DNA of 64,000 nucleotides from Phytoactinopolyspora mesophila (GTDB lineage Bacteria; Actinomycetota; Actinomycetes; Jiangellales; Jiangellaceae): the NCBI RefSeq assembly GCF_010122465.1, contig NZ_WLZY01000011.1, positions 124,001 through 188,000 on the forward strand, in the 5' to 3' direction. The notes below the pieces were generated by a model. The model saw only the letters and a list, made by a program, of their open reading frames with translations, was not told the origin of the DNA and ran no database searches. Below, piece after piece: positions 1 to 64,000 of this stretch; positions within the stretch are counted from its first letter, which is position 1; each line of letters opens with the position of its first letter. The translations under genes were made by a program, and so were the position numbers.

Positions 1-1785
1 GCGGTACGGCTGTTCCTGGACCGGGTGCGTGCGACCCAGCCCGATCTCCACGTCGACGACGTCCGGATGCGGACCGTGACCACGATGTGCCGCCAACTGG
101 ACCGGCTCCCCCTGGCCATGGAACTGGCCGCGGTACGCATCCGGGCGCTCGGAATCGACGAGGTCGCCCGCCTGCTAGACGACCGGGTCGGCCTGCTCAA
201 TCACGGTGCGCGAACCGCTGCCGCCAGGCATCGCACTCTCGAGGCGGTCATCGACTGGAGCTACGACCTGCTCGACGAACGCGACCGGCGGGTGTTCGAG
301 GTGTTGTCGGTGTTCCGCGGCTCGTTCGCCGTACGCCATGCCAGGCAGGTGTGTGTACGGGTGGGTAGCACCGAGGCGCAGGTCATGGACAGTATCGAGC
401 GGCTCGTGTCGCGATCGATGGTGCAGGCCGAAACCGGGCCGGACGGTGGCCCCCGGTTCCGGCTGCTGGAGACGATGCGTGCCTATGCCGCCGAGCGGTT
501 GCGTGCCTCAGGGCGGGAGCAGGGGGCCGTCCTCGCTCACGCGCAGGTATATGTCGAGCTCGTACGGAAGCAGATGCAGGTCTTGAAGACCGAGCGGCAG
601 GCGAGCGCGGTCGCGGCCTTGATGAGTGAGGACCCGAACATCCGCGCCGCCCATAACAACGCGGTCCAGCGGCGGTTCGGCGCGCTGGCGCAGGAGTTCG
701 TCGGCGCCCTCGGCTACGTCGCCTGGATGCGCGAGGGCCGGGCGCCGGACTGGGGCATGGTGGTGCGCTCGTTGGACCTGCCTGCCCGCGACGTCGAGAT
801 CCGGCTGCGGGCCCTGGCCTGGGCCACCCACCTGGGCTCGGTGTTCGGGCACGCCGAGGAAGCCGTCCACTACGGCGAGATGGCCGCACGGCTGGCGGCG
901 GCCCACCCGGAGTGTCCCCTGCCGGAAGTCGGCTTCGCGTTGCTGGCCAGGGCACATGCACTGCACCGGCTGGGGCGCTGGGACGAGGGCGACGCGGTGT
1001 TGCGAGAGGCCCGGGAGGTCTCGGCCGTGGACGGCGACCAATGGACCCGCGCGGGCTGTGCCATGGTCCGCGGCCTGGGGGCGCTGGTACGTGGCTGGCT
1101 GGCCGAGGCCGACGAGCAGTTCATCGAGGCCGCGAACCGTTACCGCGCGTGCCCCGACCGGTGGGGGCAGCAGCGCGCGGCGTTGCGCCGGGCGATCGTC
1201 GGAGGTGCCCAGGGTGATCACGCGGGTGCGGCGCAGCTGCTGACAGAGGCGCTGGCCTTTCTCGACGAGCTGGAGCTGCCGGAAGCGGCCGTTCCGGCGC
1301 GAGTGGCGCTGGCGCGGGCGACTTTGTTCGCAGGTGACGTCGAGACCGCGCGCGGCATGGTGGAAACGCTGGAGCGTGGTGGGATCATCGGGCGGTTCAG
1401 CGAGGTGGGCGGGAGGGTGCTCCAATGTCGGGCTGTTCTCGCCGAACACGACGGAGCGGTCGACGACGCGGTGGAGCTGCACCTGGGGGCCGCGCGGCGG
1501 CTGCTGGACGCGGGGCTTTCGGCCGAGGCCATCGAATCTCTGGCGAGGGTCGTCCTGCTGGCCGGGCCTACGAGCTCTGCCGGGAGTTCCGCCGTGCAGG
1601 AAGCTGCGGCGGTGGCAGAAGGCAGTGCTGATCCGCGGGTACAGGCCACCGCGTGTGATGTGCGGGGGTTGGTCGACGACGACGCGGACGCGGCCCTGCA
1701 GCAGGCGGAGGCTAGGGCCATCCGCGCCCAGCATGGGCTGGCCATGCCGGCTCTGCTGGTTGCTCGCCCATGGGTGCCGGGTTGA
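1..1785 (+). CDS. AfsR/LuxR-like STAND regulator, C-terminal part (5' truncated by window edge)
   Basis: The frame is open from the first base, so the gene begins before the window; only the last ~595 residues are seen. The start of the visible part carries the end of an NB-ARC/STAND ATPase module (motif RLPLAMELAAVRIRAL, then a winged-helix stretch TLEAVIDWSYDLLDE). After it comes a long alpha-helical TPR-like array rich in Ala, Leu, Arg and Glu. This layout is standard for the C-terminal half of AfsR/SARP or LuxR-type signal-transduction ATPases of actinobacteria, where the TPR part senses a ligand or partner and the lost N-terminus binds DNA. The DNA-binding domain and Walker A motif lie outside the window, so the exact subfamily is open. 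It is convergent with the DUF222/HNH gene, 23 bases away. Confidence 0.8.
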   Translation, partial: AVRLFLDRVRATQPDLHVDDVRMRTVTTMCRQLDRLPLAMELAAVRIRALGIDEVARLLDDRVGLLNHGARTAAARHRTLEAVIDWSYDLLDERDRRVFEVLSVFRGSFAVRHARQVCVRVGSTEAQVMDSIERLVSRSMVQAETGPDGGPRFRLLETMRAYAAERLRASGREQGAVLAHAQVYVELVRKQMQVLKTERQASAVAALMSEDPNIRAAHNNAVQRRFGALAQEFVGALGYVAWMREGRAPDWGMVVRSLDLPARDVEIRLRALAWATHLGSVFGHAEEAVHYGEMAARLAAAHPECPLPEVGFALLARAHALHRLGRWDEGDAVLREAREVSAVDGDQWTRAGCAMVRGLGALVRGWLAEADEQFIEAANRYRACPDRWGQQRAALRRAIVGGAQGDHAGAAQLLTEALAFLDELELPEAAVPARVALARATLFAGDVETARGMVETLERGGIIGRFSEVGGRVLQCRAVLAEHDGAVDDAVELHLGAARRLLDAGLSAEAIESLARVVLLAGPTSSAGSSAVQEAAAVAEGSADPRVQATACDVRGLVDDDADAALQQAEARAIRAQHGLAMPALLVARPWVPG

Positions 1786-1808
1786 TGGGGGTAGACTCCG
1801 GCGCCGAG

Positions 1809-3569
1809 TCAGAAGGGTGGCGGATCGTCCCGGCCGGGCTCGGACTGCCCCGATTGTTCAGGTGGGCTGTGCCCACGGGCGGTGGCCGCGGCGCCGGCAG
1901 GTGGTGTGTCCGGCGCGATACGCGGGAACTCCACAACGCTGGAGTGGCCAGTAGGGCTGGTCCAACGCTGCCGGCCGCCGCCGAGATGCTCGACCTTCCA
2001 ACCAGCGCGGTGCTTGTGCACATGGCAGGCTTTGCAGAGTGCCGAGCAGTTACATGCCGAGGTAGGACCGTACGGCCACGGGGCGCGGTGGTCGATCTCG
2101 CACCGGTACGCCGGACGATGGCAACCGGGCATGACGCATTCGCGGTCTCGAAGGAGCACGAAGTCCACCAGGTCCTGCGGCGGAACGTAGCGCGTAGTGC
2201 CGTAGTCGATCGCCTGCCCACCGGCGGGCGCGGTGCCGACCCATCTCCAGACTCCTGCCGCGGCGAGGCTACGGGCGACGTCGGCGTCGATCGGGCCGTA
2301 CCCGTCCAGGTAACCAGGGTGTTCGTCCAAGCCCAACAGAGTGGACATCGGTACCGTCACGTTCACCGTGACCGGCCTCCCATGGGCTTGAGCCAACTTC
2401 GTGCCTGCCGGCGTGCCGCAGGCAGAACACCCGCGCTGCCCACCCAACCTGCCGGTGGCCAGAGATGACCACCCGAAGGAAGCCAGAGCATCAGCACGCC
2501 GCTGCGCTTTAGTGCGAGCCCCACACCGACCGCCAGAACCTGCTCCGGCTCGGCTTTCACGACTCGGGTCGGCGCTGGCATTCTCAGGGTCAGGGTCAGG
2601 GTCGTGGTCGCGGCACGTGCAGGTCCGCGAGTCCCGGCATGGGTCGCCTTTGTCGGCATCAGCCGCGGCGTTCAAAGCGGTCATGACCGCGGCGGCCTCC
2701 TCAGCCGGTAGGTAGGCGACCAGCCATGCCATGCCGTCCTCATCGGGTTCGGTCCACACATCTCGACGTTGCCGGGCCTCCCGCCGGCGCCGCTTGGCGC
2801 CAGCGGCGTCGAGTTCGTGGAGTAGTTCGTTCACGACCCGGGACAACTTCACGTCTGTCCATGTGTGCACGAACGGCAGTACTGCCTTCTTGATCAGGTC
2901 CGCGGTGCTCGCGTCGCACTTGCCCAATGCGGTGCTGAGGATCTGGGCCTGTCTCGCGTTCAGGCGCCCCTCGGCCAGTGCCTGGTGTACCGCGGGGTGA
3001 TCTTCGACCAGGCTCACCGCCTGCGCGACGAGTTTCTCCGCCTGGGGTTTGGTCCACGGCCACACCGCACACAAGGCGCTTGCTGTCACCGCAACGGGAT
3101 GCAACGACGCGAATCGGCCCGCGTCGTCATCCGGGCGCAACTCCGGGCGGCGGGTCAGCTCGGCGGCAGCCTCGGCTTGTTTGGCTGCAGCCCAGGCGAT
3201 GATCTTCTCCCATGCGGCGACCGCGTCGGCGAGTTCGTGAACACCGAGCTGGCTCGGCGGAAACGCTTCTAGCGCTTCCGCAAGGGCAGCGCCGGGGAGC
3301 ATGTCGGCGAACCCTGAATGGTCGACGCCCGGAACATGGCCCCACGGCCCGTTGAGCTCGTCCCTGTCGATCAGTTCTTCCGGATCGATAAGCCCTTCTG
3401 TGTCGGCGGTGAGCAATTCCTGCACGTCCGCCCACGGACGGGAGTGGTCCGGCGCGTCGAGCCCACCCAGGTCTTCTTCCACTAGTTGAGCCCAACTCGC
3501 ATCCGCCGTCATGGCTCTATCGCCGGGAGGCGTATGCCCCGGCGACTGATGACGGCTGCGTTGACTCAT
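1809..3569 (-). CDS. DUF222/HNH endonuclease-signature protein (13E12 repeat family)
   Basis: The protein has 586 residues. The N-terminal two thirds match the DUF222 helical region seen in very many actinobacterial proteins. The C-terminus holds an HNH nuclease core: a Cys pair (CVMPGC), the central EIDHRAPW histidine, then Asn in CNCSALCKACHVHKHRAGW with a second Cys pair and the last His. The cysteines should bind structural zinc and the HNH residues a catalytic metal. Family members are often multicopy and may be mobile. The 5' end is ambiguous: the first ATG at 3569 has no Shine-Dalgarno (SD) sequence and would be leaderless, while an ATG 19 codons in (3512) starts MTADASW. The upstream ~200 bases (3570-3767) are AT-richer than the surroundings and probably hold the promoter. 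Confidence 0.85.
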   Translation of the reverse strand: MSQRSRHQSPGHTPPGDRAMTADASWAQLVEEDLGGLDAPDHSRPWADVQELLTADTEGLIDPEELIDRDELNGPWGHVPGVDHSGFADMLPGAALAEALEAFPPSQLGVHELADAVAAWEKIIAWAAAKQAEAAAELTRRPELRPDDDAGRFASLHPVAVTASALCAVWPWTKPQAEKLVAQAVSLVEDHPAVHQALAEGRLNARQAQILSTALGKCDASTADLIKKAVLPFVHTWTDVKLSRVVNELLHELDAAGAKRRRREARQRRDVWTEPDEDGMAWLVAYLPAEEAAAVMTALNAAADADKGDPCRDSRTCTCRDHDPDPDPENASADPSRESRAGAGSGGRCGARTKAQRRADALASFGWSSLATGRLGGQRGCSACGTPAGTKLAQAHGRPVTVNVTVPMSTLLGLDEHPGYLDGYGPIDADVARSLAAAGVWRWVGTAPAGGQAIDYGTTRYVPPQDLVDFVLLRDRECVMPGCHRPAYRCEIDHRAPWPYGPTSACNCSALCKACHVHKHRAGWKVEHLGGGRQRWTSPTGHSSVVEFPRIAPDTPPAGAAATARGHSPPEQSGQSEPGRDDPPPF

Positions 3570-3767
3570 AACGACAACGATAATCGAACACAGTTCTTAT
3601 TTCAATCAGTTAACCAGGAAAAATAGTCGAATCAAACTGGTGAAGCGGGGCGGCAGTAGGCGGTCCATCGGCAGGAGAGCTGCGGATGTTGCCAGACGCT
3701 GTCTTATCGGCAGGTGCCGGCTACCGGGTCGTTCCGCCGGCCGCACGTGCTGCCGAACTCTTCGTAG

Positions 3768-6700
3768 TCACTGCCAATCTCCGCACTGAAGTACATGGCC
3801 CGCCACGGGATGGGACTGTGACTGCGCGTGCTCGACGAGCCGGCAGAGCGCGTTGATGCCTTGAAGCTGAACGAGGTTGGTAGCCGGAGCACTGAGCAGA
3901 GTGGGACTCCCGACGACGACGGCGAGCGACCGCGCGCGAGATATCGCGACGTTGAGCCGGTTGCGATTGGCCACGAAATCAACACCGCGGGGGGCGTCCT
4001 CGGCTGATGACGTGGTCAGCGACACGATGACGACGGGTGCTTCCTGTCCCTGGAACCTGTCCACCGTGCCGACTCGTGCTCGCCCGTTCAGCCTGCTGTG
4101 CAACAGGTTGACCTGGGCGTTGTACGGGGCGACGACCAGCAGATGGTCCGGCCCCAGCGGCGTCCGGGTGCCGTCGGCATCGGTCCACAGCCGCCCCGTC
4201 AGCTGGTCGATGAGCGAGGCGACGACGTCGGCTTCGGCGTCACTGCGGACGGCACAGCTGACGTGTGGCACCGGGACCCACCTGATGCCCGCGCCGCTCA
4301 GGACGTCGTCGCCGGCGACGATCTGCTGTTCAAGGCCTTCGCGTGGCAGGAGCAGGCCGTCGTAGGAGAGTTCGGACACCGGTGCGCACACGGCCGGGTG
4401 CATTCGCCACGTGACGTCGAGGAACAGCCCGTGCTCGGGTGGCACGGTGTCGTGATCACCGAGGACGTGCTCGAGAGCGGACACACCCGCGCCTTCCGGA
4501 TGCATCCCCTGGCCGGGCTGAGGGAGCTGCTGGGGATCGCCGAGCAGAATGAGGGCGCCTGCCCCCGCACCGGCGGCCACGGTGTTGGCCAGCGACAGCT
4601 GTCCGGCCTCGTCGACCACCAGCACGTCGACGTGGATCTCCTCGCGGGCGAAGAGCCACGCCGTACCGGCTACGAGGTTCGCCTGGCCGTCGCGCAGCGC
4701 GGTCTCCGCGTTGCTGTTGGTGCCGACGACCGTGACGCGGGGATGGGTGCTGCCGCTGCTCTCCCCGGCCTTCTGGACGGCACGCACGACGGGTTCCAAA
4801 TCGTCGTCGGCCTCCATCACGGCGTCGAGCAGGTTGGTGATGGCGCGGTGGCTCAACGCGGTGATACCGACCGTCTTACCGGCGCGCAGTAGTTCGATGA
4901 CGGCCCGCGAGCCCGAGTACGTCTTGCCCGCCCCCGGAGGTCCTTGCACAGGCAGGACACCGGTGAGCGACGGTGCCACCCGGCACAACGCCTGAGCACC
5001 CGTCTCGGTGCTGAGGCGCAGCGGGACGTCGGCGGCAAACCGCGGCGGGTGACCGAGCAGGAGGTCGCGCACCCCGCGGTACGGGCCGTCGGCCTCAACG
5101 CCGTGCTGGGCGACCCAGGATCCGACCCGCCGCAGGGCGGTTTCGAGGGGACCGGAACGGATGGGTCCACCGGGCAGCAAACCCGCCGGGTGGAGATCGC
5201 CACGCTGGAGTGAGCGTTTGAGTTCGACCTGGCCCAAGTCGAGATCCAGTGCGACGACGATGCTGGTCTCCGCCTCGGACCCGGCGTGCTGGGCCTGCTC
5301 GCCGACGCGGAGCCGGCACTCTTGCGGCGGGGTGGTGTAGCGCCAGACGCCGGAGCGTTTCTCGGTGCGGACCAGGACAGGGCTGTGCAGCTCGCCGAGC
5401 GCCGCGGGATCGTCGACGAGTTCGTCGAGGCCGAGCGCCTGGGCGCGGAAGAACTCCCACCAGTCGGCCCGGGCTTCACGCCGGTGCCATTCGAGTAGGC
5501 CGTTGAGGAGAGCGTGGGCCTGCTGCGCGGGGGTGCGCTCGTCACGATCCTCCGGCACGTCCGCGAGCAGAGCCGCCTCGATGGCCTCGAGTTCGGGGTC
5601 GCGTTCGGCATGGTGTGCGAGCGGCCCTTCGAGAGACGCATCGGGCCGCGGGAGCGGGCCAGTGGTGATGGTGAGCTCGGCCCGGCGCTCTTCGAGCCAG
5701 TCGCGCAGGCGGCGGGTGCTGATGCAGTCATCCCGGTTGTACGCCTCGATGTCGTCCAGGATCGATTGGTCGGGCTGCTCCAGCCAACGCTCGTATTCGA
5801 CGATGCTGGTGCCGGCGTCTTTGACGGACGCGCCGCTGCGGGCTTCGGCGTCGTAGAACTGCTCGAGCGCCTTGATCGAGTAGGACTCGGTGCCGATGCG
5901 CAGGCCCTGCCGGACCACCGCGTAGAGATCAACCAGCCGGCCACCACGCAACAGGGCGTCAACGTCGTCGACCCTGGTGGCGTAGCGCTGCGACAGTGAC
6001 TTGAGCCGGCTGGGCTCGTAAGGAGCGTAGTGATACACGTGCATGCCCGGATGGGCGTGCCAGGTCCGCAGGATGTGGTCGACGACGTCCTCGAACGCGC
6101 GTCGTTCTGCCTCGGCGTCGTGCGCCCACCAGGCGGTGAAGTGGTCGCGAGCGTCAGAAATGCCCCACAGGTACTCGAGACCGTGATCTCCCCAGAACGG
6201 GTCGCCTTCGAGGTCGAGAAACAGATCACCCGGATCCGGTTCGGGGAGCAGCGCCAAGCCATGGTTCGCCTGGACCGGGGTGATCAGCTGGTACGGCGGC
6301 AGATCTTGGGAACGGGCCGCCACCTGCAGGCGGGCCTGCTGCGCCAGTTTGGTCCGGGTGGACGGGGCGACGGAGCGGACCGTGGCCAGTGTCTGCTCGG
6401 GCGCGGCGGCGAGCGCCTCGACCGTCGTGATTCCGGCATCGTGGAAGGCCTCGCGCTGGTCGCGGCGCAGGGACGGAACGAGGACGAGGTCGTCCTCGGC
6501 GTGCCATTGGCCCGCGCAGCTCTGAGCCCACCGGCACACCGCACAATGCCCGACCCGGACCGGGCTCGTGGTGGGTGGATCGGCCAGCCAGGACTGGTAC
6601 TGGTGCATGGCCCGGCGGGTGTACGCGGCGACGTCGACGTACGGGACACTCACGCTCTCGCGATTGCCGAGAATGACGGTGAGTGTCTCGGGGGGTGTGC

Positions 6701-7181
6701 CTTGTAGCTGTTCAAGACGCTGGGCGTAGACAGCCATCTGCAGCAGGGCCGAGGCCTTGACCTGCCGGGCGAGTTTGGTGTCGGCGATGTTGTACGACCA
6801 GCTCCCCAAAGCACTGGCTCGGTGGTCATTGCGGATCAGGAAGTCGGCGTGCCCGCGCCAGCGTCCGTCGTAGAACGTGGCTTGAAAGATTCGCGCCGCG
6901 CCGGCTTTCATCGCGTGCAGCGTGAGTTGCTCGGCCTCTACAGGGTCGGACGTGGGAGGGATCTCCGCGACGTGGTGTTCACGCGACATGTCGGCGAGCA
7001 CGGCGACCTCGTGGGCATCACCTCGGGCGCGGATGAGGTCGGCGCTGGCGTCGTCATCCATGGGCTTGGGACGACGGCCCTCGGCAACCTCGCGATTCAG
7101 CGTGGTGAGGTGCGGGCAGGCCAGGTGGGCGACGAGGTCGGTGGGGCTCACCACAAGGCCACCGGATCCGTTGAGATACAT
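3768..7181 (-). CDS. TM0106-family RecB-like nuclease fused to RNase H-like and Dna2/UPF1-like helicase
   Basis: The protein has 1137 residues and three visible modules. Residues ~10-240 form a RecB/Cas4-like nuclease region with one early Cys (LACPHL) and a late Cys cluster (HCAVCRWAQSC), the layout of iron-sulphur-stapled nucleases. Around 310-500 is a YprB-like RNase H domain starting with DLFLDLEGDPFW. The C-terminal ~450 residues are an SF1B helicase: Walker A GPPGAGKTY, Walker B VLVVDEAGQL, GDPQQLPQPGQG, and motifs V/VI as GTVDRFQGQEAP and NRLNVAISRAR. The family is assumed to process DNA ends or RNA-DNA hybrids; the substrate is not known from the sequence. The ATG at 7181 follows a good AAGGGGG site. 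It is monocistronic as far as can be seen. Confidence 0.85.
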   Translation of the reverse strand: MYLNGSGGLVVSPTDLVAHLACPHLTTLNREVAEGRRPKPMDDDASADLIRARGDAHEVAVLADMSREHHVAEIPPTSDPVEAEQLTLHAMKAGAARIFQATFYDGRWRGHADFLIRNDHRASALGSWSYNIADTKLARQVKASALLQMAVYAQRLEQLQGTPPETLTVILGNRESVSVPYVDVAAYTRRAMHQYQSWLADPPTTSPVRVGHCAVCRWAQSCAGQWHAEDDLVLVPSLRRDQREAFHDAGITTVEALAAAPEQTLATVRSVAPSTRTKLAQQARLQVAARSQDLPPYQLITPVQANHGLALLPEPDPGDLFLDLEGDPFWGDHGLEYLWGISDARDHFTAWWAHDAEAERRAFEDVVDHILRTWHAHPGMHVYHYAPYEPSRLKSLSQRYATRVDDVDALLRGGRLVDLYAVVRQGLRIGTESYSIKALEQFYDAEARSGASVKDAGTSIVEYERWLEQPDQSILDDIEAYNRDDCISTRRLRDWLEERRAELTITTGPLPRPDASLEGPLAHHAERDPELEAIEAALLADVPEDRDERTPAQQAHALLNGLLEWHRREARADWWEFFRAQALGLDELVDDPAALGELHSPVLVRTEKRSGVWRYTTPPQECRLRVGEQAQHAGSEAETSIVVALDLDLGQVELKRSLQRGDLHPAGLLPGGPIRSGPLETALRRVGSWVAQHGVEADGPYRGVRDLLLGHPPRFAADVPLRLSTETGAQALCRVAPSLTGVLPVQGPPGAGKTYSGSRAVIELLRAGKTVGITALSHRAITNLLDAVMEADDDLEPVVRAVQKAGESSGSTHPRVTVVGTNSNAETALRDGQANLVAGTAWLFAREEIHVDVLVVDEAGQLSLANTVAAGAGAGALILLGDPQQLPQPGQGMHPEGAGVSALEHVLGDHDTVPPEHGLFLDVTWRMHPAVCAPVSELSYDGLLLPREGLEQQIVAGDDVLSGAGIRWVPVPHVSCAVRSDAEADVVASLIDQLTGRLWTDADGTRTPLGPDHLLVVAPYNAQVNLLHSRLNGRARVGTVDRFQGQEAPVVIVSLTTSSAEDAPRGVDFVANRNRLNVAISRARSLAVVVGSPTLLSAPATNLVQLQGINALCRLVEHAQSQSHPVAGHVLQCGDWQ

Positions 7182-7308
7182 CCGCGGCCCCCTTCGGCCT
7201 GCCTTGCCGGGTCAAGCGCCTGCTTGCTAGGTCAAGCCTGCACCATGCCACCGACACAACCGGTCACCTCAGCGGCACCCGCCCCCACTGTTCTCGATCA
7301 CCGAATGT

Positions 7309-8199
7309 TCAGTCGCCGAAAATGTGGCCGAGCAACTCGGGGCCGACGAGATCGACGTCGCTGAAGCGCCGCGCCACCGCGGCGAAGTCGGGGGCCCGCT
7401 GGGACAGTTCGTCACCGAGCCTGCGCGCTTCTTCTGTCTGACCGGCGGAGGCGAGCACAATGGCCCGCCAGAGGAGCAGATCGGAATCGAGTTCGGCGAC
7501 TTCGGAGTACTCCGGCAGCTGGTCGACCGCCGCGTCCGGTTGGCCGTCGAGGGCCAGCTCGAAGGCCATCACCGTGCGGTGATAACGCCAGTTGTGCTCC
7601 ACCATCCGGCTGAGCTCGCCCAGTGGGTCGGGATGGTCGTCGATCCGAAGATCGGTGATGGTGTCCCGCCACGGCCGCCCGCTTCGTTCCGCGCGGACGA
7701 CGAGTATCGCCGCCGAGCGCTGGCCACGCTCGTCACCGCCCGCGGCCTGTGCCGCCTTGAGCGCGTTCATCAACCGGCGCGGGAGCCAGCCCGAGGAGTC
7801 CTCGTACGCCTCGACCATGCTTTCCCATACCCGCGGACCGCGCACGATGTTGGCGAGCGACGCGCAGGTGTCTCCCTTGAGGTGCCCGGCCGAACCTACG
7901 CATGCCTCACCCGTGTACACCTCGATGGTGCCGTAGGTGTCGACCATGCCGACCTGGCGCCGCTCCGGATGGGGGTCGACGCTGCGCAGCGCTGTCAACG
8001 CCTCAGCTGCCGTGAGTCCGGCCCGCAGACCGTCGAGGCCCAGTTCGCCGTACATCGGCTCACCCATCGACTGAGTGGCGACGAGGCCGTAGCCGGGGGT
8101 GGCCCACGGGACACTGGACCCCACCGCGAAAGCCTGTGACTGGGTGGCCACACCCATGAAGCCGGTCTCGGGGTCGCGGGCGATGATGGAGTACGTCAT
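7309..8199 (-). CDS. DUF1028 family Ntn-hydrolase-like protein
   Basis: The 296-residue protein begins MTYSIIARDPETGFMGVATQS, the hallmark of DUF1028. These proteins have an Ntn-hydrolase fold and are often annotated as putative pilus assembly or amidase-like proteins, without a proven reaction. Conserved stretches QSMGEPMYG and GVGMVD-like (here QVGMVDTYG) are present, as is the family's Gly-rich LKGDTC segment. The last ~90 residues are a helical tail resembling TPR repeats, seen in longer members. It lies between the helicase gene and the protease gene, all on the same strand, with ~50-130 base gaps, so it may have its own promoter. Confidence 0.85.
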   Translation of the reverse strand: MTYSIIARDPETGFMGVATQSQAFAVGSSVPWATPGYGLVATQSMGEPMYGELGLDGLRAGLTAAEALTALRSVDPHPERRQVGMVDTYGTIEVYTGEACVGSAGHLKGDTCASLANIVRGPRVWESMVEAYEDSSGWLPRRLMNALKAAQAAGGDERGQRSAAILVVRAERSGRPWRDTITDLRIDDHPDPLGELSRMVEHNWRYHRTVMAFELALDGQPDAAVDQLPEYSEVAELDSDLLLWRAIVLASAGQTEEARRLGDELSQRAPDFAAVARRFSDVDLVGPELLGHIFGD

Positions 8200-8250
8200 T
8201 CACTCGACCCTAGAGGTTCAGCTCACGCGACGGCAGCACCGGCGCGATGC

Positions 8251-9603
8251 TCAGCGACAAGGGGTGTGGCCGGACGTGCCGTCGTGCCCGGTCACCCGGT
8301 CGATCAGCAGCCAGCCGTCATCCCAGACGAGCTCGTAGATGAGGGACCAGTTGGTGCAGGACTCACCTTCCGGGCCGTGCTCCGGCGCCTGGATGCTGAC
8401 GAATTCGAGCCAGACCTCGGCGCCGTCGGTCGTCTCCTCGATCGTGTGGATCTCGAAGCCGAAGTCGTAGCTCGTCTCGAGTGCCGCCGCGAACTCGTCC
8501 ATGGTCATCGAGTCCTGCAGCCTGGGCGAGAGCTGGTCGAACGCGAGCTCGTAGTCGCCGGTGTTAATGCCCGAGAAGTAGGCCGCCAGGGTGGTGACGA
8601 CCGTCATGTGCAGGTCGGCGGACTCCTCGACGCCGGGCAACTCGACGTCCGGTAACTCGGTGTGGTCCGGACCGAGCGGCAGTTCACATTCGGCCGGTTC
8701 CGGGATCTCGAGCCTGTCGGGTTCGGTCAGCCGCTCGGCGATGAGTTCGGCTCGCAGCGCGTAGCTGAGGCCTTCGGTTTCGAGGTCTAGCGCGAGCAGC
8801 ATGCCGACGACGTTCCCGTCCGCGCGCAGGACGGGGGCGCCCGAACTGCCGGGGCTCACATCCATGTTCAGCTGGATGTGTGGCCAGCGTGCCTCGCCGG
8901 CGCGCGCCGCGGTGCCGGTCGTCATGGTCAGGGGGCCGCCCCGGGGATGGCCGAGCACGGCGAGTGACTCGCCGGCTTCGACGTCGCGTTCAGCGAGGTC
9001 GAAGTGGTGGCCGCCGATTTCCGCGTGAGTGTCGATGACGGCGATGTCCATCTCCTCGTCCATCCCGACCAAGCTCGCCTGGTGGGCCTGGCCGTCGTTC
9101 AAGACGGCCACGGAGGCCGCCCCATCGACGACGTGCGCGGCGGTGACGATCCGGTTCCCGGAGACGAGGAACGCCGACCCGAGCCCGGTGCCGTCACACG
9201 TGGTTGCGTGCACCATGACAACTCCGGAGTGCACGTCGTCGTAGAGAGCGGTGAAGTCGGCGTCCGGACCGGTGGGTTCGGTCGCGGGCGAACCGGGATC
9301 CGGGCTGGCATGTTGTCCGCTCGGGGACGTCGGTTCCTCCGGCGTCCCCGGCGGCGAAGGGGCTGGGGTGGTCTGCGCGGGAGCGGTGGCCTCGTGCGGG
9401 TCGCCGTCGTGGTTGATGAGGTACGTACCCAGCGCGCCGCCACCGAGGACGGCCGCCAGCACCACGGACACAGCGACGACGGACGCCCGGGAACGCCACT
9501 TGGGCCGCGGAATCCGCGCACCGGCGCGCGGCGTCGCCGCCCCGCATCCGGGGCAATTTTTCTCGGCGCTGGAGAACTTCGCGCCACACCGCGTGCAGAA
9601 CAT
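8251..9603 (-). CDS. membrane-anchored trypsin-like serine protease with N-terminal zinc ribbon
   Basis: The protein has 450 residues from the ATG at 9603 (a GTG at 9621 is an alternative). Residues 1-22 form a zinc ribbon with C3, C6, C17 and C20. Residues ~40-62 are a single membrane segment, followed by a Pro/Thr/Ser-rich linker to ~115. The protease domain shows the triad: H157 (TAAHVVDG), D186 (EEMDIAVID) and S254 (SPGSSGAPV). The last ~110 residues form a separate alpha/beta domain of NTF2-like appearance. The topology puts the zinc ribbon in the cytoplasm and the protease outside, suggesting stress or cell-envelope quality control. It is divergent from the Hsp70 operon across ~170 bases, a pairing that hints at shared control. 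Confidence 0.85.
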   Translation of the reverse strand: MFCTRCGAKFSSAEKNCPGCGAATPRAGARIPRPKWRSRASVVAVSVVLAAVLGGGALGTYLINHDGDPHEATAPAQTTPAPSPPGTPEEPTSPSGQHASPDPGSPATEPTGPDADFTALYDDVHSGVVMVHATTCDGTGLGSAFLVSGNRIVTAAHVVDGAASVAVLNDGQAHQASLVGMDEEMDIAVIDTHAEIGGHHFDLAERDVEAGESLAVLGHPRGGPLTMTTGTAARAGEARWPHIQLNMDVSPGSSGAPVLRADGNVVGMLLALDLETEGLSYALRAELIAERLTEPDRLEIPEPAECELPLGPDHTELPDVELPGVEESADLHMTVVTTLAAYFSGINTGDYELAFDQLSPRLQDSMTMDEFAAALETSYDFGFEIHTIEETTDGAEVWLEFVSIQAPEHGPEGESCTNWSLIYELVWDDGWLLIDRVTGHDGTSGHTPCR

Positions 9604-9719
9604 CGCGGACCCCGCTTCCACCTTTCCTCATGGTGGCACAAGGAGCCGACCCTGGCGCCAGAGTTGCCCCGCGCGAACTCGCGGCGCTACCACCCAACAG
9701 CGAGGTCTACCGGTGGAAA

Positions 9720-9738
9720 TGATCTGTGGTTAAGATCA
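9720..9738. promoter_or_regulatory. inverted repeat TGATCT-N7-AGATCA between protease and hsp70 genes
   Basis: The interval between the divergent protease and Hsp70 genes contains perfect 6-base arms TGATCT and AGATCA separated by 7 bases, ending 36 bases before the hsp70 ATG. It could be an operator for the hsp70 operon. It is not a CIRCE element (TTAGCACTC-N9-GAGTGCTAA) or a HAIR element (CTTGAGT-N7-ACTCAAG), so the usual HrcA or HspR control is not indicated. The regulator is unknown. Confidence 0.35.
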
Positions 9739-9774
9739 CCAGCACTGAGGGTCACGTCGAATGCGGGTGAGCCT

Positions 9775-11319
9775 ATGGCTGTACATCCTGTCGGTATCGA
9801 TCTAGGAACCACGTACTCGGCCATTGCCTATATCAATGACCTGGGCAAACCTGAGATCCTTCCGAACCGCGAGGGGGAGGCGATCACGCCGTCCGTGGTG
9901 CTCTTTCAGGGTGGTATGCCTCTGGTGGGTTCCATGGCCAAGCGGTCCGCGGCCGTCGCGCCGGACGACGTCGTCCAGTTCGTCAAACGTCAGATGGGCA
10001 ACCGAAGCTGGAGTTTCGAGGCTAGTGACGGCTCGGCGTATTCCCCGGAGGAGGTCTCGGCGCTGATCATCAAGCGGCTCAAGGAGGACGCCGAGCTCAT
10101 TCTCGGCGAGGGGACAGTGAGCGATGCCGTCATCACGGTTCCCGCGTACTTCGACGACGCCCGGCGTCGCGCCACGATGGACGCGGGCCGGATCGCCGGC
10201 GTGAATGTGCTCCGGGTAATCAACGAGCCCACGGCGGCGGCGCTCGCATACGGCATCGAGAACGATGAGGACGGAACCATCCTCGTCTTCGATCTCGGCG
10301 GCGGCACGTTCGATGTCACAGTGCTCCGGGTCTCGGGCGGTGAGTTCGACATTCTCGGTACCGAAGGCGACCGCAACCTGGGCGGCTTCGACTGGGACAA
10401 CAAGCTCATCGAGCACGTGAATCAGCGCTTCCAGGCGGTCGGCCGGACGAGTCTGGTCGACGACGACACCGCGCTTGCCGACCTGCGGGACAAGGCCGAG
10501 CTGGCGAAACGGAGTCTTACGAGCGTTCCGAAGACACAGATCGCGGTCACCCACGGTGGAGTCAGCCAGGCAGTGCCCGTCACTCGAGAAGGATTCGAGG
10601 AGCTGACGGCGGGTCTACTGAGTCGGACCAGGCACATCCTCGAGAATGTGTTGCACGACGCGCGCTTGTCCTGGCCGGACATCGACCGGATCTTGCTGGT
10701 CGGCGGCTCCACCAGGATGCCGATGGTCCGCTCGATGGTGGAGGAGCTCGCGGGGAAACCGGCTGAGCGCTCGATCAATCCGGACGAGGTCGTGGCGCTG
10801 GGAGCGGCCGTCCAGGCGCGTCTGAGTGTCGTCGACGCTGGTAGTGGTGACACCAACCTCCCCGCCTTGGCCACCGGCGATCCGGTCGTCATCAGAGACG
10901 TTACGTCCCAGACTCTGGGTCTGATCTTGCTGGATGGCGACGACCCGCAGCGCGACGACCTTCGCAACTTCCCGATCATCGAACGGAACACGAGAGTCCC
11001 GGCCCAGGAGAAACGCCAGGTCGGCACCGTCTACGAGGATCAGCGTGCCTTGCTCATAGAAATCACCGAGGGTGAAGACGCGGATCCGGAGTACGTGACG
11101 AAGATAGGTGAGCAGTCGGTACCGATACCCAGTTACCCGCGGGGCGCACCGTTCACCATTGTCTACTCGTACGACATCGACCAGATCATCCACGTACAGG
11201 TCATCGACGAGACGACGAAGGAGACCGTCGCCGATTTCGAAGTGGATAACAGCGCCAATCTCGGTCGCGGGGCGGTCGGTGTCGCTGCCGCCCGTATGAG
11301 CGGGATCGAGGTCGCCTGA
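9775..11319 (+). CDS. Hsp70 family chaperone lacking the C-terminal lid
   Basis: The start is the ATG at 9775 (MAVHPVGIDLGTTYS); the open frame upstream to 9004 is antisense to the protease gene and not part of it. The 514-residue protein has all ATP-binding motifs: phosphate-1 GIDLGTTYS (7-15), the catalytic Lys in VKRQMG (71), phosphate-2 DLGGGTFDV (173-181) and adenosine motif LLVGGSTRMP (308-317). A short beta substrate-binding domain follows (NTRVPAQEKR), but the protein ends about 100 residues before the end of a normal DnaK, so the helical lid is missing. It is the first gene of an operon: its TGA overlaps the ATG of the J-like gene (ATGA). It looks like a specialised paralog, not the housekeeping DnaK. 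Confidence 0.92.
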   Translation: MAVHPVGIDLGTTYSAIAYINDLGKPEILPNREGEAITPSVVLFQGGMPLVGSMAKRSAAVAPDDVVQFVKRQMGNRSWSFEASDGSAYSPEEVSALIIKRLKEDAELILGEGTVSDAVITVPAYFDDARRRATMDAGRIAGVNVLRVINEPTAAALAYGIENDEDGTILVFDLGGGTFDVTVLRVSGGEFDILGTEGDRNLGGFDWDNKLIEHVNQRFQAVGRTSLVDDDTALADLRDKAELAKRSLTSVPKTQIAVTHGGVSQAVPVTREGFEELTAGLLSRTRHILENVLHDARLSWPDIDRILLVGGSTRMPMVRSMVEELAGKPAERSINPDEVVALGAAVQARLSVVDAGSGDTNLPALATGDPVVIRDVTSQTLGLILLDGDDPQRDDLRNFPIIERNTRVPAQEKRQVGTVYEDQRALLIEITEGEDADPEYVTKIGEQSVPIPSYPRGAPFTIVYSYDIDQIIHVQVIDETTKETVADFEVDNSANLGRGAVGVAAARMSGIEVA

Positions 11320-12473
11320 TGACCGATGTCGACTTCTACGCGATGCTCGAAGTCGAGCCGACGGCTGCGCCGACCGCGATCCGTGACGCGATCCGGCGGG
11401 AAAGAAGAGTGTGGATCAAGCGGCAGAACGCGCCTGATCCTCAGCGGCGAGCCGAGGCCGAACTGCGGGTCACCCAGCTGGACCAGGCGGAGCAGGTTTT
11501 GCTCGATCCGGCCAAGCGCCGTACCTACGACACCCAACGGGCCAGGCGGGAGCGCGAGGCGCAGAAATCCGACGGCGCCAAAGGCCGTCGCGATCAGCGC
11601 CGGCAGGCTGTCGATGAGGTCGATGAACTCATCGCGCGAGCCGCTGAATACCTCAGGTCCGGTAATCCTCGGCTGGCCCACGAAGCCGCCAGCGACGCGA
11701 CCCGGGCAGCACCCCACAACGCACGGGCCTGGGCATTACGCGGCTCTGCCGCTATGGACCTCAACGACTATGCGCAAGCCGAGTCGGAATTGCGTGAAGC
11801 GCTGCGGTTGGATCCCGAAGCCAACGACTATGCGGTCGCGCTGGCCTATTGTCAGCTCAATCTCGGCTTCTATCCGCAAGCCAACGCCACGCTCATACAA
11901 GCCGAGCGGATCGATCCGAGCGACCGGGACACAAAATACGCCCGCGCTCAGTACTACCTGGCCCTCGAACGGCCGGACGATGCGCTCAGAACCGTGAATG
12001 TCCTGTGGGCCGCTTACCCTGGTGATCGCGACGCCAATGCGCTGGCTGCTGAAGCTCTGCGCGATATGACGCTCGCCCGGATGTCCATGCCGCGTGCGGA
12101 CCGTTTCGTGTTCACCAGCTCGGCTCAGATCGCATTTGCCCGCGAACATCTGCAGCGGGCGGCCGCCATGACGTTCGACGACGACGAACTTCGTCGTGAC
12201 ATTGCCAGGTGGCTGAAGATAGCCGACGAGGCGGATCGAAGGGTATGGGTCCGCGGTTCGGGGTCGGACGACGAGGACCGCCTCAGCTCAGCCGTGGTCG
12301 TCATCGCCGTGGTCTCCACCGCCGTGTTTTTCGGGGTTGTACTTCACTTCTGGATCGCGCTGGTCTTCCTCGTGGCCATGCTGGGTGTATGGCTGAACGG
12401 GCGGTGGAAACCCCGATGGCGGGTGAATCGCGACATCTTGCAGAGAGAGGGCGGGCTACGGTGGGGGATCTGA
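11319..12473 (+). CDS. J-domain-like protein with TPR repeats and C-terminal membrane segment
   Basis: The protein has 384 residues. Residues ~4-72 match a J domain in layout (DFYAMLEVEP... DQAEQVLLDPAKRRTYD), but where a functional J domain has His-Pro-Asp the sequence reads NAPDPQRR, so the essential His appears to be Ala. Residues ~100-250 form TPR-like helices (ARAWALRGSAAMDLNDYAQA and following). Residues ~324-360 are hydrophobic and form one or two membrane segments before a basic tail ending in WGI. The gene overlaps hsp70 by ATGA and the grpE-like gene by 13 bases, so the three are translated together. It probably tethers the short Hsp70 to the membrane. Confidence 0.8.
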   Translation: MTDVDFYAMLEVEPTAAPTAIRDAIRRERRVWIKRQNAPDPQRRAEAELRVTQLDQAEQVLLDPAKRRTYDTQRARREREAQKSDGAKGRRDQRRQAVDEVDELIARAAEYLRSGNPRLAHEAASDATRAAPHNARAWALRGSAAMDLNDYAQAESELREALRLDPEANDYAVALAYCQLNLGFYPQANATLIQAERIDPSDRDTKYARAQYYLALERPDDALRTVNVLWAAYPGDRDANALAAEALRDMTLARMSMPRADRFVFTSSAQIAFAREHLQRAAAMTFDDDELRRDIARWLKIADEADRRVWVRGSGSDDEDRLSSAVVVIAVVSTAVFFGVVLHFWIALVFLVAMLGVWLNGRWKPRWRVNRDILQREGGLRWGI

Positions 12474-12928
12474 GCCCGGAGCCGGACGAGGATCCACTCG
12501 CTGAGCTGACGCGTGAAGTCGCGGCGCTGCGGGATTTGTTCCAGCGCCGCTTGCTGGAAGACCGGGAGCGCCGACGCCTGTACGACGAGTTGCATGAACA
12601 GTTGCAGTGGGCCCGCGACGGATTGTCCCGCCAGGTACTGGCGCCGTTGCTGCAGGAGTTGTGCCTGATCGTGGACCGGCTCGATTCAGCCCCGGAAGAT
12701 GAGTTCACGGATTCGATCCGGGCCGAACTGGTGGAGGTCCTGGAACGTCGCGGCGTGACAGCCATCCTCCCGCATGGCAAGCCGTTCGACCCAGCGCACC
12801 ATGAGGCCACCGGCACCGAGCCGACCGGTGATGGCCAGCTTCCGGGTGTGGTGGTGGCCGTGCAGCGGCCCGGCTATCTGCTGGGTGACACCCTCCTTCG
12901 GCCGGCCCGCGTGGTCGTCTCGGCCTGA
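12461..12928 (+). CDS. GrpE-like nucleotide exchange factor
   Basis: The GTG at 12461 gives a 155-residue protein and overlaps the end of the J-like gene by 13 bases. The N-terminal half is a long charged helix (LTREVAALRDLFQRRLLEDR) as in the GrpE dimerisation stalk. The C-terminal half has the GrpE head signature: GKPFDPAHHEA, then VVVAVQRPGYLLGDTLLRPA. Its role would be ADP release from the Hsp70 two genes upstream. With the Hsp70 and J-like genes it makes a complete but non-canonical DnaK/DnaJ/GrpE machine. Its 3' end overlaps the convergent XRE regulator gene by ~55 bases. Confidence 0.85.
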   Translation: MGDLSPEPDEDPLAELTREVAALRDLFQRRLLEDRERRRLYDELHEQLQWARDGLSRQVLAPLLQELCLIVDRLDSAPEDEFTDSIRAELVEVLERRGVTAILPHGKPFDPAHHEATGTEPTGDGQLPGVVVAVQRPGYLLGDTLLRPARVVVSA

Positions 12929-13710
12929 ACCTGGCGCCGGAAGTAGTCGGCGGAGAATTCGTCGTCGGGGTAGAACGTCTCGATCGCCAGCTCGGCGACG
13001 GTGATGTCGGCGGGGGTCCCGAACACCGTTGTCATGCTGAACATGGAGATGACGCCGTCGTCGGTGCGCAGCCGGCAGGGAACCACCAGGGAGGGCGTCG
13101 CGGCACCCCCGCTTGGCCGTGGCGCCGGGTAGGCGCGAAGCACCCGGAGGAGCTCGCCCAGCTGAGGATCAGCCGTCTTCTCGTGATCGAGTTCGAGCCG
13201 GGCGAAGATGTGGTTCCGCCATTCCGGCAGGTTCACGATTCGCGGTGCCAGCCCGTCCGGGTGGAAGGTCAGGTGCATCACGTTGACCGGTGGCTCGAGG
13301 AGGAAAGGCGCGGCACCGGCGATCAGTATGTCGATGGCATCGTTGGCAGCGACGAGGTTCCAGCCGCGGTCCACCACCAGGGCGGGGAACGGCGTGTGAG
13401 CATCGAGAACACGGTTGATGGCGTCGTTGACCATCGACAGCGGTGGGTCACTGAGCCGGCGTTGCGAATAGGCGGGTGCGTAGCCGCTGCTGAGCAGCAT
13501 CGCGTTGCGGTCGCGCAGAGGCACGTCGAGGCATTCCGCCAACCTCAGGATCATCGCCGCCGTGGGGGTCGACCGGCCGTTCTCGATGAAGCTGATGTGC
13601 CGGGAGGAGACCTCGGCCTGCAGCGACAACTCCAGCTGAGTGAGGCGTCGTCGCTCGCGCCACCAGCGCAGCGACTCACCGACGGAAGACACGGTCTCGG
13701 TCAGGGTCAT
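12874..13710 (-). CDS. XRE-family regulator with MmyB-like ligand-binding domain
   Basis: The chosen ATG at 13710 gives MTLTETVSSVGESLRWWRER and 278 residues; the longer open frame runs back through the promoter. Residues ~10-65 are a Cro/C1-type helix-turn-helix (RRRLTQLELSLQAEVSSRHI, then SFIENGRSTPT). The rest matches the MmyB-like domain (LVVDRGWNLVAANDAID, then MSMTTVFGTP-like FSMTTVFGTPADIT), which is thought to bind a small lipid-like ligand. Regulators of this family usually act on a divergent gene and on themselves. Here the divergent partner is the DUF1330 gene, and a fitting palindrome lies between the two. Confidence 0.88.
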   Translation of the reverse strand: MTLTETVSSVGESLRWWRERRRLTQLELSLQAEVSSRHISFIENGRSTPTAAMILRLAECLDVPLRDRNAMLLSSGYAPAYSQRRLSDPPLSMVNDAINRVLDAHTPFPALVVDRGWNLVAANDAIDILIAGAAPFLLEPPVNVMHLTFHPDGLAPRIVNLPEWRNHIFARLELDHEKTADPQLGELLRVLRAYPAPRPSGGAATPSLVVPCRLRTDDGVISMFSMTTVFGTPADITVAELAIETFYPDDEFSADYFRRQVQAETTTRAGRRRVSPSR

Positions 13711-13743
13711 GGCTTCAATGTAGGCGGTCTCCGGCGCTGTCCC

Positions 13744-13760
13744 ATTACCTCTGACGTAAT
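13744..13760. promoter_or_regulatory. 17-bp palindromic operator ATTACCTCTGACGTAAT
   Basis: The sequence ATTACCTCTGACGTAAT is a dyad with 7 of 8 base pairs symmetric about position 13752. It sits 33 bases upstream of the XRE/MmyB gene and 67 bases upstream of the divergent DUF1330 gene. The position and TTAC...GTAA form suggest the binding site of the neighbouring regulator. Inferred from symmetry and context only. Confidence 0.55.
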
Positions 13761-13827
13761 CGACCAGCGTGCTTCCCGGCCGAATGATTGATCTCATCCA
13801 CACCGGAGCTGATGAGAGGGACCAGAC

Positions 13828-14184
13828 ATGACTGAGTACGTGAACCCGGGCAGCGAGAAGAAGACGCCTGCCTACGGGATAGCGCATCTGCACGACGTAC
13901 AACTCGGCGACGGCATTGTCGAGTACTTGCGCGGGATAGACGCCACGCTGCAGCCGTTCGGCGGACGTTTCGTGATTCACGGCGGCGTCCCGACCGTGCT
14001 GGAAGGAGACTGGACCGGCGACCTCATCGTCATCGAGTTCCCGGATCGGGAGAATGCGCTGGCCTGGTACCGGTCCGAGGCGTATCAGAAGATCCTGCCG
14101 CTACGCCTCGCGAACTCCACGGGTACGGCGGTGATCATCGACGGTGTTGACGCGGATCACGTTGCCACCGACGTCCTCGGCTGA
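13828..14184 (+). CDS. DUF1330 domain protein
   Basis: The 118-residue protein has the DUF1330 (dimeric alpha/beta ferredoxin-like) pattern: AYGIAHLHDVQ at the start, GGRFVIHGG in the middle and the LIVIEFPDRENALAWYRSEAYQ motif towards the end, which in the family runs as WYNSPEYQ. No enzymatic reaction is firmly known for it. It starts 117 bases from the divergent XRE/MmyB gene and is the likely target of that regulator. Confidence 0.88.
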   Translation: MTEYVNPGSEKKTPAYGIAHLHDVQLGDGIVEYLRGIDATLQPFGGRFVIHGGVPTVLEGDWTGDLIVIEFPDRENALAWYRSEAYQKILPLRLANSTGTAVIIDGVDADHVATDVLG

Positions 14185-14200
14185 ACCAAGGGTGCTGCCG

Positions 14201-14626
14201 TCAGTATTGAGGGTCTCGGAGGGTGTGCGGCGGACGCTCATCGACCTCCAAGTCGACGACATAGCCCATGAACTCGCGATCGCCAGCGCCGTCCGCCCAT
14301 CCGTCGGCATAGCGGACCTCAGTCACCTCGGCTGAACCCGGCACGGGCACGAGCATCGTCCCGGTGCCATCGGGCTGTTCGGTGTACGCGCAGCGGACGT
14401 GGAAGATCCCGGTAACGTCGCCGCGGGTGATGGGGGCGTCGTCCGGTAGACCGCCATGGTGCTCTTCGTGGTAATCGATCGAGTTCGCGAGTTTTTCACC
14501 TGCGACGCTGGTCAACCAGCCGATGTCGGGCTCGGCCTCGAGTGTCCACGCCACGGTGTCGCCGCTGCGGATCGGGTCGCCGCAGCACTGCATCTGCCAC
14601 GAGTCCACCCACACCCTGATCCGCAT
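14201..14626 (-). CDS. small conserved actinobacterial protein (DUF6578-like)
   Basis: From the ATG at 14626 the protein has 141 residues and begins MRIRVWVDSWQMQCCGDPI, a start I associate with DUF6578 proteins; function is unknown. It has a CC pair near residue 13 and a HEEHHGG His cluster near residue 62, so metal binding is possible but not shown. The C-terminus converges with DUF1330 with a 16-base gap. It is followed upstream by fabH on the same strand (54 bases), so co-transcription with fabH is possible. Confidence 0.7.
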   Translation of the reverse strand: MRIRVWVDSWQMQCCGDPIRSGDTVAWTLEAEPDIGWLTSVAGEKLANSIDYHEEHHGGLPDDAPITRGDVTGIFHVRCAYTEQPDGTGTMLVPVPGSAEVTEVRYADGWADGAGDREFMGYVVDLEVDERPPHTLRDPQY

Positions 14627-14680
14627 CCGGCTAGTTTGCCAGCCGTCGTCGGGCGAGTTCACCAGGTTTTGCCGTGCAGG

Positions 14681-15625
14681 TCAGGGGCTGGTGACTACCT
14701 GGCCGGCCCAGGAGAGACCACCACCGAAGCCGAACAGCAGCGTGGGTGTTCCACTGGTGATCTCGCCGCGCTCGACCAGCTTGGCCAGCGCGAGCGGAAT
14801 GGAGGCCGCCGATGTGTTGCCGGAGTCGATGACGTCGCGGGCGATGACCGCATTCTCCGCATCCAACTGACGGACGAGCGCGTCGATGATCCGGAGGTTG
14901 GCCTGATGGGTGACGATGGCGCCGAGCTGGTCAGGGGTGATGCCGGCGCGCTCGCAGGCGGCGCGAGCCAGCGGAGCGACCTCGGTGGTGGCCCACCTGA
15001 AGACCGACTGGCCGTCCTGGCGGAACTGTGGCTTCCACCCGCCCTCGATGCGGACGGTGTGCCCGCGGCTGGGGTCGGTGCCCCAGACGACCGGACCGAT
15101 GTGCCGGCTGGCGTCTGAGGTGGCTGACAGAACCGCCGCGCCTGCGCCGTCGCCGAGGAGGATGCAGGTGGAGCGGTCTGTCCAGTCGGTGACGTCGCTC
15201 ATCTTCTCGGCGCCGATGACGAGCGCGTGCTGGGCGGCGGCGGCCCGGATGGCGTGATCAGCCGTGGCGAGGGCTGCCGAGAAGCCCGCGCAACCGTTGT
15301 TGATCTCGAACGCGGCGGCATCCGGGATGCCCAGCCGGCCGGCGACCTGGGCGGCGGTGTTCGGGCAGCGCTGCATCGCCGTACAGGTCGCCACGGTGAC
15401 CAGACCGATGTCTTCGGGCTGCAGGCCGGCGGTGGCCACAGCTGCCCGGGCTGCGGCCGTCGCCAGGTCGGCCGCCGTCTCGTCTTTGGCGATATGCCTG
15501 GTGGCGATGCCGGTGCGACGGCGGATCCACTCATCACTGGTGTCGACCATGGCGGCGAGGTCGGCATTGGTGAGGACGTGTTCAGGCTGGTAATGGCCGA
15601 GGGCGACGATGTGAGAGTGGGGCAC
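14681..15625 (-). CDS. fabH: beta-ketoacyl-ACP synthase III-like (FabH/KAS III) enzyme
   Basis: The 314-residue protein has the thiolase-fold triad of KAS III: C112 in NNGCAGFSA, H240 in VTHQANLRI and N270 in DSGNTSAAS. The C-terminal GFGGGLSWAG motif is also present. KAS III condenses an acyl-CoA with malonyl-ACP to start fatty acid synthesis. The gene is not in a fab cluster, so it may instead serve a secondary or alternative lipid pathway. The GTG at 15625 follows AAGGAGGG. It is divergent from a TetR regulator with a clear palindrome between them. Confidence 0.92.
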   Translation of the reverse strand: MPHSHIVALGHYQPEHVLTNADLAAMVDTSDEWIRRRTGIATRHIAKDETAADLATAAARAAVATAGLQPEDIGLVTVATCTAMQRCPNTAAQVAGRLGIPDAAAFEINNGCAGFSAALATADHAIRAAAAQHALVIGAEKMSDVTDWTDRSTCILLGDGAGAAVLSATSDASRHIGPVVWGTDPSRGHTVRIEGGWKPQFRQDGQSVFRWATTEVAPLARAACERAGITPDQLGAIVTHQANLRIIDALVRQLDAENAVIARDVIDSGNTSAASIPLALAKLVERGEITSGTPTLLFGFGGGLSWAGQVVTSP

Positions 15626-15667
15626 GGGGCCCTCCTTGTCCGTGGTCGCACTGTGGTGCAGGCAATC

Positions 15668-15693
15668 TTAGCGTCCGACCGATCGGACGTTAA
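15668..15693. promoter_or_regulatory. 26-bp TetR-type palindromic operator between fabH and tetR genes
   Basis: A dyad of 26 bases (TTAGCGTCCGACCG at its left half) has 11 of 13 pairs symmetric, with arms CGTCCGA and TCGGACG around a short centre. It lies 42 bases from the fabH start and 28 bases from the tetR start, where a repressor would block both promoters. Very likely the binding site of the adjacent TetR protein. Confidence 0.7.
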
Positions 15694-15721
15694 GCGGCCT
15701 CGAACCGGCTATAGTGGCGAT

Positions 15722-16375
15722 GTGAGCCCACGCAGGTCGGTAGCCGATGCCCGGCAGACCCGGGCGGTGATTCTCGATCGGGCGATGGAGAAGGCGTCGA
15801 TCGAGGGACTTGATGGGCTGACCATCGGCCGGCTCGCCGCCGACCTGGGCATGAGCAAGTCGGGACTGTTGGGGCATTTCGGCTCGAAGGAAAGCCTGCA
15901 GCTCGCCGTGCTGGACGCCGCTTCTGCCGTGTTCGCGCGAGAGGTGGTCGCGCGGGCTGGGGGAACGCCCGCGGGAATGTCGCGTTTGGTCGCACTGTGC
16001 GACGCGTGGGTGTCATTTCTGGAACGTGGCGTGTTCCCTGGCGGCTGCCTTTTCACAGCGGCGGCGGCGGAGTTCGACGACCGTCCGGGGCCGGTGCGTG
16101 ACGCCGTCGCCGGGATCCATGCCCGATGGCAGGAGCATCTGCGCCGCCACGTTCGACAGGCTGTGACGGATGGGGACCTGCCTGCGGATACGGATTCCGA
16201 ACAAGTGGTGTTCGAATTGGTGGGCATTGTCCTCGCGCTCAATCACGCCTTGCAGCTGAACAACGACCGGAGGGCGCCGGAGCGCGCCCGCGACGCGATC
16301 GCCCGGCTCCTCTGCGGGCGGCTGCTGAGCGAGTACTCCGGTCTGCCGCCAGGAATACCGGGCATCCGGGCATGA
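15722..16375 (+). CDS. TetR/AcrR family transcriptional regulator
   Basis: The GTG at 15722 gives 217 residues; the longer upstream frame is antisense to fabH. Residues ~10-58 are the TetR helix-turn-helix (ILDRAMEKASIEGLDGLTIG, then DLGMSKSGLLGHFGSKESL). The C-terminal ligand domain has the FLERGVFPGGCLF motif common in regulators near acyl-CoA or efflux genes. The divergent fabH and the palindrome suggest control of fabH and itself. The F420-type oxidoreductase gene starts 12 bases downstream and is probably co-transcribed. Confidence 0.9.
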   Translation: MSPRRSVADARQTRAVILDRAMEKASIEGLDGLTIGRLAADLGMSKSGLLGHFGSKESLQLAVLDAASAVFAREVVARAGGTPAGMSRLVALCDAWVSFLERGVFPGGCLFTAAAAEFDDRPGPVRDAVAGIHARWQEHLRRHVRQAVTDGDLPADTDSEQVVFELVGIVLALNHALQLNNDRRAPERARDAIARLLCGRLLSEYSGLPPGIPGIRA

Positions 16376-16387
16376 GTTGGCCACGAC

Positions 16388-16819
16388 ATGACTGACACGC
16401 CTTTCAATCCGCGCGCCCTACTCGCGCAGAGCCGGCTCGGTGTCCTCGCGACGATCAAGGCCGACGGCCGTCCGCAACTGTCTCCGGTCACGCCCTATTA
16501 CGACCAAGAGGCCGACGTCATCTACGTCTCTATCACCGAAGGGCGGGCCAAGACGGCGAATCTGCGCCGGGACCCGCGAGCCGCACTAGAGGTCACCAGC
16601 CCCGACGGGTGGGAATGGGCCACCGCCGAGGGCACAGTCTCTTTGACCGGTCCGGGCACCGATCCGCATGGCCCCGAGGTGGAGGCGCTGGTGGACTACT
16701 ACCGCCGTGCGGCCGGCGAGCACCCGGATTGGGACGAGTACCGGGAGGTCATGGTGTCCGACCGGCGGGTGCTGATGGCGATGACGGTCGAGCACGTCTA
16801 CGGCGAGAAGATTCGCTGA
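16388..16819 (+). CDS. PPOX-class F420-dependent oxidoreductase
   Basis: The 143-residue protein has the split-barrel flavin/F420 fold: LAQSRLGVLATIKADGRPQL, then PVTPYYDQEADVIYVSITEG and RRDPRAALEVTSPDG. Actinobacterial members of this size usually bind coenzyme F420, which implies an F420-producing host. The substrate is unknown. It follows the TetR gene by 12 bases, so the TetR operator likely controls it too. Confidence 0.85.
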   Translation: MTDTPFNPRALLAQSRLGVLATIKADGRPQLSPVTPYYDQEADVIYVSITEGRAKTANLRRDPRAALEVTSPDGWEWATAEGTVSLTGPGTDPHGPEVEALVDYYRRAAGEHPDWDEYREVMVSDRRVLMAMTVEHVYGEKIR

Positions 16820-16850
16820 CGGCGCACCGGACGCTGCGACCAGGAGCGCG

Positions 16851-17300
16851 TTATGCCCGCCGGGCGGAGTCGTCGTCGGCGGTATCGGCTTCTTCGTTGA
16901 GCGCGTCCGCCAGGTCACGCGCCATCTCGGTGTCGAGCTCGGCGACCTCCGAGCCGAGCAGCACCGAAACGCCGCCGCTGAGCGGATTCGCCGCGACGCC
17001 GACAGCGTCGACGAAGACGGGCTGCCACAGCGGTTGCACACGGACGACGGTGCCGTCGCTTGCTTGCTGCCAGGGGCCAATCGGTCGCGCGCCGATCCGT
17101 GCCAGGGCTTCGCGCGCGTCCTCGTCATTATTCATGCCGGCGTGGGTCACCTGCTGTCCGCGCACGTCGCGAATGATGATGTCGCCCGCGTTGGGCCGGA
17201 CCGTCGCGGTCCACCCCTCCGGGATGACGGCCGGGGGCTCGTGAGCGTGGTCAGGGAAGGGGTTTGCCGTGCGGGCGGGAGGCTTTACCATGCCAGGCAA
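16851..17300 (-). CDS. hypothetical protein
   Basis: The 149-residue protein is not recognised. The body reads as alpha/beta with a basic WTATVRPNAGDIIIRDVRGQ segment followed by an acidic tail (AELDTEMARDLADALNEEAD). It has no signal peptide or membrane segment. Codon use and third-position GC match neighbouring genes, which supports it being real. The start could be the ATG at 17300 or the next at 17291. It is divergent from a small helix-turn-helix gene, and the direct repeats there overlap its 5' end. Confidence 0.6.
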   Translation of the reverse strand: MPGMVKPPARTANPFPDHAHEPPAVIPEGWTATVRPNAGDIIIRDVRGQQVTHAGMNNDEDAREALARIGARPIGPWQQASDGTVVRVQPLWQPVFVDAVGVAANPLSGGVSVLLGSEVAELDTEMARDLADALNEEADTADDDSARRA

Positions 17301-17342
17301 CGTTACGCTGCCTCATCCCACCAGGCAACTTCGACGCTGCCT
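17293..17342. repeat. two direct repeats, each with an internal AGGCA/TGCCT dyad
   Basis: The 21-base CCAGGCAACGTTACGCTGCC(T) at 17293-17313 and the 22-base CCAGGCAACTTCGACGCTGC(CT) at 17321-17342 repeat at 28-base spacing. Each copy can pair its AGGCA with its TGCCT. They end 14 bases before the GTG of the small helix-turn-helix gene, so they probably are operators for it or its partner. Confidence 0.5.
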
Positions 17343-17356
17343 GCCATGCTCGTCCT

Positions 17357-17569
17357 GTGCCTATCGTGATCGACGGCGAGGAGTACATGGACCGGGCTGA
17401 GCTCGCTCGGTACCTCGACGTTGCTCCGAGCACCATCAGCGCCTGGGTGAGCCGGGAGAAAATGCCGCAGCCGGCCAGGCACGTCGGCCGTTCTCCGCTC
17501 TGGCGGGTGCGCGAGATCGACGCATGGGAAGCCAGCAGGCCGGGCAAGGGCTGGCGCAGTCAGCTCTGA
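17357..17569 (+). CDS. small helix-turn-helix (AlpA/excisionase-like) protein
   Basis: The GTG at 17357 gives a 70-residue protein: VPIVIDGEEYMDRAELARYL, then a MerR/excisionase-type helix-turn-helix (DVAPSTISAWVSREKMPQPA) and a wing (GRSPLWRVREIDAWEA). Such proteins act as excisionases or local regulators. No integrase is adjacent, so a regulator role is more likely. Two direct repeats lie just upstream. The start is chosen because it leaves the repeats upstream of the gene. Confidence 0.7.
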   Translation: MPIVIDGEEYMDRAELARYLDVAPSTISAWVSREKMPQPARHVGRSPLWRVREIDAWEASRPGKGWRSQL

Positions 17570-17638
17570 GGATTGGCCCTCGGTTAGTCGATGACTCGGC
17601 GAGCACGCGGCTTGCGTCGTCGTAACCGCGATGCTGGG

Positions 17639-18460
17639 TCAGGTCATGTCCCAGAGCAGGCGGTAGTAGGCGATGCGCTCCGGGTCCGGGTCGATGCCGT
17701 AGGCCTCGTATACGACGGTGTCGTAGCCCGGGCCGTAGTTCCACTCCGTGCTCCACGCCGCGATGGCGAGATCTGCCCACCGGTCGGCGACGCCGAGTGC
17801 GCCGAGATCGACGTGGGCGGCGAAGGCGCCGTCGTCGTGGAGCAACGTGTTCGGTGCGCAGGCGTCGCCGTGGCAGACAACGAGGCGGTCGATGGGTGGT
17901 GGTTGGTCGATCCGGGTCTCGGCGTCGGTGATGCCGCCCGGGTGGCGATGCGGCTGAAGCCGGTCGGACAGTCGTGCACCGGGGTGCAGGCGTTGCCTGG
18001 CGGCATCGAGACGATGCTGGACGCTCCAGTCGAACGGGCAGCGGTGCACGGGCAGCGTGTCGTGAAGTAGGCGTAGACCCTGGCCGATAGCGGTCGCGGC
18101 GGTCTTGGGGTCGGCGACCCATCGGGGGTCGACGGCCGAGCGGCCCGGGACGCCGGTGGTGACCAGCCAGGAGCCGTCGGTGTCCGCGCCCTGTTCGATG
18201 ATGTGTGGGACGCGGACCCACTGCTGGGCCCAGGCCAAGCGCTCGGCTTCGGCGGCGAGGTCGATCTCCGGGGTGCCCGCGGCGATCCATTTGATGTAGC
18301 GGATGCCGCCCCGGCCGTCGTCAAGACGGAACGTCAGGCCGCCGAGCTCGTTCTGCCAGACCGGGGTGATGGCGTCGTCGGCGGCGAAGGATCTGACGAC
18401 GTCGGGGACGGTCACGGGCTCGGTTGGGCGCCCGGAGAACGGGAGGCGGCTCACGGGCAC
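17639..18460 (-). CDS. aminoglycoside 3'-phosphotransferase-like kinase
   Basis: The 273-residue protein has the APH(3') size and motifs: the catalytic VVCHGDACAPNTLL (Brenner motif HGD-x4-N) and the metal-binding VDLGALGVADRWADLAIA. N-terminal residues include GLTFRLDDGRGG and RYIKW, the ATP-binding Lys. The family phosphorylates aminoglycosides or other hydroxylated small molecules. Whether this one gives resistance cannot be told from sequence. Its start is about 100 bases upstream of the operator region of the MNT/HEPN pair, on the other strand. Confidence 0.85.
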   Translation of the reverse strand: MPVSRLPFSGRPTEPVTVPDVVRSFAADDAITPVWQNELGGLTFRLDDGRGGIRYIKWIAAGTPEIDLAAEAERLAWAQQWVRVPHIIEQGADTDGSWLVTTGVPGRSAVDPRWVADPKTAATAIGQGLRLLHDTLPVHRCPFDWSVQHRLDAARQRLHPGARLSDRLQPHRHPGGITDAETRIDQPPPIDRLVVCHGDACAPNTLLHDDGAFAAHVDLGALGVADRWADLAIAAWSTEWNYGPGYDTVVYEAYGIDPDPERIAYYRLLWDMT

Positions 18461-18503
18461 TGATTTTCCCAGACCCCGCCGTCACTTCGCGAATGGTTTA
18501 ATT

Positions 18504-18562
18504 GGAACTTAAAAGGTGCCACATGGAACTTATTGTGTTACGTTCGGACCTTATTAGGTTCC
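18504..18562. promoter_or_regulatory. operator pair upstream of MNT/HEPN operon
   Basis: Two 17-bp dyads, GGAACTTAAAAGGTGCC (18504-18520) and GGACCTTATTAGGTTCC (18546-18562), share the form GGAMCTTAWWAGGTKCC. A half-site GGAACTTATT lies at 18525-18534. The second dyad ends 12 bases before the antitoxin ATG, so binding would block the promoter. This is typical of autoregulated toxin-antitoxin operons; the antitoxin itself carries a helix-turn-helix. Confidence 0.6.
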
Positions 18563-18574
18563 TGAGGAGTGAAT

Positions 18575-19195
18575 ATGGATGTGTCCCGCCCGGAACTGCT
18601 GGCCCTGCAGCCCGGGACGGCCGGCGTGCTGCGGGTACTCAGCGGAGCGGACGCCGCGTTCACGATGCGTAGCATCGCCCGACTCGCGGGTGTGTCGCAC
18701 ACGCACGTCGGGAGGATCATCGGCTCGCTCGTTGAACAAGGTGTTGTGTACGACGAGGTTCAAGGTGCCTCGCGATTGTGCAGGCTCAACTGGAGTCACC
18801 TCGCAACCGGCCCGCTGGTCGAGTTGATTCGCCTCCATAGCCGAATGATCGACCTCCTGAGGGCCGAGCTGACGAGTTGGGAGCTACGGCCCGAGCATGC
18901 TTCGCTGTTCGGCTCGGCCGCCAGGGGGGACGGTGACACGTCGAGCGATCTGGACATCTTGCTCGTTCGCACTGATGGCGTGGAAGGAGATCATCCAACC
19001 TGGCGTACTCAGTTGTACGAGGCAGCTGAACGTATCCGCACCGCAACTGGAAACCATGTTGCATGGTTCGACATCTCCCGCCCGGAGCTTCAACTAGCGG
19101 TCGATCAAGGTGAGGCGGTAATCGAAGAGTGGCGTCGCGACGCCGTCCCCTTGGCGGGTGTGGAACTCGATGAAGTCCTTGGGAGTCTGGAATGA
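18575..19195 (+). CDS. MNT-type nucleotidyltransferase antitoxin with N-terminal helix-turn-helix
   Basis: The ATG at 18575 sits well spaced from GAGGA (a GTG at 18569 is too close). The 206-residue protein has a winged helix at residues ~30-55 (MRSIARLAGVSHTHVGRIIG) and then a minimal nucleotidyltransferase: G113-S114, then D125 and D127 in SSDLDILLV. In the MNT/HEPN family the nucleotidyltransferase adds AMP to the HEPN toxin's active-site residues to silence it. Its TGA overlaps the start of the HEPN gene by ATGA, so the two are coupled. The helix-turn-helix likely binds the upstream dyads. Confidence 0.82.
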   Translation: MDVSRPELLALQPGTAGVLRVLSGADAAFTMRSIARLAGVSHTHVGRIIGSLVEQGVVYDEVQGASRLCRLNWSHLATGPLVELIRLHSRMIDLLRAELTSWELRPEHASLFGSAARGDGDTSSDLDILLVRTDGVEGDHPTWRTQLYEAAERIRTATGNHVAWFDISRPELQLAVDQGEAVIEEWRRDAVPLAGVELDEVLGSLE

Positions 19196-19596
19196 CTCGG
19201 CAGTCGATCTGTGGCAAGTCGGAGGCGCAGAATCGCGTTCGGACGGCCCGGATGTACCTCGATGTCGCCAGTGTCGCTGGGACAGAAGAGAAGGTCGAGG
19301 CCCGAGGGGTGGCGGCAGGAAATGCAGTCCTGGCGGCGATTGCTGCGGCGGATTCGATCTGCTGTGCGCGGCTCGGCAAACGGCATCGCGGCCAAGATCA
19401 CTCGGGCGCGATTGGCCTGCTGAAGACTGTGCAGCCGGAGGGCGCGGCGCTGGCCAGGGACCTCCAGGTGGCTCTCAGTGTCAAAGACCCGGCTCACTAT
19501 GGCGAGACGTTTCTGGCCGAGAACAAGCTCAAGATCACCATGAGGGCTGCGAGTCGACTAGTACATGCAGCAGAGGTGATCGTTCCACGTGCGTAG
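19192..19596 (+). CDS. HEPN-domain toxin partner
   Basis: The 134-residue, all-helical protein follows the antitoxin with a 4-base overlap. It carries R-x5-H as RHRGQDH near residue 64-70, the HEPN RNase motif (R-x4-6-H). HEPN toxins of MNT pairs cut RNA and stop growth. The helices before the motif (AAGNAVLAAIAAADSICCAR) match the family. I infer the toxin role from the motif, size and operon order. Confidence 0.75.
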   Translation: MTRQSICGKSEAQNRVRTARMYLDVASVAGTEEKVEARGVAAGNAVLAAIAAADSICCARLGKRHRGQDHSGAIGLLKTVQPEGAALARDLQVALSVKDPAHYGETFLAENKLKITMRAASRLVHAAEVIVPRA

Positions 19597-19743
19597 GAAG
19601 GTTTAGTGAGGTGTTGACCGGTCGCTTGGGATGCTTCGCAGGGACCGGTTCAGGGACCCTCGACCGACGATGCGGGAGGGACCGAGCAGGGCCTCTCTTG
19701 CGGCGTTGGTACGCGCCGATGCTGAACGGGTGCTCGAATACCT

Positions 19744-20112
19744 CTAGCTGGGGCCCAGGGTAAGGGCGTCGCGGATGGCCGCGAGACGTTGCGGCACGAC
19801 GCGGTAATGGATCCAGGTGCCGCGGCGCTCGCCGGTGATCAAGCCGGCCTCTTTGAGCAGCTTCAGATGGTGGCTGGTGGTGGCGGCGGTCTTGCCGATT
19901 GCTTCGGCCATGTCGCACGCGCAGACTTCGTCGGCGTTGAGCAGCAACGACAGGATCTTCACCCGCGCGGGATCGGCCAGCGCCTTGAACATCCGCGCCA
20001 GTGAGACGGCGTCGTCGTCGCCGACGGTGGACGCGGGCACGCAGCAGGTGTCGATCACGGGCAGCTCGTGGGTGTCCGGCGACGCTTCGGGGGCGATCGT
20101 TGCGGTGCTCAT
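19744..20112 (-). CDS. arsR: ArsR/SmtB metalloregulator (arsenical-type cysteine site)
   Basis: From the ATG at 20112 (with AGGAG five bases upstream) the protein has 122 residues. The winged helix includes MFKALADPARVKILSLLL and the DNA-reading helix KTAATTSHHLKLLKEAGLIT. Cysteines are C23-C24 in IDTCCVPA and C64, C66 in DEVCACDM. A CC pair near the N-terminus plus a Cys in the alpha4 helix resembles the Corynebacterium ArsR As(III) site. It should repress its divergent neighbour until a thiophilic metal binds. No arsenic pump or reductase is next to it in this window. Confidence 0.85.
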   Translation of the reverse strand: MSTATIAPEASPDTHELPVIDTCCVPASTVGDDDAVSLARMFKALADPARVKILSLLLNADEVCACDMAEAIGKTAATTSHHLKLLKEAGLITGERRGTWIHYRVVPQRLAAIRDALTLGPS

Positions 20113-20252
20113 CGCTCCTATCATACCTGGCCAAGTGTCTGTTTCGAGGCCGGTCGAAATTTTACTTTGAAATTCTTCGAATCAATGATTAGATAGGCAT
20201 CGAAACAAGCGCCAGGGAAGCCCTGGTTGACCTAGCTCATGGAGGAGACGGC

Positions 20253-20444
20253 ATGCACCCGTTCACATCTGAGGTCTGGGCGGCGGAGCGCCGGCGAGAG
20301 CTGACTGCCGAAGCGGCAGAGCACCGGCTGGCGGCGTCTGGCACCCGCCGCACTGGTGTCTTGGCACGCGCGGCTGAACGGCTGCGCAGCGCCTGGGCCG
20401 CGCCCACGCCGAGCCGCGACACGATCTGCTGCTCGCCGGCCTGA
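20253..20444 (+). CDS. small hypothetical protein with C-terminal Cys-Cys motif
   Basis: The 63-residue protein begins MHPFTSEVWAAERRRELTAE after an ATGGAGGAGACGGC leader with a good SD site (GGAGGAG). It is basic and helical (RRRELTAEAAEHRLAASGTR) and ends DTICCSPA. The last motif resembles IDTCCVPA of the divergent ArsR (Cys-Cys, then Pro-Ala). It could bind the same metal. It lies ~140 bases from the ArsR start and is probably under its control. I do not recognise a family with a known function. Confidence 0.6.
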   Translation: MHPFTSEVWAAERRRELTAEAAEHRLAASGTRRTGVLARAAERLRSAWAAPTPSRDTICCSPA

Positions 20445-20499
20445 GCTGGTGCCGTCGTCTGGCCTTGCCGATAACGGCCGACGAGAGGAGGTGGCGACG

Positions 20500-20553
20500 A
20501 TGGACTGCTGCGACGAGCTGACCACGGAGTGCTGCGGCACCGGCTGCTGCTGA
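20500..20553 (+). CDS. 17-residue cysteine-rich peptide gene (candidate)
   Basis: After a strong SD (GAGAGGAGG) an ATG at 20500 opens MDCCDELTTECCGTGCC and stops: 17 residues with six cysteines in three CC pairs. The pattern (CC, CC, CC) would suit soft-metal binding, like a tiny metallothionein. It follows the 63-residue gene by 55 bases on the same strand and is likely co-transcribed under ArsR control. The very short length means it needs expression evidence; the SD and the biased composition are the support. Confidence 0.5.
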   Translation: MDCCDELTTECCGTGCC

Positions 20554-20654
20554 GTGTTGCGCCCGGGTGGTGGTGCTGACGGCTCCACCACCCGACAGCC
20601 ACTATTGGCGCCCGGTCTCGGACACCATCGAGACAAGCCCCGCGGCCGGTTGGC

Positions 20655-20909
20655 GTGGTTGAGATCGACGTCGAGGTCACCGAGGTGGCGGTGAGTGTGA
20701 TGGTGACCGACCACGGGCCAGGCATTCCCGAGGACGAGAGGGAGCGCGTCTTCCAGCGCTTCTGGCGTGGCGCCGACGACGGCGAAGGTGCTGGTCTGGG
20801 GTTGCCGATCGCCCACCAGATCGGCGTCGCACACGGCGGCGGCATCACCGTGGTCTCGCCCGGCCCGACCGGGGACGGCAGCGTGTTCCGCCTTACCCTG
20901 CCGCGGTGA
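20655..20909 (+). pseudogene. histidine kinase ATPase-domain remnant
   Basis: An open frame of 84 codons encodes only the end of a sensor kinase HATPase domain: VTDHGPGIPEDERERVFQRF (G1/N box), then GLGLPIAHQIGVAHGG (G2 box) and a beta strand ending RLTLPR. The dimerisation and sensor parts are absent upstream, where the sequence belongs to the Cys-rich peptide and spacer. It is a remnant of a kinase gene, plausibly from a metal-responsive two-component system. Confidence 0.7.
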
Positions 20910-21094
20910 GGGGCGACGGGGGAAGTTACGTGGCTGGCTCCCGCTGCGACAGTCAAGCACGCGAGCGTTAGCACGCCAACAATGGTTGGGCTTCCCGAAC
21001 AATTGTGGTCATTCCGCGACGCGGCAGCGTGGGCCCCGGCGCGTTGTCTGCCTTCCCGCTGGACCGACGATCCCGGCGAGCGAGCAGGACGGAC

Positions 21095-21856
21095 TCACTG
21101 GTCAGTTGGTGGTTCCACAACGTGGCGCAGATATGCATGGGGGTTGTTGAGGTAGCGCCTCCAGTGGTCGACGACGTCGAGGTCTTCCCAGTCCACGCGG
21201 CGTATGCCGTGTTCGCCTACCTCGACGATGTCGGCCCCGGGCGTGGACGCGAGAAGTGGTGAGTGCGTGGCGAAGATGATCTGTGCACCGGACTCGGCGA
21301 GCTCGTGCATCAGCCCGATCAGCCGGAGGCATGACGTGAAGGATAACGGTGCTTCTGGTTCGTCCATGATGTAGAGCCCGGGGGAGCTGAACATCGAGTC
21401 GAACACGGTGAGGAAGCCTTCGCCGTGGCTGAGTATTGTCGTGTCCTCGTCCCAGTAGCCGGGCATTCCGCTGACGACCGACATCAGCCCGAACGCGGTC
21501 TCGGCGCGGAGGAAGAAGCCCTTCTGCTTGCTCCGCCTGGCGCGCTTCATGCGTGCGCCGGCGGCTGTCAGCTCGATTTCGAGTACGTCGCCCAGTGGTG
21601 TCTTCGGGCGGTTGTTGCCGTACTTGCGCCCTGCGCGCCCGCCGTGAGAGTCGAGTCCGAAGGCCTCGGCCAGGGCCTCGACGACGGTGGACTTCCCGGA
21701 GCCGTTCTCGCCGACCAGGACGGTGATCGGGCTGGTGAACTCCAGTCCACGCCCGATCAGCCCATCGACGCACGGAACGGTGAATGGCCATTCTTTCCGC
21801 TCGGCGTCGCTGATCTTCTCTTCCCTGACGAACGCGCGACGAACCAACACGCGCAC
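21095..21856 (-). CDS. ABC/SMC-type AAA ATPase (AAA_23/OLD-like)
   Basis: The 253-residue protein has Walker A GENGSGKSTV near residue 48, an ABC signature-like LSHGEGFLTVF, Walker B LYIMDEPEAPLS and the H-loop IIFATHSPLLAS. This is the compact ABC-type ATPase related to RecF/OLD proteins, without a nuclease domain. It starts at a GTG (21856). No partner gene is close on the same strand. Role is unknown; stand-alone members are often found in accessory regions. Confidence 0.85.
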   Translation of the reverse strand: MRVLVRRAFVREEKISDAERKEWPFTVPCVDGLIGRGLEFTSPITVLVGENGSGKSTVVEALAEAFGLDSHGGRAGRKYGNNRPKTPLGDVLEIELTAAGARMKRARRSKQKGFFLRAETAFGLMSVVSGMPGYWDEDTTILSHGEGFLTVFDSMFSSPGLYIMDEPEAPLSFTSCLRLIGLMHELAESGAQIIFATHSPLLASTPGADIVEVGEHGIRRVDWEDLDVVDHWRRYLNNPHAYLRHVVEPPTDQ

Positions 21857-21984
21857 ATCCTCTCAGCAACGCCACGCGACCTTGGCTACATGACAGTGAT
21901 CAGGGGAATCGCTGGACGGCGACGAGGCGTGACTTCGACAGGGCGGAGGCGCTGTTCTTTGCGCTCGAGTGGGGCCGCGGGAGC

Positions 21985-22323
21985 GGCGGCCGTCCGTGTC
22001 GTCCCGACCAACGGGGCGTCGTGGGATGACGTCGAGGCGATCTTCGATATGAAGGATTATGCGGGATTGTCCGCAAGGGCTACCGCGGCCTCGGCCTCAC
22101 CTACTTACGGGCGCGCGCGACGGTCGACTACGCCCGCGAGCGCGGCGCCAGGGCACTGGAGGCGTATCCGATGATCACCAAGCCCGGCAAAGAGATCACC
22201 TGGGGCGCACTACACGTCGGCGCTCGTCAGGTGTTCGAAGAGGCCGGATTCACGCAGGTCCACCATCCGACTCCGAGACGGGTGGTCATGCGCATCGACT
22301 TCGGTACTGAAGTCGTGGCGTAG
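21985..22323 (+). pseudogene. GNAT acetyltransferase pseudogene (frameshift and internal deletion)
   Basis: The 5' part in frame 2 encodes VRVVPTNGASWDDVEAIF, a typical start of a GNAT enzyme. The 3' part in frame 1 encodes RKGYRGLGLTYL, then ALEAYPMITKPGKEITWGAL and FEEAGFTQVHHPTPRRVVMR to the stop at 22321-22323. The middle ~70 residues, with the first acetyl-CoA strands, are missing and the frame changes between the two parts, so it is dead. Confidence 0.7.
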
Positions 22324-22330
22324 CGTCGCG

Positions 22331-22351
22331 GTGTCACCTTCAAGCTGACAC
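22331..22351. promoter_or_regulatory. 21-bp palindrome upstream of DinB gene
   Basis: GTGTCACCTTCAAGCTGACA(C) is symmetric at 9 of 10 pairs about position 22341 (arms GTGTCA/TGACAC and CTT/AAG). It lies 70 bases before the DinB-family start and just after the GNAT pseudogene. It looks like an operator; the form recalls MerR-type sites, but no regulator gene is adjacent. A transcription terminator for the pseudogene is less likely as no U tract follows. Confidence 0.45.
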
Positions 22352-22420
22352 TCCGTCGAATATCAACGCCAGGCCGCGGGTAAGTAAACGGTTGACGCCA
22401 CCTGGGGCGCCGACGACGCT

Positions 22421-23053
22421 ATGGCCATGATGACTCCGCCGCGTCTCGTTCCGCTGCTCGCACAGTACGATCACGCCTCGCAGCGACTCCTCGCCCGGCT
22501 ACGAGGGCCCACGATGAACAGCGGCGATGACGTCGATGTCGCGGTGCCTCCGTTCACGGACGGCGAGTACCTCTGGGATCCAGTTCCTGGCAGCTGGTCG
22601 GTGCGGCGGAAGGAAGACGGGCCGGGGCCGGGCGCCACGGTGCTTGTCGGTGCCGGCGAGTGGGGACGGGACGGAGGCCGGCCACATCCTTACCCGCCTC
22701 CCATCACGACGATCGCCTGGCGGATGCACCACCTGACTGAGATGCTGCTCGGGCGCGCCGACTGGACGGTCGGAGATCACTCGTTCACCGAGTCGGAGAT
22801 GATCGTCAGCGGGGATGCGGCGTCTGCGATCACTTCCTTGGAGGAGGCGATCGTTTCCTGGCGAGCTGCCCTTACGGCGGTGGATGACGACGCTCTGGAT
22901 GCCGTCGGGCATAGCACCTATCCGGATGGAGGCGACGCCGAGGAACCGTTCCTCGAGATCGTGTGGTGGGTCAACCAGGAGGTGCTCCACCACGGAGCGG
23001 AGATCGCCCTGCTACGCGATCTGTACCGCGCCTCCGCGGCTGTTGAGACCTGA
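22421..23053 (+). CDS. DinB-family protein
   Basis: The 210-residue protein is a DinB/YfiT-like four-helix metal enzyme: WRMHHLTEMLLGRADW carries the first His, and the C-terminal HHGAEIALLRDLY carries the last His pair. Between them are long helices and the WDPVPGSWSVR segment typical for DinB_2 proteins of actinobacteria. Such enzymes act as thiol transferases using mycothiol or bacillithiol, or have unknown roles. A 21-bp palindrome lies upstream. Confidence 0.85.
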   Translation: MAMMTPPRLVPLLAQYDHASQRLLARLRGPTMNSGDDVDVAVPPFTDGEYLWDPVPGSWSVRRKEDGPGPGATVLVGAGEWGRDGGRPHPYPPPITTIAWRMHHLTEMLLGRADWTVGDHSFTESEMIVSGDAASAITSLEEAIVSWRAALTAVDDDALDAVGHSTYPDGGDAEEPFLEIVWWVNQEVLHHGAEIALLRDLYRASAAVET

Positions 23054-23076
23054 TCCGGACTGCGGGGATGGTCCCG

Positions 23077-24441
23077 CTAGGCCATGATGTCGGCCGCCGT
23101 ACTGACCAAAGTGCCGGGTGGCGCGTCGATGACCTTCTCGCGCGCGCAGATGCTGAATTTTAGCTCCGACACGTTCGTTGTGAGTCTGCCTGCCTTGGCA
23201 GCAAGTTGTGCGGCGATCCGGTCGCCGCTCACCTCCTTGCCCCACTTCGCCTCGCCCACCAGTACTGGGCGGCGGGATCGGCCTGCTAACGCGACAGCGT
23301 CGATCTCGTCCTGGTGCCCGGCCTGCCACCATGGGCCGATCGCGACAGTTTCGGGGTGGATTTCGGCTGCATGCAAGCGGAGGTAGGTGCGGTAGGCATC
23401 TTCCCAGCAGTCACCCATGTGATCATCGATACTGCCCCGGATTGCCGCGAGGACGGTCTTGCCCAACCCACGGTTGATTTCGTCGCGGTACCGTCCGAGT
23501 ACACCCAGATAGAACTTGATCATGTTATCCGTGATGCGGTAGATGCGGCGTTTTGACCGCCCGGTCTCTGTCACCGGCTGTATACGCTCAACCAGCCGTA
23601 GTTCCTGAAGATCTCGTAGCGTCCGGCTCGGGTCCGTGCCTATTGCATCAGCGATCTCATGGTGTCGGGTTCGGCCTTCTGCGATAGCTCGGAGGACATC
23701 GGCCACCTGCTCGCCATGGCGGCTCTCGGTAGCAAGAACGAGGTCACCTTCGAGCACAAGCGGCGACGTCGGCTTTGTTGCGAGCTCGATGAGGTTGTCA
23801 TCGACCGATCGGTTCTGATCCCACCAGGACAAGTAAAGGGGCATTCCGCCAAGGAGCCCATAGACCAGCGCACGATTCGATGGATCGAGGTCGACGAGCA
23901 TCTCCGCCGCCTCGTGCGGTTGAAATGGGTGGACCTGCAGTGCGAGGTCGAACCGACCGTACAGTGGTGCGCGTTCCTCTTGGATCGACCGCATGGTGCG
24001 CACTGCCGATCCACACAGAAGGATGCGTAACTGTGTATGTCCGGCTGACAGATCGAGGAACGCGCGGAGTATCCCAGGAAGCTCAGGTGACTTCGTCATC
24101 ATCTCGGGGAACTCATCAAGCACCAGCAGCAACGGTTCGTCTCGCGCGGCCTGCGCGAGGTGCTCGAACGCCTCGTCCCAGCTCTGATACGGCCGACTGG
24201 ACAGGTCGCGGAAGCCTCCAGGAAGCGAGTCGGCAGCCTTGCGTGAGAGTTGTGCCAACTCGCCTGGCTCTGTTCGCCCGCTCCCAAGGTGAAAGATCGT
24301 GCGCCGATCGGCTGCAAACCGTTGGAGGAGTGCGGTCTTGCCTACGCGTCGTCGGCCCCACACCATCGCCGGCCGACCGTTGGGGCGCGCCCACCACCGT
24401 TCCAGCTCGGCAAGCTCTATGGTTCGGTTGACGAAGCCCAT
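23077..24441 (-). CDS. DUF234 family P-loop ATPase with C-terminal nuclease-like domain
   Basis: The 454-residue protein has Walker A GRRRVGKT (29-36), Walker B LLLVLDEF (104-111) and sensor CGSAVRTM. It belongs to the archaeal-type MNS/STAND ATPases common in accessory DNA. Residues ~250-310 are a winged helix (TRHHEIADAIGTDPSRTLRD). The C-terminal DUF234 part has a PD-(D/E)xK-like pattern: D381 in DEIDAVAL and E397-x-K399 in VGEAKW. Function is unknown. Its start is 11 bases from a large dyad in the upstream region. Confidence 0.85.
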   Translation of the reverse strand: MGFVNRTIELAELERWWARPNGRPAMVWGRRRVGKTALLQRFAADRRTIFHLGSGRTEPGELAQLSRKAADSLPGGFRDLSSRPYQSWDEAFEHLAQAARDEPLLLVLDEFPEMMTKSPELPGILRAFLDLSAGHTQLRILLCGSAVRTMRSIQEERAPLYGRFDLALQVHPFQPHEAAEMLVDLDPSNRALVYGLLGGMPLYLSWWDQNRSVDDNLIELATKPTSPLVLEGDLVLATESRHGEQVADVLRAIAEGRTRHHEIADAIGTDPSRTLRDLQELRLVERIQPVTETGRSKRRIYRITDNMIKFYLGVLGRYRDEINRGLGKTVLAAIRGSIDDHMGDCWEDAYRTYLRLHAAEIHPETVAIGPWWQAGHQDEIDAVALAGRSRRPVLVGEAKWGKEVSGDRIAAQLAAKAGRLTTNVSELKFSICAREKVIDAPPGTLVSTAADIMA

Positions 24442-24452
24442 GACAAGATCCT

Positions 24453-24532
24453 AACCAACAGCTATGTCACCGACAACCTTGAAACCGACAGATCTGTCAG
24501 TTTCACGATTGTCGGTTACGCATTCGTTGGTT
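24453..24532. promoter_or_regulatory. 80-bp imperfect palindrome upstream of the DUF234 ATPase gene
   Basis: The dyad is centred at 24492.5. The inner 48 bases (24469-24516) pair at 21 of 24 positions; inner arms include ACCGACAA, TGAAAC and GACAGA mirrored by TCTGTC, GTTTCA and TTGTCGGT. Outer arms AACCAAC (24453-24459) and GTTGGTT (24526-24532) are exactly symmetric about the same centre, with an unmatched 9-base spacer on each side. It lies 11 bases before the ATPase start and covers its promoter. A tandem operator or a nucleoprotein assembly site is likely. Confidence 0.6.
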
Positions 24533-24537
24533 TCTGC

Positions 24538-24780
24538 TCAGGCGACGATGGCAAAGCCTCTCCGTGAGCCGGAAGGCGGCGGCTCCGTCACCGCGAGCTC
24601 AGCCAACAGTGCACCGGCCTGGTCATAGATGCCGTAGTGATCGGCAGGCCCGACGCCTTATCCTCGGGGGACGCTGGCCAGCCACCAATAGATGACCTTC
24701 GGCTCTACGTTCTGTCCGACGTCGCTCCTACCCTCGTCAAGCACACGTTCGGTGCAAAGAAGTCCTGGGCTGACGAGGGG
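24538..24780 (-). other. possible degenerate reading frame
   Basis: On the minus strand a short open stretch reads PADHYGIYDQAGALLAEL and ends IVA at the stop at 24538-24540. Upstream, after an in-frame stop, the same frame reads VEPKVIYWWLASVPRG. No start codon is seen and no family is recognised, so this is at most a remnant. The rest of the interval 24533-24785 shows no clear gene. Confidence 0.25.
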
Positions 24781-24785
24781 GAATC

Positions 24786-25526
24786 ATGACAGAAGAAGGG
24801 GAGCACCGCAGCACCTTGCCGCCAGCGCCTCCGCCGCCACCACCGCCACACGTGGATGAGACCACGCCGGCGAGACGACGGTGGATTTGGCCAGTAGCCG
24901 CTGCCGTGGCTGCTGTGGCGGGTGTCGGCGCCGGCTATGGAATCGGTGTTTCCACGGAGCCGGACTACACCGGCACCGACGAATACGCTGCAGCACAGGC
25001 CGCCTTCGATGACCGCGAATCGGCGTTGGATGAGCGATCCGAGGAGATCGACAAGGCCGTATCAGAGCTCGAGGAGTTCCGGGACGAGGTCGAGGCGCTC
25101 AGGGACCGCGCGACCGAACTCGACGAACGCGAAACGTCGCTCGACGAGCGTTCCGCGGAGCTAGATGACCGGGCTGACGACCTCGAGACCGAGGCCGGTG
25201 AACTCGAGGCGCGGGCGAGTGAACTCGACGACCGTGTGGCAGCTCTCGATGAGCGTGAGGAAGACATCACGGCGACGGAAGTCGAGATCCAGGACAACAC
25301 CATTCCCGGCAGCGGGCTCTTTCTCGTGGGCGAGGACATCGCGCCTGGTCAATACCGAGGAGGTGGCGGCGACATGTGCTACTGGGCGAGGTTGTCCGGC
25401 ACCGGCGGGGAGCTCGGGGACATCATCGCCAACGACCTCCCATCCGGGCCGACGGTGGTGACGATCGCCGCATCCGACGTCGCGTTCGAGACCAAGGGCT
25501 GCGGGGAGTGGACCCGCCTCGAATAG
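24786..25526 (+). CDS. membrane-anchored coiled-coil protein, exported side unknown domain
   Basis: The 246-residue protein starts with a Pro-rich segment (residues ~12-21), then a membrane segment at ~33-55 (IWPVAAAVAAVAGVGAGYGI). Residues ~75-170 are a coiled coil with repeats of DERxxxLDER (DDRESALDERSEEIDKAVSE and on). The C-terminal domain (SGLFLVGEDIAPGQYR, CYWARLSGTGGELGD, then GCGEWTRLE) is a type widespread in actinobacterial lipoproteins and secreted proteins, with two Cys that may bond. Likely a cell-surface protein. No clear operon partner. Confidence 0.75.
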   Translation: MTEEGEHRSTLPPAPPPPPPPHVDETTPARRRWIWPVAAAVAAVAGVGAGYGIGVSTEPDYTGTDEYAAAQAAFDDRESALDERSEEIDKAVSELEEFRDEVEALRDRATELDERETSLDERSAELDDRADDLETEAGELEARASELDDRVAALDEREEDITATEVEIQDNTIPGSGLFLVGEDIAPGQYRGGGGDMCYWARLSGTGGELGDIIANDLPSGPTVVTIAASDVAFETKGCGEWTRLE

Positions 25527-25589
25527 TCCGCGTTCCGACCGAGCAGGCGTCGCCGGCTGGAACAGACGTCGGACTCTCCGAACGTTCCC

Positions 25590-26519
25590 CTACCCGGTGC
25601 GTAAGGCGCTGGGGCTTACCCCGCGCACGCGCTTGAAGGCGGTGCTGAAGCTGAACTCGTCCGCGTAGCCCACCTGACGGGCGACGGCGGCGACAGTTGA
25701 GCCGGGGTCGGACAGCAGGTCGGCGGCGAGTTCCATGCGCCATTGCGTGAGGTAGGCCAGCGGTGATTCGCCGAGCAAGTCACGCAAACGGGTCACCAGT
25801 GTCGTACGCGAAGTGTTCGCCGCGGCGGCCAGGGACGCCAGCGTCCATGACCGGTCGGGTTGAGTGTGGATGAAGCGTAGCGCGGCCCCGGCGATGCCGT
25901 CGCTCAGCGCGAGGTACCAACCCGGGGGTTGCGTCCCTGGCTGATCAAACCAATCGCGCAGCAGACGCACCAGCAGCCAGTCAAGCAACCGGTCTAGCTC
26001 GGTCTGGATGCCAGGCCGAGCCATACCTTTCGCGAACTCTGTCTCAAGATAGCTCCGCATAGGAGGAAGGTGGGGGCTCTCGGTGACGACGGCCACCGGT
26101 GGCAGGGCCGCCAGCAGGCGCGTGGAGGGCGCTCCGGAGGGCCGGTAGAAGCCGACCCCGAGCAGGGCGGACGGCGTGGATTCACTCAGCTCGGGCAGCG
26201 GCCAAGGCTGCCCCTGACCGGGACCGATCTCGTGCACCGGGGTGACGCGTCCGGTACGCCCGTCGTGCCCGTCCGGGCGAGGCTGGTCGGTGCAGAAGAA
26301 CGGCTCCGGGCCGCGGACGAGAGCCACCTGCCGAGGCTCGACGGGGACCGGGCCGGCGGAGTCGGAATGCTGGATCCATATCTGTTCGTGTGCCGGTGCG
26401 ATCAACGTGATCGCGGCTTCGCCGGCCACCCGCAGCGTCCACGGTGCAGACAGCGCCGAAAGCCCGGCGACAGTGCCGTGCGCCCGCAGTTGGCGCAACA
26501 TAAGGTCGAGAGGGTCCAC
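25590..26519 (-). CDS. AraC-family transcriptional regulator (cupin_6 type)
   Basis: The GTG at 26519 starts VDPLDLMLRQLRAHG, the typical start of this subfamily, giving 309 residues; upstream ATG codons in frame also exist (26567 or so) and cannot be excluded. The N-terminal half is a cupin_6 ligand domain (TLRVAGEAAITLIAPAHEQI). The C-terminal ~100 residues are the AraC helix-turn-helix pair: SLAAAANTSRTTLVTRLRDL and VAAVARQVGYADEFSFSTAF. It is divergent from the carboxylesterase gene and likely controls it. Confidence 0.85.
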   Translation of the reverse strand: MDPLDLMLRQLRAHGTVAGLSALSAPWTLRVAGEAAITLIAPAHEQIWIQHSDSAGPVPVEPRQVALVRGPEPFFCTDQPRPDGHDGRTGRVTPVHEIGPGQGQPWPLPELSESTPSALLGVGFYRPSGAPSTRLLAALPPVAVVTESPHLPPMRSYLETEFAKGMARPGIQTELDRLLDWLLVRLLRDWFDQPGTQPPGWYLALSDGIAGAALRFIHTQPDRSWTLASLAAAANTSRTTLVTRLRDLLGESPLAYLTQWRMELAADLLSDPGSTVAAVARQVGYADEFSFSTAFKRVRGVSPSALRTG

Positions 26520-26531
26520 GGCAGCTATTGT

Positions 26532-26568
26532 CCAGCCCGCTGGGCTGGTTCGGCCCGTCCGATCGGAC
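26532..26568. promoter_or_regulatory. two dyads in the AraC-esterase interval
   Basis: CCAGCCC-GCT-GGGCTGG (26532-26548) has perfect 7-base arms. GTCCGATCGGAC (26557-26568) is a perfect 12-base palindrome sharing the GTCCGA half of the fabH/tetR operator, though with a different spacing. They lie between the divergent AraC and carboxylesterase genes if the GTG at 26519 is the AraC start. Either could be a regulatory site. Confidence 0.35.
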
Positions 26569-26628
26569 ATGCCTGCCGTCCGCTCGCCCATGTTCGGCTG
26601 CCGCAGCCGCCGTGTTGAATCACTTGGC

Positions 26629-28149
26629 ATGAGGCAAAGCTCGACGAGAGCCGACGGGACGGCGGACGGTACCGGCGCCGTGGTCAAGACTCGGTATGGA
26701 CTGGTGCGCGGGCGCGCCACCGCCGGTGTGCACGCATTCCTGGGTCTGCCCTACGCGGCGCCGCCGTTCGGAGCGAATAGATTCCGGCCGCCGCAACCGG
26801 TGGAGCCGTGGAACGGGATCCGCGAAGCTGTCGATTTCGGTGCGACGCCACCTCAGTCCGCGATACCGCCTCCGCACGACGTCTTCTACCCGCTCGTCCC
26901 GGGCGAGGACTGTCTGAATCTGAACATCTGGTCGGCAGATCTGGGGCGAGCGGGACAACCGGTCATGGTCTGGATCCCTGGTGGCGGCTTCGACGGCGGA
27001 GCGAGCGGGTTGTACGACGGGAGCCGGTTCGCCCGGGACGGGGTCGTCTGCGTGACCATCAACACCCGGCGCGGCGCCGACGGCTTCCTCGACCTGGGCG
27101 ACGGCGTGACCAACATGGGCCTACTCGATCCCGTGGCCGCGCTGATCTGGGTGCAAGAAAACATCGCCGCCTTCGGGGGCGATCCCGGCAACGTCACCAT
27201 CTTCGGGGAGTCGGCAGGTGCGATGCTCGTCGGCACGTTGCTGGGCATGCCTGCCGCACGTGGGCTCTTCCAGCGCGCCATCATGCAGAGTGGGGCCGGG
27301 AACATGGTCTTCACCTCTGACACGGCGCAGGACGTCAGCCATCGTCTGGCCACGGCGTTGGGGGTGGCGCCGGAGCGTCGGGCGATCGCGGACGTGCCGG
27401 TGAAGCGGCTGCTCGACGCTCAACCACAGGTGGCGGCCGAGCTGGCCGCACACCCTGATGCGACCCGGTGGGGCGGTGAGCCGGGCGCGCGGGTGAATCT
27501 GTGGCAGCCCGTCGTCGACGGAGTTGTCTTGCCTGACCGCCCGATCGAGACGATCAAGGCCGGAGCCAGCGCAGAGGTTGACGTGCTGATCGGCCAGAAT
27601 GCCGAAGAAGGGCGGCTGTCATTGGTGCCGTTCGGGTTGCTTGACCAGATCACCGACGAGCAGTTGGCCGCGGCGATGGCCGCCTACGGACTGCCTATCG
27701 ACCGGGCATTGGGTGGCTATCGCGAGGCTTATCCTGGCGCCGGGCCGGGCGACCTGCTGAGCATCCTGCAAGGCGATTGGTACTACCGCATCCCCGCGAT
27801 CCGGCTGGCCGAAGCCCGCGGCGGGGTCGCGCCGACGTACATGTACGAGTTCACGTGGCGCTCCCCGCAGTTCGACGGGTTGCTCGGCGCGTGCCATTTC
27901 CTGGAAGTCCCGTTCGTCTTCGACGTGCTCGACGACGAGAGGATGCAGTTGCTGACGGGGGCCGAGCCGCCACAGCCTCTCGCGGACACCATGCACGAGG
28001 CGTGGGTGTCCTTCGCCGCCACGGGAGATCCAGGCTGGCCGTCATACCGTCCGGCACGCAGAACCGTGATCCGCTTCGCCGACGTGTCTGGCCTCGTGGA
28101 CGACCCGCACCCCATCCGTCCGCTCTGGGATGGCTTGCGCTCCGGCTAG
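26629..28149 (+). CDS. type B carboxylesterase
   Basis: The ATG at 26629 gives 506 residues. The alpha/beta-hydrolase nucleophile sits in FGESAGAMLVG (GxSxG). An oxyanion segment GGGFDGGASG comes before it, and the catalytic His in GACHFLEVPFVF comes late, the usual order of the carboxylesterase B family. There is no signal peptide, so it acts in the cytoplasm. It hydrolyses carboxylic esters; the substrate is unknown. The divergent AraC regulator suggests induction by a substrate-like molecule. Confidence 0.9.
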   Translation: MRQSSTRADGTADGTGAVVKTRYGLVRGRATAGVHAFLGLPYAAPPFGANRFRPPQPVEPWNGIREAVDFGATPPQSAIPPPHDVFYPLVPGEDCLNLNIWSADLGRAGQPVMVWIPGGGFDGGASGLYDGSRFARDGVVCVTINTRRGADGFLDLGDGVTNMGLLDPVAALIWVQENIAAFGGDPGNVTIFGESAGAMLVGTLLGMPAARGLFQRAIMQSGAGNMVFTSDTAQDVSHRLATALGVAPERRAIADVPVKRLLDAQPQVAAELAAHPDATRWGGEPGARVNLWQPVVDGVVLPDRPIETIKAGASAEVDVLIGQNAEEGRLSLVPFGLLDQITDEQLAAAMAAYGLPIDRALGGYREAYPGAGPGDLLSILQGDWYYRIPAIRLAEARGGVAPTYMYEFTWRSPQFDGLLGACHFLEVPFVFDVLDDERMQLLTGAEPPQPLADTMHEAWVSFAATGDPGWPSYRPARRTVIRFADVSGLVDDPHPIRPLWDGLRSG

Positions 28150-28199
28150 CGGTGTCCAATGGAGCGGCCCAGGTGGGCGCGATGGGGTTATTGGCCCAC

Positions 28200-28901
28200 T
28201 CAGGATCCGCCCACAGTGGTTGCGGCGGTTGCACCGGCCGCGGCTGCCATCGCGATCATGACGGCGTCGTTCGTATGGCGGATCGCCTTGGCGACCTCGG
28301 CGTTGACCGCTTCACCCTTGGACAGCTCTTTGGCGCGCTTGCGCGCTACCCCACGATGTTCTCTGGGCACCAGCCGGCGAATCAGCGACCCACCCGTCGA
28401 ATGCACCAGGCCGCCGATGGCCGCGTCCCTGACGTCGTCGATGGGTTCTGGCCGGGTGAGGACGTCGGCGACGTGTGTACGCAGGGCCGTGACGCGTGCG
28501 TCGTCGGCGACGGGATGACGTGACCACGGGAACACCCCGAGGACGCGACTCGACTCGTCGCGCACGATCGACTGCTCGACCAGCTCCTCGAGGACGGCCG
28601 TGCGCAGCCAGCGATGCTGGCCGAGACGCTGGATCCAGGTCTTGATGGTGCGCCGCTTGGAGTCCCGGATCTCGCTGAGCACGCGGTCGAGGGCGCGGTG
28701 ATCCAGCCTGGTCTGCGTGGCTTGCAGGTGCTGACCTTCGACCGTGACGGCCTCACGAATGACCAGTTCCACGATGCTGGCCGCCCCGAGCAACACGGGC
28801 AGGTTGTAGTGGGATTTGTTGCGCCCCCGCTCGTCGTCCCAGCCCAGGAGCAACAGCTCATCGGGCAGCGTGAGTCGTGCGTCGTTCACTTTTGCTCCCA
28901 T
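28200..28901 (-). CDS. GPP34 (Golgi phosphoprotein 3) family protein
   Basis: The 233-residue protein begins RLTLPDELLLLGWDDERGRN, the start of the GPP34 family, and has the conserved WIQRLGQHRWLRTAVLEELV motif in the middle. Eukaryotic relatives bind phosphatidylinositol 4-phosphate; actinobacteria carry several paralogs of unknown role. No signal peptide; a small-residue-rich, Ala-rich C-terminus (MAAAAGATAATT) may associate with membranes. It is convergent with the esterase gene, 50 bases apart. Confidence 0.85.
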   Translation of the reverse strand: MGAKVNDARLTLPDELLLLGWDDERGRNKSHYNLPVLLGAASIVELVIREAVTVEGQHLQATQTRLDHRALDRVLSEIRDSKRRTIKTWIQRLGQHRWLRTAVLEELVEQSIVRDESSRVLGVFPWSRHPVADDARVTALRTHVADVLTRPEPIDDVRDAAIGGLVHSTGGSLIRRLVPREHRGVARKRAKELSKGEAVNAEVAKAIRHTNDAVMIAMAAAAGATAATTVGGS

Positions 28902-29010
28902 CGCGTGTCTCTGTCGATGCTAACCAGCTGGCTGGGCTTAAGCCCGAGAACGTCGACGCGTTGCTGGTCAGCTTCATTAAGGTCTTCGGATGTTCTAGAA
29001 ATTGGTAAGT

Positions 29011-29025
29011 TCCGCTGACAGCGGA
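29011..29025. other. short hairpin TCCGCT-GAC-AGCGGA
   Basis: Perfect 6-base arms with a 3-base loop lie in the 219-base interval 28902-29120 between the GPP34 gene and the SARP regulator gene, both on the minus strand. It may be part of a terminator for the upstream SARP gene or be chance. Nothing else was seen in the interval. Confidence 0.3.
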
Positions 29026-29120
29026 GAACATGACTTTCGCGTAAGTCGGCACGTGTAGCCTGGGCCGATCAGGCAGCCGAAGTGGCATGTTCCAGTAGTG
29101 GCACATTGCCAGAAGCGGGT

Positions 29121-32100
29121 TCACTGTCGGTGATGCCACCGGTTGTGGGCGCTGAGCTGGTCGTAGATCGCGCGGGCAGCACGCCGTTTGGCGTAGGCGT
29201 CGGCGGGCCGGTCAGCTCCGTCTAGGCATCGTGCCCATCCGAGCAGCGTCTCGGCCCGCCACCACGGAAGCTCGAAGGTGCTGAAGACATCGAGTGCTTC
29301 GCGATAAGCAGCGTCGGCGCGATCGTGTTCACCTTGCGCAGCCGCCACGGCGCCGCGGGCCAACTCGACATGTCCGGCGCGGCCGCGCCAGTCCTCGCCT
29401 GCGGCGCAGATCTCGTCGCACCGCGCCAGGTGCGTAAGGGCGTCGTCGACGTCTCCGCGTGCGGCGACATAGCGCGTCATCTCGCCACGAACCATGAGTT
29501 CGGCCGGTAGGTATGGGCCCGGGACGCACAGCTCGAGCGCCTGGCTCAGCGCGTCCACGGCGGAAGGGTGGCCAAGTAGCCATCGCGCCTGCCCCGCCCA
29601 GTAGGCGTTGAAGACTGCGTTGAGCATGTCACCGTGGCTAAGGTCGTGATCAAGCGCCGCCGACCATGACTGCTCCGCAGCCTCCCAGTCACCGTCAATC
29701 AGCAGCAGGTGGCGCCGGCTCACCGCGTCCCCCGGCAAGACTGCTGCCCGCTGCCGTGCCGCCTCCAGATCACCCTGGATTGCCAGGGCGTAGACGAGTT
29801 GATCGGTCATCCCTTGCCGCGGAAGCACCAGGCTGTCGAACCGCGGCTGGGAGAAGGCCCGGTGACACCAGGTGCGGCTGGATTCAGGATCGAGGAGGAA
29901 GATACTGGCGAGCATCGCGCCCGCAGTGGCGACGTCCCATGCTAGCCAGGGGTCGCCGACGTCACGGATCACTTCCCAGGCCTCGTCGATGAGCGTGTAC
30001 GCGTGGGCGATCCCGCCGGCGCTGAACACGTGGCAGGCCTCAGTGGCGCGGACCCGGGCGGCGAGGTCACGCCGTTCCAAGTTCCGCGCGATCTCCATCG
30101 CCCGCGCCGAGGCCACGAGGCCAGATTGGGTCTGAAGGCCGAATAGGGATGCCAGCGCGGTCCCGTACTGTACGTCGAAGGCGGCCTCCCCGTTGGTGAC
30201 GACGTCCGCGGCAGCAGCGAAGTTCTCAAGAGCCGTGGGAACATCCATGACGCTGTGATGGAGCGACAGGACGTACCCCAACCGGCTCCGGATCGCCGCC
30301 ACCGCTGCCTGGTCGCCAACCTCCTGGTAAAGCGAGAGCGCCGACTCGAAATAGCGGACGGCGCGGGATAGGTCGATCGTCGACGTTGTGAGCAACTCCG
30401 CCGCGCGCTGAGCGGCGTCGGCCCGTACCGCAGGCGGCGCGTCAATGCCGTCGAGAATGGACACCGCGGCTTCGGCATGGGCGACCGCCTCGTCCCACGC
30501 GTACAGCCGCGCGGTAGCATCCGCCGCCTGGAGACTCAGGGCGGCGGCGCGCTCGCGGTCGCCGAGTGATCCGGCCGAGCGCAGATGGACCGCTGCGGCA
30601 GCGACGTCAGCCGGTCGCCTGAACCCAGCCCGTTCGAGGGCCTGGGCGGCTCGAAGGTGCAGGCGCTGTCGGTAGGGGGCCGGAAGATCGACGTGGATGG
30701 CTTCGCGCATCAGTGCATGCCGGAACGCGTAGCCGACGTCCCAGGCCCGGACGCTTTCCACGAGCCAGCCAGCTCCGGCGGTCTCCTGCAGTGCGGCGTC
30801 GAACTCAGATCCGGATCGATTTGCCACCGCCGCGAGCAGGCCAACCTCCACCTCCCCTCCGAGCACTGCGGCACTGGCGACGACATCCTGCGCGACGGGT
30901 GAGAGCCTGCCTAGCCGATCTCGGAGCACGTCTCGCACACTCGTCGGCACGTGCCAGACGAACTCGGTCGCGTCGTCGATGTCGCCTTTGGCCATGACGT
31001 CGTCGACGACTGCGCGGGCATAGAACGGGTTGCCCCCGGTGGACGACCACAACGCATGGACGACGTCTGGGGACGGAGACGTGCCCGTCCAGGTGCCGAC
31101 GACCGCAGCGAGCTCCCGTTCGGTGAGCGGGCTGAGCATGGCACGCGTCGCGACACCGGTGCGTTCCGTATCGGCCAGCAGCTCACGAAGCGGGGCGTGA
31201 CGGCTGCCGGGCGGGTCGCGGAAGCAAAGCAGCAGCAGGAGGCGTGCCGGGAGATGGCGGACTAGGTGACGCAGCAGCCGGGCACTGGAGCCGTCGAGAG
31301 CCTCGCCGTCCTCGATGACGAACAGCGTTGGTGCTCGTGTGGTCACTGACCTCAGCAGGTCAGCCACGGCGGCGAAGATGGCGGCCTGCCCCTCGTGCTG
31401 TTCATCCGGGTCTTGCTCGCCGCCGTCGTGGGACTCCACGGGCCGTCGCACGAGCCCAGCGAGCACGCGCTGGAGGCGTGCTGGTGCTTGCGCTAACGCG
31501 TCGCCAACCTCGGTGTTGGCGTGGAAGGCGTCGGTGAGCGGCGCGTACGGGATCGGTGCCGCTTGGTCGCAGTGGCCCAGGAGCACGATCGCCCCGTCCG
31601 AGGCAGCCTCCGCGGCCATTTCGGCAGCAAGGCGGGTCTTGCCGACGCCCGCTTCCCCTGACAGCAGAACGAGCTGGCTCGCGTTAGCGCGGGTGGCACG
31701 CCAGAGTGCCCGCAGTTGAGCCATCTCGTCGGTGCGTCCGATCATCGGCTGGCGCCGTGCCACGTCGAGCAACGTGATGGGCGTGTACGGCCGGCTCGTG
31801 AGCAGGGCGGGGTCATGGCGGAGGATCGCAGCCTCTAGCTCTGCCAAGCTTGACGCGGGCTCCAGGCCGAGCTCGTCGATGAGGCGTTGGCGGACCTGGC
31901 GATAGACCGCTAGGGCTTCGGTCTGCCGGTCTGAACGGTAGAGCGCGAGCATGAGCTGGCTGGAGAGCTGCTCACGGAACGGGTAGGCGTCGACGAGTGT
32001 CTCGAGTTCGCCGACGACGTCTCGGTGCCGCCCCAACGCCAGGTCGGCGTCGACACGTGCCTCGACCGCGCTTAGCCACAGCTCCTGGAGGCGGGCGGCC

Positions 32101-32618
32101 TCCGCCTCGGCGAAACGAAGGGCACCGAGATCCTGGAGAAGCGGACCCCGCCACAGCCCCAGCGCCACCCTGAGTATGTTTGCCGCTGCTTCGGCCTCGC
32201 CCCGTTCGAGTGCAGCCTTACCGGCGGTGACTCCCCGCTCAAAGTGGTGTGCGTCAATCGGTTCGGGGCCGGTCTGGAGGACGTAGCCGGGCGGACGGTT
32301 AACGATCGAGGCTTCGACACCGCTGGCCCGAATCGTCCGGCGAAGACTGGCGACGTGACTGCGCAGCGTTACCTCGGCGCTGGCGGGCGGGTACTCGTCC
32401 CACACCGCATCGATGAGGCTGCCGACGGAGACGACCTGGCCTGGAGTGAGGAGGAGCTTGGCGAGTAGACGGCGTGGTCGCTCACCTCGAAGGTCTAGGG
32501 TCGCGTCGCTGACTCTGATCTCGAGTGGACCGAGGACGCGGAACTGCGGCGCCGCGGTCTGTTCTGCGGCGGGAGGTACTGCGCCGGTGCTGATGCCCGG
32601 CTGCCACGCCGGTTCCAC
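29121..32618 (-). CDS. SARP-type regulator with BTAD, ATPase and TPR domains
   Basis: The protein has 1165 residues from the GTG at 32618. Residues ~27-112 are an OmpR-like winged helix (FRVLGPLEIRV... RRTIRASG). Residues ~118-270 are the BTAD domain. An AAA/STAND ATPase follows: Walker A GEAGVGKT at 321-328 and Walker B TLFVIEDGEALD at ~430. The C-terminal ~450 residues are TPR-like. These large SARPs switch on neighbouring biosynthetic genes when a signal is bound. Here the divergent partners are a cupin and a SnoaL-like gene 74 bases away, an odd, very small target operon. Confidence 0.9.
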   Translation of the reverse strand: MEPAWQPGISTGAVPPAAEQTAAPQFRVLGPLEIRVSDATLDLRGERPRRLLAKLLLTPGQVVSVGSLIDAVWDEYPPASAEVTLRSHVASLRRTIRASGVEASIVNRPPGYVLQTGPEPIDAHHFERGVTAGKAALERGEAEAAANILRVALGLWRGPLLQDLGALRFAEAEAARLQELWLSAVEARVDADLALGRHRDVVGELETLVDAYPFREQLSSQLMLALYRSDRQTEALAVYRQVRQRLIDELGLEPASSLAELEAAILRHDPALLTSRPYTPITLLDVARRQPMIGRTDEMAQLRALWRATRANASQLVLLSGEAGVGKTRLAAEMAAEAASDGAIVLLGHCDQAAPIPYAPLTDAFHANTEVGDALAQAPARLQRVLAGLVRRPVESHDGGEQDPDEQHEGQAAIFAAVADLLRSVTTRAPTLFVIEDGEALDGSSARLLRHLVRHLPARLLLLLCFRDPPGSRHAPLRELLADTERTGVATRAMLSPLTERELAAVVGTWTGTSPSPDVVHALWSSTGGNPFYARAVVDDVMAKGDIDDATEFVWHVPTSVRDVLRDRLGRLSPVAQDVVASAAVLGGEVEVGLLAAVANRSGSEFDAALQETAGAGWLVESVRAWDVGYAFRHALMREAIHVDLPAPYRQRLHLRAAQALERAGFRRPADVAAAAVHLRSAGSLGDRERAAALSLQAADATARLYAWDEAVAHAEAAVSILDGIDAPPAVRADAAQRAAELLTTSTIDLSRAVRYFESALSLYQEVGDQAAVAAIRSRLGYVLSLHHSVMDVPTALENFAAAADVVTNGEAAFDVQYGTALASLFGLQTQSGLVASARAMEIARNLERRDLAARVRATEACHVFSAGGIAHAYTLIDEAWEVIRDVGDPWLAWDVATAGAMLASIFLLDPESSRTWCHRAFSQPRFDSLVLPRQGMTDQLVYALAIQGDLEAARQRAAVLPGDAVSRRHLLLIDGDWEAAEQSWSAALDHDLSHGDMLNAVFNAYWAGQARWLLGHPSAVDALSQALELCVPGPYLPAELMVRGEMTRYVAARGDVDDALTHLARCDEICAAGEDWRGRAGHVELARGAVAAAQGEHDRADAAYREALDVFSTFELPWWRAETLLGWARCLDGADRPADAYAKRRAARAIYDQLSAHNRWHHRQ

Positions 32619-32692
32619 AGCTTTTCCACGCCCTCGAGGGAAATTGGTGGTGGCAGAAGGCTAGCAAACCTGGACGAAGGGGGCGGATCGAT

Positions 32693-33082
32693 ATGAAGGC
32701 CGCACTGGATGAATTGAGAGTCGAGTACGAGGGCGACGGCTTCGAGCTCCGCGCCGGCCGGTGGGGAGACATGGCTGTCGCGCGCATGACGCTGTCTCCG
32801 GGATTTGACCTGGCCCCGGGCTTTGCGGTTCTGCCGGATGGGCTGTGCTCGGGAGACCATTACGGCGTCGTTCTTGATGGCGACATCACGCTGCGCTACA
32901 CGGACGGATCCCAAGAGACCACTCGGGCTGGCGAGTGCTTCTACTGGCCTGCCGGGCACACCGCCTTCACCGACAGGGGTGTGGTCGTTGTCATGGTCAC
33001 CCCGCTGGCTCAGATCGAGCACATGGAGAAGCTGATGGCCGAGGCGGCCGGGAAAGCCGGCAACGGCTCGGCCGACGGGTAG
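32693..33082 (+). CDS. cupin-domain protein
   Basis: The 129-residue protein has the single conserved cupin barrel: GDHYGVVLDGDITLRYTDGS with the cupin-1 metal-binding His, then AGECFYWPAGHTAF as cupin-2 with the last His. It may be a dioxygenase, isomerase or sensor; the reaction is not evident. AAGGGGG lies 10 bases before the ATG. It forms an operon with the SnoaL-like gene 17 bases downstream and is divergent from the SARP gene. Confidence 0.85.
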   Translation: MKAALDELRVEYEGDGFELRAGRWGDMAVARMTLSPGFDLAPGFAVLPDGLCSGDHYGVVLDGDITLRYTDGSQETTRAGECFYWPAGHTAFTDRGVVVVMVTPLAQIEHMEKLMAEAAGKAGNGSADG

Positions 33083-33099
33083 AGCGGGAGACGAGCGAC

Positions 33100-33522
33100 A
33101 TGTCTGGAGAAGCGCTGGCCAACGCGTACGTGGAGACGTTCAACCGTCGTGACCGCGCCGGTTACGACGCGCTCTTCGCCGAGGACGTGGTGTTCCACGA
33201 TCCCTTCTTCCCCGAACCCATCAAAGGCGGCAGCGCCGCCGAAGACGTGGCGGCGTCGGTGTGGCGAGCCTTTCCCGACATTCAGTGGCGGCTGCTCCGG
33301 CCTGTGATCGACGCCGGTGATCGTGTTGCATTCGAACTCGCGGTGAACGGCGTCAACGACGGTCCTCTGGCGATGCCCGACGGCGAGCTGCCCGCGACCG
33401 GGCGGCCCGTCTCCTTCGAGACAGCCGTGTTCTGGACGCTCGGCGTGCATGGGCTGATCATCGAGGAGCGGGCCTACTTCGACGCGAGCGGTGTCGCCGC
33501 CCAGCTCGGACTCATTTCCTGA
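33100..33522 (+). CDS. SnoaL-like polyketide cyclase/NTF2-fold protein
   Basis: From the ATG at 33100 the protein has 140 residues: YVETFNRRDRAGYDALFAED, then VFHDPFFPEP and PDIQWRLLRPVIDAGDRVAF. This is the SnoaL/NTF2 fold, with the family's first helix and the polar pocket. The fold binds and cyclises small molecules. It overlaps the operon of the cupin gene; both probably answer to the SARP gene. Confidence 0.85.
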   Translation: MSGEALANAYVETFNRRDRAGYDALFAEDVVFHDPFFPEPIKGGSAAEDVAASVWRAFPDIQWRLLRPVIDAGDRVAFELAVNGVNDGPLAMPDGELPATGRPVSFETAVFWTLGVHGLIIEERAYFDASGVAAQLGLIS

Positions 33523-33748
33523 TGGCCCACGGCTACGGCGATGGAGCGTCCTAATACTCGACCACCCGCCCGAGAATCCTTCCCGATCGGAACGCCCGTT
33601 GGCAACGATGAGAGAGCCGCTTCGACTAGATCTGGACTCACCACACAACTCGACAGCCGCGGCATAACGTCGTCACCATGGATCTCTCGCGCGCTACTAG
33701 CGCTCGCGAGCACGCTGTTGTGTCTGCTTCGTCTGAGAGAGTGTGCCT

Positions 33749-34225
33749 GTGGGTGCATTGGCGGAGGGGGTCTACGAGGCACTGCGTACCGTTGCGCTCG
33801 ACCGGGAACTTGAGTCCGCTGACGGCGTCGTACCTGATCTTCAGCCTGTGGACCGAGAAGCGGCCGCGGATGTCCTCGCGCGGCACATCGCCACACTGGT
33901 CCGCCGGGCGGTCGAAGCGGAGCCAGACACCGGGCGTCGTGTCGCCCTTGTCAACAAGATCACCGAACACCTAAATGCCGACGACGACGCCCTGCCCGGC
34001 ACCATCGAGCAGTTGCTGGAACTCTCGTCGGCGGATCCGGTGGCTGGTCGCACCTGGCCGCGGCCGGTGACGCCGCTGTCGGATGCCGCGTTGCTTACCA
34101 ACTCGCCGGGCGAGCCCGCTCTGTCAGCCGAGTTGCGGGCGGAGCTGGCCAGCGCAGACCGCGTGGACCTGCTCTGCGCGTTCATCCGCTGGCATGGGCT
34201 GGGCGTCCTGGTAGTCTCCCCGATT
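33749..34225 (+). pseudogene. truncated N-terminal fragment of a DUF3427-type DEAD-box helicase with PLD domain
   Basis: The frame begins VGALAEGVYEALRTVALDRE, a conserved N-terminus of defence-island helicases with a PLD nuclease domain, and continues to LSSADPVAGRTWPRPVTPLS and then ASADRVDLLCAFIRWHGLGV. After that the family continues with the PLD and helicase parts, but here the reading drifts into unrelated sequence to a stop at 34436-34438. Less than a sixth of a full-length gene remains. It marks the left side of the island. A separate short frame ending QPTYAHTFFTEVGTYL (34279-34386) may be a second remnant. Confidence 0.6.
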
Positions 34226-34415
34226 CCCGGCATCCGGAGCCTTGCCTCGACTGCAATCATCCTGCGCAGGCTCTGTGAACGTGTAAGCAGGAACGCGGTG
34301 GGCCGCAGCCCTATATTTTCGCGATGGGGAGTCCCGCCAGACTACAGCCGACGTACGCGCACACGTTCTTCACCGAGGTCGGCACCTACCTCTGACGACC
34401 AACTGCCGGCCAGAG

Positions 34416-35612
34416 TCAGGACTGGCCGCCGCCCTTGAGCGCTCTAGTTGCGTCTTTGACGAGTCCCGGCAGATCGGACGTGTTGACCTCCGTGGCGTGC
34501 TTGGCCGCGTCCCGGTGCGCGAACCGCGAGAGCACGTTCTTGACGAGCACGGCGTTCCCGACCTGCTTCCGGGCGTCGAGCCGGACGTCGTCAGCGGAGC
34601 CTGCATAGAACGGCGCGAGGGCCTGGAGCGAGAGAGCCACATCCTCGGCGGTGTCGGCCTCCCGGAAGTGGCGGCTGGACTCGCGAAGGAGCAGCGCGCC
34701 GAACGCGCCGATGACCAGAGCAACGGTCGAACGGAGAACTCCGTCGCCCAACGTGAGGTCGAAGTCGTTGCGGACTGCCTCGCTGACGATGAACCAACCG
34801 ACCGCGCCCGCGAACACGAACGCGGCCACAGCACCGGCGCGTATCCATTGGGCGGCACGGCGCTCCCGCGTCGCCCGGCCATTCCAGTCGGCCGCGCTGA
34901 GGTCGCCGGCAGCGTGCTCAGCGAGGGCCTCGCCCGCCTTCGCCGTCGCCGCGAGCGTCGCGATGTGTTGCACGGCCTCGGCATCGTGCTTCTCGTCAGT
35001 CGACGTGCGCTCCTTCTTCCAATCGCCGAGCGTCTCACTCCACTCTGTGTTGATCTTGCTCTCGGCGGCAGAACTGACCTCGGCGATCGCCGCGCGTTGA
35101 GCGGCAATCTCGGAACGCAGAGTGTCGAGGTCCTTTTCGAGACGGTCCAATTTGCTGAGCCGATCCTGCAGCCCTTCCTCGGTCTCCGTGACCTTTGCCG
35201 CCAAATCATCGAGCCTGGCTGTGCGGAACTCGATCTCCTCGTCGAGAAGCTTGACGTAAGTATTCTTTAGATCCTTCGGCGGCGGCAGGGGCAACGAGCG
35301 CAGCGCAGCCTCCAGCTTCCCGATGGCCTGCGGGTTCTGCGGCTGGCGCTGGACGGCTACGTAGCGCTTGAACTCGGCGTCACCGGTCGGCAGTTCGTTG
35401 AGCGCCTTCCCGAGCTCGTCGAGGGCGCTGAGGTACAGGGCTGGCTGCCGTGCCAACTTCGTCTTGGCCGCCTCGGACAGCCACTCGACGATGTCCTCGC
35501 GCCTCTGCTCCACCTTGGCGTCGTCGTACCTGGCCGCCTTGAGCGCGTCGAGCTTGAGGTTCAAAGTCTCCCAGACCTTGTGCTTGCGGTAGCGCTCACT
35601 GCCTGTCGGCAT
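34416..35612 (-). CDS. coiled-coil protein with two C-terminal membrane segments, possible BREX accessory
   Basis: From the ATG at 35612 (site AGGGA upstream) the protein has 398 residues. The first ~110 residues are helical and basic (HKVWETLNLKLDALKAARYD). Residues ~110-190 are a strong coiled coil (DLAAKVTETEEGLQDRLSKL, then RLEKDLDTLRSEIAAQRAA). Membrane segments are at ~257-276 (AAFVFAGAVGWFIV) and ~292-309 (TVALVIGAFGALLL). The C-terminus is globular and basic. I do not recognise a family. It is 403 bases from the brxHI stop, on the same strand as the pgl operon. Confidence 0.7.
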   Translation of the reverse strand: MPTGSERYRKHKVWETLNLKLDALKAARYDDAKVEQRREDIVEWLSEAAKTKLARQPALYLSALDELGKALNELPTGDAEFKRYVAVQRQPQNPQAIGKLEAALRSLPLPPPKDLKNTYVKLLDEEIEFRTARLDDLAAKVTETEEGLQDRLSKLDRLEKDLDTLRSEIAAQRAAIAEVSSAAESKINTEWSETLGDWKKERTSTDEKHDAEAVQHIATLAATAKAGEALAEHAAGDLSAADWNGRATRERRAAQWIRAGAVAAFVFAGAVGWFIVSEAVRNDFDLTLGDGVLRSTVALVIGAFGALLLRESSRHFREADTAEDVALSLQALAPFYAGSADDVRLDARKQVGNAVLVKNVLSRFAHRDAAKHATEVNTSDLPGLVKDATRALKGGGQS

Positions 35613-35652
35613 GCCTGTCCCTTCTAGACGCACCGCGGGTCGCGGTGATGAC

Positions 35653-35862
35653 TTACTTGTTGTCCTCGGTGCGGTTGTGCGTCAGGCAGAGCATCGTCAG
35701 GTTCGAGGGGTCCGTCACCCCGCCCTTCGACCAGCCCGTCACGTGGTCAGCGTCCATCTCGTTCTGCTTGTAGATCCGCATCCTGTTGTTGCGACCTGAT
35801 GGGCGCTCTGTGCCTCCGCCACCGCAATGCTCCCTCTTTTGGCTCCGACAGCTTCCGCAGAG
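35653..35862 (-). pseudogene. HNH endonuclease remnant
   Basis: A 69-codon frame without a start codon reads IYKQNEMDADHVTGWSKGG, then SNLTMLCLTHNRTEDNK to a stop at 35653. This is the C-terminal half of an HNH nuclease: DADHV gives the first His, SNLTMLC the Asn and THN the last His. The upstream Cys-containing part is scrambled (GSCRSQKREHCG). A full-length gene would need about 200 more residues, so it is a fragment inside the island. The gap to brxHI (35863-36015) shows nothing else. Confidence 0.65.
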
Positions 35863-36015
35863 CTAGATGATCAGGCCGTTGACGGCTCGGGCGTCATGAC
35901 GTGACCCAAGCCAGGACCCACCGGCATGCCCCTCGCCTTCGTGTGTTACCCAACCCCCTACTTGCCAGAGATCGTGCCATGAACCCCGGACAAAGTCGAT
36001 GAACAGGACGCGCCG

Positions 36016-38109
36016 TTATTCGTTGAGGAACACGATCGGTTCTGAGAGGACGTCCTTGGCGTGTGGCTGGTCTTCCAACCGCTGCGCAATTGTTGCCGTC
36101 GCCAGGTCTGGTGGCAAGGCGTCGGCGAACTTCAAGCCGGCCACGCTGGCCCCATTGACTGAGGGCTGGGTGATCATCGCATTCGCTATGGCGTCGATGA
36201 TCTCGTCTCGGGATGCGTCGGGGCGCAACCGCAAGGATCGATCGTCCGCTCGTTGCTGTTCCGCCACGGCACCGGGAAGGGACGCTTGAAGGGTGCGGTT
36301 CGCCGCGCTGCCTGCCCATGTCCACCAGCGAAGCTCGTCCCGACCGGTTCGACTGATCGCGGTGCCGTCGCGGTGAACATGGTGGGCATGGACTTCGCGG
36401 AGACGTGATAAGACATCCCGAGCTCGGTTGGTCAACCTGACACCCAAGGGATCGACGCCCAGTACTACGTCCCGCATCGCCCGAGTGATGTCGAATGAAA
36501 GACCTCCGCGGGAAAACCCCCACCGTGCCTTCCCTGACAGAGCGGTCGGCTCCACCTGGCAGCGGCGTCGTGCCCAATCGATATGGGTGACCTGCCAGCT
36601 ACGGCCACCGAGCAGGATGATCCGCGGGCCCGCGGATTCCTCAGTGAGAACCGCGTCCTCTATGGTCCCGACTTCCTCACGCCCCGAAAGCACGGTGAAT
36701 TCTGGTGCGGCGCTGAATACCGCAGTCAAGTCTGAAAAGTACCGACGACCGAACTTGCGCTCGGCTTGTGGGCCAATGAACATGAAGTCACCGTCGGACT
36801 CGAGGTAACCCTCACGGCGTAGGAACGCCAGGATCTCGTCCGCGTGCTCATCGAGTAGCGGAAGCTCGCCCCACCAATCGCGCCAGGTGTTGACACCCAC
36901 GCGGTTCTCCTGGAGGCACAGTGCCATGATCTGTTGTGCGGCGATGTGCCGTGGCGACGGGGGCGCCGTCACCGGTTCGACCCAACCAGAGGACCACCGC
37001 TCCAACAGGCCGGCAGCCTGCAGCACCGAGTTCTCGTCCGTGCACAGAAACAAGCAGTTGCGGGTCGACCCCATGCGTCGGCCACTACGACCGATGCGTT
37101 GGAGGAAAGACGAGACACGAGCGGGGGAATCGATCTGGATGACCCGATCCAGGTCACCGACGTCGATTCCCAGTTCGAGGGTCGATGTCGCGACGATCAC
37201 GGTGTCTGTGGAGTCGGCGAACGCCGCTTCGGATCGACGGCGCTCCGACGCCGAGAGCGACGAGTGGGAAAGGAACGTATTAATGCCACGTTCCCGCAAC
37301 GCAGCTCCGAGTTCCTCGGCCCGACGTCGGCTCTCGACGAACACGAGCCGTTTCTCTCCCTCGTGCAATGCGGCGATGACCTTGGCGGCGTTGACGACCG
37401 ATCCAACATAGTCGAGGGTGACATCGACGTCGGCGCTAGCCGATGCGGCTGCTGGCGCAATCACCCGTCGCGGCCGGGCTGTAGCCCCACCTTGCAGCCA
37501 GGCAAGCAGATCTTCCGGATTTCCGACAGTGGCCGACAAGCCGATGCGTTGGACCGGGTGGCCAACTAGCCTCGTCAGCCGTTCAAGAACAGCGAGTAGA
37601 TGCCACCCGCGATCGTCGCCGGCGAACGCATGGATCTCGTCGACGACGATAGCCCGCAGCCCGGAGAACATCACTCGTGGATCGACCTTGGTAGACACCA
37701 GCATCGCTTCGATGGATTCCGGTGTGGTCAGCAGGATGTCCGGCCGCTCACGCAGGATGCGCTGACGTGCAGGCTGGTCGACGTCTCCATGCCATACCTC
37801 GGCCGAGCGTCCGAGCCAGGCGGCGTACGAATTCAGTCGCGGCTGCAAGTTGTTCAGGAGAGCCCGCAGCGGGCACACATATAGCACGGATGTGTCCTGC
37901 CAGCCTTCCTCGGCCATCCGGCTGAGCAGGGGGACAACGGCGGCTTCGGTTTTGCCGCCCGCGGTCGGGGCCAGAAGCAAGCAGTCCTCACCGGCCAAGA
38001 TCGGAGCGATCGCGGCCTCCTGCAACGGTCGCAGCGCATCCCAGCGCAGGGTGTTTGCCAGGTGGTAGCGGACTGCGGGATGCAGCGCGTCGATCGCCTC
38101 GGTCATCAC
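36016..38109 (-). CDS. brxHI: BREX-2 Lhr-like DEAD-box helicase BrxHI
   Basis: The 697-residue protein is the last gene of the type 2 BREX operon. Motif I is APTAGGKTEA, motif II VVDEIHAFAG, motif III GLSATVG and motif VI QRIGRSGRR, all as in Lhr-like SF2 helicases. The C-terminal ~300 residues include WWTWAGSAANRTLQASLPGA, a conserved Lhr-tail segment. BrxHI is one of the extra genes of the six-gene type 2 BREX layout. Its ATG overlaps the brxD stop (ATGA, 38106-38109), so translation is coupled. Confidence 0.9.
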   Translation of the reverse strand: MMTEAIDALHPAVRYHLANTLRWDALRPLQEAAIAPILAGEDCLLLAPTAGGKTEAAVVPLLSRMAEEGWQDTSVLYVCPLRALLNNLQPRLNSYAAWLGRSAEVWHGDVDQPARQRILRERPDILLTTPESIEAMLVSTKVDPRVMFSGLRAIVVDEIHAFAGDDRGWHLLAVLERLTRLVGHPVQRIGLSATVGNPEDLLAWLQGGATARPRRVIAPAAASASADVDVTLDYVGSVVNAAKVIAALHEGEKRLVFVESRRRAEELGAALRERGINTFLSHSSLSASERRRSEAAFADSTDTVIVATSTLELGIDVGDLDRVIQIDSPARVSSFLQRIGRSGRRMGSTRNCLFLCTDENSVLQAAGLLERWSSGWVEPVTAPPSPRHIAAQQIMALCLQENRVGVNTWRDWWGELPLLDEHADEILAFLRREGYLESDGDFMFIGPQAERKFGRRYFSDLTAVFSAAPEFTVLSGREEVGTIEDAVLTEESAGPRIILLGGRSWQVTHIDWARRRCQVEPTALSGKARWGFSRGGLSFDITRAMRDVVLGVDPLGVRLTNRARDVLSRLREVHAHHVHRDGTAISRTGRDELRWWTWAGSAANRTLQASLPGAVAEQQRADDRSLRLRPDASRDEIIDAIANAMITQPSVNGASVAGLKFADALPPDLATATIAQRLEDQPHAKDVLSEPIVFLNE

Positions 38110-39404
38110 ACGTCGAGTTCGATGTCGTCAGCCGAGCGAGTCGCGGCTGCCTCTCGTTCGGCGTCGTTCAACTCGGTCGGACGAATGGCCACTTCGTAAT
38201 CGGTCCGCGGGTCGAAGTCCGTGTGCAGCTCGATCGTGTCGAGGACGTCGACGAGCTTGCGCAAGAACAGCCGTGGAGCGGTGCCTACTCTTCCGCCTAG
38301 TTTGCCGGCGACGGATGAGGCGAAGTCGCGAAGGAAATCGTCATCTGCGGTGCGCTCTACTCGTTCGGCGTCGCTGACGTCGGAAATGAACAGCGACCGG
38401 ACACGCGTGCCGAGTTCCACGAGCTTGTCGAGATCGAAGCCGGTGAGCCGCAGCTGCGGCGCTCGTGGGTTGTCGAAGCGAGGGTCTCGGGAAAAGTCCG
38501 TATGCAACCGGTCGGCCAATGGCGGAAGTAACTGCATGCCCTGACGTCCGTCAAAAAACGCTGGCGTGCCGGTGATCAACAGATACAGGCCGGGAAAGTT
38601 GCCATCGTGCACTTCGTCCATGAACTGCCGTAACGCGTTGAGTGCCTTGGCGCGAGCGTCGCTGCGTACCCGCTGCAGCGTCTCCACCTCGTCCAGCACG
38701 AGCAACAGGCCGGCGTGACCGGAGTCGCGAAGGATAGCTAGCAGCCCGCGCAGAAACCCGAGTGCCAGAAAGTGGTCGAGATCGCCTTTGATCCCAGCCT
38801 GGCGTTTCACCCGAGCAGCGACGTGCGGTTGCCCCCCAAGCCACGCGACGAGGCCGTCGGCGGCATCGTTGTCTCCTTCGGCGACGAACCGGCGGTAGGC
38901 ACGCACAGCGAGCGGGAACACGGGAGCCCGCGCGGCGACTTCGGTGAGCCGCTGCTCCAGCAAGTTCTCCACCGACTCGTCGGAAATCTCGCCGTCCGCG
39001 CCGCTGGCGTCCGTTTCGACGGTGAACAGCCACGAGTCGAGGATCGGCCGCAAGGCGCTCGGCGGTACCGTGTCGGTGCGCAAGGACTCGATGGTGCGCC
39101 GGTAGACGGTCTCCAACCGGTGCAGCGGCGTGTCGATCTCGTTGATCTGCACCTCGGCGGTGGCGAAGCCCTTCTTGCGTGCGTTGTCTGCCAGCCAGCG
39201 CGCGAAGAACGTCTTCCCGGCCCCGTACTCTCCTCGCACGGCTTTGAAAATCGCCCCACCGGACCGCACGGTCTCGAGCTCGGCATCCATCTCTCCGCCA
39301 AACCTGTCCAGCCCGACGGCCAGCTGGTCGAGGCCGTGCGCTGGCACGGTCCCGCGCCGCAAGGCAGCGAGCACTTCGCGGCGGCGCCGGGGGGAGATGC
39401 TCAT
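38106..39404 (-). CDS. brxD: BREX-2 ATP-binding protein BrxD
   Basis: The 432-residue protein has Walker A GEYGAGKT at 58-65 and Walker B LLLVLDEVETLQRV near ~230. The start [20 protein letters not shown] and the ARWLADNARKKGF segment after Walker A match BREX BrxD proteins. It overlaps pglZ (39401-39404) and brxHI by 4 bases each, so it is co-translated with both. It is thought to act with the BREX complex in targeting or motor function; the exact role is not established. Confidence 0.9.
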   Translation of the reverse strand: MSISPRRRREVLAALRRGTVPAHGLDQLAVGLDRFGGEMDAELETVRSGGAIFKAVRGEYGAGKTFFARWLADNARKKGFATAEVQINEIDTPLHRLETVYRRTIESLRTDTVPPSALRPILDSWLFTVETDASGADGEISDESVENLLEQRLTEVAARAPVFPLAVRAYRRFVAEGDNDAADGLVAWLGGQPHVAARVKRQAGIKGDLDHFLALGFLRGLLAILRDSGHAGLLLVLDEVETLQRVRSDARAKALNALRQFMDEVHDGNFPGLYLLITGTPAFFDGRQGMQLLPPLADRLHTDFSRDPRFDNPRAPQLRLTGFDLDKLVELGTRVRSLFISDVSDAERVERTADDDFLRDFASSVAGKLGGRVGTAPRLFLRKLVDVLDTIELHTDFDPRTDYEVAIRPTELNDAEREAAATRSADDIELDV

Positions 39405-42250
39405 CCCTGCACCCCGAACTGTTCGCGCAGGAGCGACTCGTCGAGGACGATGTCGCCGGAGGCCTCCTCGTACCGGATCACCACGTACCCCTCGACGTCG
39501 AGAACCCGCTTGAGCACGTGTAGCGCACCCCGCAGGCGAGGTGCGGCGACGCTGAGCGTAGCCGCGGCGTTGTGTGCTGGGACCCTTCGGTCCGGGGCGT
39601 CCAGAAGTACGGCGAGCAGGTTGGTGATCCTCTCGGTAGCGACCGGGACGCGCCCAGCGATGGCGAGTTGTTGCTTGAACGTGCGCGACGACACGACGGA
39701 CTGGGCCACCTTGGCCGCTTCTTCACCAGGGCCGTCCGGCCGGGGCTGCGGAGTGGATGTGGTCTGAGGCAGCCTTCCGGGAAGCTCGAACAGCGTGGCG
39801 GCGTCGTCGTCGGAGCGCGACACCGCACGGGTAGCGCCCCTCGGTCCTGATCCCGCCCCACGCGGCGGTTCCGACGCACCGGCCGCATGAGCGCGGGGCC
39901 TGGTTGTAGGCTCCCACCAGGCCGGTTGGCCGCCGTCGATACTGGTGAGGCCAAGTTCTGCGGGAGCGTCGCCGGGGTGCAGGACCACCACGGGCACGAC
40001 GACCTCCGCGGGTGAGCCGCCGCCGTGGTATCCGGCATTGAGCGGGCCGTACCGGATCCGTTCATCGACGGCAAGGATTGCGGAGTTGCCGGTGGTGAGC
40101 ACCCGCGGACCGCTGACCATGACCTCGTCGCCTGCGGCGGGTTCGGACTCGACAGCGGGTCGGGCTCTCGCCCCGTACGTGGAAGAGTGCTGACGCAGCG
40201 TTCCCTGGCGACGCTCGATCACGTGCCCGTGGTCGGAGGTCAGGACGACGATTCGTCCGGCACCACGGGCGGCGTCGAGGAGCGGCTTGAGATGGCGTAC
40301 AGCATCGAGCGTCCAGTCGATACCGGCCGGGTCGGTGTGGTGCAGTGCGTCGTCGACGGCATTCAGCACGGCCGCGACCAGCGGTAGCCCTTCCGTGTCG
40401 GCGACGGCGGTGTGGATCGCGGGCGAGAGAGTCAGCCCGGGTCGCGAGGTATCGAGATCTTTCTTGTGAAACAGCGGCGCCCCGCCGCCGTCCACGTCGT
40501 GTTTCAAGCTGGCACCCTTGAGCACCGCCTGAAACCCCTGGCGCTCGGCATCGTCGCGGCCGTGGCACAGCATTCCGGACAGCAGCGAACATCTGCTGAA
40601 CTCTGTCAGCGTGGGCAGTACCGCAAGCGCCGCCGTCCGCCGCTCGTGGCCGGGAACCGCATGTTCGACCCACCCCAGCTGGCCGGCATCGCGGACGAGC
40701 TGGTTGGCCACCGACGCGCTCATCCCGTCGAGTACCAGCAACAACGCCGGCCGCCGTTGGGCCAGCGGGACAACGACATCCGGCAGCACCCGCTCTACAG
40801 TGAGCTGCTCCGGCTCCGGCGAGGCCGCCAGGGCCGCGGCGAACGCCACGTCATGCCGGTCGCGCCGGTGGCGAACCAGCCGCAAGACCGTCCCGAGTAC
40901 GTCAGCGAGGCCGGAGTCGGCGGATCCCTGGGCGGCTGTGTTGACCGCGGCGTCCACCCACGAGTCAGTCGTGAGGTGCTGGTCGAGCGCCAGGGCCAAG
41001 TCGCTGCCGACCGGGGTGGTGGCGTCGGTCGCAAGCCAGCGCACGAGCCGCAAGGCTGCTTCGAATGCGCGCACCGACGCGTCTTTCTCGGCGAGGACAT
41101 GCTCCCGGATCCGGGAGAAGGCGGACTCGGCAGCCGAGAGGTCGGCGGCCACCAACGGCTCATCGATCCCGGCCCCGGCCGTGGCCACGGTGGCAGCGTC
41201 CGGCAGCACGCTCGAGAGTTCGCGGGCGAGTTCGGCCAGACGCGACTGCAGTCCTGCGGGCAGCATGTCGGAGACCTGCGCAAGTTCGTCGAGGCCGAGG
41301 TCGGCGACGTGGCGCGACGCACCCGTGAGCACCTTGCTGGCGAGCTCGGGGCCGTAGCCGTCGGTGAGTGCGTGGGTCACCAGCCAGCGGGCGTCGGCGT
41401 GCCACGCATCCAGCACCTCTGGAGTGAGCTTGCCCAGCCCGAACGCACCCTGGAAGTGCCCGGCAGCGCGGGTGTCCGCCACGTCGGGCGCGCTGAGCAA
41501 GCCAGCGAGGACACCCAGCGGGACGATCTCGGAGATCTTGCCAGCGGCCAGCAACGTTCGTACTGGTCCGGCGGCCAAGCCACACCGTCCGGCCAGCCAG
41601 TCGATGACCTCGTCGGTGAGCGCGTCGCCTGCGGCTGCGCGCAGGTCGGCCAGGAGCGAGGTAGCGTCCGGCCGGGCGCTCCAGGCCATGACCGCGGTCA
41701 CATCGACTTCCACCCCTGCGTCAACTACGCGCAGCCCGTTGTGGACGACGGATCCAAGCGCATGGTCGCGGGTGAGCACACCAGCAGGGGCAGGCGTCCA
41801 GCCGTCATGAGGCAGAACGGCTAACAAGCCAGCAGCGATTTCGCGAGAGCGCGCCCCAGACGAGTAGAGCCTCGGGTCGAGCCGCTCGGCGGTGAACCTG
41901 TGCCGGACGGCTTCCCACGGGTCCGGGGTCCGCAGGCGGTTGCCCACGAAATGAGCCATGACACCCGCGCCCAGGTCGTCCTGATCGCACGGCGTGAGGA
42001 TGACAAGCCAGTCGGAGGAGTCACGTAGCCGAAGCGCTTCCCAGACGGCCAGGGTTGAACGACACGGCAAGACTCGGATGCTGCGCCCGTTATGCATGAA
42101 CTGCTCGGGCCCCTCCCAGGTTGCGGCCGCTTGTACGCCGAGGATGCCGGCGTCGTGCCGCTTACCGGCCAGCCCGTCCAACAGGGATCGCACCACCGCG
42201 GGGCTCGCCACGGTGAGTGCGTGGCCGTTGGCCGTCACCGCTGTGCTCAT
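39401..42250 (-). CDS. pglZ: BREX-2 alkaline-phosphatase-like PglZ
   Basis: The ATG at 42250 overlaps the pglY TGA (ATGA), giving 949 residues. Two metal-binding signatures of the alkaline phosphatase superfamily are seen: [20 protein letters not shown] and [13 protein letters not shown]. PglZ is one of two proteins conserved in all BREX types and is needed for phage resistance. Its exact reaction is unproven. Downstream it overlaps brxD. Confidence 0.92.
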
Positions 42251-45200
42251 TCGACCCACCATTGCACGTGAATCCTGCGACCGTGGTGCTCAGCCAACAA
42301 CCGCTTGAGCTCCACCTCGACGACGGGAACATCCTTCGCGGATGTGAGGGCAATCCTGTCGCGGATCTGGCCAGTTTGCGGCTCGTCGGTTGAGACGTCG
42401 AGCTCCACGTCTTCGGGGCCGTGCTGTTCTGGCGCGGGTGGGGGCGCAGGCACCGACGGCGTTTGGTCGGCGAGCCACTGGAAGGTCTCCTCTTCCGCCC
42501 GTCTCAACGCGTCGGCAAGCCGCACCGTGAGTTCGTCGGCTGAAGTTGCCTCCCGCAGCTGACGCATGATGTCGCGGGCTTGCTGCGCTCGCTCGTCGGC
42601 GCCTGTCTCCGCCTGCACCACCGGAGAGAGACGATGCCACTGGAACGCCTGGAGCGCACGCACAACGGTCGCAGCATCGGCGAGCGTACGTCCCACCACG
42701 TCGAGCGGAACGGGGAACTCGGCTCTGGCTACCTTCTCGATGAGTGCGACCCGGTTGGAGGTCCGTGACAGGTCGATGACGAAGCTGGCGGCCGCAGCCG
42801 CCACAGTCAGCCGGTCGCCATCATGCTGGTCGACCGTCAGCCGGCTGTAGAGCTGACGGAGTTCGCCGACGAGCGCGTCGGCGGGACCAGCGTGTTCGGC
42901 GGCTCGGGCGCTGACAGTTCCGGCAAACTCGGCGACGTTCGCACCGGTCAGGTACTGGTTCCCGGCAAGGCCGAAGAGGTGGCCGGCGTTGGTGTGCGCA
43001 GTCGTCCAATCCTCCTTGGTGGGTAGCGGCTCCGGCCGCAGCTCCAGGTGATCGCGGATCTTGCCCAGCGCAGGGGCAGCGACAGGAGTGTTGGCCTCGA
43101 ACCATGCCCGCTTTTGCAGGAGTGCCCACGCGCTGATGAGCAGGTCGGCCACGTCGGTGCGCAGTCCCCACGCCGGGGTCAGCCCGTCGATCCAGTCGCG
43201 CAGCTGCCGGACGGTCACCGGGGCATGGGCGTTCCCGCCGTGATGAGCAACGGCGCGGTCGAACTCGCCTGCCCAGAAGGCAAACGTATCGCTACCGAAC
43301 AGGAAGTGTGTCTCGGTGGCCTTGCCGAGCCGGAGCGGTCCGCAGATACGGCGCAGCACCTGGCGGTCACTCGGATGCGTGGGGGTGCGGCCGTCCTCCT
43401 GGATCGATGCCTGCTCGACGTAGCCGCGGACGGTCTCCAGCTGGCGGACGGTGATCTCTTCGCGGGCCGGCTCGAACTCTGGGTGCGCCGGATAGCTACT
43501 GCGAAATGCCTGGTCGATGAGGTTCTCGAAGGCAGTGCCGAGGTCGGCGCCCACCGGCTCGGCCGGGCTGAACGAGCGGTCCAGCGACATCAGCACCTGG
43601 GTATGTGCGGCGTCGTCGGCAAGGTTGCCAGCGTCGGGGGTGGCTGCCCCGTAAGCCTGCTGCAGCACCCGGGTGATGCGTTCCTTGTAGGCGGCATGCT
43701 GGTTCTCCAGAATGGCGCGGGCCTGGGCGCGGGCAGCCTCGGGCAGGTGGTCGGAGCTGTTCTGCCAGCGTTCGCCCGAGCCGGAGAACAGCCAATGCAG
43801 CTTGACCAGGCGCACCAGTTCGCGCTGCACCTCGGGCGTGAGATAGCGAGGCAGCCACACGACGGTCTGCCAGTACTTGCCTGCCTGCTGCATCCGCTCA
43901 ACGCGGGCGATGTCCTGGGAGACGGACTGCTCCTCCTCGTCGAACGGGTAGTCGACGACGAAGCGCCAGGTGCCGGGGCGGTTCTGAAAGTGTTCGTCGG
44001 ACAGCCAGGCGGTGTCTCGGACGTTGCCGAAGACAACGTCCACCTCGCGCCGTGATCCCTTCCACGTCACCTGACGGGTGGCAGCGGAGTCGAGGTCGCT
44101 GGTGTGTGGGTCGATGCCGAGCGCCTGGTGCACGATCTCCTTGACCAGCTGCCGGCGCCGTCCCGGGTTGTCCTCGCCTTTGACCCGTTCGACGACCGAC
44201 TCGTAGTCGACATCGGCCAGCTGGACGCGGATGACCGGGTCGCTGCCGCTGGACGTCTGGATCTCGGGGACTTCCTTCTTCCACGTGTTGATGGCGGCCA
44301 TCACCAGCCGGGCTTCGTTGCCGGGCAGCGGCGAGACGATGGAGCCGTGATTGAGCGAGGCCAGCCGGGAGGCCGTCAGCTCTTTCAACGCGGGGACGTT
44401 GGGTGCTACCGCGGACAGCAGCAGCGTCTTGGCCAGCCGCTCTTGGCTGCGGAATCCTCGTGGGACCGAGGTGGGGTCGTCGGCGAGCTGGCGTTCGGTG
44501 ACGTTGTGCTCACGCAGCAGGATCGGCTTGAGCTTGTCCTCATACAGAGCAGTTGCGGCACGAAACAGGTTGGCTGCGTGTGAGTCGAGCGCCTGACGGC
44601 CATTAACCACGTAGTCGAACGCATCGCCCACCGGAATGAGATCGTCAACGGTAAATGACTCGCGGCGGTTCACCAGCATCTGCTGCATGACTTTTAATGC
44701 TGTGCGTTCTCGCTGCATGACACTGGCCAGGGAGCGCAGCGTGGAGACAAGGGCGGGCGAGAACGGGTAGGTAAGCCGGAACTCGGCCTCGGAAGCGCCG
44801 TGGTGGCTCTCGCCGGTGTTGATGCTGTCCAGGAGGACGTCCCACACGGCGGGGCGGCGTTCGAGCTGACCGAATGCGTCCTCTAAGGTCCGGCGGGCCT
44901 CGTCGTCCACCGGCCAGAGCAGCCTGCGATGAGCCACCTCGGCGAGGTTGTCGTCCCCAAGCTGGATGGACGCGAAACGGCCCTCCTGATGGCGGAAGGC
45001 ACGATCCAGCGCCTCTTGCTCGTTGCCGGTGGCGCCAGCGTCGGCGAACCACTTACGCAGGTCCATCTGCCGGGAGATGAACGAGATTAGGGGGATCGGC
45101 CGCGGGGAGCCGGACGACTCCACCAACTTGGTGATCTTCTGGGTTTCCCGGCGGAAGAACTCGGTGTCGCGGACAGAGAACGCCAACCACAACACGAGTT

Positions 45201-46005
45201 CGTCGAGGAACAGCACGACGCCGTTGTAGCCGAGCGCCTGTGCGTGCCGGGAGATCGCGTGCAGCCCGCTTTCCAGATCAACGTAGTCGGCGAATCGGGT
45301 GTAGGAGGTGAAGTAGCTCTGGGTGAGCGCAGTGACCAGCCGCTGGCGTTCCTCAGTTTCTGGTCCGGCGGCACGCGCGGTGTGGTAGGTCTCGGCGTCC
45401 CAGGTTCCGGTGCCGAGGAGTCCCGCCCACACATCGCCGCTGTCGTCATCGTCGTCGCCGTTGAGCCCGGCGAAGAATCGCTCGTCGCCGAGCGTCCGGC
45501 GCTGGTTCTCCGCGTCGGTGAGGAGATCGTCACTCGTGTGCACCGCTGGAAGGGGCGCGTCGGGGTGCAGCCGCTGGATCTGCTCGACGTAGCCGCCGAG
45601 CACAGCCTGTTCCAGCGACGGCGCGCCAAGCAGGTGGTAACTGAGCCGTAGCAGCTTCGCCTCGCGTAGCGCAGCGTCGTGTTTGGCGACCACTGGCTGC
45701 AGCTCGGCGATCTTGCGGGCGGCCGGCTCATGGCCGAGGACGGCATGTAGGACGGCCATGAAGTGGCTCTTACCGGAACCGAACGAGCCGGTGAGGAACG
45801 CACCCCGGCTGGTCTTGTTGCGAACCGCGTCCGAGACGAGCGCCAGCGCGGAGTCGAAGTTCTGCGCCAGCGAGTCGGTGACAACGTACTGGGCGAGCGT
45901 CTGCTCCAGGTGCGCGGTGTCCGTGCTCTCAGCGAGGCGAAGCACGTAGTCTTCGCTCCCGGCCCGCTCCGGGATCTCGATGACGTCGCGCAGCAACCTA
46001 CTCAT
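42247..46005 (-). CDS. pglY: BREX-2 P-loop ATPase PglY
   Basis: The 1252-residue protein has Walker A GSFGSGKS at 73-80 in [20 protein letters not shown], near the N-terminus as in BrxC/PglY ATPases. The long remainder is helical and acidic. It starts directly after the pglX stop (TAG-ATG, 46006-46008) and its stop overlaps the pglZ start. In type 2 BREX it replaces BrxC and probably forms the core motor with PglX and PglZ. Confidence 0.92.
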
Positions 46006-49000
46006 CTAAGGCTCCCTGGTCAGTGCGGGTGCCGCCGCCTGACGCCTAGACCGTCGGCCACGGGCTCTTTTCTCCGGCCGCCATGCGACCAGATCCTCGA
46101 CTGTGACCCCGGCGCGCTGCCTCCGCGATTCGAGCTCCTCGTCGACGATAGCGGCCAGGCTCAAACCGTACGTGGGGTCGATCTCGCCGTGCCACTGGCG
46201 GACCCATGGTTGGAGTTCGGCCAGCCCGGCGATGAGCGGGATCATCTGCTTGTCGTCCCAACCGTCCTGCTCGCGCTCGTTCATGATCCTGGCCAGCGCG
46301 AGCGCCTGCTCAGCGTGGTCCCAGCCGGCCCAACCCAGAAACGGCGTCGGGTCGGTCTCCCGTCCGGCATCCGGGTAGAGGATGAACCGTTCCTTCGGTA
46401 TATCGAAGTCGCCCCGGTGCTGCCAGTACTCGGTGCGAGTGAAATCGGCGGGCTTGTACTTGGGCGGGACCGGGATCGGAGCGTCGAGTGTTTCGCCCGC
46501 GTCCTCCTTGCGTTGGAGCCGCCAGATCTCTTCCCATGCGGCGCGTTTCTCCAGACCGGAGTCCTTGTAACGGTAGGCGGCGAGGTACGGCACGGCCGAA
46601 TTACCGAGCAGGTCTTGCAGGCAAACGGCGACGGGTAGGTCTGGCCGGCCGGCCCACAGCTCCAGCACGCCGCGGAACTCGTCGTCCCGGGCGACGATGT
46701 CAGCCAGCCGGGCGACGCTGCGCGGCCGGGGCCGTCCCTGATTGTCGAACCAGAGCGCGCGGTCTTCGAGCCGGTCCAGCAGCCAACCTCGTAGTGCCTC
46801 CTCAACGCGCTTCTCCCACGGGTCGATGGCCCAGCGGCGCTTGTATTCGGGCTTCTCCAGCTGCCGGATGTTCTTGTTGCTGGCGATCACGTCCAGGCGG
46901 CGTTGCACCAGGTCGCGATAGTCGGCAGGCCAGTGCTCGGGAATCTCGGTGATGGGAGTCGACCGGTGACGCTCGAACCACGTCGTCTCTTCGCCCTCAT
47001 TCATTGCGCGGGCCATGACGATCTCGAAGGCTCGCTCACCGAGCGCGAGCTCGGGCAGCTCACCACCAAACGTCAGCTCTTCGTCAATGAGACCGTAAAT
47101 CCGGTAACACTCCCAATCGAGTTCCTCCTGCTCCGCGATCAGTTGCGCTTTTATTCGCCCATTCTCGATCCCAAGGATGTCGAGTTCGCCTCTCGTAGGT
47201 GCGTGCAATTTCACAACTTCCTGGGGCTCCGTATCGGAAAGGCGTTGGGCCAGCTTGTCGAGCCTCCTTGCCCGTCCCGCTGGCGCATTCGCCGGTATCG
47301 GAAATTGTTTCACCCTGCTTGCATTAAATTGATAGGTGCGCAACCAGATTTGATCTGCTGCACCACCTTTTGGTTTGCATTTCTGTCGAAGCCAAAAGCA
47401 TGCCGTGGAGGAATTTAGAAGGGCCAGTAGTGAGAAGAGATCCGTATCGGACGCTGTCGAACCGAGTTTTACGACAGGCGCCGACTGATTTAGAACCCTC
47501 CCACCTCTGTCGAGTATGAAATGGTTATGTGTAGCCACTTCAGAGAATGCAATGGAATGCGTACAGGCGCCGCGATCGGCTGGAACCTGATGCCATGCGT
47601 ACCAAGGCTTTCCTGCCGCGGAATAGGTGAGTCCATTGAAGCTCGCCCGGTTTCCTAGGTGAGTCCGTAGGGGCCACAAATGCCTCGCTGATCGTGGCAA
47701 GATCTCAAGTGCAGGAAGTTCGCTCGTTCCGTACGGAAACCAAACCTTGCGGTCGGATGCAACATGGTAGTCGCGAATGTCGTCGCCCGTCACCAGTGGA
47801 ATCCACGCGGTCGACTCCAGCTCGTTCCGACCGACGACGGGCGAGGGGCGGGAGAATTCTTCGTCGGCATGACTCATGGCCATGAATCCGACGCGCTTAA
47901 CAACTGAAGATATTTGTCGCGGAGTAGAATAGTCAATCTTGTTGATCAACTCGCCAGCACCCCCACCGGACAGGATCCACGGGTGTCGCTGCAGAGTGCC
48001 GCGTTCGAGATCATCAACGTTTATCCAGTCGTTGTCGAACCCAGGCGTTTCAATATTCTCAACTATGCTTCGCCAAAAAGGTCCTTCGCCGACTTCTCCT
48101 ACCGAGGACGCTTCGCGCTTCCCTTTGCTTAGCACGGCGCGGACGGAGGGAGTTCGGGGAACTGAGTTTACGGCAAATAGTATTACGGTGGGGGTGCCGT
48201 CGCTGTTGTGTCCAGGAATCCATGCACCTTCTGAATCTATTATCGTACGCAAGTCTCTGCCAGGGAGAAAATTCTCAACCAGAGATTTTCCAAATTCACG
48301 CTTCATGAAGGAATTTGAAGTTATCTTTCCAATCCGGCCAGGGTGCTCGCCCTGTCGCGCCACATTAAAGAACAGCTCCATGAATGGTACCGTTAACGCA
48401 TAGATTCCTTTACAGTGGCGATACAGGGTTCGATAAAGTTTCCTGGCGGCTTTGTCTTTCGCAGGGATGTATGGCGGGTTGCCGACGACAACATCATACC
48501 GGCGGCGAAATATGTCCTTTAGGAGCGCGTTGTCTTCAGTTGAGTAAGAGAAATCGTCTTTGGCCATAAGTATCAGATTCTCGTCCAATGTCTGCTGGGG
48601 TGCGCCGTAAATGAGCGAGTCGCCTGCAGCGAGTTGGATCTGGAAATCTGGGGCATTCTCTAGAGAGCGCGCGCCTGCGGCTCTAAGTGCGGCCACGATA
48701 AGTCGGAACCTGGCAATGGCGACGGCGAACGGGTTGATGTCAACGCCGTGTACTCCGTCCAGCGCATGCTGGACCAGTGCACGCGTCTCCAGGTTGGGTG
48801 CCTGTCGGGACCACCGGTCGAGCAGCCGATGGAACGCGCCGAGTAGAAAGTGCCCCGAACCGCACGCGGGGTCGATAACCGAAAAGCCATCGAGCGGCCG
48901 TTCACGGAGGGCCGGTTCAAGGGTGTGGTCGAGGATGAACTCCTCGACGAACTCCGGCGTCTGCAGCAGCGCGTAGTTCTTCTTCGCGAACTCCGAGAGG

Positions 49001-49593
49001 TCCTGGTAGAGGTCACCCAGAAATCGAGTGTCCAGTTCCGGGTTGACGGCAGGCCCGAATCGGCGGAGAAGTTCGCCGTTGGAGTCCTGGTCCCACCAGA
49101 ACTCCAGGAGTCGCCGCGCGGCGTCACCGGACGGGGACACTTGATGGATGGGCGAGTAGGAGTCCACCAAACCGGCTGTGGCGCCGATTGAGGCGAAGTG
49201 CTCGATGATCTGCTGCAGCCAGTGCCGGTCGTTGTGCTCGGGGTGGGTTTGGAAGTATGCCTGTCGGGCGTCGAGTGCTCTTTGCCGGTCTTCTCGGCTT
49301 GCGCCCGCGATCCACACCGGGGATACCAGCCGGTTGTCTTCACAGAACCGGGCGAACACGGTCAGTAGCACCCACGCCGATGCTGCCTGGGTCACTCGCT
49401 CGTCTCGCCAGGCCTGCCAGGACGCCGCGGTCCGCTCAGCGTTCAGCGCGTCGGCGTGCTCGGTCTTCCACCGCTCGGCCACGCCCTCCTCGCGCATGAA
49501 CTCGTCCGGCCCGTCCACCCGCGCCCGCAGGTCATTCTCAAGGAGCGTCACCTGCGCCCGGAGATCACCGACCAGCCCTGTCACCTTTGCCAC
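46006..49593 (-). CDS. pglX: BREX-2 adenine DNA methyltransferase PglX
   Basis: The GTG at 49593 shares one base with the pglW stop (TAGTG); the longer upstream frame is antisense to nothing real and is not used. The 1195-residue protein has SAM-binding [11 protein letters not shown] near residue 241 and the N6-adenine motif [12 protein letters not shown] near residue 371. PglX marks the host DNA so that the BREX complex ignores it. The middle and target-recognition part, roughly 47,100-48,570, is visibly AT-richer (43-48% GC in sampled 60-base lines) than both ends of the gene, a sign of exchange of the specificity region. Confidence 0.92.
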
Positions 49594-52500
49594 TATCGGC
49601 TCCCCTCTTGTACCCGGTCCCCACCAGGTTCGGTCTGCTCCTGCATCGCCACCCATTCCAGGTCCAGTGCCACGAACTGTCCGTCTGAGCCCAGCTGCAG
49701 CGGTTTGCCGTCCACGACGGCGCCGCGCATCCACGCCAGCTGCGGCAGTATCACCCACACCGGACGCTGTCGCCTGGCGGCCAGATCGCTCCACCGAGCC
49801 ACCACATTGAGGTGGCCATACCTGGCCAGCGGAGACAGCTCAGTAAGTATCACGGGCGCGTCGTCGGCAGCACTGGAGAAGACCAGAGCATCGATGTGCT
49901 TGGTCACGCGCGGCATGACCCGTTCCACCAAGGTATGCAGGCCTCGCGCGTCGCGGCTGCCTGGCTGGGCGGCGTCAGCAGCGCTGACCACGTCCCACGG
50001 GAGCTTGCTTGCTTGAGCGGATGTCCGCATCTCGTCGATCAGTAGGCCGGTGACGTCGAGCAGGGTGCCGCCGTAGCGTTCGGCGAGCAGGCGCGTAGCG
50101 CGCACCGGCTGGTCCGCGTGTTGTGCAGATATCCCGATCGCGAGGAATGAGCGCGACGACATGCTCCCAGCAAGGACCCGGGTCAAATGGTCGCCGCGGC
50201 CCAGCGACGCTTCAGTGGGTGCGGGTTGCACCGTAGGCGTCCGTGTCGGAAAACCCGTGGTATCTGGCCGATCGTCACTCGGCACGCCGTACACGTCACG
50301 GTCTGGCAAGTACTGCAGCCCGACCCCGGATGCGTCAACCACGGCGTCGAGGTCCGGACGCTCGGGCAGCGGATCGAGCTCAGGGAACCGGGCCCGTACC
50401 CGCCCGGCCAGCTCGGATGGCGTCAGTTCGGTGTTCTGTGCGAGCCCGGCCAGAGCCATCCGGATCGCATCCGAACCCGGCAAGTTCCGTCGATGGAGCT
50501 CACCACGCGCCGAAAGTGCGGCCTCACGTGACGACCGCGCCGCCAGGCGCGCCAGTCTGAGATCCGTCATCGCCGGGGGCTCATCACCGGCGTCCGCGCC
50601 AGCTCTAAATGCCTCGGTAAACCGCAACCGCAGCTGACGAGCGGCCCGCTGCTGCGGCACCACGGGTTCCCCGGCCCGCTGCGCGGCGGCGACCAGCTCA
50701 TCGGCACATGCCCCAGCTGCCTCTGCCGCGTCTAGCAGGACGGTGCTGCGCGCGAGCAATGCCAGGCGGCCACCCCTGCGGCGCTTGGCCAGCGGCATTT
50801 CTGTTTCGGCCAGCACGTGTTCGTGATAGCGGTCTAGCGTCAGCCGCAGCAACCCTGCGCCGAGCCGTTCAGCGTCGGCGGACGAGCCATCCGGCAGGTC
50901 AGGAAGCGCGGCTAGGACCTCAGTGGTAAGTGTTGGCACACTGGCTACCCCGCCCAGCGTGTCCAGCGATCCGATGACGATGCGTACCAACTGGTCGAGT
51001 AGCACCTGAGTCTGTTCGTTCTTCGACCACGCATCTTGCAACTCTTTGATGAGTTGGTGACCGCGCTGTGCCGACCGGCCAACAGCAGAGGCCAGCTCCT
51101 GCTGGTTGGCAAACGCATCGAGTCCTGGCTCGAGACCTAAGATCAGGCGTGCCGCGCTCTGCCGCGCCGGCGTGCGCCGCGTTCCAGCGATAGCCGCGAG
51201 AAGCTCCGCGGCAGCCACCGGGTGGGCGAGTGTCGCTGGCTCGCTGCGCCGCGCCGGGATGCTGATCCCTTTGAGCTGGTCCTTGAACGCTCGGCGCCAG
51301 GCGTTGACACGTTTCTTGATCTCCTCCCGGGTGGATTTGATCTCTCTGCTGAGCAGTCGGTTGAGCTGCGCCGGGTCCAAGGCCAGAAGATCGGCCACCG
51401 TCGCCACACCGGCAGGCTCCAACGCGGAGATCGCTCGAGCGGACAGACCGGCATCGGCCAATACCGTCTCCAGGGTCGCGCTGGCGACCTTCTGCTCGGT
51501 TTCGTCGCCGTACCGGCCCAGGCTCTTGAAAATCGCCCGCCAGGCGTGGCGCATGTCCTCGGCAGTGTCGTGGCGGCGCTTCGGATTTCGTGAGAGCGCC
51601 ATCCCGAAGAACGTGGCGAGGTCTTCCGCCACGGCTGGGTCGAACGCCTCGGGCGGAATGGTGACGTCGTCACTTACGCTGGCCGGATTGGCGCCGGGAT
51701 CGTCGCCGTACTGCGGCAGCCGCCCGGTGGCCATCTCGTACAGCACGACAGCCGCGCCGTAGCGTTCGGCGGCGCTGTCGTACGTCGTGCGACCGTCCTG
51801 CCCGAGGAACGGGTCCAGGTATGGTGGCGTGCCAGCACTGATGGCTCGGACGGCCGTTCCCGCCATCGAAAAGTCGAACAGCATGAGATGCGTCTCGGTT
51901 TTGCTCCGGCCGGCCTGATGGACGCCGAGGTTGGACGGCTTGATGTCGCGGTGATTGATCCCGGCGTGATCCAGCACCACCAGAGCGTCGAGCAGATCCC
52001 CACCCCAGCGTTCTAGCAGGTCAAGAGAGAGCCGCCCGCGTTTGCTCGCCAGCTCATCGGCCAGCGTGGCATCGCCGGCGTGCTGTAGCACGAGCGCCTT
52101 GCGTGGACCGACTTTGTCCTGGTGGATCAGCATCGCGATGCGCTCATGGTTGAGCCGGCCGAGTACGCCTGCTTCGGCTTCCAGTCGCTCCTTCGCTTCG
52201 GGATCCTTCGCCACCTTGAGCACCCGGAGTGCGTCGCCTGCTTTGGCGTCCTTCACAAGAATTCCGACGGCAGTTGAGCCGGAACCGAGTTTGCGAACAT
52301 AGGTAAACCGTCCGTCGGTCCCCATGACGGCGCCAGGCTGCGCCTCGAGCGGATCCTCTTCTTCCGTCGCAGTAGTGCCCATCATGGACGAGGTGGCCAG
52401 TTCTAGCTGCGCGAGGAACTGTGCCACATTCGCAGTGCGCTCAGACGGCCGTGGTTTCGTCGCTGCCAGCACCAGCTCACGGAGCGCGGAGGAGATCTGT

Positions 52501-53888
52501 GGGAGCTCCGCGGAGAGATCAAGGCCAGAGTCGCGGCGTAGCCGGTCCACCAGGGCCCCGCGATCCTGTGCGGGAAGTGTCTGATTGGTCAGCACGTAGA
52601 AGGCGATGGCACCGAGGGCGAACACATCCAGGCGGATTCGGTCTGCGTCGGGGTTCCACCGTCCTTCCGGGGCCTCGAACAGCTGGTCCTCGTCGGACAG
52701 CTCTACACCGGCCTGCGCTGGTGTCAGATCGGCTGAGATGCCGGTGCTTGTCATGTCTCCGACTCGCGTCCCGGCCACGCTGCCGACGGCGTCCCAGTTA
52801 GACATCGTCACCGCCAGCCCACCACCACTGCGCTCACGGACGAACACCGCGGACGGAGCCATACCGCGGTGGACCACCCGGTGGCGGTGGGCGTAGCTGA
52901 GCGCTTCAGCAAGCTGGCGGATGATGTCGAGCTGCTGATGCAACGCGAGCTTCTGCCCATGATCGGCAAGCCACAGATCTAGCCGGGCCAGGCGCTCGTC
53001 GTTGTTGAATACCAGGCCGATACCCAGCTCATCTTTGATGAGGTCGCGTGGCACGAGCAACCCGTCGTGGCGTAGCCGGGACAGCAGCTGGTGCTCATGG
53101 GCAATCTGCCGCTCCAGTTGCAGTGTCTCGGCTCGGGTGGCGTCGGGCTTCGGGATATAAAAGCGGATCCGATAGCGATCCGTGGTGGCCACGCGATGAA
53201 AGGCGGGCCAATCCTGCCAGCCGTCGCCGTGGGCCAGCGGCTCGTCGTCGATCACCCACGATCCGACCTCTCGCTGCCGGCGAGGTGCCAGGCCGATGTG
53301 CCGTATCAGGCCGGCGAGCAGCTCAGAGTTCCTGGCAGTCACCGCAGTGCGTTTGGCGGGTGCAAGCAGTAACTCCGACAGCGGCGCCAAGCCCGACGTG
53401 CGCTCGTGATCTTCGAGGCCAAAGATGCCCTGCCGGGCGTGCGTAGGTAACTCACAGACGAGATGAGGATGGTGGAGGAAGACTGCTTCTTGCACGAACG
53501 GAACGATCTTGCGTGGGTCGGTGTGCAGATCTCCCTTTTCTCGCATGACATCGCGCAAGCGATCCTTCAGAAGGCTGGCCAAATACTGGGCTTTGCGCCG
53601 TGCCAGCTTGAGCGGGGAATCCTCGGCGCGATGACCGTCACGACGCCACAGATGGTCATTTCCGGACAGGATTCCGCGGTAGTACTTCAGCTCGACGAGG
53701 AACAAGGTGTCCCGACCAAGCACTAGCAGGTCTACCTCATGCCAGCGACCGTGGGTATCGCGGAATTCAAAGTTCGACCACGCACGGAAGGGTTCGGCAT
53801 CCGGCAACAATTGCCTGACCAGCTTCAGTCCCTCCGCCTCATGCGGGAACTGCGACGGGCTGACCTCCACCCACCGGTCGGATTGCAA
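49593..53888 (-). CDS. pglW: BREX-2 serine/threonine kinase PglW (NERD, pseudokinase and kinase)
   Basis: I place the start at the TTG at 53888, seven bases after AAGGAGG, giving 1431 residues (MQSDRWVEVSPSQF...); GTG codons at 53894 and 53909 are too close or upstream of the site. An N-terminal NERD-like domain (EVDLLVLGRDTLFLVELKYY) comes first. A first kinase-like domain has HRG where HRD is expected (VVHRGMAPSAVFV, ~340), so it is probably inactive. The second kinase has the Lys in VLKVAKD (~553), HRDIKPSN (~646) and DFS (~672) in place of DFG. The rest holds helical repeats. It is the regulatory kinase of the type 2 system. Confidence 0.9.
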   Translation of the reverse strand: MQSDRWVEVSPSQFPHEAEGLKLVRQLLPDAEPFRAWSNFEFRDTHGRWHEVDLLVLGRDTLFLVELKYYRGILSGNDHLWRRDGHRAEDSPLKLARRKAQYLASLLKDRLRDVMREKGDLHTDPRKIVPFVQEAVFLHHPHLVCELPTHARQGIFGLEDHERTSGLAPLSELLLAPAKRTAVTARNSELLAGLIRHIGLAPRRQREVGSWVIDDEPLAHGDGWQDWPAFHRVATTDRYRIRFYIPKPDATRAETLQLERQIAHEHQLLSRLRHDGLLVPRDLIKDELGIGLVFNNDERLARLDLWLADHGQKLALHQQLDIIRQLAEALSYAHRHRVVHRGMAPSAVFVRERSGGGLAVTMSNWDAVGSVAGTRVGDMTSTGISADLTPAQAGVELSDEDQLFEAPEGRWNPDADRIRLDVFALGAIAFYVLTNQTLPAQDRGALVDRLRRDSGLDLSAELPQISSALRELVLAATKPRPSERTANVAQFLAQLELATSSMMGTTATEEEDPLEAQPGAVMGTDGRFTYVRKLGSGSTAVGILVKDAKAGDALRVLKVAKDPEAKERLEAEAGVLGRLNHERIAMLIHQDKVGPRKALVLQHAGDATLADELASKRGRLSLDLLERWGGDLLDALVVLDHAGINHRDIKPSNLGVHQAGRSKTETHLMLFDFSMAGTAVRAISAGTPPYLDPFLGQDGRTTYDSAAERYGAAVVLYEMATGRLPQYGDDPGANPASVSDDVTIPPEAFDPAVAEDLATFFGMALSRNPKRRHDTAEDMRHAWRAIFKSLGRYGDETEQKVASATLETVLADAGLSARAISALEPAGVATVADLLALDPAQLNRLLSREIKSTREEIKKRVNAWRRAFKDQLKGISIPARRSEPATLAHPVAAAELLAAIAGTRRTPARQSAARLILGLEPGLDAFANQQELASAVGRSAQRGHQLIKELQDAWSKNEQTQVLLDQLVRIVIGSLDTLGGVASVPTLTTEVLAALPDLPDGSSADAERLGAGLLRLTLDRYHEHVLAETEMPLAKRRRGGRLALLARSTVLLDAAEAAGACADELVAAAQRAGEPVVPQQRAARQLRLRFTEAFRAGADAGDEPPAMTDLRLARLAARSSREAALSARGELHRRNLPGSDAIRMALAGLAQNTELTPSELAGRVRARFPELDPLPERPDLDAVVDASGVGLQYLPDRDVYGVPSDDRPDTTGFPTRTPTVQPAPTEASLGRGDHLTRVLAGSMSSRSFLAIGISAQHADQPVRATRLLAERYGGTLLDVTGLLIDEMRTSAQASKLPWDVVSAADAAQPGSRDARGLHTLVERVMPRVTKHIDALVFSSAADDAPVILTELSPLARYGHLNVVARWSDLAARRQRPVWVILPQLAWMRGAVVDGKPLQLGSDGQFVALDLEWVAMQEQTEPGGDRVQEGSR

Positions 53889-53972
53889 TCCCACCCCTCC
53901 TTGTTGCACTCGCCACCGTACGGAGCATCTTGCCAGGTAGATGCGGTTGCAGAAACACGTGGTGACGATTCG

Positions 53973-54005
53973 GGACCGAACCGTGAGAGTTTCACGGTTC
54001 GGTCC
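53973..54005. terminator. strong hairpin between the DUF3892 gene and pglW
   Basis: Perfect 14-base arms GGACCGAACCGTGA and TCACGGTTCGGTCC flank a 5-base loop (GAGTT on the plus strand). It lies 31 bases after the DUF3892 stop and ~85 bases before the pglW start. It could stop transcription between the two genes or act as an attenuator for the pgl operon; a clear U tract is not present in the leftward direction. An operator for the pglW promoter is the alternative. Confidence 0.55.
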
Positions 54006-54035
54006 TGTTTGCATCGTTTGGGTTGCGGCCGGCTG

Positions 54036-54290
54036 TCAGCAGTCGGGCAACTCGAGCAGGTTATTGCGCCCGTAGCCGTCTGGGCTGGTGCTGAGGTGCT
54101 CGCCACGCACGACATGCACGTCAACTCGCTGCCCGCCGACCATTACCCAGTAGCTGTAGTCCCCGTTCTTGATGTCGCGGACTGCTGCGGCCTTGCTCCT
54201 TGGCGACCAATCTTCGCCGGGATTGCACAGACTCGAGATCGTGCCGTCGTCGGCCTTCCCGGTCTTCGTCACTCTTCTTGCCGTGGCCAT
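54036..54290 (-). CDS. DUF3892 family small protein
   Basis: From the ATG at 54290 the protein has 84 residues: MATARRVTKTGKADDGTISS, then KAAAVRDIKNGDYSYWVMVG, the DUF3892 pattern. Function is unknown; members often sit near restriction or phage genes. It lies on the pglW strand just upstream of it, separated by a strong hairpin. Its ribosome-binding site (AAGGGGG) falls in the stem of a second hairpin, so translation may be controlled. Divergent from the DUF2075 gene. Confidence 0.8.
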   Translation of the reverse strand: MATARRVTKTGKADDGTISSLCNPGEDWSPRSKAAAVRDIKNGDYSYWVMVGGQRVDVHVVRGEHLSTSPDGYGRNNLLELPDC

Positions 54291-54298
54291 CACAGGCC

Positions 54299-54321
54299 CC
54301 CTTCATTGTCGGAATGAAGGG
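54299..54321. promoter_or_regulatory. hairpin overlapping the ribosome-binding site of the DUF3892 gene
   Basis: Perfect 9-base arms CCCTTCATT and AATGAAGGG with a 5-base loop. In the DUF3892 mRNA the second arm contains the AAGGG part of the ribosome-binding site AAGGGGG, followed by GGCCTGTG and the ATG. Folding would hide the site, and opening by a protein or small RNA would allow translation. Alternatively it is a DNA operator between the divergent genes. Confidence 0.5.
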
Positions 54322-54538
54322 AACGTAGCGACCACCCCGGACACAACGGCTGGGCATGGATGAAGTTCTGAGGTCCGACAGTGCGCGCCCGAGAACCGGC
54401 CCGGCGCGGCGACGCGGTGACTGAGTCGTCAGCTAGGGTCGTGTCTGCAAGGTTGCGGCCCGACGGGCTTCTGCTTATCGGCGGATATGCCCCCACCCGC
54501 ACGAGTAACTTCGTGCTGCCCTGGGGGTTCTGTCGCCG

Positions 54539-56428
54539 ATGTCGGCGTTTCGCGTCTCTGCCGAAGGTTTGGCTGCGCTGGCACTTGAGGGCACGTTGGC
54601 GGTCCGCATCTCAGAGCACGTCCGGTACACAACGGGTGCGCGGGTTTCGGATGCGGAGATGCGCTCGTGGGATCGCAGTCTCCCGATCCTTGCTCGTGAC
54701 CTCGTTGATGCCGATCTTGGCGCCGTCGAGATGCTTATCGAGCATCGGTTGCCACTGACCAGCAAACGCGTGGACGTCATTCTCGCGGGCACCGACCCAC
54801 GTACGGGTGACGACTCGTACGTGGTGGTCGAGCTGAAGCAATGGAGCAGTGCAGAGGCTTGGGAGGACGACGACCAGCTGGTGCTCGCTGAAGGAACTCG
54901 TGGCGGTCCAAGGCTGAACCCGGCCATCCAGGTACGTGGATACTGCGAGCACTTGATCGACTTCACAGCCTCGCTCAACGGTCAAGAAGGTGCGGTGAAG
55001 GGGGTGGTCTACCTTCACAACGCCACCGACCACGGCGTGCAGGCTCTCTTCAGCCTCCGCCAGGACGAGCACAGCCGTATGTTCACGGCGCAGCGCAGGA
55101 GCGAGTTCCTCGAATACCTCCGCCAGCATCTCGACCCGTCGCCGGGTGCGCCCGCCGCCGACCGGCTCATGGCAAGCGCGATCCGGCCCAGCCGCCAACT
55201 CCTCGCGGTAGCCGCGGACGAGATCAAGAACCGCGAGCAGTTCACCCTGTTGAGCGAGCAACGGCTCGCCTACGAGCTGGTGTTGCATGCGGTGGAGCGG
55301 GCACATCGGCAGGACGGCAAGCGCGTGGTCGTCGTGAGAGGCGGGCCGGGGAGCGGTAAGAGTGTCATTGCCCTTTCGCTGCTCGGTGAGCTCTCCCGCC
55401 AGGGCAGGACCGTCATCCATGCCACTGGGTCGAAGTCCTTCACTGAGACCTTGCGCCGGTATGCCGGCAAGGGCTCTACGCGGCTCAAGAATCTGTTCAA
55501 GTACTTCAACAGCTTTATGAGCATTGAGCCGAACAGCTTCGACGTCCTTATCGCCGACGAAGCGCACCGTATCCGGGAGACGTCGGCCAACCGCTTCACC
55601 CGCGCAGCCGAACGGACCGGAAGACCTCAGGTCGACGAGCTGATCTCGGTCGCCCGGGTGCCGGTCTTCCTCCTCGATGAACACCAGGTGGTGAAACCTG
55701 GTGAGATCGGCTCGGTCGAGGCGATCTACGAGGCCGCGCGTCGTCGGAATCTGGAGGTCCACCCTGTCGACCTCGAAGGTCAGTTCCGTTGCGGTGGTAG
55801 CGCGAGTTACGAGCGATGGGTCAGGTACCTACTCGGCCTTGATCCAGGCGGCCCGGTCGCATGGGAAGGCGACGACCGGTTCGAGGTGCAGGTGGCCGAC
55901 TCGCCGATGGAGCTCGAGGCGATTCTCGCGGGCAAGCTTGACGAGGGATTCTCCGCGCGGATGTCGGCGGGGTTCTGTTGGCCGTGGAGCGATCCCCGCG
56001 ACGACGGCACACTTGTCGCAGACGTTCAGATTGACGACTGGGCGCGGCCCTGGAACGCCAAGAGCGACCGTTCCGTTGGCGGCGCACCCGGGCGTTCGTA
56101 CTGGGCCACCGATCCCGCCGGCTTCGGCCAGGTTGGGTGTATCTACACAGCTCAAGGATTCGAGTACGACTGGTCAGGCGTGATCATCGGTCCCGATCTG
56201 ATTGCCCGGGATGGTCGATTGCGAACCAACCGCAGCGCCAACCGCGACCCGTCGTTCCGCAGCCGCAATGCTGTGAGCGACGAGGACTTCGATCGCCTCG
56301 TTCGTCACATCTACAAGGTGCTCCTCACCCGCGGGATGGTCGGCACAGTCCTTTACGCCACTGATCCCGAGACCCGGGAGTTCTTGGCGGGCTTGATTGA
56401 ACAGGCTCGTGTCCGGACATCGGCGTGA
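54539..56428 (+). CDS. DUF2075 helicase-like protein with nuclease-like N-terminus
   Basis: The 629-residue protein has a PD-(D/E)xK-like N-terminal part: D79 in KRVDVILAG, then E98-x-K100 in VVVELKQW. Walker A GGPGSGKS is at 268-275 and Walker B FDVLIADEAHRI at ~334-345. A late motif GCIYTAQGFEYDWSGVI matches the Schlafen/DUF2075 helicase end. The family is linked with Schlafen-like helicases in defence islands; the substrate is unknown. It opens a rightward set ending in mcrC. The ATG at 54539 has a weak site (GGGGG, 12 bases before). Confidence 0.85.
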   Translation: MSAFRVSAEGLAALALEGTLAVRISEHVRYTTGARVSDAEMRSWDRSLPILARDLVDADLGAVEMLIEHRLPLTSKRVDVILAGTDPRTGDDSYVVVELKQWSSAEAWEDDDQLVLAEGTRGGPRLNPAIQVRGYCEHLIDFTASLNGQEGAVKGVVYLHNATDHGVQALFSLRQDEHSRMFTAQRRSEFLEYLRQHLDPSPGAPAADRLMASAIRPSRQLLAVAADEIKNREQFTLLSEQRLAYELVLHAVERAHRQDGKRVVVVRGGPGSGKSVIALSLLGELSRQGRTVIHATGSKSFTETLRRYAGKGSTRLKNLFKYFNSFMSIEPNSFDVLIADEAHRIRETSANRFTRAAERTGRPQVDELISVARVPVFLLDEHQVVKPGEIGSVEAIYEAARRRNLEVHPVDLEGQFRCGGSASYERWVRYLLGLDPGGPVAWEGDDRFEVQVADSPMELEAILAGKLDEGFSARMSAGFCWPWSDPRDDGTLVADVQIDDWARPWNAKSDRSVGGAPGRSYWATDPAGFGQVGCIYTAQGFEYDWSGVIIGPDLIARDGRLRTNRSANRDPSFRSRNAVSDEDFDRLVRHIYKVLLTRGMVGTVLYATDPETREFLAGLIEQARVRTSA

Positions 56429-56472
56429 ACGAAGTGCCCGGCCGATGAAGCTGCCCTGGTAGACATAGATAC

Positions 56473-56853
56473 GTGAGTGAATCCGACGGAGCTGTGGCTC
56501 GCTCGACGAATTCTGGCGATCCGGACGACCGTCTCGCCGAACTGACTGGGCGGCTTGCAGCGTTCGCTGCCGAGAGGGATTGGGAGCAGTTCCACACGCC
56601 GAAGAACTTGGCTATGGCGCTGGCGGGTGAGGTGGGGGAGCTGGTGGCGGAACTGCAATGGCTCACGCCCGACGAAGCCGCGACTGTCATGTCGGCCGAC
56701 GCCGAGGCAGCGGACCGGATCCGCTCTGAGCTTGCGGACGTGACGAACTATCTTGTTCAGCTGGCCGCCGCGCTCGACGTGGATCTCATCGCCGCTGCGC
56801 ACAAGAAGCTCGACGAGGTTTCGCGCCGCTACCCGCCCGCCCGAATTGAGTAG
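56473..56853 (+). CDS. MazG-like nucleotide pyrophosphohydrolase
   Basis: The 126-residue protein begins at a GTG and has the all-alpha NTP pyrophosphohydrolase pattern: FHTPKNLAMALAGEVGELVA, with the first metal-binding E-x-x-E pair, then RSELADVTNYLVQLAAALDV, with ELADV giving the second acidic pair. Members hydrolyse dNTPs or modified nucleotides. In a defence island it may drain the nucleotide pool or clean up altered nucleotides. It lies 44 bases after the DUF2075 gene, on the same strand, and before mcrB. Confidence 0.85.
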   Translation: MSESDGAVARSTNSGDPDDRLAELTGRLAAFAAERDWEQFHTPKNLAMALAGEVGELVAELQWLTPDEAATVMSADAEAADRIRSELADVTNYLVQLAAALDVDLIAAAHKKLDEVSRRYPPARIE

Positions 56854-57025
56854 CGGCCCAGGGTAACCGCGGTCCTGGAGGCCGATCTTCATCGGCTCCG
56901 TGCGGCTGAACCGTTGATCCAAGCGGCCAGATCCACCGCACGTCTTTCGTAGACGATCTGTGTACCAATAGCTAAAGTCGGGGTCTTCTGTAGCGTTGCT
57001 GCGCAACTGAAGAGGGGGAACAGGC

Positions 57026-59425
57026 ATGGTGCGGTCGCATCGTCCCGAGCTAGAAGTCGTCTACCGAGCTGCTGAACGCTGGGTGGCCGAGGCACTTCGC
57101 GGCGACGGCTCGCTCTTCACACCTGGTGAGGCCATCTGGACTGAGGCGCTACTGGATGAGCTGAATGAGCGTTTTGTTCGCAGTCCGGACGAGACCAGTG
57201 ACGCCTTCCAGGTCAAGCTCGAGCGTCAGCTTGATGGGGCATCTCCGCAGACAGTCCAGCTGATGGGCGAGGTGCTGTACGTCCATCTGCTCGTTGCGTC
57301 ACCGACGAGCTCGAAAGGGGAAACCAAACGTAGGCTCATCAACCAGGTGCTCAGCTGGGCGGCACCAGTGACCGCAGCGATCCCGAGCGAGTTGGACGCG
57401 GCGCTAGACCAGGGCTTCGCAGCCACGGGCACCGCGTTCAATACGTACCGGCCCTTCCAGCTTGCTCTGATCATCGAGTTTGCGCGGGCGTGGAAACAGC
57501 AGGAGCGCAAAGAGCAGGAAAAGCTGCTGGAAGAACCATGGGCGTTCCGCGAGTTTCTGTACGACGTTGCGCTGCCGCGAGGCGCGCACTCGCAGCGTGA
57601 AGCGCTTCTACATCTGGTCCATCCCGCCACCTTCGAGCGGTGCGTGTCAAGGGACGCCAAGGCGCGAATCGCGAAGACGTTCTCCGAGCTGGTGTCGGAC
57701 CCGACGCAAGACGTCGACCGACAGCTTGCCGAGGTTCGACACAAGCTGGCAGAGGAGCACGGCGCGCAACTCGATTTCTGGGATCCGGACATCCGGCGGC
57801 AGTGGCAACCGGATACAAGCTTGTGGGGACAGTTCATCCATTGGGCTAGCCGCTTCTACGACTCCGCGGAATTCGACTCGCTCGAGCGCGACTACAGGCA
57901 TGAGATCGTGGAACGCCTGACCCAGACCAGGGACGCACTGCTAGCGGGGACAGAGTGGCTGGCTCCGCTCAAGAAGGCTTTCGGGCCGCCCAACAACCTG
58001 ATGTCGTACCACACGTACAGGCGCTTACTGGACTGGTGCGCAGCCGAGCTTGACGCAGCTCGGCTCGCGTTGCAGGCAATGTGGCAACCGGAACGCACAG
58101 CTGTCCAGCGCGTTCGAGACTTCCTCGGCCAGATACCGGAGGACGTCGTCAGCGGGCGCGGATCGCGGACGACGCTCGCTTCCTTCCTCATGATGGCTGT
58201 TGATGCCGCCCAATATCCGATCTATCAGACCAGACCATTCAACAAGGCCATGGACCTGACACAGTACGAACGGCCGCCGGTCGATTCCGATGAAGCGGAG
58301 GTCTACGAACACGCCTTGGCCTTCCTGGACAGGCTGGCCAGCGAGGCGTCGTCCAGAGGACTGGAACTCCGCGACCGGTTGGATGCTCAATCGGTGTTGT
58401 GGCTCGTCGTACGTTGGCCTATTGACCAGGTCGACCTTCCGGCGAACGAGCGCCGGGCGCTCGGGCGCTACCGAGGCAGCGAGCTCGCGGAGGAAGGCGA
58501 CGAAGCTGCTGAGGAAGAAGCCTCGACCATAAGTGCATTGACTCTCGAGACACTGGCTGAGCGCCTACTGATCGACGTCGCATGGCTGGAACGGATCCGC
58601 TGGTTGCTTGAGGACAAGCGACAGGTCATCTTCTACGGGCCACCTGGAACGGGCAAGACGTACGTCGCGCAGGAGCTCGCTGCAGCCCTCACTCGCGACC
58701 AGAATCGAGTCAAGCTCGTCCAGTTTCATCCGTCGTACGCGTATGAGGATTTTGTCGAGGGCTATCGTCCCACCGAGCTGAAAGGCGGATCGCCGGGATT
58801 CAAACTCCGTCACGGGCCGCTTCGGAAACTCGCCGAAACAGCAATTGCTACGCCTGAGGAGACATTCGTCCTCGTCATCGACGAGATCAATCGCGGGAAC
58901 GTCGCGAAGGTATTCGGTGAGCTGTATTTCCTTCTGGAGTATCGCAAGCGGAACGTCATACTCCAATACTCCGACGAGGAGTTCGCGCTGCCGGAAAACT
59001 TGTGGATCATCGGGACGATGAACACTGCGGATCGGACGATCGCGTTGCTCGACGCCGCGCTGAGGCGACGCTTCCATTTTGTTCCGTTCTTGCCTTCACA
59101 GCCGCCGATCGATGGGCTTCTGCGCCGATGGCTGCGCGAGCACCGGCCTGGCCTGGAATGGGTAGCAGACATGATCGATCAGGCCAACAAGAAGCTGGAC
59201 GATCGCGACCTGGCCATTGGGCCGAGTCATTTCCTCAAGGATCACCTCGATGAGGAATCGGTCGAATTGATCTGGAGCCACTCGATCGAGCCGTACGTCC
59301 AAGAGCACTTTTTCAGCGAACCTGAGCGTTGGAAGGAATTCACCTACGAGAGTGTGCGCCGCAGCGTAATGAGTCAGGTGGCTTCGGACCGCGAGGATGT
59401 CGATGCGGCGTCTGCGACTGACTGA
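57026..59425 (+). CDS. mcrB: McrB-like AAA+ restriction GTPase/ATPase
   Basis: The 799-residue protein has a strong ribosome site (AGAGGGGG) before the ATG at 57026. The C-terminal ~260 residues are the McrB AAA+ motor: Walker A IFYGPPGTGKTYV near ~537, Walker B VLVIDEINRGNVAKVFGELY near ~615 and the sensor MNTADRTIALLDAALRRRF near ~666. The first ~500 residues are helical and show no DUF3578 or known modified-base reader, so the recognised modification is unknown. It forms the motor for McrC, whose start overlaps its stop by 29 bases. Confidence 0.9.
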   Translation: MVRSHRPELEVVYRAAERWVAEALRGDGSLFTPGEAIWTEALLDELNERFVRSPDETSDAFQVKLERQLDGASPQTVQLMGEVLYVHLLVASPTSSKGETKRRLINQVLSWAAPVTAAIPSELDAALDQGFAATGTAFNTYRPFQLALIIEFARAWKQQERKEQEKLLEEPWAFREFLYDVALPRGAHSQREALLHLVHPATFERCVSRDAKARIAKTFSELVSDPTQDVDRQLAEVRHKLAEEHGAQLDFWDPDIRRQWQPDTSLWGQFIHWASRFYDSAEFDSLERDYRHEIVERLTQTRDALLAGTEWLAPLKKAFGPPNNLMSYHTYRRLLDWCAAELDAARLALQAMWQPERTAVQRVRDFLGQIPEDVVSGRGSRTTLASFLMMAVDAAQYPIYQTRPFNKAMDLTQYERPPVDSDEAEVYEHALAFLDRLASEASSRGLELRDRLDAQSVLWLVVRWPIDQVDLPANERRALGRYRGSELAEEGDEAAEEEASTISALTLETLAERLLIDVAWLERIRWLLEDKRQVIFYGPPGTGKTYVAQELAAALTRDQNRVKLVQFHPSYAYEDFVEGYRPTELKGGSPGFKLRHGPLRKLAETAIATPEETFVLVIDEINRGNVAKVFGELYFLLEYRKRNVILQYSDEEFALPENLWIIGTMNTADRTIALLDAALRRRFHFVPFLPSQPPIDGLLRRWLREHRPGLEWVADMIDQANKKLDDRDLAIGPSHFLKDHLDEESVELIWSHSIEPYVQEHFFSEPERWKEFTYESVRRSVMSQVASDREDVDAASATD

Positions 59426-60602
59426 GCACCAACCTGCTCGGGCTGTTTCCCTTTCGCCTGAGGAACGGGATGGCCTGCGCGCAATTAAAGATTTCGAGGT
59501 GGCGCCCACCCCGGGGACATCCGGTTCCTTTGACCTAACGCCTGGATCGACGGTGGGTGCGGTAGAGATCGGTTCGTTAGCGGTGCAGATCAGCCCCAAA
59601 ATTCCCGTCGGGAACGTGCTGTTCCTGATCTCGTACGCGCTCGATCCATCGCGCTGGCGAAAAACTGGGTTCGAATTCGCCGAAAGAGATTCGCTTCTGG
59701 AGGCAGTCATCCCCGGTTTCGTCCATCAGGTCCGCCAGGCATTTCGCCCGGGACTGCTTCAGGGCTACCGAACCCAGGAGGAATCGTTGTCGACGGTGCG
59801 AGGCCGTATTCGCATCGGTGACCAGATCAGACGTCGGCACGGCATCTCTCCGCCGGTCGAGGTCCGTTACGACGATTTCACCGAAGACATCGACGTCAAT
59901 CGGCTGATCAAGGCGGCCATCCACCGGTTAAGTCGGCTGCGAATACGATCATCAACGTCGAGGTCGGCATTGTGTTCGTACGACGTCGCGCTCGCACAGG
60001 TCACCACCATGCCGTACGACGCGCGTCGGCTACCGGAGATCCAATGGACTCGGCTCAATCAGCATTACCGACCGGCAGTAGAGCTGGCCAGCCTGATCCT
60101 GCGGGCTACCACATTCGAGCATCACGATGGCTCGATCCGATCAACAGGGTTCCTGGTTGACATGAACCAGGTCTTTGAGAACTTCGCTGTGGTGGCGCTC
60201 CGCGACGCACTTGGGCTGCGTGAGGAGGAGTTCCCCCAGGGTGACAAAAGGCTTCGCTTGGATTTGGCGCATAGTGTGAAGTTGAAGCCTGACCTCTCGT
60301 GGTGGGAAGGCGGCACTTGCCGATTCGTTGGAGACTTGAAGTACAAACGGATCGGCGAGCACGGAATCCACCACCCGGATATTTATCAGCTGCTCAGTTA
60401 CGTGATCGCCGCCGACCTGCCAAGCGGCCTGCTCATCTATGCGGCTGGTGAAGCAGATGAGGCCATTCACGACATCATCCATGTTGGACGACGCTTGGTC
60501 GTGACAACTCTCGACGTTGGCGGCTCACCCGGCGAGATTCTCGGTCAGGTTGGAGCCTTGGCCGGGAGGATCTCGACATTGCGCAGCACGACGTTGGTGT
60601 AG
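59397..60602 (+). CDS. mcrC: McrC-like restriction nuclease subunit
   Basis: The 401-residue protein overlaps mcrB by 29 bases, as usual. The N-terminal part has GSFDLTPGSTVGAVEIGSLA and a typical McrC beta domain. The C-terminal part carries a PD-(D/E)xK nuclease: D in KLKPDLSWW and D-x-K in FVGDLKYKR. Together with McrB it cuts DNA carrying modified bases. It converges with the HEPN-type gene 79 bases away. Confidence 0.9.
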   Translation: MSMRRLRLTEHQPARAVSLSPEERDGLRAIKDFEVAPTPGTSGSFDLTPGSTVGAVEIGSLAVQISPKIPVGNVLFLISYALDPSRWRKTGFEFAERDSLLEAVIPGFVHQVRQAFRPGLLQGYRTQEESLSTVRGRIRIGDQIRRRHGISPPVEVRYDDFTEDIDVNRLIKAAIHRLSRLRIRSSTSRSALCSYDVALAQVTTMPYDARRLPEIQWTRLNQHYRPAVELASLILRATTFEHHDGSIRSTGFLVDMNQVFENFAVVALRDALGLREEEFPQGDKRLRLDLAHSVKLKPDLSWWEGGTCRFVGDLKYKRIGEHGIHHPDIYQLLSYVIAADLPSGLLIYAAGEADEAIHDIIHVGRRLVVTTLDVGGSPGEILGQVGALAGRISTLRSTTLV

Positions 60603-60680
60603 CAGTGTCGAGTAGAACGTGACCGGTATACATTGCGAGCCCTGGTGCTGCCTGCGTTGTTCAAGCTGGTGTCCAGGGCG

Positions 60681-61028
60681 TTACCCGCTGAGCTGGCGGA
60701 CGCGGGCGAGGAACCGCCGGACCTCGTCGTGGCTGGGCGCGATCTCGTACGCGTGCTGGTGGCAGGCTCGGCTGAGTCCCCACCATGCCATGCTGGCGTC
60801 GCTGGCGATGGACGGGGCCACAGCCGAAAGGCAGGCGAGCTGAACCCGCATGGAAGCGGCCGACACCTCCAAGCTGTGACGGGCGCAAAGGTTTTGGACG
60901 AGCCGCTCCAACGCTGTACGCCCGAGGATCGCTGCTGAGCGCGACGAGCGGGCCCGTGGTGTGTCAACGTCTCCGGCGAGGATCTGGTCGGCCAGTGTCA
61001 GCAGCCGATCGGGGTCGGGCGCAGTCAT
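60681..61028 (-). CDS. 115-residue protein with HEPN-like R-x4-H motif
   Basis: The start overlaps the stop of the Rad50-like gene (ATGA, 61025-61028), so the two are co-translated. The protein is helical: SAAILGRTALERLVQNLCAR matches the first long helix of HEPN/DUF4145 proteins, and LSRACHQHAYEI contains R-A-C-H-Q-H, an R-x4-H motif of HEPN RNases, followed by APSHDEVRRFLARV. I infer an RNase-type effector silenced by its ATPase partner. I do not recognise a named family; the fold is motif-based. Confidence 0.6.
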   Translation of the reverse strand: MTAPDPDRLLTLADQILAGDVDTPRARSSRSAAILGRTALERLVQNLCARHSLEVSAASMRVQLACLSAVAPSIASDASMAWWGLSRACHQHAYEIAPSHDEVRRFLARVRQLSG

Positions 61029-63529
61029 TTCGCCTCCGAGCGGAGGTCGTCGACCAACAGGCGAACGTCACCAACGGCGCCGACGGCATCGCGTTCCAGG
61101 CCGTGATGACTGTCGCGGCCGATGACCTGCATCGCCCCGTTGCGCCGACTGCCGCGCGCTATCCATGGGCGCAAGTCGGCTGCGGGATCGTCATGCAGTA
61201 CGAGCGCAACCCGTTGACGAGTCGTCCGCGCTTGGTCCCAGGCCGCCTCGACGTCGTCGCGACCGATACCGTGTGCGTAGCGCCGGGCCGTGAACAACTC
61301 ACGGCAAGCGTTCTCGACGGCGAGCCGGCACAGCACGGGGATAATCCGCCGCCGGACCTCCGCGTCTGCCCCGGGATCCCGGGCGACTGCGTGAGCGTCG
61401 GACAGGTAGCGCTGCGCGGGGTCGGAGGCGTTGACTACTTCGACCTTGGATCCTTCGGCTCGATGCACCTCAAGGATCCGCGCATCGATTCCGAGGCACC
61501 GGATTGCTTCCGGTAACCGGTTGTCGTGGGTGAACACGACGACCTGATGGGTGCGCCCGAGCCGCTCGAGGACCCGGGCCAAGCCGTCCACCTTGGCCGG
61601 GTCCATCGCCTGCACGGGATCATCGACGACGACGAACCGGAACGGGCTTACCGGCAACGTCGCCCGCGGTAGGAACAGTGCTAGGGCAAGGGCGTGGAGC
61701 TCGCCCTGACTCATGACGGTGAGCGCCCCGGTCTCGTGACCGTCGACCTCGGCGGAGAGCTCGACCCGGCGCCGGGTATTGGTGCCGGCCACTTCGATCG
61801 GCCCGAGATCCACGTTGCTTTCCTGTCGCAGTTCGGCCCAGATCTGCTGCGCATGGTCGGAGATGGGGCGTAGGCGCTCGTTACGCAGTTGGTTGGCGTG
61901 CTCTTTCAGCCATGAGGCAGCCGCTTTGACCGTCACGCCACGCCGGTCCGCGTCGTCGGCCCTCCGCAGCGCGCCGACCACCTCGGCGAGGCTGCTCGCC
62001 AGGGGCGCCCAGAGGTCCTCGCGTCGTTGGCGTTCGGCCTCGGCTGCCTGTCGCAGCTCAGCCACATTCGCTGCGAGGGTGGTGTAGGCGTCGAGGTACT
62101 CCTGCGGTCCGGATGCAGTGGTGACGTCGACATCGCGCACAGCGCGCCAAGCGTCGGCTGCCTGTTCCTTACTGGGCAGGTCGCAGTCGACGTCGGCCTC
62201 CAGTGCCGGTGGTGCGATCGGAAGTATTGACCGCAGTTGACGTAGCGCTGCCTGGTAAGCCGCATCGGCCTTCTCGAGCGCTTCGGTCTGCAGCTTCAGC
62301 TGGGCAACTTCGTCGCGTGCCTCGCCAGCCCATGCATCGTCGAGCGTGCCGACGCCGCACAGGGGACACGGACCGGCGCCGGTGACGGCTACGTGATCCA
62401 GCGCGTGATTCAGCAAGGCGGTACGGCGAACGAGTGCCTCGGCCGCGGTTCCGGACAGCTCGGCAAGCGCATGACGTGTTTGCGCGCACTTCTCGACGAG
62501 GGCACGGACGTCGTCTACCGGCGGAACGGTCAGTGCAGCCAGTGCACGGAGCGCCGCCAGGTCGTCGGCCGGTGCCGTGCTCACGCCGGTGGCGAGCTGC
62601 GCGATGGCGTCAAGGTCGCGCTTGCGCGCCTTCAGGAGCTTGTGCGCTTCGGCCGCACGAGCATCTTGCGATGCGTCGAGTCCGGCGAGCAGCTGCGAGA
62701 CCATCTTTGTCGCTTCGCGCCGGGGTGCGGCTGTTGCCTTGGTCATGTCGTCGAGCTGGTCCACGGCGTCGGCGATCGGCCCCAGCCCGAGCACGGTAGA
62801 GAGCTTGTCGTACAACTTGCTTGGCCCGGCCTCGAGGATGCCGCCGAGCTCGTCATATGAAAGCAAAGGCCGGTAAAGCTCCAGCGGAGCAGCCCATCCG
62901 AGCGGGTCAGTAGCGGTGTCGCGCCGTTCTCCCGGGCGCTGTGTCCAGAACGTCCCGCCGTCGAGTTCCGAGTCGGCCGTCCAGTCCACGCCAATGGTGG
63001 TGAGGCCGGCATGCTGCTCAGCCAGCTCCACCTTGATGCCGCACGAGTCGGCCTGATGAAGGTTGCGCCAGCCGGCGCGCCACGCGGCGTTCTTCTTGTT
63101 GCTCCAGCGGTACGACGTCCGGGTCAGGGCTACTTCCACGGCCTCGCTGAACGTCGATTTGCCGGAGCCATTGCGACCGGCGACGACGGTGACCCCTGGC
63201 GCAGGATGCAAATCGAGCCGTGCCTGGACGCCGACACCGCGGAAGCCGGTCACGGTGACCGACTTCAGGAAAGCTCCGACCGGGGCGGCCGTGCTCGCCG
63301 AGACAGCCTTGGTTTTGGGCTCTGGGGCGGTGCCGGTCAGTTCCGCCTGCATTTCGTCGTCGTTGGTGAATACCGACAACAGCAGAAGGCGAGCGTCCTC
63401 ATCCAAATCAGGGGCGTCGGCAGCCGCCTCCATGACGGTATCCACGAGGTCATGGCTGACGTCGGCGCCGTGAACATCCCCAGCATTCGACGTGATCTTG
63501 CCCGGTGTGCCTTTCGCGTCGTTGTCCAT
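61025..63529 (-). CDS. Rad50/SbcC-like coiled-coil ATPase with zinc hook
   Basis: The ATG at 63529 follows AGGTGGGG (a GTG at 63538 is possible). The 834-residue protein has a ~90-residue unique N-terminus, then Walker A GRNGSGKS at 118-125, long coiled coils, a zinc-hook CPLC near ~386 in GPCPLCGVG, the ABC signature SQGELHALALALFLPR near ~605 and Walker B FVVVDDPVQAMDP near ~631. After the ATPase comes an extra ~140-residue helical part (RRRIIPVLCRLAVENACREL), itself HEPN-like in pattern. It is a defence-type SMC ATPase, not the housekeeping SbcC, as no SbcD nuclease is adjacent. Confidence 0.82.
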   Translation of the reverse strand: MDNDAKGTPGKITSNAGDVHGADVSHDLVDTVMEAAADAPDLDEDARLLLLSVFTNDDEMQAELTGTAPEPKTKAVSASTAAPVGAFLKSVTVTGFRGVGVQARLDLHPAPGVTVVAGRNGSGKSTFSEAVEVALTRTSYRWSNKKNAAWRAGWRNLHQADSCGIKVELAEQHAGLTTIGVDWTADSELDGGTFWTQRPGERRDTATDPLGWAAPLELYRPLLSYDELGGILEAGPSKLYDKLSTVLGLGPIADAVDQLDDMTKATAAPRREATKMVSQLLAGLDASQDARAAEAHKLLKARKRDLDAIAQLATGVSTAPADDLAALRALAALTVPPVDDVRALVEKCAQTRHALAELSGTAAEALVRRTALLNHALDHVAVTGAGPCPLCGVGTLDDAWAGEARDEVAQLKLQTEALEKADAAYQAALRQLRSILPIAPPALEADVDCDLPSKEQAADAWRAVRDVDVTTASGPQEYLDAYTTLAANVAELRQAAEAERQRREDLWAPLASSLAEVVGALRRADDADRRGVTVKAAASWLKEHANQLRNERLRPISDHAQQIWAELRQESNVDLGPIEVAGTNTRRRVELSAEVDGHETGALTVMSQGELHALALALFLPRATLPVSPFRFVVVDDPVQAMDPAKVDGLARVLERLGRTHQVVVFTHDNRLPEAIRCLGIDARILEVHRAEGSKVEVVNASDPAQRYLSDAHAVARDPGADAEVRRRIIPVLCRLAVENACRELFTARRYAHGIGRDDVEAAWDQARTTRQRVALVLHDDPAADLRPWIARGSRRNGAMQVIGRDSHHGLERDAVGAVGDVRLLVDDLRSEAK

Positions 63530-63960
63530 CGTCCCCACCTCACCCGCCGCAAATGATGATCTGTGGGGGCATTCCTACCAGCGACCACGGACACAAGGAA
63601 CGTCCTGCTCATGCGGCACACTCGAAGATGCCGCCTCGTCATCGACACCTTCCGGTGTACGGATTGCCCGCATCTCGATGGTTCGCACGCACGATCGGGT
63701 CAAAAGCGCTCACCATTCGTCGCCGACGATGCACAGCTGGACCTGGCAACGGCTCCTAGGTCCGCACCGGCAACGCTCGCTTGTAAATTGCCACCATCCG
63801 CAACACCGCGCGCCCTCAGCCTCCTGCGTCTATCCGGGTGGGTCAATATCGCCGCCGCGACCAAGTATGAGCATGCATCGCTCCGACCTGCGGAAATGCT
63901 GGGACGTATGTTTAAGTCTTGTTTAGAACGCGTATGTATGGGCGTGCCTGTCTAAACAAG
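63530..63960. other. region without a confident gene; 10-bp inverted repeat at its right end
   Basis: No ORF here shows recognisable motifs or a supported start. Near the right end, CTTGTTTAGA (63918-63927) and TCTAAACAAG (63951-63960) are perfect 10-base arms around 23 bases, AT-richer than the neighbourhood. This may be a terminator or an operator, or one end of a mobile unit. The reverse strand at 63961-64000 is open, reading YNAGSKQKPRWELV to a stop, and could be the tail of a gene entering from the right. Confidence 0.4.
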
Positions 63961-64000
63961 CTCCCAACGTGGCTTCTGCTTCGAGCCTGCGTTGTAGATC

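Follow-up and report, generated by a model that had tools for sequence, protein, structure and literature searches.

A three-gene unit carried by the actinobacterium Phytoactinopolyspora mesophila and by relatives in the family Jiangellaceae may be an arsenic-responsive sensor-and-sink module that follows the logic of smtB/smtA with a far smaller effector, a reading to which we give a probability of roughly 55%. In the 64,000-nucleotide stretch analysed here (the window), which spans positions 124001–188000 of contig C11 in a 6.5-Mb genome, the unit consists of an ArsR gene, a divergently transcribed gene for a 63-residue protein and an ORF for a Cys-rich peptide, all three of which had been recognized, and correctly placed, in a first-pass annotation. 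Of 22 Jiangellaceae genomes, 13 (window genome included) carry this unit, at 14 loci in all: 12 in Jiangella and two in Phytoactinopolyspora (the window and locus L018), these being the only two of the family's six genera in which it was found. Gene order is common to all 14 loci: an opposite-strand ArsR, a protein of 63–74 residues, a gap of 34–55 nucleotides that includes a ribosome site, and a peptide of 17–18 residues. A scan of named genomes with the small-protein alignment, which depends on a single short pattern and may omit the window's own genome, returned seven loci, fewer than the 14, in Jiangella ureilytica, J. aurantiaca, J. muralis, J. anatolica (two copies), J. endophytica and Phytoactinopolyspora alkaliphila. 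The two J. anatolica copies (L016 and L021 in genome G013) share a contig at a distance of about 21 kb; one is next to ArsC, the other in a fuller ars island.

Neither the 63–74-residue protein nor the 17-mer was found outside Jiangellaceae among the genomes sampled. Across the class, where up to 15 candidates were scored in each genome, a profile of the small protein had matches at E 0.01 in 30 of 393 genomes; Jiangellaceae account for 13 of these, and the other 17 gave weak matches, the best at 4.2e-4. The peptide profile matched 13 of the 393, all Jiangellaceae, and at the level of the phylum one of 396 genomes, which is the window's own. One further weak match to the small protein (L047 in genome G020, 1e-6) falls beyond the 14 full-length loci and has no CC peptide within 1.5 kb. 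Searches for the small protein in viral contigs and in plasmids found none in either.

ORFs of fewer than 20 codons tend to be skipped by routine annotation, and the peptide gene is one of these: a 17-codon ORF for MDCCDELTTECCGTGCC (20500–20553, + strand). As the first-pass annotation had reported, it follows a strong ribosome site, the Shine–Dalgarno (SD) sequence AGGAGGTG (20486–20493, +), which matches the anti-SD complement over 8 nt and ends 6 nt ahead of the ATG. The best such match is 8–10 nt long at 12 of the 14 loci, as would suit a product required in large amounts, and 6 nt and 5 nt long at the remaining two. The peptide, with the consensus MDCCDDQTTDCCDTGCC, has 17 residues (once 18) and three Cys pairs, giving six Cys in 17; M1, D2, C3, C4, C16 and C17 are invariant. 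Over all 14 copies Cys is retained at 81 of 84 positions, encoded 76 times by TGC and five times by TGT. Residues 7–9 and 13–15 are variable, in contrast to the Cys and to most acidic positions, which are kept; net charge is −4 to −6, and no copy contains Lys or Arg.

Conservation of the reading frame in relatives, which the first-pass annotation had suggested examining, is borne out at every one of the 14 loci. Ungapped nucleotide identity, computed over the 13 copies of equal length, rises from 0.33 upstream to 0.77 in the ribosome site and 0.87 inside the ORF, and falls back to 0.32 and 0.31 beyond it; conservation begins with the ribosome site and ends with the stop codon. The single indel among all copies is one whole codon. 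Pairwise codon differences among the same 13 copies are mostly non-synonymous (306 against 137 synonymous), and the case for translation therefore rests on Cys retention, frame and sharp edges, not on an excess of silent changes. A scan of the window and 13 neighbourhoods (313,832 bases, both strands) for ORFs of 8–40 residues that contain two or more CC pairs and at least 20% Cys returned 14 in all, every one of them this peptide, and we rejected a chance ORF because the peptide is present at every locus and no other such ORF occurs in those bases; the corresponding scan of 43 other loci returned two unrelated ORFs, in L067 and L092. We also rejected the tail of a longer protein, as the stop-to-stop frame spans just 22 codons in one relative. 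Pfam and NCBIfam, including their metallothionein profiles, gave no match to the 17-mer, which was scanned with three upstream codons (20 residues) to reach the 20-residue minimum; a query so short has little power.

The protein encoded ahead of the peptide (20253–20444, +) is basic and, as first noted, ends in DTICCSPA. Its full-length copies at the 14 loci are 63 residues long in the window, 64 in 12 relatives and 74 in one, with a net charge of +3 to +7. The C-terminal CC is kept in all 14, and 12 have a second, internal CC pair that is absent from the window copy. An AlphaFold2 model predicts one helix (residues 3–49) followed by a low-confidence CC tail, with a mean pLDDT of 77.3 and a pTM of 0.37. 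No Pfam or NCBIfam family scored above its cut-off, a Foldseek search of the model against the PDB returned none, the best hit in a PDB sequence profile search had an E value of 1.3, and PADLOC reported nothing for this protein.

The third gene (19744–20112, − strand) encodes a 122-residue winged-helix HTH repressor of the ArsR/SmtB family (Pfam HTH_5, 2e-14; NCBIfam NF033788, 95.1 bits against a cut-off of 55; HTH_metalloreg also above cut-off), which scores 101 bits against the NCBIfam Rv2640c family, under the cut-off of 155. There is an alternative ATG at 20124, yet the 13 relatives begin at the equivalent of 20112. The four Cys to which the first-pass annotation had drawn attention, C23, C24, C64 and C66, are present and invariant in 14 of 14 module copies. 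That annotation had also made much of CC motifs shared between products; both motifs are in the window, but the likeness of DTCCVPA in ArsR to DTICCSPA in the small protein is specific to it, as eight of the 13 relatives' ArsRs read NDCC and the small-protein tails differ (for example, GTACCTT). The 11 module ArsRs present within the 197 class genomes searched score at least 230 bits, and all others among the matches listed score at most 118.6.

Profile alignment with 6j0e (Arsenic responsive repressor ArsR) puts the N-terminal CC on its CC, a point of likeness to the type 3 repressor CgArsR of Corynebacterium glutamicum; type 3 is described as defined by three Cys, a vicinal N-terminal pair and Cys55 (PMC11868830). 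The window ArsR differs in lacking a Cys where 6j0e has its next one; its C64-x-C66 starts four residues later, in a C-x-C reminiscent of R773 ArsR. The CC...CxC pattern is shared with 17 of the 20 best-scoring ArsR loci outside Jiangellaceae, as counted by a regular expression that misses L097, though L097 has both motifs. At 14 of those 20 loci an ACR3, MIP, ArsC or ArsO relative lies within about 1.5 kb on each side. Because most of its nearest outside relatives thus adjoin ars genes and carry the same Cys pattern, the module ArsR is, judged from its sequence, an ordinary arsenic-type regulator; it differs from CgArsR and from the actinobacterial ArsRs found beside ACR3, aquaporin or ArsC in its divergent neighbours, the 64- and 17-residue pair, which are the unusual part.

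Between the divergent genes lies a 140-bp promoter and operator region (20113–20252), and the 14 intergenic regions, 75–143 bp long, align over a common conserved core. Within it, the imperfect inverted repeat TCGAATCA-A-TGATTAGA (20177–20193, +) is a candidate ArsR operator, at which we infer binding. Its left arm, TCGAATCA, is invariant at 14 of 14 loci and, in the shared core, pairs imperfectly with TGNTTAGA across a one-base gap; the right arm is slightly variable in two copies, and, counted by eye, six to seven of eight arm positions are paired in every copy. Weaker copies of the repeat lie 23 bp away at five of the 14 loci. By eye, TTGACA-like and TTAGAT elements overlap the repeat, the latter as a possible −10 of the rightward promoter; a consensus promoter scanner reported a leftward promoter only. 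A genome-wide search with the 18-mer repeat, allowing up to three mismatches, found no second copy, and its one match (the repeat itself) is a count at chance level, because the reversed control pattern also gives one. No Rfam element reached its gathering score between positions 17500 and 22500 of the window.

One Jiangella genome, G012, offers a natural loss. It has no match to the small protein and no ArsR of the module subfamily at E 1e-25, and what is left of the peptide (L113, 1498–1551) is a relic with a weak profile match (E 0.126), a GTG start, four of the six Cys and, by eye, no ribosome site. In a BLASTN comparison with L022 the flanks align at 89% and 91%; of the L022 stretch between them, which holds ArsO-like, ArsC, ArsR and small-protein genes, no more than 38 bp and a 64-bp peptide stretch align in G012. 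As this relic, short of two Cys and a ribosome site, sits in a genome that lacks both ArsR and partner, loss of these two seems, in this one case, to have been followed by decay of the peptide.

Neighbouring genes point to the metal. In a tblastn scan (E 1e-15) of neighbourhoods of 16–20 kb, ars genes lie near the loci of 12 of the 13 relatives, that is, all 12 Jiangella copies: ArsC at 12, ArsO at 10, a second ArsR at 10, an ArsK-like MFS transporter at nine and an aquaporin at eight. These names are to be read with the scores behind them, since ArsK, ArsO, ArsC and NCBIfam MIP fall below their curated cut-offs, while Pfam LMWPc, MFS_1 and MIP exceed theirs. The same scan found no ars genes near the two Phytoactinopolyspora copies. 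ACR3 is above cut-off in five of the 22 family genomes and in none of the 12 Jiangella genomes. In the window genome, which is among the five, the ACR3 gene (L065, contig C14) adjoins, by eye, a ferredoxin-reductase-like gene and a phosphate-transporter-like set, away from the module. Given the ars genes around all 12 Jiangella copies and beside 14 of the 20 nearest outside ArsRs, the metal sensed and bound is, on these genomic associations, most likely As(III), not Sb, Cd or another thiophilic metal.

We propose that ArsR, sitting on the inverted repeat between two divergent promoters, would repress both its own gene and the rightward mini-operon, and that As(III), probably held by the C23–C24 and C64-x-C66 region as the family suggests, would release it. 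The rightward transcript would then give the basic, helical protein of about 64 residues, followed, from the strong ribosome site, by the acidic 17-mer, and would end at a stem-loop. Made in quantity, the peptide might bind As(III) through its six thiols, together with the partner's two to four. CgArsR is described as forming a three-coordinate As(III) site from its vicinal Cys and a third Cys (PMC11868830), and by that measure the six Cys of one peptide could hold about two As(III). Free arsenite would in this way be lowered until ArsO- or ArsK-type, aquaporin or ACR3 functions encoded elsewhere could remove it. Why a sink should be needed is not obvious, since Jiangella already has ArsK-like and aquaporin genes.

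The first-pass annotation had anticipated part of this in a metal-response unit without a pump, perhaps with a tiny arsenical chelator. The conserved reading frame, the operator-like repeat, the ars genes around the 12 Jiangella copies and the arsenic-type ArsR all favour such a unit; the absence of a pump holds within the window and only locally, as the same genome encodes the ACR3 arsenite pump on another contig. Tentatively, and at somewhat less than even odds, we go further and suggest that the 17-mer is a dedicated arsenite-binding metallothionein which, with its basic 64-residue helical partner, makes up a two-part sink or carrier under an arsenic-type ArsR, as a pump-free arm of arsenic resistance in Jiangellaceae.

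The main rival to a sink is that the peptide serves as a carrier together with its oppositely charged partner: a complex of the two, acidic 17-mer and basic 64-mer, would take As(III) to ArsK-like, aquaporin or ArsO proteins. The net charges of the two products are opposite in every copy, both products have CC pairs, and ars genes lie near the Jiangella copies. There is also a precedent in the arsenic chaperone ArsD, which hands As(III) to ArsA and resembles the pair in being linked to ArsR and in having vicinal Cys pairs that presumably ligate As(III). Pfam and NCBIfam reported no ArsD match for the partner protein. Against a shuttle, no ArsA was noticed by eye among the called genes of the neighbourhoods, neither Phytoactinopolyspora copy has such an efflux or enzyme gene nearby, and so strong a ribosome site would not be needed for a shuttle. 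On balance we consider a shuttle unlikely.

Less likely still is a sensor and sink for another thiophilic metal such as Cd, Zn, Cu, Hg or Sb. Thiol pairs are not specific to arsenic, and the two Phytoactinopolyspora copies, with no ars neighbours, leave room for another metal or for a redox role; the arsenic associations of the outside ArsRs, in gene neighbourhood and in Cys pattern alike, and those of all but one of the relatives' loci argue against it. We regard as very improbable a RiPP precursor or a small peptide with a redox or signalling role, for which shortness, Cys content and strong conservation would speak, because the peptide has no leader segment and, among called genes inspected by eye, no maturation enzyme or exporter is common to the 14 neighbourhoods.

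The end of the unit bears on what the peptide is for. A stem-loop with a 10-bp stem, a candidate transcription terminator, lies just beyond the ORF (20564–20594, +; coordinates by eye, from folding the 70 nt that follow the stop codon). It has no T-tract, and was not among the features reported by the consensus scanner. Compared with simple shuffles, the downstream fold has a z score below −1 at 10 of the 14 loci (range +0.5 to −5.9), the other four stem-loops being no better than shuffles, and the stem-loop sequences are unrelated between loci (identity 0.32). The next gene, as called by a simple gene caller, is convergent at nine of the 14 loci, and among the other five the same next gene is found only in L023 and L025. 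With so many convergent neighbours, the most likely place of the peptide is at the end of a putative two-gene transcript, as its last product and not as a leader. Mycobacterial polycysteine leaderless short ORFs, described as mediating cysteine-responsive attenuation of downstream genes (Canestrari et al. 2020, as cited in PMC9031893), are likewise actinobacterial short ORFs with consecutive Cys codons (PMC9031893), whereas the Jiangellaceae ORF follows an SD sequence and seems to be the final one of its unit. That the Cys codons form such an attenuator is the least probable reading of all: a short ORF with Cys–Cys codons does precede a hairpin at most loci, but no downstream gene is conserved, DNA conservation stops with the ORF, and the peptide comes second in its unit.

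Other genes border the unit in the window. Just 3′ of it, at 20655–20909 (+), is an 84-residue histidine-kinase ATPase fragment whose best NCBIfam match is MtrB, probably a gene remnant, and beyond that, at 21095–21856 (−), an AAA_21/AbiEii-like ATPase with PADLOC matches to mad3 and AriA, for which no partner was identified. On the other side, an HTH and nucleotidyltransferase-like protein (18569–19195, +; Polbeta and NTP_transf_2 below cut-off, PADLOC PDC-M05A at 1.3e-14) overlaps by 4 nt the gene for a 134-residue protein with no family (19192–19596, +); the two have the look of a pair of the MNT/HEPN type.

The logic of smtB/smtA is already known; what sets the unit apart is the effector peptide and its partner, neither of which matched a known family. 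Cyanobacterial SmtB/ArsR repressors are described as controlling metallothionein genes through an inverted repeat, and smtB/smtA of Synechococcus and AzuR/NmtA of Anabaena resemble the Jiangellaceae unit in combining an ArsR/SmtB-family repressor with an inverted repeat at the promoter and an effector that is small and rich in Cys, and in encoding no transporter (PMC8790569). In contrast to both, the Jiangellaceae effector has 17 residues with three CC pairs, no C-x-C and no Pfam or NCBIfam match; a second protein, of 63–74 residues, is present; and the metal implied is arsenic, not zinc or cadmium. SmtB/ArsR operators are described as having 12-2-12 repeats (PMC8790569), and the repeat of the Jiangellaceae unit is shorter. 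Among the titles and abstract openings of the best literature matches, with most subscription journals outside the scope of the search, we found no description of this system.

If the proposed reading is correct, several consequences would follow. We know of no gene-encoded metallothionein smaller than this 17-mer, which would show how very small a metallothionein-like product can be and would provide a ready-made arsenic-binding tag. The unit also illustrates how a functional ORF of fewer than 20 codons can be recognized, by its conservation and by its decay where its partners have been lost, as in G012. Bacterial arsenic resistance has been described mainly in terms of reducing, oxidizing, methylating and pumping, and a 17-residue thiol sink under the control of ArsR would add to these a chelation arm that resembles the phytochelatins of plants.
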